Virus record (IMG/VR): IMGVR_UViG_3300027759_000393
Coordinates: 1 to 24,940 of that record
DNA: 24,940 nt
Reading direction: 5' to 3' (one strand)
Source of the DNA: a virus
Part shown: one piece after another, positions 1 to 24,940 of the stretch
Layout: each line of letters opens with the position of its first letter
How positions within the stretch are numbered: the first letter of the stretch is position 1
Position numbers and translations under genes: made by a program
The notes under the pieces: model-generated
What the model was told of the DNA's origin: nothing
The model's input: the letters and a program-made list of their open reading frames with translations, nothing else
Databases searched by the model: none

Positions 1-883
1 GTTCTACTTTCATTGGTATCAATGTCATCTCTCTTAGTTTATATTCAGGTATAAATGTTTCTCGTAAAAAATTAGCTTCCTCGTAACTTACGTTGATATC
101 TAAATGCACACGAACATGACTGTCAATTAATAGCAAGCCTTCTGGGTTTTCTAAGATATCGCTAAGTTTATGCACACGAAAAATAGGTTGACGAGGCCAA
201 CTATGAAAGACAGGCTCTTGTCCCCATTCTAGCATCATCATACCACGTGCGTCATCACCTGCATCAGCATAGTTATGCGGGAATGCATTTCCAATATACC
301 AAACATTAGCTTTGCTTTGGCGTTTATGAAAATGCCCAGTAAAGACTTTATCAAAGCCCTTCATGTGATCTGTGTTAATCTCGCCGTGATCGGGCATCTC
401 TATCATTGCATTCATAAAGAATCTAGGTAATTCAAAATGACCAAACAAATATTTACCACTTAGTTTTTGAACTTTTTTGTAATCGTCTTGAACCAACCAA
501 GGGCTGATGCAAACATCCCCTTCACTGAAGAAATCATTGACAATTTGTACATTTGGTAAATGTTTAGCCCACTCAACGCTATGAATGTCCCTGCGGTCAC
601 GATAATAAAGATCATGATTGCCTGGTATAAAATATACTCTATCAAAGTTAGCATTTAATTTCTCCAATGCTTGCAAACCAAATTGCAATGTATGTATGTT
701 AATACTTGCCCGATGATGATTCCAGTCACCTAAGAAAAAACAAGTTTCACAATTTTCTACTTTGGCTTTGGAAATAAACCAATCAATGAAATTACTACAG
801 TCTTGATTATGTTGTAGGCTATTTGACTTCAATCCAAAATGAATATCAGTTAGGCAAGCGGCTTTTTTAAAAAGGTTAGTCAT
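1..883 (-). CDS. gp47: gp47-like recombination nuclease subunit (SbcD/Mre11 family), 3' end cut by window edge
   Basis: The 294 codons visible encode a calcineurin-type metallophosphoesterase. Read on the minus strand, the metal-binding motifs come in the expected order: DIHFG (residues 13-17), GDWNHH (52-57), GNHD (88-91), GHFE (148-151) and GHFH (183-186). In T4, gp47 (339 aa) is the nuclease subunit of the gp46/gp47 complex, which resects DNA ends for recombination-dependent replication; spacing and length fit that family. The stop codon lies beyond position 1. The ATG at 883-881 is directly preceded by an in-frame TAA, so no longer start is possible, yet there is no Shine-Dalgarno sequence: the leader is an AT-rich run after a hairpin (901-926). 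It lies downstream of gp55 on the same strand and may be co-transcribed with it. A gp46 partner would be expected left of the window. A different phage phosphoesterase is possible but less likely. Confidence 0.85.
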   Translation of the reverse strand, partial: MTNLFKKAACLTDIHFGLKSNSLQHNQDCSNFIDWFISKAKVENCETCFFLGDWNHHRASINIHTLQFGLQALEKLNANFDRVYFIPGNHDLYYRDRRDIHSVEWAKHLPNVQIVNDFFSEGDVCISPWLVQDDYKKVQKLSGKYLFGHFELPRFFMNAMIEMPDHGEINTDHMKGFDKVFTGHFHKRQSKANVWYIGNAFPHNYADAGDDARGMMMLEWGQEPVFHSWPRQPIFRVHKLSDILENPEGLLLIDSHVRVHLDINVSYEEANFLRETFIPEYKLREMTLIPMKVE

Positions 884-900
884 TTAGTTAGTATATAATA

Positions 901-926
901 AATGTCATTGACATAGCAATGACATT
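901..926 (-). promoter_or_regulatory. Perfect 10-bp inverted repeat between gp55 and gp47
   Basis: Arms AATGTCATTG (901-910) and CAATGACATT (917-926) are exact reverse complements around a 6-base loop. On the minus strand the hairpin starts 8 bases after the gp55 stop and ends 17 bases before the gp47 ATG, followed by an AT-rich stretch without a clean U-run. It could be a weak terminator, an RNA-processing or stability element, or a translational control hairpin for gp47. The structure is plainly visible; the role is inference. Confidence 0.6.
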
Positions 927-933
927 GGTAAAA

Positions 934-1851
934 TTATTCTTCGTAAACAACCGAACTCATTCCAGCACCCAGACCCTGACGAGTCCAGCTTGGATTAAGT
1001 CCATTTATTTCTAAGATGTCATCACGGATATTTTGATTTCGCTTTTCAGTATTTAAAACACGACAGAAACTATTTGTAATTGCTGCGGTATAGTATGCGA
1101 ATGGATTAGCACTTTTAGCTTCATTGAATCGTAAACCAACATAAGTTAATTGTAGAATAGCACTATTACGCATTTCGTCGTTATATGTATATCCACGCCA
1201 ATTATATTTCATAGCATATTTTTCACACATCATAATATACATACGGGCAAGTTTATTTGTTACTTGTCCATGATCCTTGCTAAACTCTCCTGTTTCCAAA
1301 TCACCTTTCCAATGACTTTTTCCCACGCAATAGAAAGTGTTATTGTTATCTATTTTATAATGTTGGAATGGAGGGAAGTTTACCTTAACATGAACCATGT
1401 CATCTACTTCTGCTTTAGTGGTAACATCTTCCAAGTCAGCAAAGATTTCATCTGGGTCAGCTTCTTCAAATTCAAATATATCTTTTGCGGTTTTCTTTTT
1501 AACTGTTTTACGGGGAACTTTTGGAGCAACTGGTACATGATCCCAATTCATTACACGAAATACTAAATCTGTTACTAGGATAGATTCTGGGTCAACTGAA
1601 TCTTTTACCCCTGCTTCTAAGCTAAGCCTAGTTGCCCTAGTTTCTTTTGCTTGTTGAATAGTTTCGGGTTTAAATGCATATTCTAAACTGTCTTGTATCG
1701 TAGATTGGGGCATATCTACAATAAAATCATATCTATGATATTCGGGTTTAGCAAAATGACAATAAGCTGTTTTGCTTTCATGTATTTCTTTTAGTATATC
1801 TTTGTTATTGAGATAATTAACGGGTTTTCGTGGCGCAGGTAATAATGACAT
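934..1851 (-). CDS. gp55: Late-transcription sigma factor, gp55-like, with large insertion
   Basis: 305 aa, against 185 in T4 gp55. The N-terminus has the gp55 signature NYLNNKDIL (residues 12-20), matching T4 YVNNKELL. Residues about 199-290 match the T4 polymerase/promoter-binding core: an LARMY...KYAMKYNWRGYT helix, NDEMR, NPFAYYTAAITNSF and the basic VLNTEKRNQNIRDD. Between them lie about 155 residues absent from T4, including a Lys-rich patch (110-123) followed by a very acidic one (127-151). The C-terminus, SSVVYEE, resembles the T4 tail SLDFLYE that contacts the sliding clamp gp45. Known role of the family: binds host RNA polymerase core and, with gp45 and gp33, directs it to TATAAATA-type late promoters. 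The start is supported by a strong AGGAG (minus strand, 1860-1856) four bases upstream. A sigma70-type promoter lies just upstream, fitting expression before the late genes. Confidence 0.9.
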   Translation of the reverse strand: MSLLPAPRKPVNYLNNKDILKEIHESKTAYCHFAKPEYHRYDFIVDMPQSTIQDSLEYAFKPETIQQAKETRATRLSLEAGVKDSVDPESILVTDLVFRVMNWDHVPVAPKVPRKTVKKKTAKDIFEFEEADPDEIFADLEDVTTKAEVDDMVHVKVNFPPFQHYKIDNNNTFYCVGKSHWKGDLETGEFSKDHGQVTNKLARMYIMMCEKYAMKYNWRGYTYNDEMRNSAILQLTYVGLRFNEAKSANPFAYYTAAITNSFCRVLNTEKRNQNIRDDILEINGLNPSWTRQGLGAGMSSVVYEE

Positions 1852-1854
1852 GGG

Positions 1855-1860
1855 TCTCCT
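1855..1860 (-). promoter_or_regulatory. Ribosome binding site of gp55
   Basis: Minus-strand AGGAGA lies three bases before the gp55 ATG. It is one of only two near-perfect Shine-Dalgarno sequences in the window and fixes the gp55 start. Confidence 0.75.
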
Positions 1861-1869
1861 TGTGTTATA

Positions 1870-1896
1870 GTTATGCTACAGTGATTATAGCATAAC
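1870..1896. promoter_or_regulatory. Operator-like palindrome over the gp55 promoter
   Basis: Arms GTTATGCTA (1870-1878) and TAGCATAAC (1888-1896) are perfect reverse complements separated by 9 bases. The palindrome covers the -10 box of the leftward promoter and the expected transcription start (near 1877). Because transcription would begin inside the left arm, an intact RNA hairpin could not form, so a DNA operator is more likely. The core TTATGCTA recurs at 1951-1958, touching the rightward late-type box. Confidence 0.5.
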
Positions 1897-1912
1897 AGTT
1901 GCAGAAAAGCAA
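1884..1912 (-). promoter_or_regulatory. Sigma70-type promoter for gp55 (and perhaps gp47)
   Basis: On the minus strand there is a perfect -10 TATAAT (1889-1884) with an extended TG one base upstream (TGCTATAAT), and a partial -35 TTGCTT (1912-1907) at exactly 17 bp. Predicted start is near 1877, giving a leader of about 26 bases before the gp55 ATG. A small GTTGC/GCAAC inverted repeat (1898-1913) overlaps the -35 box. Confidence 0.65.
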
Positions 1913-1955
1913 CAATTTTTTGTAGAAAAGGTAAAAATAGAGCATTATATTTATG

Positions 1956-1962
1956 CTAAATA
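1956..1962 (+). promoter_or_regulatory. T4-late-type promoter box for the baseplate operon
   Basis: CTAAATA, in the context ATGCTAAATAGTAC, resembles the T4 late box TATAAATA and the looser NATAAATA-like boxes reported for T4-like cyanophages. It lies 24 bases before the first structural ATG, with an AGAAGGA ribosome-binding sequence (1968-1974) between. Transcription would be expected to start around 1968-1970. Assigned from position and motif only. Confidence 0.5.
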
Positions 1963-1986
1963 GTACAAGAAGGATAATATTATTAT

Positions 1987-3585
1987 ATGGCAACTAATGA
2001 TTCATTAGCTAAGAACGGTGAACAGCAAAACATAGTCGGGGAAAAGATTAGAGCACAGAGTGCCATTATTAGAAGCGCAACTTCAACCGAGGCACAAAAA
2101 GAAGCTGCGTTTATAGAGCGAGATAAACTACGGCTTCAAAATAAAGCACTTGGTGCCGAAGAAGCAGCCCTAACTAAGCAGGACCCAGCGACTAGTCTAT
2201 ACGAAGGGGTAGATGAAACAGGACAGCAGCGATATTACAATCCGGCTACTGGAAAGTCATACTTCTCTGAAATCCCACCTACTACCGAACAACAAGCAAA
2301 TGTAAGGGATCCGGCGAGAGGATTTATTAACCAAACTACAGAGAACATTGTTTCCCCACCTGCAGTGGCTACTTCCCAAGTGCCAGTAAGGCTTGACCCA
2401 CCTGATCCAGTAACCGATCCAAATCTAGCACAAAATGCCGCAGCAACTGATGAAACTATACAAGACAAGAAAGTACCCACTGGCTCTAATCCTGCAAATG
2501 GAATACTTGAACCACCTGATGAAATTATTCAGGCTAAGACAGTTCCTACAGACGCTAATCCTACATATGGAATACTTGAACCACAAGATGAAACTATACA
2601 ACCCAAGAAAGTACCTGCTGATCCTGTTCTAGTGCAAAATTCTGATCCAGAAGGTTACGCAAATATACAAGAACAAAATGCTGCTGCTAATGAGGAAGCA
2701 ATACGCAATGCAGGAGAAGGAGGTACTGGGTTTGGGTTAACTACTGCAAAATTAAACACTCAATCACAGGCTACACAACAAGATGCAGTAAACTTTCAAG
2801 CAAAAGAAGATTGGCGAGTAAGATTAAGTTTAAGTCCCGGTGCAACATATTTGTATAAAGCTAGCCCACCTGGAATATTAGCACCACTACAAGCTACAGA
2901 CGGTGTCATATTTCCGTATACACCAGCAATATCAGTTCAATATAATGCTACTTATGATCCTACTGAATTAACACATAGCAATTACAAGTTCTTTACATAT
3001 AGAGGTAGTGCAGTAGATAGCGTTACTATTGGTTGTGATTTTACTGCACAGGATACATTTGAAGCACAATATGTATTAGCAGTAATACATTTCTTCAGGT
3101 CAATAACCAAAATGTTTTATGGACAAGATCAAAATCCAACCAACGGTACACCTCCGCCGTTGTGTTATTTAAGTGGTTTGGGTGCTTTTCAATTTGATGC
3201 TCATCCATTGGCAATTACAGCTTTTAACTACACTTTACCTACTGACGTTGATTACATACAAGCTGGAAGTAATTTTACCCCTGCTGGAGTTAATACAGCA
3301 GGTAGTCAACCAAAACAAGATCCGTTTCCAGATGCAATATCTCGTAGATTGGCTAGTAATGCTAATAATGCTCTTAATCCGGGTGCAACAGTATCATCAC
3401 CTAATTGGCAAACTACTAATACTGGAACAAAGGATGCTACTTATGTTCCTACTAAAATAAGTCTTAGTATTACTGCAAATCCAATAGTAACTAGAAATGA
3501 CATTAGTAATAAGTTTAGTTTGAGAGAATATGCAACAGGTGCATTGTTAAGAGGAACAAAACGAGCAGGTGGAGGAATTTGGTAA
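1987..3585 (+). CDS. Virion structural protein, possible tail-tube/baseplate connector
   Basis: 532 aa in two parts. Residues about 1-280 are Gln/Ala/Pro-rich and probably disordered: a short helical stretch (18-65), a YYNPATGK segment resembling a WW motif (72-98), and a 23-residue tandem repeat (encoded at 2449-2628). Residues about 285-532 form the conserved-looking domain, with FPYTPAISVQYNATYDP (309-325), LTHSNYKFF and an AVIHFFRSITKMFYG helix. This pattern resembles baseplate/tail-tube proteins next to gp53 in marine T4-like phages, and a gp48/gp54-like role (baseplate to tube connector) is plausible, but I cannot separate those from the sequence. It is the first gene after the divergent control region; AGAAGGA lies 12 bases before the ATG. 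Its stop overlaps the next start as TAATG, suggesting translational coupling. A structural role is fairly sure, the exact homologue uncertain. Confidence 0.75.
   Translation: MATNDSLAKNGEQQNIVGEKIRAQSAIIRSATSTEAQKEAAFIERDKLRLQNKALGAEEAALTKQDPATSLYEGVDETGQQRYYNPATGKSYFSEIPPTTEQQANVRDPARGFINQTTENIVSPPAVATSQVPVRLDPPDPVTDPNLAQNAAATDETIQDKKVPTGSNPANGILEPPDEIIQAKTVPTDANPTYGILEPQDETIQPKKVPADPVLVQNSDPEGYANIQEQNAAANEEAIRNAGEGGTGFGLTTAKLNTQSQATQQDAVNFQAKEDWRVRLSLSPGATYLYKASPPGILAPLQATDGVIFPYTPAISVQYNATYDPTELTHSNYKFFTYRGSAVDSVTIGCDFTAQDTFEAQYVLAVIHFFRSITKMFYGQDQNPTNGTPPPLCYLSGLGAFQFDAHPLAITAFNYTLPTDVDYIQAGSNFTPAGVNTAGSQPKQDPFPDAISRRLASNANNALNPGATVSSPNWQTTNTGTKDATYVPTKISLSITANPIVTRNDISNKFSLREYATGALLRGTKRAGGGIW
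2449..2628 (+). repeat. 69-bp in-frame tandem repeat (23-residue unit, about 2.6 copies)
   Basis: Units start at 2449, 2518 and 2587, exactly 69 bases apart. Each begins Asp-Glu-(Thr/Ile)-Ile-Gln, continues with a K-(K/T)-V-P core, and the two full copies end in G-I-L-E-P. The third copy is cut after about 14 residues. It lies in the disordered N-terminal half of the structural protein and looks like a linker grown by duplication. Confidence 0.8.
3571..3576 (+). promoter_or_regulatory. Ribosome binding site deciding the gp53 start
   Basis: GGAGGA lies 8 bases before the ATG at 3585. This favours 3585 over the TTG at 3579, which would leave only two bases of spacing. The site is inside the last codons of the upstream gene. 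Confidence 0.75.
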
Positions 3586-3896
3586 TGGCAGCGAATAATT
3601 TATACCCGGCAACAAGTCCATATTATTTTTCTGAAATAGTTAATAATAACTTTTTAGATGTTATGGTGAATAGGCCTATACCTATGCAACCTTCAGATAT
3701 ATATTGGGAAATAACTGCTGTATACGAATATAGGCCTGATACATTAGCGTATGATTTGTATAGTGATAGTAGATTATGGTGGGTATTTGCAAGCAGAAAC
3801 CCAAACAGATTAAAAGACCCGTATTTTGATTTTACTACTGGTACAGGAATATATTTACCTAAGATGGATATGATAAAACAAGTTTTAGGAATTTAA
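3585..3896 (+). CDS. gp53: Baseplate wedge protein, gp53-like
   Basis: 103 aa from the ATG at 3585 (a TTG at 3579 would add two residues). Features typical of the gp53 core: NNNFLDVMVNRPIP near residue 20, then YEYRPDTLAYDLY, SRLWWVFASRNPN and KDPYFDFTTGTGIYLPK. In T4, gp53 (196 aa) clamps the inner baseplate wedge together with gp6, gp7 and gp25; this copy keeps mainly the conserved core and is shorter. The start overlaps the previous stop (TAATG) and the next gene follows after one base, so it sits inside a translationally coupled trio. Aromatic-rich and without membrane segments, as expected for a virion component. Confidence 0.85.
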   Translation: MAANNLYPATSPYYFSEIVNNNFLDVMVNRPIPMQPSDIYWEITAVYEYRPDTLAYDLYSDSRLWWVFASRNPNRLKDPYFDFTTGTGIYLPKMDMIKQVLGI

Positions 3897-3897
3897 G

Positions 3898-6426
3898 ATG
3901 GCTGATAATTTAGCGTTTGATGATCGGGATATGCCTGCACAAGCAGGTGGGGTGAATAATACATTAAATACATATCCTGCAGCAGGGGGAGGAGCACCGG
4001 TTGAGGCAACGCCTACTACCCCGGCAGGTAAAGCAGGTACTCCGGCAGCAAAAATTAATAAAAATGCACCGGGTAAACGAATTCAAAATCCATTAGGTAA
4101 TTTTTCAAGTTACACATATCAAATATCTTTGTATATGATAACACCCGATGCGTATGATGCTTTTATTCAAACGGGCAGAAAAGATATCAATGCAATTAAT
4201 AATATAGTACCAGGAGCAAACACACCTGAAGCAGTAGCAGCAGAAGACGCAAGTAACAGGGGAAACACTACTTCTCCGCCGGCGCCGTCTAGTGCAAACG
4301 CATCTAGCACTCAATATACTAATGGTGTATATTTGATTGCTCAAAGCGGTGGCATTAACAATAAAACACAACAACGTGCTCCTGGGTTTGATTTAGATTA
4401 CTACATTGATGATTTATCAATAACACAGGCTATAAATGGTAAGGATACGCTTAGTGCAACTAATGTTACTGATATTAGATTTACAATAACAGAACCATAT
4501 GGGTTTTCATTCATTACAAAATTGCGTAATGCTGCTACTGAGTTAGCAAAAGTTTCTAGGTCTAAGAATTTTAAAGATATAAAAAATCCATCACGGCAAT
4601 TCTTTATGCTAGGCATTAGATTCTTGGGATATGATAAAGATGGATATTTAATTGACCCTACAAAAATTCCAAGTTCAGATGGAGATCCGCAAGGTAATGC
4701 ATTTGGACTATATGAAAGATTCTATGATATATTCATTACTGGAATGAAGTTTAGAATAGATGGAAAAGCAGTAATATATAATATCACCGCAACTAATGTT
4801 GCCACTGGTGCGGCGTTTGGAACTAAGCGTGGGTTCGTAGATACAGGTGCATCTATATCAGGAGCAACTGTATATGATGCATTGATGGGAGGATCAGCAG
4901 CCGGACCTAAACCCGGCGAGTCAGCATCTACTACCCCACCTCAAAGCGGCACGATTGGATTGCTTGCTAAGTTAAACAAAGATCAACAAACTCTACTTAA
5001 AAATAAATCAATTGAAATTGCCAATGAATGGGATGTGGTCTTTTTAGGGGTTGCTGATTTATTGATAAAAAAAGCAAGCATTGTAGATAAAGCTGTGTTA
5101 GACAAAAGAGTGTGGGCTATGACTAACAACGTTAATAAGAGTGCAGACTCTAATGTTGCAACAGGAGAAAATAGTAAACCTAATAATGATGTCAGACAGA
5201 TCACCTTTACTAAAGGTGGTTCTATATTACAATGTGTTAATCAAATTATTTTGCAAAGTGATTATTTGTTGAACGCACTAAAAACAGCGTATCTTTCAAC
5301 TGAGGAGTCCACTGAGCAAGGAAAATATCCAGAACAAAAAAATCCACAAGAAGTAAAAATACAGTGGTATACAATGCATGCCGAAGTAAAGAACTTGGGT
5401 TGGGACAACCTACAACAAGATTTTGCGTACAAAACAACTTTTACAATCCAGCCTTACGAAACGCCCGTGGTTGTTGCACCGTATGTAAAACTCGGGGCAA
5501 AATATTATGGCCCGCATAAACGGTATGAATATTGGTTTACTGGAAAAAATAGTGAGATATTATCCTATGAACAGCAAATGGATAACACCTTTTTTAATGT
5601 AGCAGTATCCGCAAAAGATAATACCTCAGGTGTCAATACTGGTACATCAACTAGAGCAAACAAAGAAAGTGGACAACCTGATCAAGGGTCCTTGGGTATG
5701 GGATTGCAAGCACAAAATGCATACATGACGAGTTTGTATGATCCTGGCACATATGCAACTGCAAAGATAAAAGTGTTAGGAGATCCTGATTTCTTAATGC
5801 AACCCGCACCTAGTAGTATAAACTCATTCTATGATCAATTTTACGGCACTGATGGATATACGATAAATCCAAACGGTGGACAAGTTTTCATTGAAATTAA
5901 TTTTAAAGAACCAAGAGATTATCAAAATAGCACAGGATTATTAAGTATTAATCAATCAATATATTTTTGGGAATATCCTGCAGCTATACAAAAACAACTA
6001 GATGCTAGGGGCGGCGGCGTTAGTTATATGGTTAGAACTGTAGTTAGTACCTTTAGTAAAGGTAAGTTTGAACAAGAGCTAACTTGTAACATAAACACAT
6101 TTGGAAATGAAACAGCAGATGCTGCATCAGCTACAGCCGCAGGGAGAGACCAAACTGCTGCTATCTCAGCTAGAACAGGTGTAGCTTTAACTCCGGAAGC
6201 CGCTGCCACCGCAAGGGCTACATTTGCTGATAACGATCCTAGACTAGTAAATGGTCCGGCAACAAGTGCTAATGGCTCTGCTAGTGTACCGTCAAGCACT
6301 ACCACTATCAATCCAATGAATACTAGTAACAGTGTTGTCCAAGCAGCAGCTAGACTAATAGAAAATCAAACACTAATTCAAAACGGAGTGCAGGACGATG
6401 ACGCTGGACAGATCGGTCCAAGATGA
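3898..6426 (+). CDS. Large baseplate structural protein, probably hub-associated
   Basis: 842 aa. Residues 1-63 are a Pro/Ala/Gly-rich leader. A folded region starts at NPLGNFSSYTYQISLYM (about 64), followed by a low-complexity loop (about 105-135) and beta-rich segments such as FDIFITGMKF-like and IYNITATN strands. The motifs YEYWFTGKNSEIL (about 543) and DPGTYATAKIKVLGDPDFL (about 614) lead into a C-terminal beta domain ending VSTFSKGKFEQELTCNI. The last 100 residues are Ala/Thr/Ser-rich and probably disordered. The strand-rich make-up, the SKGKFEQEL-type ending seen in contractile-tail hub proteins, and the position directly before the gp5-like spike suggest the hub (gp27 position), but it is more than twice the length of T4 gp27 (391 aa). 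The hub role is inference; the structural role is well supported. It starts one base after the gp53 stop. Confidence 0.7.
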   Translation: MADNLAFDDRDMPAQAGGVNNTLNTYPAAGGGAPVEATPTTPAGKAGTPAAKINKNAPGKRIQNPLGNFSSYTYQISLYMITPDAYDAFIQTGRKDINAINNIVPGANTPEAVAAEDASNRGNTTSPPAPSSANASSTQYTNGVYLIAQSGGINNKTQQRAPGFDLDYYIDDLSITQAINGKDTLSATNVTDIRFTITEPYGFSFITKLRNAATELAKVSRSKNFKDIKNPSRQFFMLGIRFLGYDKDGYLIDPTKIPSSDGDPQGNAFGLYERFYDIFITGMKFRIDGKAVIYNITATNVATGAAFGTKRGFVDTGASISGATVYDALMGGSAAGPKPGESASTTPPQSGTIGLLAKLNKDQQTLLKNKSIEIANEWDVVFLGVADLLIKKASIVDKAVLDKRVWAMTNNVNKSADSNVATGENSKPNNDVRQITFTKGGSILQCVNQIILQSDYLLNALKTAYLSTEESTEQGKYPEQKNPQEVKIQWYTMHAEVKNLGWDNLQQDFAYKTTFTIQPYETPVVVAPYVKLGAKYYGPHKRYEYWFTGKNSEILSYEQQMDNTFFNVAVSAKDNTSGVNTGTSTRANKESGQPDQGSLGMGLQAQNAYMTSLYDPGTYATAKIKVLGDPDFLMQPAPSSINSFYDQFYGTDGYTINPNGGQVFIEINFKEPRDYQNSTGLLSINQSIYFWEYPAAIQKQLDARGGGVSYMVRTVVSTFSKGKFEQELTCNINTFGNETADAASATAAGRDQTAAISARTGVALTPEAAATARATFADNDPRLVNGPATSANGSASVPSSTTTINPMNTSNSVVQAAARLIENQTLIQNGVQDDDAGQIGPR

Positions 6427-6456
6427 AGATGCTGACAAAAATTCAAGTATTAATAT

Positions 6457-7908
6457 ATGGCACAAGACTATTTTAAACCAAGAGGACAACTTCCAGAAAG
6501 TAAACCAGACGCTGGTGGCGGGGTAATACGCAATACTCCCACCCTTGCTGTTGTTAAAAACAATATTGATGCTACCCGAGGCGGTAGAATCCAAGTATAT
6601 CTATCAGATTTTGGTGCACCTGACTCGGAAGATAGTACAAGTTGGGTAACTGTAAGTTACATGAGTCCCTTTTTTGGATCAACACCTGCATCTGGAAGTA
6701 ACAAATCAACTGATTATGGCACATATACTCAAAATCCAAGTTCATACGGTATGTGGTATAGTCCCCCTGATATAGGAAGCACAGTTATTTGTATCTTTAT
6801 CAACGGAGATCCAAGTTATGGATATTATATCGGTAGTGTTCTACAACCTGAATTACTACAGATGATTCCTGCAATAGGTGCTTCCCCTGATATCATAGCA
6901 AATGATCCTGAATCTGCGGCGTTAGGTGGGGCAACACTTTTGCCAGTAACTAATTTAAATACAAACAATCCTATCATAACAAATGGTACACAGTTTTTAA
7001 CTGCACCTAAACCAGTTCATAGTTATAGTTCTTCTATATATTTTCAACAAGGTTTGATCAGAGATTCAATTAGAGGACCAATATCAAGTAGCGCATTACG
7101 TGAAAGTCCGTCTCGTGTTGGTTGGGGAGTTAGCACACCAGGTAGACCAATTTATCAAGGTGGGTTTACCGACAACAATGTATTAACTAAAGTAGCTTCA
7201 GCAACCAATGAGTCATTAAAATTAGTATCACGTAGAGGTGGACATAGTATTGTTATGGATGACGGTGATGTTGTTGGCAAAGATCAACTGATAAGATTAA
7301 GAACAGCATTAGGTCATCAAATATTAATGAGTGATGATGGACAAACATTGTTCATTATTCATGCTAACGGACAAAGCTATATTGAATTAGGCAAAGAAGG
7401 TACAATTGATATGTACGCTACCAACAGCGTAAATATCAGGACACAAGGAGATTTAAATTTACACGCTGATAACAATATTAACATTAATGCTAAGAATGAT
7501 TTAAATATAGCAGCTAATAATATTAAAATAAATGCCGAGACTGATATTTCTTATCGTTCAGGCAAAAACTTTAGTGGTTACACATTAGGTACCTATACAG
7601 TTAAAGTTAATGGTTCAATGAGTATGGAAGCAAGTGGTGAGGGTTCTTATGCCAGCACAGGAACAATGTATGTTAATGGTAGCAAAATAAATTTAAATAC
7701 AGGATCAACGTCAGTAACCCCGGCAGAAGTACCCAAAATACCCATAGTAACTCATACTGATACATTGTTTGACAAAATTAAAGGATGGTTAGCGGCTCCT
7801 GGATATCTGTTATCTATTGTTAGTCGTGCTCCTGCTCATGCTCCTTGGTCAAGTGCAAATCAAGGGGTTGATGTTAAAGTAAATAATAATAGTAGTAGGG
7901 CATTTTAA
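6457..7908 (+). CDS. gp5: Baseplate central spike, gp5-like, lacking the lysozyme domain
   Basis: 483 aa. Residues about 25-135 form an OB-fold typical of gp5/gpV/VgrG spikes (GGRIQVYLSDFG, WVTVSYMSPFFG, YSPPDIGSTVICIFINGDP, GYYIGSV). A linker (about 140-250) follows. Residues about 255-415 form a triple-stranded beta-helix, shown by HSIVMDDGD, GHQILMSDDGQ and a run of short repeats alternating polar and aliphatic residues (MYATNSVNI, LNLHADNNININAK, IKINAE). The C-terminus has a Pro/His segment, SRAPAHAPWSS, before a disordered tail. T4 gp5 (575 aa) carries a lysozyme between the OB-fold and the helix; here that space has no catalytic lysozyme pattern. The protein is the membrane-puncturing tip of the tail. 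No clear ribosome binding site precedes the ATG, 31 bases after the upstream stop. Its stop overlaps the next start as TAATG. Confidence 0.85.
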   Translation: MAQDYFKPRGQLPESKPDAGGGVIRNTPTLAVVKNNIDATRGGRIQVYLSDFGAPDSEDSTSWVTVSYMSPFFGSTPASGSNKSTDYGTYTQNPSSYGMWYSPPDIGSTVICIFINGDPSYGYYIGSVLQPELLQMIPAIGASPDIIANDPESAALGGATLLPVTNLNTNNPIITNGTQFLTAPKPVHSYSSSIYFQQGLIRDSIRGPISSSALRESPSRVGWGVSTPGRPIYQGGFTDNNVLTKVASATNESLKLVSRRGGHSIVMDDGDVVGKDQLIRLRTALGHQILMSDDGQTLFIIHANGQSYIELGKEGTIDMYATNSVNIRTQGDLNLHADNNININAKNDLNIAANNIKINAETDISYRSGKNFSGYTLGTYTVKVNGSMSMEASGEGSYASTGTMYVNGSKINLNTGSTSVTPAEVPKIPIVTHTDTLFDKIKGWLAAPGYLLSIVSRAPAHAPWSSANQGVDVKVNNNSSRAF

Positions 7909-8516
7909 TGCAAAATAATCAAAGTCAAACGTATGCTAATTCAGCAAGACTTCCGCCAACTAATCCAGTCACGGCGGCAACTGCTGCCACGGTGCCAGCT
8001 ATTGGAACAGTTAGCAAATCATTAAATGCTGGAGTAACTGCTGCAATGATTGGTGGTACAGCAGCACAAGCAGCGGCTGCATATCCTGAGGTAGTAGCGA
8101 ATGGCACTGGAATTATTATAGATGCTGCAGGAAATGTTAATGCTGGTATAGGCATACTAGCAAAGACACCGCAACAACTTGAGACTGCTGGTATATTAAA
8201 ACCAGGAGCAGCATCATTAGTTACTGGTTTAGTTCAACGAGGCATGAGTATAGAATCTGCTATGACAAATAATTTGTTTACCGGCGTTTCTGGTGCTGAA
8301 AATTTACAAGCATTAATTAATAATACTTCTGCACAAGCAGCAGCACAGATAATTAATTTTCAGCAGGCACAAAGTGCAATGATGATGACCGGTGCTATAG
8401 TTGGCAATGAAGCACCGGGAGCTATAGCAGGTATAGTAAATGCTGCTGCGTATGTTGGAGTAAAATCTACAGTAGCATTCTTGCAAAACTCTACAAATAT
8501 TGGTGATATAATATAA
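7908..8516 (+). CDS. Ala-rich protein of unknown function in the baseplate operon
   Basis: 202 aa, not recognised with confidence. It is strongly Ala/Gly/Asn/Thr-rich, with a possibly disordered first 30 residues. An ordered-looking middle contains KTPQQLETAGILKPGAASL, GMSIESAMTNNLFTG and NLQALINNTSAQAAAQ, suggesting short amphipathic helices. The QQLE-AG-LKPG stretch is reminiscent of segments in other phage virion proteins, but I would not assign a domain. No signal peptide or convincing transmembrane helix. It overlaps the spike gene by one base (TAATG) and the next gene the same way, so spike, this gene and the next are probably translated as a coupled unit. A virion or assembly role near the hub is inferred from position only. 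Confidence 0.7.
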   Translation: MQNNQSQTYANSARLPPTNPVTAATAATVPAIGTVSKSLNAGVTAAMIGGTAAQAAAAYPEVVANGTGIIIDAAGNVNAGIGILAKTPQQLETAGILKPGAASLVTGLVQRGMSIESAMTNNLFTGVSGAENLQALINNTSAQAAAQIINFQQAQSAMMMTGAIVGNEAPGAIAGIVNAAAYVGVKSTVAFLQNSTNIGDII

Positions 8517-9994
8517 TGGCAACACTTCCTTCTATTTCTAATGTAGCAAGTGCAATAAGTTCAGGTAATTTCTCATCTGCGCTAGCAACCGCAACCGGTG
8601 GCGCAAGTTCTATTGTTACTTCTCTTAATGGTATGTCAGCTTCAATACCAAGCATACCAAGTCTACCTAGTATTCCGGGTCTACCTAATATTTCAGGACT
8701 ACCAAGTGTGCCGGGGTTGCCTACTATTGATACATTACGTAATATCAAACCACCTGAAATTACTGGGTTATCAGGCTTAGTAGATGCTACAAAAGGAATA
8801 GCAAGTTCTGCATTTACGGCAATATCAAACTCATTTAAACCACTGCAAGCCGGAGTTCCACAAAACTTAACAATTATCAATTTAAAAAATAAATTAGAAC
8901 AGGTGGCAGCAGACACTAAAGCCGCATCTACTCCATTAACAACTTCATTTACAAATGGATTGAATAGCGCAGGAGTTGATTTAGCAACAGGTAAAATACC
9001 TGCAGTAGAAGCAGCAGTTGCATCTGGTGGAGTAAAATCAGGATTGAGTGCATTATCGGGGGCGATGAGTAATGTGCCTGGTATGTCAGGCATAGTTAGC
9101 CCGTCTGCACTTGCTAGTGGTGTGAGCAACTTACCGGGAGGGCAATCAGCACTGTCGTCTATAGTAAACCCTAGTTCGTTAACTACTAGTGGAATTTCTG
9201 ATACACTAAGTGGACTTAAAACAATAACTAAAAATGCATCTAGTGCAGCACTAAATCAAATTAGTACCGCAACTTCAGGATCAAGTTCAGTTTCAGGTTT
9301 ATTATCCGGCGGTGCACTAACAGGTGCCGGCTCCTCACTGAGCGGAGCATTAAGTAATCCTAGCAGTCTATTGAATGGTGTTACTGGGAACATACCTAAC
9401 ATTCCTGGATTACCTAATGTTTCAGGGTTGCCTTCAATTAGTACTTTAACACAAGGACTACAATCTGGAAAACAACCATTATCGTCGTTAGTTTCAACTG
9501 GGCTATCACCTGCAGCCGCAGCATCATTAACAGCAAGTATGAATTCACTAAGCACTGCTAGTCCCTTTCCTATAAAAATGCCAACAGTAGCTGAAAATAC
9601 AATTAATAGAAGTGAAATATCTTCTCAAATCAGTAACTTGTTGGGTGACAAGAAAGTTCCTGCTCCAAACTTTTCGGGACTTGCTGCGACTCCTATACGA
9701 GACTTAACTCAAGCCGAAATTGCTGCGTATGATGTAAATAAAAAAGAAATTGAAACATTGTCCGATGCTCGGTTTGCTTTAGTTAAAGCCGAAGCAGATG
9801 CAAGATATACACTTAGTAAAGCTAAACAAGATTTACCACAAGGTGATCCTTCTATACCTGCGTTAGAACGAGCAGTTGAAACAGCTAACAATAAAATAAA
9901 CGACTTAGATAAAAGAGTAACAACCTTACAAAATACTCAGTATACACTAACTACCGGTAAACCATCGCCAAACTCAACTATTACGTCAGCATAA
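8516..9994 (+). CDS. Low-complexity Ser/Gly/Leu/Pro-rich structural protein with C-terminal coiled coil
   Basis: 492 aa, unrecognised. Most of residues 1-375 is Ser/Gly/Ala/Leu low complexity. Two blocks of a strict three-residue repeat, (Ser/Gly/Asn)-(Ile/Leu/Val)-(Pro/Ser), occur at residues 43-71 and 292-309. The C-terminal third differs: charged and helical (about 405-475, for example DLTQAEIAAYDVNKKEIE and ALERAVETANNKINDLDKR), a probable coiled coil. The make-up suggests an extended fibrous or flexible virion part; a tape-measure-like or hub-associated role is possible, but nothing proves it. It overlaps the preceding gene as TAATG, and gp25 starts seven bases after its stop. The long open frame on the opposite strand (8491-9129) is a composition shadow. 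Confidence 0.7.
   Translation: MATLPSISNVASAISSGNFSSALATATGGASSIVTSLNGMSASIPSIPSLPSIPGLPNISGLPSVPGLPTIDTLRNIKPPEITGLSGLVDATKGIASSAFTAISNSFKPLQAGVPQNLTIINLKNKLEQVAADTKAASTPLTTSFTNGLNSAGVDLATGKIPAVEAAVASGGVKSGLSALSGAMSNVPGMSGIVSPSALASGVSNLPGGQSALSSIVNPSSLTTSGISDTLSGLKTITKNASSAALNQISTATSGSSSVSGLLSGGALTGAGSSLSGALSNPSSLLNGVTGNIPNIPGLPNVSGLPSISTLTQGLQSGKQPLSSLVSTGLSPAAAASLTASMNSLSTASPFPIKMPTVAENTINRSEISSQISNLLGDKKVPAPNFSGLAATPIRDLTQAEIAAYDVNKKEIETLSDARFALVKAEADARYTLSKAKQDLPQGDPSIPALERAVETANNKINDLDKRVTTLQNTQYTLTTGKPSPNSTITSA
8642..8728 (+). repeat. Three-residue repeat block 1 (X-[I/L/V]-P)
   Basis: Nine consecutive triplets (small residue, then Ile/Leu/Val, then Pro, once Ser), starting Ser-Ile-Pro-Ser-Ile-Pro and ending Gly-Leu-Pro, then Thr-Ile. 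The underlying 9-base DNA period is degenerate, so the pattern is kept at protein level. Confidence 0.8.
9389..9442 (+). repeat. Three-residue repeat block 2
   Basis: Six triplets of the same kind as at 8642-8728: Asn-Ile-Pro twice, Gly-Leu-Pro, Asn-Val-Ser, Gly-Leu-Pro, Ser-Ile-Ser. The order matches the middle of block 1 (Gly-Leu-Pro, Asn-Ile-Ser, Gly-Leu-Pro), suggesting an internal duplication about 740 bases apart. Confidence 0.75.
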
Positions 9995-10001
9995 ATACAT
10001 C

Positions 10002-10451
10002 ATGCCCTCATACATTGGATTCAGCACTATAAATGCTTACACACCGCGTTCTACGAACCTTCAAACAGGCCCTGCAGCAGGTACAGGTTCTACCGTGGCG
10101 CCCTATAATATAGGTAATAAATTTGGATTAGTTGATGCACCATTGGTTATACAAGATTTAATCAATGCATTAAACATTCGTCAAGGGGAGAAGGTGGGAA
10201 ATCCTAGCTATGGAACTACCCTTTGGAGTTTTGTATTTGAACCAAACACAGCAGATGTGCAATTTCAATTAGAAAACGAAATACGCAGAGTAGCAAGTCA
10301 AGACCCCAGACTTGTATTAAACACAGTTCGTGCATATCCTCAAGAAAACGGCATATTGCTAGAAGTTGAAATGGCTGTATCTCCGTTCAATCAAGCTAAT
10401 TTATTAAGCGTATTCTTTAATAGTGCTACTAATATAGCAGTTTTACAATAA
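10002..10451 (+). CDS. gp25: Baseplate wedge protein, gp25-like (GPW/gp25 family)
   Basis: 149 aa (T4 gp25 is 132). Family features: the LVIQDLINALNIRQGEKVGN helix/turn (about 48-67), NPSYGTTLWSFVFEP (67-81), where the Pro-Ser-Tyr-Gly and Phe-Glu-Pro positions match the conserved core, then the LENEIRRVASQDPRL helix and a closing beta hairpin. gp25 is the most conserved wedge protein across contractile machines (T6SS TssE) and binds gp6 and gp53 at the sheath-baseplate interface. Residues 1-40 are a Thr/Gly/Ala-rich extension. It starts seven bases after the previous stop and has no ribosome binding site; a CATAAATA sequence at 9990-9997 abuts the start. Confidence 0.9.
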   Translation: MPSYIGFSTINAYTPRSTNLQTGPAAGTGSTVAPYNIGNKFGLVDAPLVIQDLINALNIRQGEKVGNPSYGTTLWSFVFEPNTADVQFQLENEIRRVASQDPRLVLNTVRAYPQENGILLEVEMAVSPFNQANLLSVFFNSATNIAVLQ

Positions 10452-10460
10452 AGCTAAAAA

Positions 10461-10486
10461 ACCTAGTTTATTAGGTATGATAAATA
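10461..10486 (+). promoter_or_regulatory. Possible late promoter and small hairpin before gp6
   Basis: GATAAATA (10479-10486) matches a T4-late-type box and lies 18 bases before the gp6 ATG; transcription would start near 10492-10494, leaving a very short leader holding AAAGAGAA. Just upstream, ACCTA (10461-10465) and TAGGT (10472-10476) form a weak 5-bp hairpin. This is the largest gap in the plus-strand cluster (52 bases). Motif-based only. Confidence 0.4.
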
Positions 10487-10503
10487 CTTAAAAGAGAATA
10501 ACT

Positions 10504-13500
10504 ATGGCAACCTCATCAAGACAATCAGCATTATTCGGGGTCAATGACTGGAAAGCCATTTACCAAACCTTCAACCAAGCCGACTTTCGTAGCTACGACT
10601 ATGAAACATTACGTAAAAGTTTTATAGATTACTTACGTGCATATTATCCTGAAACATTCAATGATTATATTGAAAGTTCAGAATTTATCGCCCTGCTTGA
10701 TGTTATGGCGTTCATGGGACAAGGTCTTGCTTTCCGTAATGACTTAAATGCTCGTGAAAATTTCATTGATACGGCTGAACGCAGAGATAGTGTTATCAAG
10801 TTAGCAAACTTAGTTAGTTATACTCCTAAAAGAAATTTAGAAGCACAAGGTTATTTGAAAGTAACAAGTGTTCGTACTACTCAAAATATCATAGATTTAA
10901 ATGGGTTTAATCTAGGAAATGTTCCTGTATTGTGGAATGATCCTGCTAACCCAAATTGGTTAGAACAATATAATACTATCATTAATGCGGCATTAATCAA
11001 TACTCAACGTGTTGGTTTGCCAGCTAATACAGCACAAATTCTTGGGGTAAAAACGGACGAATATACATTGCAGATTCCCGCAGGGACATTACCAGTAGTA
11101 CCATTTAGTAATTTAGTTAACGGTTTAAATATGAATTTTGAATTGTGCAGTGTGAGTACAGTTGGAACAGATTATGTTTATGAAATTCCTCCTGCACCAA
11201 CTAATACATTCAATATGCTATATCGCAATGATAAATTGGGATATGGTAGTCCAAACACAGGGTTCTTCTTTTACTTTAAGCAAGGTTCATTAACAAATTT
11301 TGACTTTACACTACAAAATCAAATCTCAAATCAAGTAATTGATATTGGAGATATTCAAGGTATTAATAATACAGATACTTGGTTGTATCAGGTTAGTCAA
11401 GTTAATGGAACATTTGGATTATGGAAAAAAGTAGATAATATCTACGCTGATGCATACTTGCAAACTGAAAGTTCCGTTAAACAAATTTACTCAGTTAATA
11501 GTAGATTCAACGATCAAGTTAGTTATATATTTGGTGACGGGGTTTTCAGTCAAATACCAGTTGGTACGTTCAGAGCATATGTACGTGCAGGTAATGCATT
11601 AACTTATACTATTCAACCTACTGATATGCAAGGTCTATCAGTATCAATTAATTATGTGAGTAGAGTTGGTAGAGTTGAAACATTAACTGTAGGATTGTCA
11701 TTGCAAGTACCAGTGTCAAACGCACAAGTTCGTGAATCATTGGCAAACATTAAACAACGTGCGCCAAGTCGTTACTATACACAAAATCGCATGGTCAACG
11801 GTGAAGACTATAACAATTTTCCATATACATTGTATAGCTCAATCATTAAATCAAAAGCTATCAATCGCAGCAGTGTTGGGGTGAGTAAGAATCTAGACTT
11901 ACTTGATCCAACTGGAAAATACTCTAGTACAAACAGTTATGCAAATGACGGAGGTGTTTGGTTAGACAACAATAATGGCTATGCAACACTAACTATAAAC
12001 AGCACCGGCGATATTATTACGTTCTTGACTGGAACATTAGCTGCGATTTTGTCTGATAACAGATCGTCACAATACTATATTCAAAATTATACTAGATATA
12101 GTATTGATAGTGCATCAGGTGACGGGACATTGTACTGGTACACTAGTACTGTAGATGCTAACAGTTTAACAGGGTATTTTTACAACATCACTAACGGAGG
12201 GGAAAATCCTGTCCCAGTAGGAACATATTCTACATACAACGCAAAGTATATTACTCCGGGTGCATTGCTTAAATTTATAGCACCGTCGGGTTATTATTTT
12301 GATAGCAATAATAGATTGGTAAGTGGAGTAGCAGGTCCATCAAACACCACATATATTTGGATTACTGTGTTAAATGTAATTGGTGACGGATTCAATAACG
12401 GTATAGGTCAATTTGCAAATGGTTCAGGTCCTATAACATTGAATGGCTATGTTCCCGCCGGAGCAATATTAACAACGGTTATACCTGCATTTAGTAATAC
12501 ATTACCTAATAGTGTCATACAAGAATGTATTGTTAGATTAGATTTACAACAAAACTTTTCATTAGTTTTTAACAATTCACTGACGGTTAATCAAAATCGT
12601 TGGAGTATTGACATTTACAATTCATCTAACTATTTTGTTAACTTTGAAAGTGTTGGTTATAATAGATACACGGTAACTTATCGTTCACTAGCGTATTATT
12701 TTGGTAGTGTCGCTGATACTAGATTTACGTATGATGCAGGTAAATTAGTATACGATCCCTTCTCTGGAATTATACTTCAAGACTTTGTTAAAGTATTGGT
12801 TACTAATACACAACCAAATAGTAATTACGCACTAAGTAATCCTATATCTACTAGTATCATTGGACAGACCGTTGAAAGTGACGGTTACATAAATGATTTT
12901 GAAGTTGAAGTTGCTAGTATTGATGTTAATAATAGAAGTATTATAGAGAATCCTGATTTCTTTAATGAAATCACTGGATATGTTACTGGTAGTACAAATA
13001 TCGGTATATATGCATTCTTTGAAACAATTCAAGATGCTATAAATTTAAGTCGGCAAGATTTGATAGCTTCCTCTATGGTATCGTATCAATATTCAACTAC
13101 TACACAAATTGAAACTGTAAAATATGAATACCCTGTCGGTCAATTATTCTATGCATATTCTGAAAATGTTTTCTATATAACTGTGCAAGACCCAACGATT
13201 ACAACACCATATTTTGTACTAGTTGTTCAACCGCAATATAGTATGAAGCCCGGGCGTCAAGGATTGCAATTCCAATATCGTCATAATAGTAATAATACTA
13301 CACGTATTGATCCTGCTACAACAAACATTATTGATTTATATGTAGTTACCCAGTCATACTATACTCAATATCAAAATTGGATTCAAGACACCACAAATAC
13401 TGTGCCTATGCCATTGAGACCTACTATTAGTCAATTAAGCAATGAATATAGTCAGATACAAGATTATAAAATGTTAACAGACAGCGCAATATTAAACAGC

Positions 13501-13878
13501 GTAGTGTTCAAGCCATTATTTGGTCCTAAAGCAGCATCTGCGTTAAGAGCAACTATAAAAGTTATTAAAAATTCTAACACTAATGCTAGCGATAGTGAAA
13601 TTCGTAGTGCAGTATTAACACAAATGAATACGTATTTTAATATTAACAACTGGAACTTTGGTGACACTTTCTATTTTAGTGAATTAAGTGCTTATATCCA
13701 CACTAACATAGGTGACTTGGTAAGTTCTTGTGTATTGGTACCCAACGACCCCTCACTACATTTTGGAGATTTATATGAAATTAAATGTTTACCATACGAA
13801 ATCTTTGCTAACGCAGCTACATCAAATGATGTAATTGTGATAGCAGCACTTACACCCGCCGAATTACAGATAGCATAA
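10504..13878 (+). CDS. gp6: Baseplate wedge protein, gp6-like, enlarged
   Basis: 1,124 aa, against 660 in T4. The N-terminus is strongly gp6-like (YETLRKSFIDYLRAYYPE, SSEFIALLDVMAFMGQGLAFR, DLNARENFIDTAERRDSVIK, LVSYTPKR). A middle segment, PSRYYTQNRMVNGEDYNNFP (about 421-440) followed by SSIIKSKAINRSS, matches the baseplate-J core. The C-terminus keeps the closing part (NWNFGDTFYFSELSAYIH about 1050, then FGDLYEIKCLPYEIF). Between about 480 and 960 lie extra Asn/Tyr/Thr-rich beta segments that account for the length. In T4, gp6 dimers form the continuous ring of the inner baseplate and join neighbouring wedges through gp25, gp53 and gp7. A probable late-type box lies upstream. The stop is 23 bases before the giant gene. 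Confidence 0.9.
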   Translation: MATSSRQSALFGVNDWKAIYQTFNQADFRSYDYETLRKSFIDYLRAYYPETFNDYIESSEFIALLDVMAFMGQGLAFRNDLNARENFIDTAERRDSVIKLANLVSYTPKRNLEAQGYLKVTSVRTTQNIIDLNGFNLGNVPVLWNDPANPNWLEQYNTIINAALINTQRVGLPANTAQILGVKTDEYTLQIPAGTLPVVPFSNLVNGLNMNFELCSVSTVGTDYVYEIPPAPTNTFNMLYRNDKLGYGSPNTGFFFYFKQGSLTNFDFTLQNQISNQVIDIGDIQGINNTDTWLYQVSQVNGTFGLWKKVDNIYADAYLQTESSVKQIYSVNSRFNDQVSYIFGDGVFSQIPVGTFRAYVRAGNALTYTIQPTDMQGLSVSINYVSRVGRVETLTVGLSLQVPVSNAQVRESLANIKQRAPSRYYTQNRMVNGEDYNNFPYTLYSSIIKSKAINRSSVGVSKNLDLLDPTGKYSSTNSYANDGGVWLDNNNGYATLTINSTGDIITFLTGTLAAILSDNRSSQYYIQNYTRYSIDSASGDGTLYWYTSTVDANSLTGYFYNITNGGENPVPVGTYSTYNAKYITPGALLKFIAPSGYYFDSNNRLVSGVAGPSNTTYIWITVLNVIGDGFNNGIGQFANGSGPITLNGYVPAGAILTTVIPAFSNTLPNSVIQECIVRLDLQQNFSLVFNNSLTVNQNRWSIDIYNSSNYFVNFESVGYNRYTVTYRSLAYYFGSVADTRFTYDAGKLVYDPFSGIILQDFVKVLVTNTQPNSNYALSNPISTSIIGQTVESDGYINDFEVEVASIDVNNRSIIENPDFFNEITGYVTGSTNIGIYAFFETIQDAINLSRQDLIASSMVSYQYSTTTQIETVKYEYPVGQLFYAYSENVFYITVQDPTITTPYFVLVVQPQYSMKPGRQGLQFQYRHNSNNTTRIDPATTNIIDLYVVTQSYYTQYQNWIQDTTNTVPMPLRPTISQLSNEYSQIQDYKMLTDSAILNSVVFKPLFGPKAASALRATIKVIKNSNTNASDSEIRSAVLTQMNTYFNINNWNFGDTFYFSELSAYIHTNIGDLVSSCVLVPNDPSLHFGDLYEIKCLPYEIFANAATSNDVIVIAALTPAELQIA

Positions 13879-13901
13879 GTATAGTATAGAGATTAATAAA
13901 T

Positions 13902-16900
13902 ATGGCATCAAGAATTAGAACATTAGATTTTCTTCCAGAAATATTTAAAACCACAACCAACGCACAATTTTTAGCAGCAACGCTAGATCAACTGGTCGCA
14001 CAGCCCAATATTAAAAGGATTCAAGGGTATATTGGTAGTAAATTTGGATATGGTGTTAATGCTACCGATCGGTATGTAACTGAACCCACCAAGACAAGAA
14101 CTGATTATCAATTGGATCCGGGTGTTATTTTCTTAAAAGAAAATAATTCTACTGCAAAAGATTTTATTAGTTATCCTGGAATTATAGATGCATTGAGTTT
14201 AGAAGGTGGATTAACTGCTGATAACAATAGACTATTCAATAGTCAGTTTTATTCATGGGATTCATTTACTAATTTAGATACAATCATTAACTTTAACCAA
14301 TACTATTGGTTACCGGAAGGACCCGAGCGTGTAGTAGTTGCTTCTAATATAGTATACAATGCAGAAAACTTTATTGTTCAACCTGAAGCAAACTATTATT
14401 TAATTTCTTCAGAATCTCTTGCTACCCCCAGTGCTAACCCAACATTAACTCTATTAAGAGGTGGACAGTATACCTTCACAGTGGATCAACTTACTGAGTT
14501 TTGGATTCAAGGAGTACCCGGTGTTACTGGATTAAGTCCAACCGAACGCAATGTACAAACTCGTGATGTATACGGGGTTACAAATAACGGGGCAACTAAT
14601 GGAGTTGTTACATTTTCTGTCCCTCAGAAAAATGCATTAGATGACTTTATTTTTCCAGGCGATAATACAGTGGGTGTTGTTTCAACATTACCATTTGATC
14701 AAGTAAACGGAGCATTAGTAAATGAAATAGGAGGTATTGACGGAGTAACCGCATTAGCCGGATTAACTGTAATGTTTTACAATACCGGCGTACCGAGTGA
14801 AAGTGGATTTCTTGATAAATTCTTTGACCAAACATTATATGATGAAAATGGCGGAGTAAACTACAATGAAAGTATTGATTACCCCGGATCGGTAATCTTC
14901 AACAATAATTACGAAGGTGGATACTATACAGATGTATCTGCTACTTTCTACACCATTAGTTTATTAGGAGATATTGATAATCCTCAGATTCAATTGACTG
15001 CTACAGCAGCAATCCCTACCAATCAAAAAATAACTGCAACATATGGTTTAGAGTGGGCAAACAGAAATTTTTATAGAAGTTCAATTGGTGTAATAACATT
15101 ACAGCCATACAACAGTGCTATACTAGATAAATTGTATTATCAAGATGGTACTATCCCCGGTCGGGTTGGTGTTATCAATTTGATTGAGAACAACATTACA
15201 AATCAAATTAATGTAGTAACTGATATTTTAGGCAAGGCCAACTATACCTCTAAGAATGGTGTTGTCTTTACTAATGGATTAAAAGTTCTTTTTCAAGGTG
15301 ATATATATCCTGAAAGTTTCAACAACGTAGAATTTTATGTTGAAGGTGTAGGTACAGCAATTGAATTGATACCTGTAACTACACTTGTTTCCCCTGGTTT
15401 ATTCGCTGCAGGTTCATATATTCCGTACGATACTACACCGTACGATATGAGTAACTATGATTCAAATTTGTACATTCCGATCAATCCTGATTATATAACT
15501 ATTGCTAGAAATTCTATTAATAGAAATGCATGGTCAAGAAGCAATCGTTGGTTTCATATTGATGTTATTAATGCCACAGCAACATATAACAATGCTCCCG
15601 AGTTAGTTACTGAATACACTCAATTGGGTAATAAAGCAAAAAGACCTATTATTGAATTCTACCCTAATCTTAAATTGTTCAATAGTGGTGCTGTGGGTAA
15701 AAACCCTATTGACTTCATTGATACTAAAACAACCGATGCATTTACTTATGTGGCTGGTCAACCTAATTATTACCCAGATACAGCTGGTTATACAACTAGT
15801 AACGCAACTATTGCGCCGGTAACCGGCGCAATAATAAAGACTGCAACTGCAACTATCTCATTAATAAATCAAGTAGTATTAGATAACACAACTGGATTGC
15901 ATGTCAATGACACAATAACTTTCACCGGCACTGCGTTTGGTGGAATCAGCACAAGTCCTACAAATAATTCTAACTTATATTATGTGCTTGAAATCGTAAA
16001 TTCTACTAACATTATAATATCAGCTACTAATCAAGGAACTCCAGTAACAGTAACTTCTAGCTCAGGCTCAATGTCAGCATCAGTTTATCCATATAGCACT
16101 ACTGTTACAGCATTAAGCACTGATGTATTTGGGTTGTTTACTATAGGACAGTATATAACTGATTCTACTGGTTTATTACCGTCAATTACTTTTATAACTA
16201 ATGTTAGTACAGTGGGTTCCGACACTGTTATTACTGTATCTTGGTATAACCAATCAATTATTGCTGGCACCTCAATTGCATCAGTAGTAACTGCTGACAC
16301 CCCATTAGATAACTATGCATTATTTGACGGCTCAAGAGTAGTATTTGCAGCCGACACTGACAATAACGTTAGAAATAAAATATACGTTTCACGGTTTTCT
16401 ACAATCCAGCCGGGTAGTATTCCAGTAATTACACTGACTGAAGCTAGTGATGGGTTAGTATTACCAAACGAGCAAACAGCAGTTTACCGAGGATATAATT
16501 ATCAGGGTAAAGATTTTTTCTTTGACGGTGTTGATTGGATTAATGGTCAACAAAAAACTCAAATAAATCAACCGCCTAAATTTGATATCTATGATAGCAA
16601 CGGTATAAGTTTAGGAGACTCTGAGGTTTATGTTGGAACCTCATTCTCAGGTTGCACATTGTTTTCATATGGCATAGGATCAGGATCAAATGATCCAGTA
16701 ATAGGGTTTCCATTAAGATATAGTTCAGTTAGTAATGTAGGTGACATAAGTTTTGATGTTACATTAAATTCTGATACCTTCACATATGTTCGAGGATTAA
16801 ATGCGTTAACGGAGAACGTAAACACCGGGTATGTTTATAACTACGCAATAACACCCGGCAATGATCCAATAATTGTTAGACAGTTAGGATGGCAAACTGC

Positions 16901-19900
16901 GGTATCACCTAGTGTGCAATATCAAATTTTTGAATTTGATTACGATGCAGTAACAAATACAACCAACACTTTCACTTGTGATATAGCACCTGTTGTTACT
17001 ACACCCACATTGTGGCCAATGATTCAAGTTTATATTAACAATATCTATGTGCCAACCACTGAGTGGCAAGTTCTTGATCCTTTATCTACCATCTCAACAA
17101 CTATTACTATTCCAGTAATTCCTACGACAAATACTGTAGTACAAATTTTAATTTTAAGCGATCAAGTAAGCCAAACTGCATACTTTCAAACTCCTATCAA
17201 CTTAAATAACAATCCATTAAATGCACCAATTACAACTGCAAACATAGGTGACATTCGTGGACAGTATCAAAGTATTTTCTTTAACAATCCTAATACAACA
17301 GGTATTGTTTTTGGCGCAAACAACTATCGTGATTTGGGTAACTTGGTTCCGTGGGGTAATAGAATCATACAGAATAGTGCCTCACTAGTATTGCCTGGCA
17401 CTTTCTTAAGAAATCAAGATCATAATTTATTCAACTCATTGTTGTATAATAGCAGACAATATATTACGTTTAAGACATTATTGGTGGATACAGTTAATAA
17501 TTCAGATTATTCTAGAATACTGACACCATCACAAATGTTGGATGCTGCATTAGATCAGATTAATGCCTCAAATGTAGAATCTCAATCGTTTTTCTGGAGT
17601 GATATGTTGCCTTCTAAGGCACCATACATCACGAATACATATAGTTTTGCAAATTCGTTAGATATAAGTGTTTATCCATTAAGCCATATCTATACTTTTG
17701 CTACTGCGAATTATGATGGTATATTAGTATATTTGACTCGCAATAATGTACAAACACAATTAATTAAGGGTATAGACTATACAGTTAGTATTGATAGTCC
17801 GTCATTAACGGTTACGCAAGCACTAGAAGCAAATGATCAAATTACTATAAAAGAATACAATCAAACATATGGAAGTTATGTTCCAAATACACCTACTAAA
17901 TTAGGATTATATCCTGCAACTATTCCTAGTGTAACACTAGATACAGCTTATAGTCCTGCAACATATTTCATAGTGGGACATGATGGGTCATTTAATAAGC
18001 TGTATGGTAGCTATGACGCAACCACAGATACATTAGTTGATTTCAGAGATCAAGTATTACTTGAATATGAAACTCGTGTATACAACAATTTAAAACTAGG
18101 TGAAACAGTTCCTGCAGGTTCATATCAAGGTGTAATTATACCTGGCTTCTTTAGAACCACTGATTATTCAACCGATGAATTTTTACAAATTTATAGTGAG
18201 TTGTTTTTAAATTGGGTTGGTCAAAACAGAATTAATTATAAAACACAATTCTATAATACGAATAATAAATTTACTTACAACTACAGAGACAGCGGCAATA
18301 AAATAAACAATCAACCAATTGAACAGGGATATTTCAGGGGTGCTTATTTGTTCTTTTATGATACAAGTACTCCAAACGAAACTCCTTGGCAGATGTTAGG
18401 TTTAGCAAATCAACCAACTTGGTGGACTAGTCGTTATGGTCCTGCACCATATACAAGTGACAACTTGGTGTTGTGGGGAGATTTAGAAACTGGTACCGTT
18501 TGGAATGACGGCACCCCGTTTATTAAACCTAACTATGCTCGCCCTGGTTTATCAAAAGTAATACCAGTAAATAGTAATGGTGATTTAGTATCACCGTTTG
18601 ATTCACTAGTTGGTAATTACGATCAATATCTATTCCAGCGTGATTGGATAGTAGGCGATGTTGGTCCTGCAGAGTTCAGCTATCGTAGAAGCAGCACTTG
18701 GCCCTTTGACTTGATGCATATTCTTGCATTAACTAAACCAGCTGATTTCTTTAACTTAGGTGTTGATGTTGATACTTACAAATACAATGTAGAATTTAAT
18801 CAATATCTAGTCAATGATAGAAGTCATTTAGTAATAAGTGATGTTCCAATATATGGTGCAGGAACGCCTGCGACTAGCTATATCAACTGGATAGTTGACT
18901 ATGAAAAACAAGTTGGAATAGATGCAACAACTAACATAACTACATTGTTGGATAACTTAGATGTTCGGTTAGTATATCGTGCAGCAGGCTTTAGCGACAA
19001 AAACTTGTTGAAATTCTACGTTGAAAAGAGTTCAGCAAATAGTAATAATAGTTCATTATTAATACCTGACGAAAGCTATGGTTTATTATTGTACGAAAAT
19101 CAACCATTTGATAGAATCATCTATAGTGGTGTCGTAATACAAATAACTGAAAATGGTTATAAAGTTTTTGGTAACTCACAAACTAATGCATATTTCAAAA
19201 CACTTACACCAAAATTTGGCGGAAATATTCAAACAATTACAGTTGAAAACTTAACAGTAAAAGTTACTGATAGTTTTACTAGAGAGATACAAGTAATTCC
19301 GTATGGAACTGAATTTTACAATACACAACAAGTAGCACAGTTTTTAATTAACTATGGTGAATATCTAATAAGTCAAGGTGTAGTATACGACGAAATTGAA
19401 AATGGTATTCCAATTCAATGGCAACAAATGGTTTCTGAATTCTTATATTGGGCACAAACTGGATGGGACCTTGGTTCTATTACAACTATCAATCCTTCAG
19501 CTAACTTAATAACTATTGACAAAGAAAGCAGAATTGTTCAACCATTAACACTAAGTCAAAAAAACTTTTTGTTGAATCAAGAATTATATCCAATCTCAAC
19601 AAGTAATTTAAATATTACCCGTGATGGTACTGCATTTGCAGCAAAAACATTAAATGTGGGTGATGCGATTAGCTATGGTCAATTCAATATTAGTAACATT
19701 GAAAATGGCATAGTTTTTGACAATGTTACATTGTTTAATGATATAATTTATAATTTAGTTACAGGTCTAAGACAATATCGTATATCTGTTAATGGATCAT
19801 TAACTGCTGATTGGAATGGCAACGTTGATGCTGCTGGATTTATTTTAAATCAAGATAATGTAGTAGAGTGGAACAACACTATTAAATATACTGCCGGTTC

Positions 19901-22900
19901 TATTGTAAAATATAAAAATAAATATTGGTCTGCTCTTAGAATAATACAACCAAGCACATTGTTCAATGAACTTGATTGGAAAGAAACATCTTATGATCAA
20001 ATTCAAAAGGGATTATTACCAAATAGTCAGACACGTTCATATGAAAGCACATTGTATTATGACGTAAATAAAGCTAATTTAGAAAATGATGCTGATTTAT
20101 TATCATTCTCTTTAATTGGATATCGTCCAAGAGACTATCTCGCATTAGTTGATTTGACTGACGTTACTCAAGTTAATGTTTACAAAAACTTAATTAAAAA
20201 TAAAGGCACATTGAATGCAGCTAGCGCCTTTAAGGGTACAAATTTACCTCAAGGTGGTATTGATTATACAATATATCAAAATTGGGCTATTAAGTCGGGT
20301 GAATTTGGCGGAATACTGAATAACAACTTCATTGAGTTTAGACTTGATCAACCAAAATTAGTTGGTAATCCTTCTATTGTTGGATTAACATCTGGTGTAT
20401 CTATCAACGGTGTGCAACAAGAAGTACCACTATATAGTGTGTTTAACTATGGAAGACCAATCACAACTGTTAATATACTACCCACTATTTCAAACTTACA
20501 ACCATCATCATTGTATCCCACTGCTGGATATGTTAATTTAAATGATGTTAAAATGGCTAGCTATTTTTATTCTGGATTATCAACAGCGCAAAATGCTGCC
20601 GGAACTACAATTCCTATTAGTCAATTCTATGTGCGTGATTATGTTTGGTTAGCAAACTATCTTTCAACATGGCAAGTTTATACTCCTGCTAGTTTGGGAT
20701 CAGTTATCAATGCTAAGAACAATTTAAACAATACTGTAACTATCACCTTCAGTCAATCTCATAATTTGAAGAAATATGAATCTTTTGCAATCGTTAATTT
20801 TAATGTTGCAATTGATAATTATTATATTGTTGCTGCTGTAGTCGATCCGTTCAACGTCATTATAAATCTTTCATTGAATCCGCAAATAAAAACTATTAAC
20901 GGTCAGGGTGTTGGCTTTAGATTACAAAGTCAACGTGTAGCAACTGCACCTGAGATAGGTACTTTGCCTTTGTTAGATAACGAGTTTAATAAATTAAAAG
21001 TGTGGGTTGATACCAACAATGACGGTAGCTGGGCTGTATATCGCAAAAGTTTAAATTATCAATATGATAAAGAAATTGTAAATTCAGCGAGTGAAACTTT
21101 TGGTAGCGCAGTTGCATACACTTCTAGTTTTGGTTACTTAATAGGTGACAGTGGTACTGGAGAAGTATATCGTTATACCTATGATGCAATTAGTGATTCT
21201 TACATACCATTCCAAACAATAACACAAACCACATCGTTTGGTGCAAACATATCTTATATTAATAACTTGTTTGTTGTTTCTCAACCTACAGGAACACCTA
21301 AGGTTTATGTATACCAATACATTAATACTCAGGCACTCAACACATTACAATTGTATCAAACTATTGATGCTCCTGGTGGAGTCACAACATGGGGAACTTC
21401 AACAGCATTGTCAGGTGATCAAAATTGGCTTTATGTTTCTGACATTGATAATAATAGTGTTTATGCTTATCGTAGAGCAGCATACAGTGTTACCAGTGGT
21501 AACTTTGTTTCAGGTAATACATACACTATTACTAGTGCGGGTACTACTGATTTTACATTAATTGGCGCATCTAGTAATATTGTAGGAACAATATTCTTAG
21601 CAACTGGAGCCGGTACCGGCACAGGAACTGCTACAAACTCTACATATGAATTTGCACACATTATTGACGGGGACGCATTAAGTTTAACAAGCGCAGGTGA
21701 TAACTTTGGCTATAGTATATCAACTGATTACTATGGTGATACAGTAGTTATTGGCACACCACAACAAGATTATGATGTTAACACTCAGAATTATGGATAT
21801 ACTTATGTATTCTCTAGAACCGTTCAAAATTTTGAATCACAATCAAACAGTCAAGCATATGTTCCAGTAGCATTGCCGTTAGCTTGGACACCTACTACAG
21901 TTACACAAACCGCAACTGCAACCACCGCAGCTAATAATAGAATTACTGTTAGTGATAGTACTGGATTTACGGTTGGTGATCCTGTAGTATTCTCGGGTAC
22001 TATCATATCTGCCGGCGCGATCTCACAGAATACAGTATATTATGTATTGGCTAAACCAACATCAACTACATTCACTATCTCAACTACACGTAATGGTAGT
22101 GTGATACAATTATCCGATGATACGGGTACCATGACAGTAACAGTGCAGACAACTCCGTTGTTTGTTGAAATTAACGGAACTTCACTTGCAGATAATTATT
22201 ACGCTGTGATTGGTTCTATATTAAACATCTATAGTGGAGCAACACCTACATTAAATGCAGGTGACATAATAAATGTAAGTGGTTCTAACTTTGTGTTAGC
22301 ACAAACACTGACCAATGAAGAAACCCCAAGAGTTGGCGTACAATTTGGTTTAAGCACTGATACTAATACATTTGCAAATGAAATATTAGTTGGAGCTCCT
22401 TTTGAATTAAGTGCAGAGAACTACGAAGGTGCTGTTCATAGATACACCAATGGTGGCGAAAGATATGGTACTATCCTTGGCACAACTGCATGTAATATAA
22501 CTACTCCTAGAACTATTCTATTGAATGGGTACAAAGTTGTGTTACCGATTGGCAATGCAGCAACTGTAGCATCAAGTATTAACTTGTTAAGTCTTACTAA
22601 CATTCAAGCAAGCGCAGTAAACGGTAACTTAGTAATATCACTAATCAATGTTGATTTGGGTATTGCAGGTAACAAACTAACACTAACTCTATTAGATACA
22701 GCTACATTAGGTGAAATGGGAGTCGTATTATACAAGCAAACACAAAAGGTAGCTTGCCCTCACGTACAAGGTCGTACTCAATTTGGTACTGTAGTAAAAT
22801 TTGATAAGTCTAATTCTGGTTCATTTATAGCAAGTGCTCCAGTTGGAACTAGATATTCTAGTACAACATTTGACTTCTTTGACGATGAAATAGATAATGA

Positions 22901-24940
22901 CACAGTTTTTGATAACAACGCCACCCAATGGGTTGACACATTTACTAACGCAGGTGCAGTGTACATGTTTGACTATTTGGCATTGTACAATGAAAATATA
23001 AATAATCCTGGACAATTTGTATATGCTCAAAGTACAAATGCTCAAGACTTGGATTATGGCGCACAACCATATTATGGCTCTGCACTAGATTTTAACAACA
23101 ATAGAGTTACTATTGGTACACCAAACTTTGTTCCAACTGTAGATGCTAATAACACCCTTGGGCAAGTTGTTACTTATGTAAGTACAGCAGGTACTCCAGA
23201 TTGGGCAGTATATAGAAATTCTTCACCAATTGTTGATGTTAACGGAATATTCAACATTCAATTGTTTAGTGCAACCACTAATCAAACCTTAGCAAACTTA
23301 GATTACATTGATCCTCTACAAGGAAAACTATTAGGGGCAGTATCAGAAAATATTGATGTGGTTTCAAACAATGACCCAGCCGCATACAATTCAGCAGGGT
23401 CTACTCAAGGTGGAAAAGTTTGGGCAGCAGATAAAGTAGGTAGTCTTTGGTTTGATACATCAAACACTCGCTTTATGAACTATCATCAAAATGATGTAGA
23501 ATATAATAGCCAATATTGGGGTAGAGTATTTCCTGGAAGTAACGTAACAGTTTATTCTTGGATTGCAAGCCAATCAATACCTTCACAGTATGCAGGCACC
23601 GGAACACCATATGATGTTAACAGTTATTCTATTCGTGGAATAATTAATGCAGAAGGTTTGATAACACCAATTTATTATTACTGGGTAAGAAATACAAATA
23701 TTGTATTTTCATCAGTAGGTAAAACATTAGCAGATAGTACACTTGAATCTTATATTTCACAACCACAGCAAACTGGTATCAGTTACTTTACCTCACTGTT
23801 ACCTAGTGTATTTGGATTATACAACTGTGCTGAGTATATTAACGCAAAAGATACTGTATTGCACATTGGCTATTCAGAAACCACCAATGATGATGTGGCG
23901 CATAATCAATATAGTTTGATTCGTGATGGTTATCCTGACGATTTCTTAAGTGGTATCCCTGGCTCAGGCGCAGCATATCAAAATCACGCAGCAGTGGGCA
24001 TAACAGAACCTATTGGTTTATACAATAGAATGCTAGACAGCATGTGCGGGGTTGACAACGCCGGCGGAGTTGTGCCCGATCCATTACTACCTAAAGCGGT
24101 ACAAACCGGCATACTAGCTAGACCAAGACAAGGTTTCTTCTATAATAGATTTGGCGCCCTAGCAAACTACTTACAGTACGCTAATACAGTGTTGGCACAG
24201 TTCCCCATCAATGAGTTAAGAAATCCTAAATTCTTATATAGAACAGGTGAATTCTTTGATACTACTAAGTATTGGAATACTATTAATTGGTGGGCAATTG
24301 GTTATAATGATAATACTAAATCATCAATACAAGTTCCTATATATGCAGATTTGTCTACACTAAATGTACCCAATGGTACTATTGTAACAGTCGCATCAAA
24401 TGGTGCAGGTAATGCAGAGACTTACATTTATTCTGGCGCCGGCATCTGGACTAGAATTGGATTGGCTAACGGTACTATTGAATTTAGTAGTAAACTATGG
24501 GACTATACTGAAGCTCAGTTAGGATTTGGGGATAACTTCTTTGATACTACCCCATATGATGAATATCCATCAGAAGAAACACGTTATATTATCCGTGCAT
24601 TAAATGAAGAAATTTACACTAACGAATTATTAATCTTTAGAAACAAGAGCTTGATATTACTATTTGAATATATTCAAAGTGAAACTATTGAAAGTCAAAA
24701 CTATCTAACATGGTTAAACAAAACATCATTCATAGATGTATCTCACACCATTCGTGAATTGCTTCCTTTAGAAGTGTTCCGTTCTGATAATCAATTATTC
24801 TTAGAAGGATACTTGAATGAAGTCAAGCCATATCATGTAGTAATCAAAGAATTTATCTTTAGGTATACTCGCACTGACATATTTGAAGGAGATATAACCG
24901 ACTTTGATTTGCCGGCTCAGTACAATTCAACAATAGAACA
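13902..24940 (+). CDS. Giant virion structural protein in the gp7/gp8 position, 3' end beyond window
   Basis: One frame without a stop from the ATG at 13902 to the window edge: at least 3,679 codons. The start is supported by an AGAGA sequence ten bases upstream and by an N-terminus (FLPEIFKTTTNAQFLAATL) of a type known from large baseplate/tail proteins of marine T4-like phages. Conserved-looking blocks: LGNLVPWGNRII (about 1146), VGHDGSFNKLYG (1358), WPFDLMHILALTKPADFF (1600), a YVWLANYLSTWQVY block (about 2247), seven FG-GAP-like repeats (2400-3090), LWFDTSNTRFMNY (about 3184) and YLNEVKPYHVVIKEF (3637-3651). Small inserted modules occur at about 647-727, 2532-2577, 2670-2749 and 2872-2941. 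It directly follows gp6, the place of T4 gp7 (1,032 aa), but is at least 3.5 times longer, so it may combine wedge and outer-baseplate or fibre functions. No signal peptide or enzymatic motif was seen. Confidence 0.85.
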   Translation, partial: MASRIRTLDFLPEIFKTTTNAQFLAATLDQLVAQPNIKRIQGYIGSKFGYGVNATDRYVTEPTKTRTDYQLDPGVIFLKENNSTAKDFISYPGIIDALSLEGGLTADNNRLFNSQFYSWDSFTNLDTIINFNQYYWLPEGPERVVVASNIVYNAENFIVQPEANYYLISSESLATPSANPTLTLLRGGQYTFTVDQLTEFWIQGVPGVTGLSPTERNVQTRDVYGVTNNGATNGVVTFSVPQKNALDDFIFPGDNTVGVVSTLPFDQVNGALVNEIGGIDGVTALAGLTVMFYNTGVPSESGFLDKFFDQTLYDENGGVNYNESIDYPGSVIFNNNYEGGYYTDVSATFYTISLLGDIDNPQIQLTATAAIPTNQKITATYGLEWANRNFYRSSIGVITLQPYNSAILDKLYYQDGTIPGRVGVINLIENNITNQINVVTDILGKANYTSKNGVVFTNGLKVLFQGDIYPESFNNVEFYVEGVGTAIELIPVTTLVSPGLFAAGSYIPYDTTPYDMSNYDSNLYIPINPDYITIARNSINRNAWSRSNRWFHIDVINATATYNNAPELVTEYTQLGNKAKRPIIEFYPNLKLFNSGAVGKNPIDFIDTKTTDAFTYVAGQPNYYPDTAGYTTSNATIAPVTGAIIKTATATISLINQVVLDNTTGLHVNDTITFTGTAFGGISTSPTNNSNLYYVLEIVNSTNIIISATNQGTPVTVTSSSGSMSASVYPYSTTVTALSTDVFGLFTIGQYITDSTGLLPSITFITNVSTVGSDTVITVSWYNQSIIAGTSIASVVTADTPLDNYALFDGSRVVFAADTDNNVRNKIYVSRFSTIQPGSIPVITLTEASDGLVLPNEQTAVYRGYNYQGKDFFFDGVDWINGQQKTQINQPPKFDIYDSNGISLGDSEVYVGTSFSGCTLFSYGIGSGSNDPVIGFPLRYSSVSNVGDISFDVTLNSDTFTYVRGLNALTENVNTGYVYNYAITPGNDPIIVRQLGWQTAVSPSVQYQIFEFDYDAVTNTTNTFTCDIAPVVTTPTLWPMIQVYINNIYVPTTEWQVLDPLSTISTTITIPVIPTTNTVVQILILSDQVSQTAYFQTPINLNNNPLNAPITTANIGDIRGQYQSIFFNNPNTTGIVFGANNYRDLGNLVPWGNRIIQNSASLVLPGTFLRNQDHNLFNSLLYNSRQYITFKTLLVDTVNNSDYSRILTPSQMLDAALDQINASNVESQSFFWSDMLPSKAPYITNTYSFANSLDISVYPLSHIYTFATANYDGILVYLTRNNVQTQLIKGIDYTVSIDSPSLTVTQALEANDQITIKEYNQTYGSYVPNTPTKLGLYPATIPSVTLDTAYSPATYFIVGHDGSFNKLYGSYDATTDTLVDFRDQVLLEYETRVYNNLKLGETVPAGSYQGVIIPGFFRTTDYSTDEFLQIYSELFLNWVGQNRINYKTQFYNTNNKFTYNYRDSGNKINNQPIEQGYFRGAYLFFYDTSTPNETPWQMLGLANQPTWWTSRYGPAPYTSDNLVLWGDLETGTVWNDGTPFIKPNYARPGLSKVIPVNSNGDLVSPFDSLVGNYDQYLFQRDWIVGDVGPAEFSYRRSSTWPFDLMHILALTKPADFFNLGVDVDTYKYNVEFNQYLVNDRSHLVISDVPIYGAGTPATSYINWIVDYEKQVGIDATTNITTLLDNLDVRLVYRAAGFSDKNLLKFYVEKSSANSNNSSLLIPDESYGLLLYENQPFDRIIYSGVVIQITENGYKVFGNSQTNAYFKTLTPKFGGNIQTITVENLTVKVTDSFTREIQVIPYGTEFYNTQQVAQFLINYGEYLISQGVVYDEIENGIPIQWQQMVSEFLYWAQTGWDLGSITTINPSANLITIDKESRIVQPLTLSQKNFLLNQELYPISTSNLNITRDGTAFAAKTLNVGDAISYGQFNISNIENGIVFDNVTLFNDIIYNLVTGLRQYRISVNGSLTADWNGNVDAAGFILNQDNVVEWNNTIKYTAGSIVKYKNKYWSALRIIQPSTLFNELDWKETSYDQIQKGLLPNSQTRSYESTLYYDVNKANLENDADLLSFSLIGYRPRDYLALVDLTDVTQVNVYKNLIKNKGTLNAASAFKGTNLPQGGIDYTIYQNWAIKSGEFGGILNNNFIEFRLDQPKLVGNPSIVGLTSGVSINGVQQEVPLYSVFNYGRPITTVNILPTISNLQPSSLYPTAGYVNLNDVKMASYFYSGLSTAQNAAGTTIPISQFYVRDYVWLANYLSTWQVYTPASLGSVINAKNNLNNTVTITFSQSHNLKKYESFAIVNFNVAIDNYYIVAAVVDPFNVIINLSLNPQIKTINGQGVGFRLQSQRVATAPEIGTLPLLDNEFNKLKVWVDTNNDGSWAVYRKSLNYQYDKEIVNSASETFGSAVAYTSSFGYLIGDSGTGEVYRYTYDAISDSYIPFQTITQTTSFGANISYINNLFVVSQPTGTPKVYVYQYINTQALNTLQLYQTIDAPGGVTTWGTSTALSGDQNWLYVSDIDNNSVYAYRRAAYSVTSGNFVSGNTYTITSAGTTDFTLIGASSNIVGTIFLATGAGTGTGTATNSTYEFAHIIDGDALSLTSAGDNFGYSISTDYYGDTVVIGTPQQDYDVNTQNYGYTYVFSRTVQNFESQSNSQAYVPVALPLAWTPTTVTQTATATTAANNRITVSDSTGFTVGDPVVFSGTIISAGAISQNTVYYVLAKPTSTTFTISTTRNGSVIQLSDDTGTMTVTVQTTPLFVEINGTSLADNYYAVIGSILNIYSGATPTLNAGDIINVSGSNFVLAQTLTNEETPRVGVQFGLSTDTNTFANEILVGAPFELSAENYEGAVHRYTNGGERYGTILGTTACNITTPRTILLNGYKVVLPIGNAATVASSINLLSLTNIQASAVNGNLVISLINVDLGIAGNKLTLTLLDTATLGEMGVVLYKQTQKVACPHVQGRTQFGTVVKFDKSNSGSFIASAPVGTRYSSTTFDFFDDEIDNDTVFDNNATQWVDTFTNAGAVYMFDYLALYNENINNPGQFVYAQSTNAQDLDYGAQPYYGSALDFNNNRVTIGTPNFVPTVDANNTLGQVVTYVSTAGTPDWAVYRNSSPIVDVNGIFNIQLFSATTNQTLANLDYIDPLQGKLLGAVSENIDVVSNNDPAAYNSAGSTQGGKVWAADKVGSLWFDTSNTRFMNYHQNDVEYNSQYWGRVFPGSNVTVYSWIASQSIPSQYAGTGTPYDVNSYSIRGIINAEGLITPIYYYWVRNTNIVFSSVGKTLADSTLESYISQPQQTGISYFTSLLPSVFGLYNCAEYINAKDTVLHIGYSETTNDDVAHNQYSLIRDGYPDDFLSGIPGSGAAYQNHAAVGITEPIGLYNRMLDSMCGVDNAGGVVPDPLLPKAVQTGILARPRQGFFYNRFGALANYLQYANTVLAQFPINELRNPKFLYRTGEFFDTTKYWNTINWWAIGYNDNTKSSIQVPIYADLSTLNVPNGTIVTVASNGAGNAETYIYSGAGIWTRIGLANGTIEFSSKLWDYTEAQLGFGDNFFDTTPYDEYPSEETRYIIRALNEEIYTNELLIFRNKSLILLFEYIQSETIESQNYLTWLNKTSFIDVSHTIRELLPLEVFRSDNQLFLEGYLNEVKPYHVVIKEFIFRYTRTDIFEGDITDFDLPAQYNSTIE
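15840..16082 (+). repeat. About 80-residue beta module, copy A, in the giant protein
   Basis: Starts T-A-T-A-T, then VVLDNTTGLHVNDTITFTG, LYYVLEIVNSTNIIIS and a Gly-Ser-Met-Ser close. Same order of elements as copy B at 21909-22148: a T-A-T-A-T lead, a D-x-T/S-T-G-hydrophobic-x-V-x-D turn, F-x-G-T, YYVL, I-S and a Gly-(Ser/Thr)-Met ending. Confidence 0.65.
21495..21632 (+). repeat. 46-residue module inserted between propeller repeats 3 and 4
   Basis: Reads SGNFVSGNTYTITSAGTTDF, then LIGASSN and a GAGTGTGTAT close. The pattern (x-F-V-x-G-x-x-Y-x-I-x-S-x-G-T-T-D-F-T-x-I-G-A-S) is one I recognise as a recurrent stand-alone module in many unrelated phage structural proteins. It interrupts the propeller cleanly between two repeats. 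Confidence 0.65.
21909..22148 (+). repeat. About 80-residue beta module, copy B, between propeller repeats 4 and 5
   Basis: Starts T-A-T-A-T-T, then ITVSDSTGFTVGDPVVFSG, VYYVLAKPTSTTFTIS and GTMTVTV. Related to copy A at 15840-16082, about 2,000 residues earlier in the same protein. The two copies are diverged, so not a recent duplication. Confidence 0.65.

Follow-up and report, generated by a model that had tools for sequence, protein, structure and literature searches.

Genomic context of the giant ORF

The window, the whole stretch of viral DNA analysed here, comprises 24,940 nucleotides of the IMG/VR record IMGVR_UViG_3300027759_000393. Genes for gp53-like (3579), gp5-like (6457), gp25 (10002) and gp6-like (10504) proteins precede a giant ORF, which directly follows gp25 and the gp6-like gene and so occupies the gp7 position in the gene order. 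Two minus-strand frames beside this baseplate cluster (2–883 and 934–1851) may encode, as judged by eye, a gp47-like metallophosphoesterase and a gp55-like late sigma factor. Rfam and tRNA scans across the window gave no match. The giant ORF is a single open reading frame that holds the whole propeller region described below, and its main parts outside that region are as follows.

13902–24938, plus strand: giant ORF, 3679 codons in the window and running past its end; baseplate protein at the gp7 position, PHROG 10938 (full-length relatives 5982–6656 aa)
17169–20411, plus strand: conserved core of the giant protein (residues 1090–2170), common to RaK2/PA5oct-type phages; structure prediction unreliable
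23220–24938, plus strand: conserved domain downstream of the propeller (residues 3107–3679), common to PA5oct, SCTP-2 and RaK2-type proteins

A preliminary description of this DNA, made from the sequence, called the product a baseplate protein, and this assignment is now backed by gene order together with the detection of homologues in virions by mass spectrometry (MS). PA5oct gp355 has been MS-detected in virions, as has CBB gp236, under the name CBB_236 (PMC5259590). For the clade studied here, 'virion structural protein' is the one label that the giant protein has received to date. Full-length relatives comprise about 5980–6720 residues, and their C-terminal ~2400–2900 residues, beyond the point where the window ends, contain many copies of modules like those inserted in the propeller. 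Proteins of ~6000–6700 residues (relatives L282–L288) are very large among phage proteins.

A sequence search of residues 1–2333 against the PDB returned no match. A structure model of the core, built to test homology to T4 gp7, is uncertain (pLDDT 53.6) and its PDB matches are confined to two short parts; T4 gp7 is not among the matches listed, which carries no weight either way. Model residues ~1238–1323 (17613–17870) resemble phage fibre-attachment or fibre N-terminal domains and P1 baseplate domains, with Z up to 8.6. Model residues ~1987–2031 (19860–19994) resemble chitin-binding-type modules, including one in the Milano baseplate receptor-binding complex, with Z up to 7.7, and Pfam CBM_5_12 matches the same stretch below its cut-off. 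These resemblances have low values and are hints that point to surface contact.

A predicted seven-bladed propeller of the integrin type

The propeller and its parts are distributed along the giant ORF as listed here.

21030–23219, plus strand: predicted seven-bladed integrin/FG-GAP-type propeller domain, residues 2377–3106 (AlphaFold2, VIA-align, FG-GAP_2)
21030–21044, plus strand: N-side junction strand WAVYR (2377–2381), after KVWVDTNNDG (one of the two copies bracketing the domain)
21084–21224, plus strand: blade 1 (2395–2441; model, shuffle test, conservation)
21225–21368, plus strand: blade 2 (2442–2489; model, conservation; alone not significant in the shuffle test)
21369–21668, plus strand: blade 3 (2490–2589; model, conservation; borderline in the shuffle test)
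21489–21638, plus strand: insert 1, a 50-residue GTTDFT module in the C–D loop of blade 3 (exact presence or absence in relatives)
21669–22310, plus strand: blade 4 (2590–2803; FG-GAP_2 match, model, conservation)
21837–22265, plus strand: insert 2 (2646–2788, ~143 residues) in the C–D loop of blade 4 (model)
22311–22754, plus strand: blade 5 (2804–2951), with a canonical GAP turn (model, shuffle test, conservation)
22452–22730, plus strand: insert 3 (2851–2943, ~93 residues) in the C–D loop of blade 5 (model, alignment)
22755–23036, plus strand: blade 6 (2952–3045; model, shuffle test, conservation)
22839–22955, plus strand: B–C loop of blade 6 (2980–3018), acidic and highly conserved (pLDDT < 50 at 2985–3012)
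23037–23219, plus strand: blade 7 (3046–3106), its strand D coming from the N-terminal edge (model, shuffle test, conservation)
23202–23216, plus strand: C-side junction strand WAVYR (3101–3105; second copy of the bracket)

The blade motifs start with ETFGSAV (21093), TSFGANI (21231), TTWGTST (21384), DNFGYSI (21699), VQFGLST (22338), TQFGTVV (22776) and PYYGSAL (23067), so that all seven aromatic-glycine turns of the preliminary description are found where it placed them. Relatives were gathered from IMG/VR (77 loci); a wider scan yielded 340 confirmed relatives, and 42 were aligned. Near-complete relatives are represented by contigs of 229–364 kb. The turn glycine is kept in 293 of the 294 cells formed by 42 relatives and seven blades. 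The residue before it is near-invariantly F, W or Y in blades 2–7 and is F, L or Y in blade 1, and the proline of 'GAP' is kept in five of the seven blades (2, 4, 5, 6 and 7). Pfam FG-GAP_2 (PF14312) matches 41 of the 42 relatives (best E 1.2e-12; best score 48.2 bits against a cut-off of 23), the window copy scoring 22.2 bits, slightly under the cut-off. The stretch that it matches is blade 4. The classical FG-GAP family PF01839 gave no match in the window record; by these family profiles the repeat belongs with PF14312 and not with PF01839. A search of NCBIfam gave no match, and searches of the PDB with the propeller sequence, single or as a family profile, returned nothing below E 0.01.

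Leave-one-blade-out profiles compared with 500 shuffles support several blades singly. The window score is reached by 2/500 shuffles for blade 1, 1/500 for blade 5, 6/500 for blade 6 and 1/500 for blade 7, while blade 3 is borderline (50/500) and blades 2 and 4 fall short of significance. As this test supports blades 1, 5, 6 and 7 but not 2 or 4, the blade count is open from sequence alone. It is settled at seven by the agreement of structure prediction and fold comparison. AlphaFold2 with an alignment of 42 relatives gives a confident model of residues 2367–3133 (pLDDT 83.9, pTM 0.86), in which the DSSP string and the alignment range resolve the strands into seven four-stranded blades, the last of them closed by an N-terminal edge strand.

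Foldseek's PDB matches were given a second look with VIA-align. All 50 of the 50 PDB entries listed are integrin alpha subunits, with Z 34.7–38.4. The top match is alphaM (9t3y; Z 38.4, rmsd 2.6 Å over 341 residues), and alphaL (5e6u) has an equal Z. The predicted propeller is a close match to its counterpart in the human integrins, which are adhesion receptors. The integrin alignment spans model residues 18–730, that is, all blades, at 16–19% identity. In Foldseek's own ranking the integrins are mixed with multi-propeller proteins at low TM-score. The nearest viral models come from uncultured phages and giant viruses, and some of them carry an FG-GAP annotation. As modelled, residues ~2377–3106 almost certainly fold into a seven-bladed propeller that is closed and has the integrin-alpha (FG-GAP) fold. 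A set of unrelated beta repeats, or chance spacing of aromatic-glycine pairs, is scarcely credible: the insignificance of blades 2 and 4 against shuffles and the lack of a PDB sequence match below E 0.01 would suit it, but it has to contend with a confident model reaching Z 38 to integrins over the whole domain, and with the near-complete retention of the turn glycine and of FG-GAP_2 among the relatives.

Both the closed seven-bladed architecture proposed in the preliminary description and its FG-GAP/integrin-type classification thus hold, the former through the structure prediction and the latter through the all-integrin PDB neighbours listed and the FG-GAP_2 matches. Its limits (21093–23186) placed the domain correctly and were slightly too narrow; the domain extends over about 21030–23219, since its N-terminal edge supplies the closing strand. 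No blade contains a DxDxDG calcium loop, the sole D-x-N-x-D-G sequence being DTNNDG at the N-terminal edge (2370–2375). With an integrin-propeller fold and no calcium loops, the domain is not an integrin.

Inserts and the GTTDFT module

Three enlarged gaps between blades had been noted at 21495, 21909 and 22515–22724. They correspond to real inserts at 21489–21638, 21837–22265 and 22452–22730, all of which lie between the third and fourth strands (the C–D loop) of the neighbouring blades 3, 4 and 5. By the usual propeller geometry, and not from the model coordinates, C–D loops are placed on one face. Inserts 2 and 3 are fixed in 42/42 relatives, so only insert 1 shows turnover. It is present in 14 of the 42 with identical borders, and on a tree built without its columns its presence changes five times, four of the changes being forced by supported branches. 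On this tree insert 1 is gained or lost, in either direction, at exactly the same site at least four to five times.

The GTTDFT-type module (consensus like AGSFxxGxxYTIxxxGTTDFTLIGASSNTVGVxFTATGAGSGTGTAT) occurs at at least 521 places in IMG/VR, sometimes in three to four copies per locus (L211, L221, L245, L268 and others). Among 92 sampled copies, 61 lie in proteins that are unlike the giant protein outside the module. The ~50-residue module has no Pfam or NCBIfam match, and an annotated phage collection holds only one to two matches to it. Judged by this spread of similar sequences, insert 1 represents a phage module of 50 residues that is promiscuous. A recent copy-paste of the module within genomes was considered and rejected; the copies are old, with nucleotide identity of 0.63–0.74. 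Part of insert 2 (2667–2750) is similar to modules found repeatedly in the C-terminal half of full-length relatives, and also at residues 640–728. The long C-terminal extension that L018, L041 and L042 show in the alignment was also examined as a propeller insert and rejected, as it consists of the downstream domain and another GTTDFT-like module.

Relatives with and without the propeller

Homologues of the giant protein are found in PA5oct, CBB, RaK2, Munch, Sharanji, Atu_ph07, Phosso and SCTP-2. They have the core and the downstream domain without the propeller. The RaK2/CBB/121Q/PA5oct-type proteins (PHROG 10938) share the homologous core, the downstream domain and the position after gp25 and gp6, and differ in lacking the propeller and in comprising 3323–3857 residues (4449 and 4555 in Atu_ph07 and Phosso) against about 6000–6700. 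The slot that holds the propeller in the clade is ~220 residues long in Sharanji, ~300 in PA5oct and ~1500 in Atu_ph07/Phosso, without detectable similarity. The idea that the slot of Atu_ph07/Phosso, PA5oct, SCTP-2 or Sharanji conceals a propeller was rejected, since there is no profile similarity, and FG-GAP_2 has no match in the PA5oct, Sharanji and SCTP-2 genomes.

When the two flanks are joined without the propeller they align contiguously to the RaK2-type profile (probability 100, E 1.3e-44, 463 columns). In the window and in 5/5 full-length relatives the propeller is bracketed by two copies of a W(A/S)V(Y/F)R strand, one at each edge; in PA5oct and SCTP-2 the slot contains a single W-A-V copy. 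When clade members are scored with a strict strand pattern, 51 of 66 carry two copies and 14 carry one; by that pattern the doubling is common but not universal. The empty-site alignment and the doubled strand fit the insertion of a whole propeller beside a strand that became doubled. Sequence comparison thus makes it very probable that the propeller entered the giant gp7-position baseplate protein as one whole domain. It is found in 79/79 core loci whose DNA reaches the propeller position, and the core lies upstream in 103 of 104 propeller loci, the remaining locus being cut at its start.

In Atu_ph07 gp180/Phosso the slot (residues ~1650–3170) is filled by other sequence with several glycine-rich GxGYxxxPxVxxxG-type repeats. 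Sinorhizobium phage Phosso (PV764938.1) also has two other very large frames of 3702 and 3182 aa, at about 48–69 kb and 92–94 kb. These hold most of its 55 FG-GAP_2 matches, the giant wedge protein having none, and from these matches each of the two frames probably encodes several propellers.

Comparison with known propellers

The phage propeller shares with that of integrin alpha the seven four-stranded blades, the N-terminal closing strand and the FG..GAP-type turns, and in both, domains may sit among the blades (the alpha-I domain in integrins). It differs in having no DxDxDG calcium loops, which integrins carry in blades 4/5–7, in missing the GAP proline in blades 1 and 3, in bearing its inserts in the C–D loops of blades 3–5 and not between blades 2 and 3, and in residing inside a baseplate protein. 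The Cage-motif definition includes the GAP proline in each repeat, and bacterial integrin-type propellers combine one calcium site in each repeat with loops that are regular and compact (PMC3192720). The latter are likewise prokaryotic seven-repeat FG-GAP propellers; the phage propeller has large inserts and no blade calcium sites.

Propellers are also known from phage tails. phiKZ gp131C (PDB 4GBF) is a seven-bladed propeller at the baseplate periphery of a jumbo myophage (PMC4901313). It resembles the present domain in blade number, phage type and baseplate location, but is the C-terminal domain of another protein and, not being among the matches listed, is compared by description only. The phi11 receptor-binding protein (RBP) also places a propeller in the tail/baseplate machinery, but with five blades and in an RBP trimer. 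The nozzles of T7 and SU10 likewise contain propellers. In SU10 a seven-bladed propeller uses its blade loops to dock fibre and needle, and has further domains placed between its blades (PMC9509320). It differs in being part of a podophage nozzle, with no detected sequence relation.

A possible docking and display platform

Conservation within the propeller is highest in strands A–C and in the 39-residue B–C loop of blade 6, which scores 0.74 against 0.60–0.72 for the strand classes. The C–D inserts are its least conserved part (0.51). Few stretches of the domain are conserved as strongly as this loop (TTFDFFDDEIDNDTVFDNNATQWVDTF), most of which has pLDDT under 50. High conservation in a segment that is unmodelled alone suggests a partner absent from the model, and the loop is a possible partner-binding or metal site; it could alternatively be a poorly predicted region. 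The conserved loop on the one hand, and the variable C–D inserts with the turnover of insert 1 on the other, give the propeller a two-sided appearance.

In the outer part of each baseplate wedge, the propeller may serve as a rigid platform. A virion partner, such as a fibre or an adjacent wedge protein, would dock on its conserved side, chiefly at the acidic B–C loop of blade 6. The edge formed by blades 3–5 would display exchangeable modules outward, and these modules may contact the host surface when the phage adsorbs. The conserved, unmodelled loop and the precedent of SU10 favour this docking and display platform over receptor binding and pure architecture; taken as a whole, with propeller and insertion included, the account stands a little better than an even chance.

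Receptor binding by the propeller, a role that the preliminary description had raised as a possibility, is plausible by analogy. Its face might recognise a host glycan or surface protein, as integrin propellers are adhesion domains and receptor roles have been proposed for the propellers at the baseplate periphery of phiKZ and phi11 (PMC4901313). The weak chitin-binding-type matches of the giant protein, including that to the Milano complex, point the same way, but the glycan site of phi11 is only modelled. Receptor-binding domains usually vary fast, whereas the clade has retained the propeller at all 79 loci where its presence could be tested, and its mean identity to the window, ~60%, is only moderately below the ~72% of the core. 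As the main role of the domain, receptor binding is thus unlikely, though a serious contender.

The propeller might also be architecture only, enlarging the wedge as a spacer or brace, and its inserted modules would then be neutral decoration. RaK2- and PA5oct-type relatives manage without it, repeated modules accumulate in the C-terminal half of the protein, and such modules occur in many unrelated phage proteins. The strong conservation of one long loop and the retention of the propeller throughout the clade argue instead for a specific contact, and make a purely architectural role rather improbable.

Novelty and significance

Phage baseplate propellers and phage FG-GAP proteins are already known. 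Literature treating FG-GAP, phage and baseplate together was not found, within a search of limited scope in which absence is not proof. Nor did the literature searched describe an integrin-type propeller inserted in a gp7-position giant wedge protein, with empty-site comparison and a recurrent module slot, and here too absence is not proof. What is new is the clean domain insertion, the recurrent gain or loss of insert 1 and full-length relatives of ~6,000–6,700 residues.

More tentatively, a whole integrin-type propeller may have been captured into a jumbo-phage wedge protein, its receiving strand doubled and a blade edge turned into a reused slot for a phage-wide 50-residue module; such a history is possible and less than probable. 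If true, it would mean that an evolvable display platform is built into the baseplate itself and not onto a separate fibre. The analysis assigns an adhesion-receptor-type propeller, predicted with confidence, to a definite position of the baseplate in a large uncultured jumbo-phage clade. Comparison of this clade with the RaK2- and PA5oct-type phages, with and without the propeller, and the recurrent gain or loss of a module at a single loop let one ask both how baseplates acquire new outer domains and whether such platforms decide host contact.
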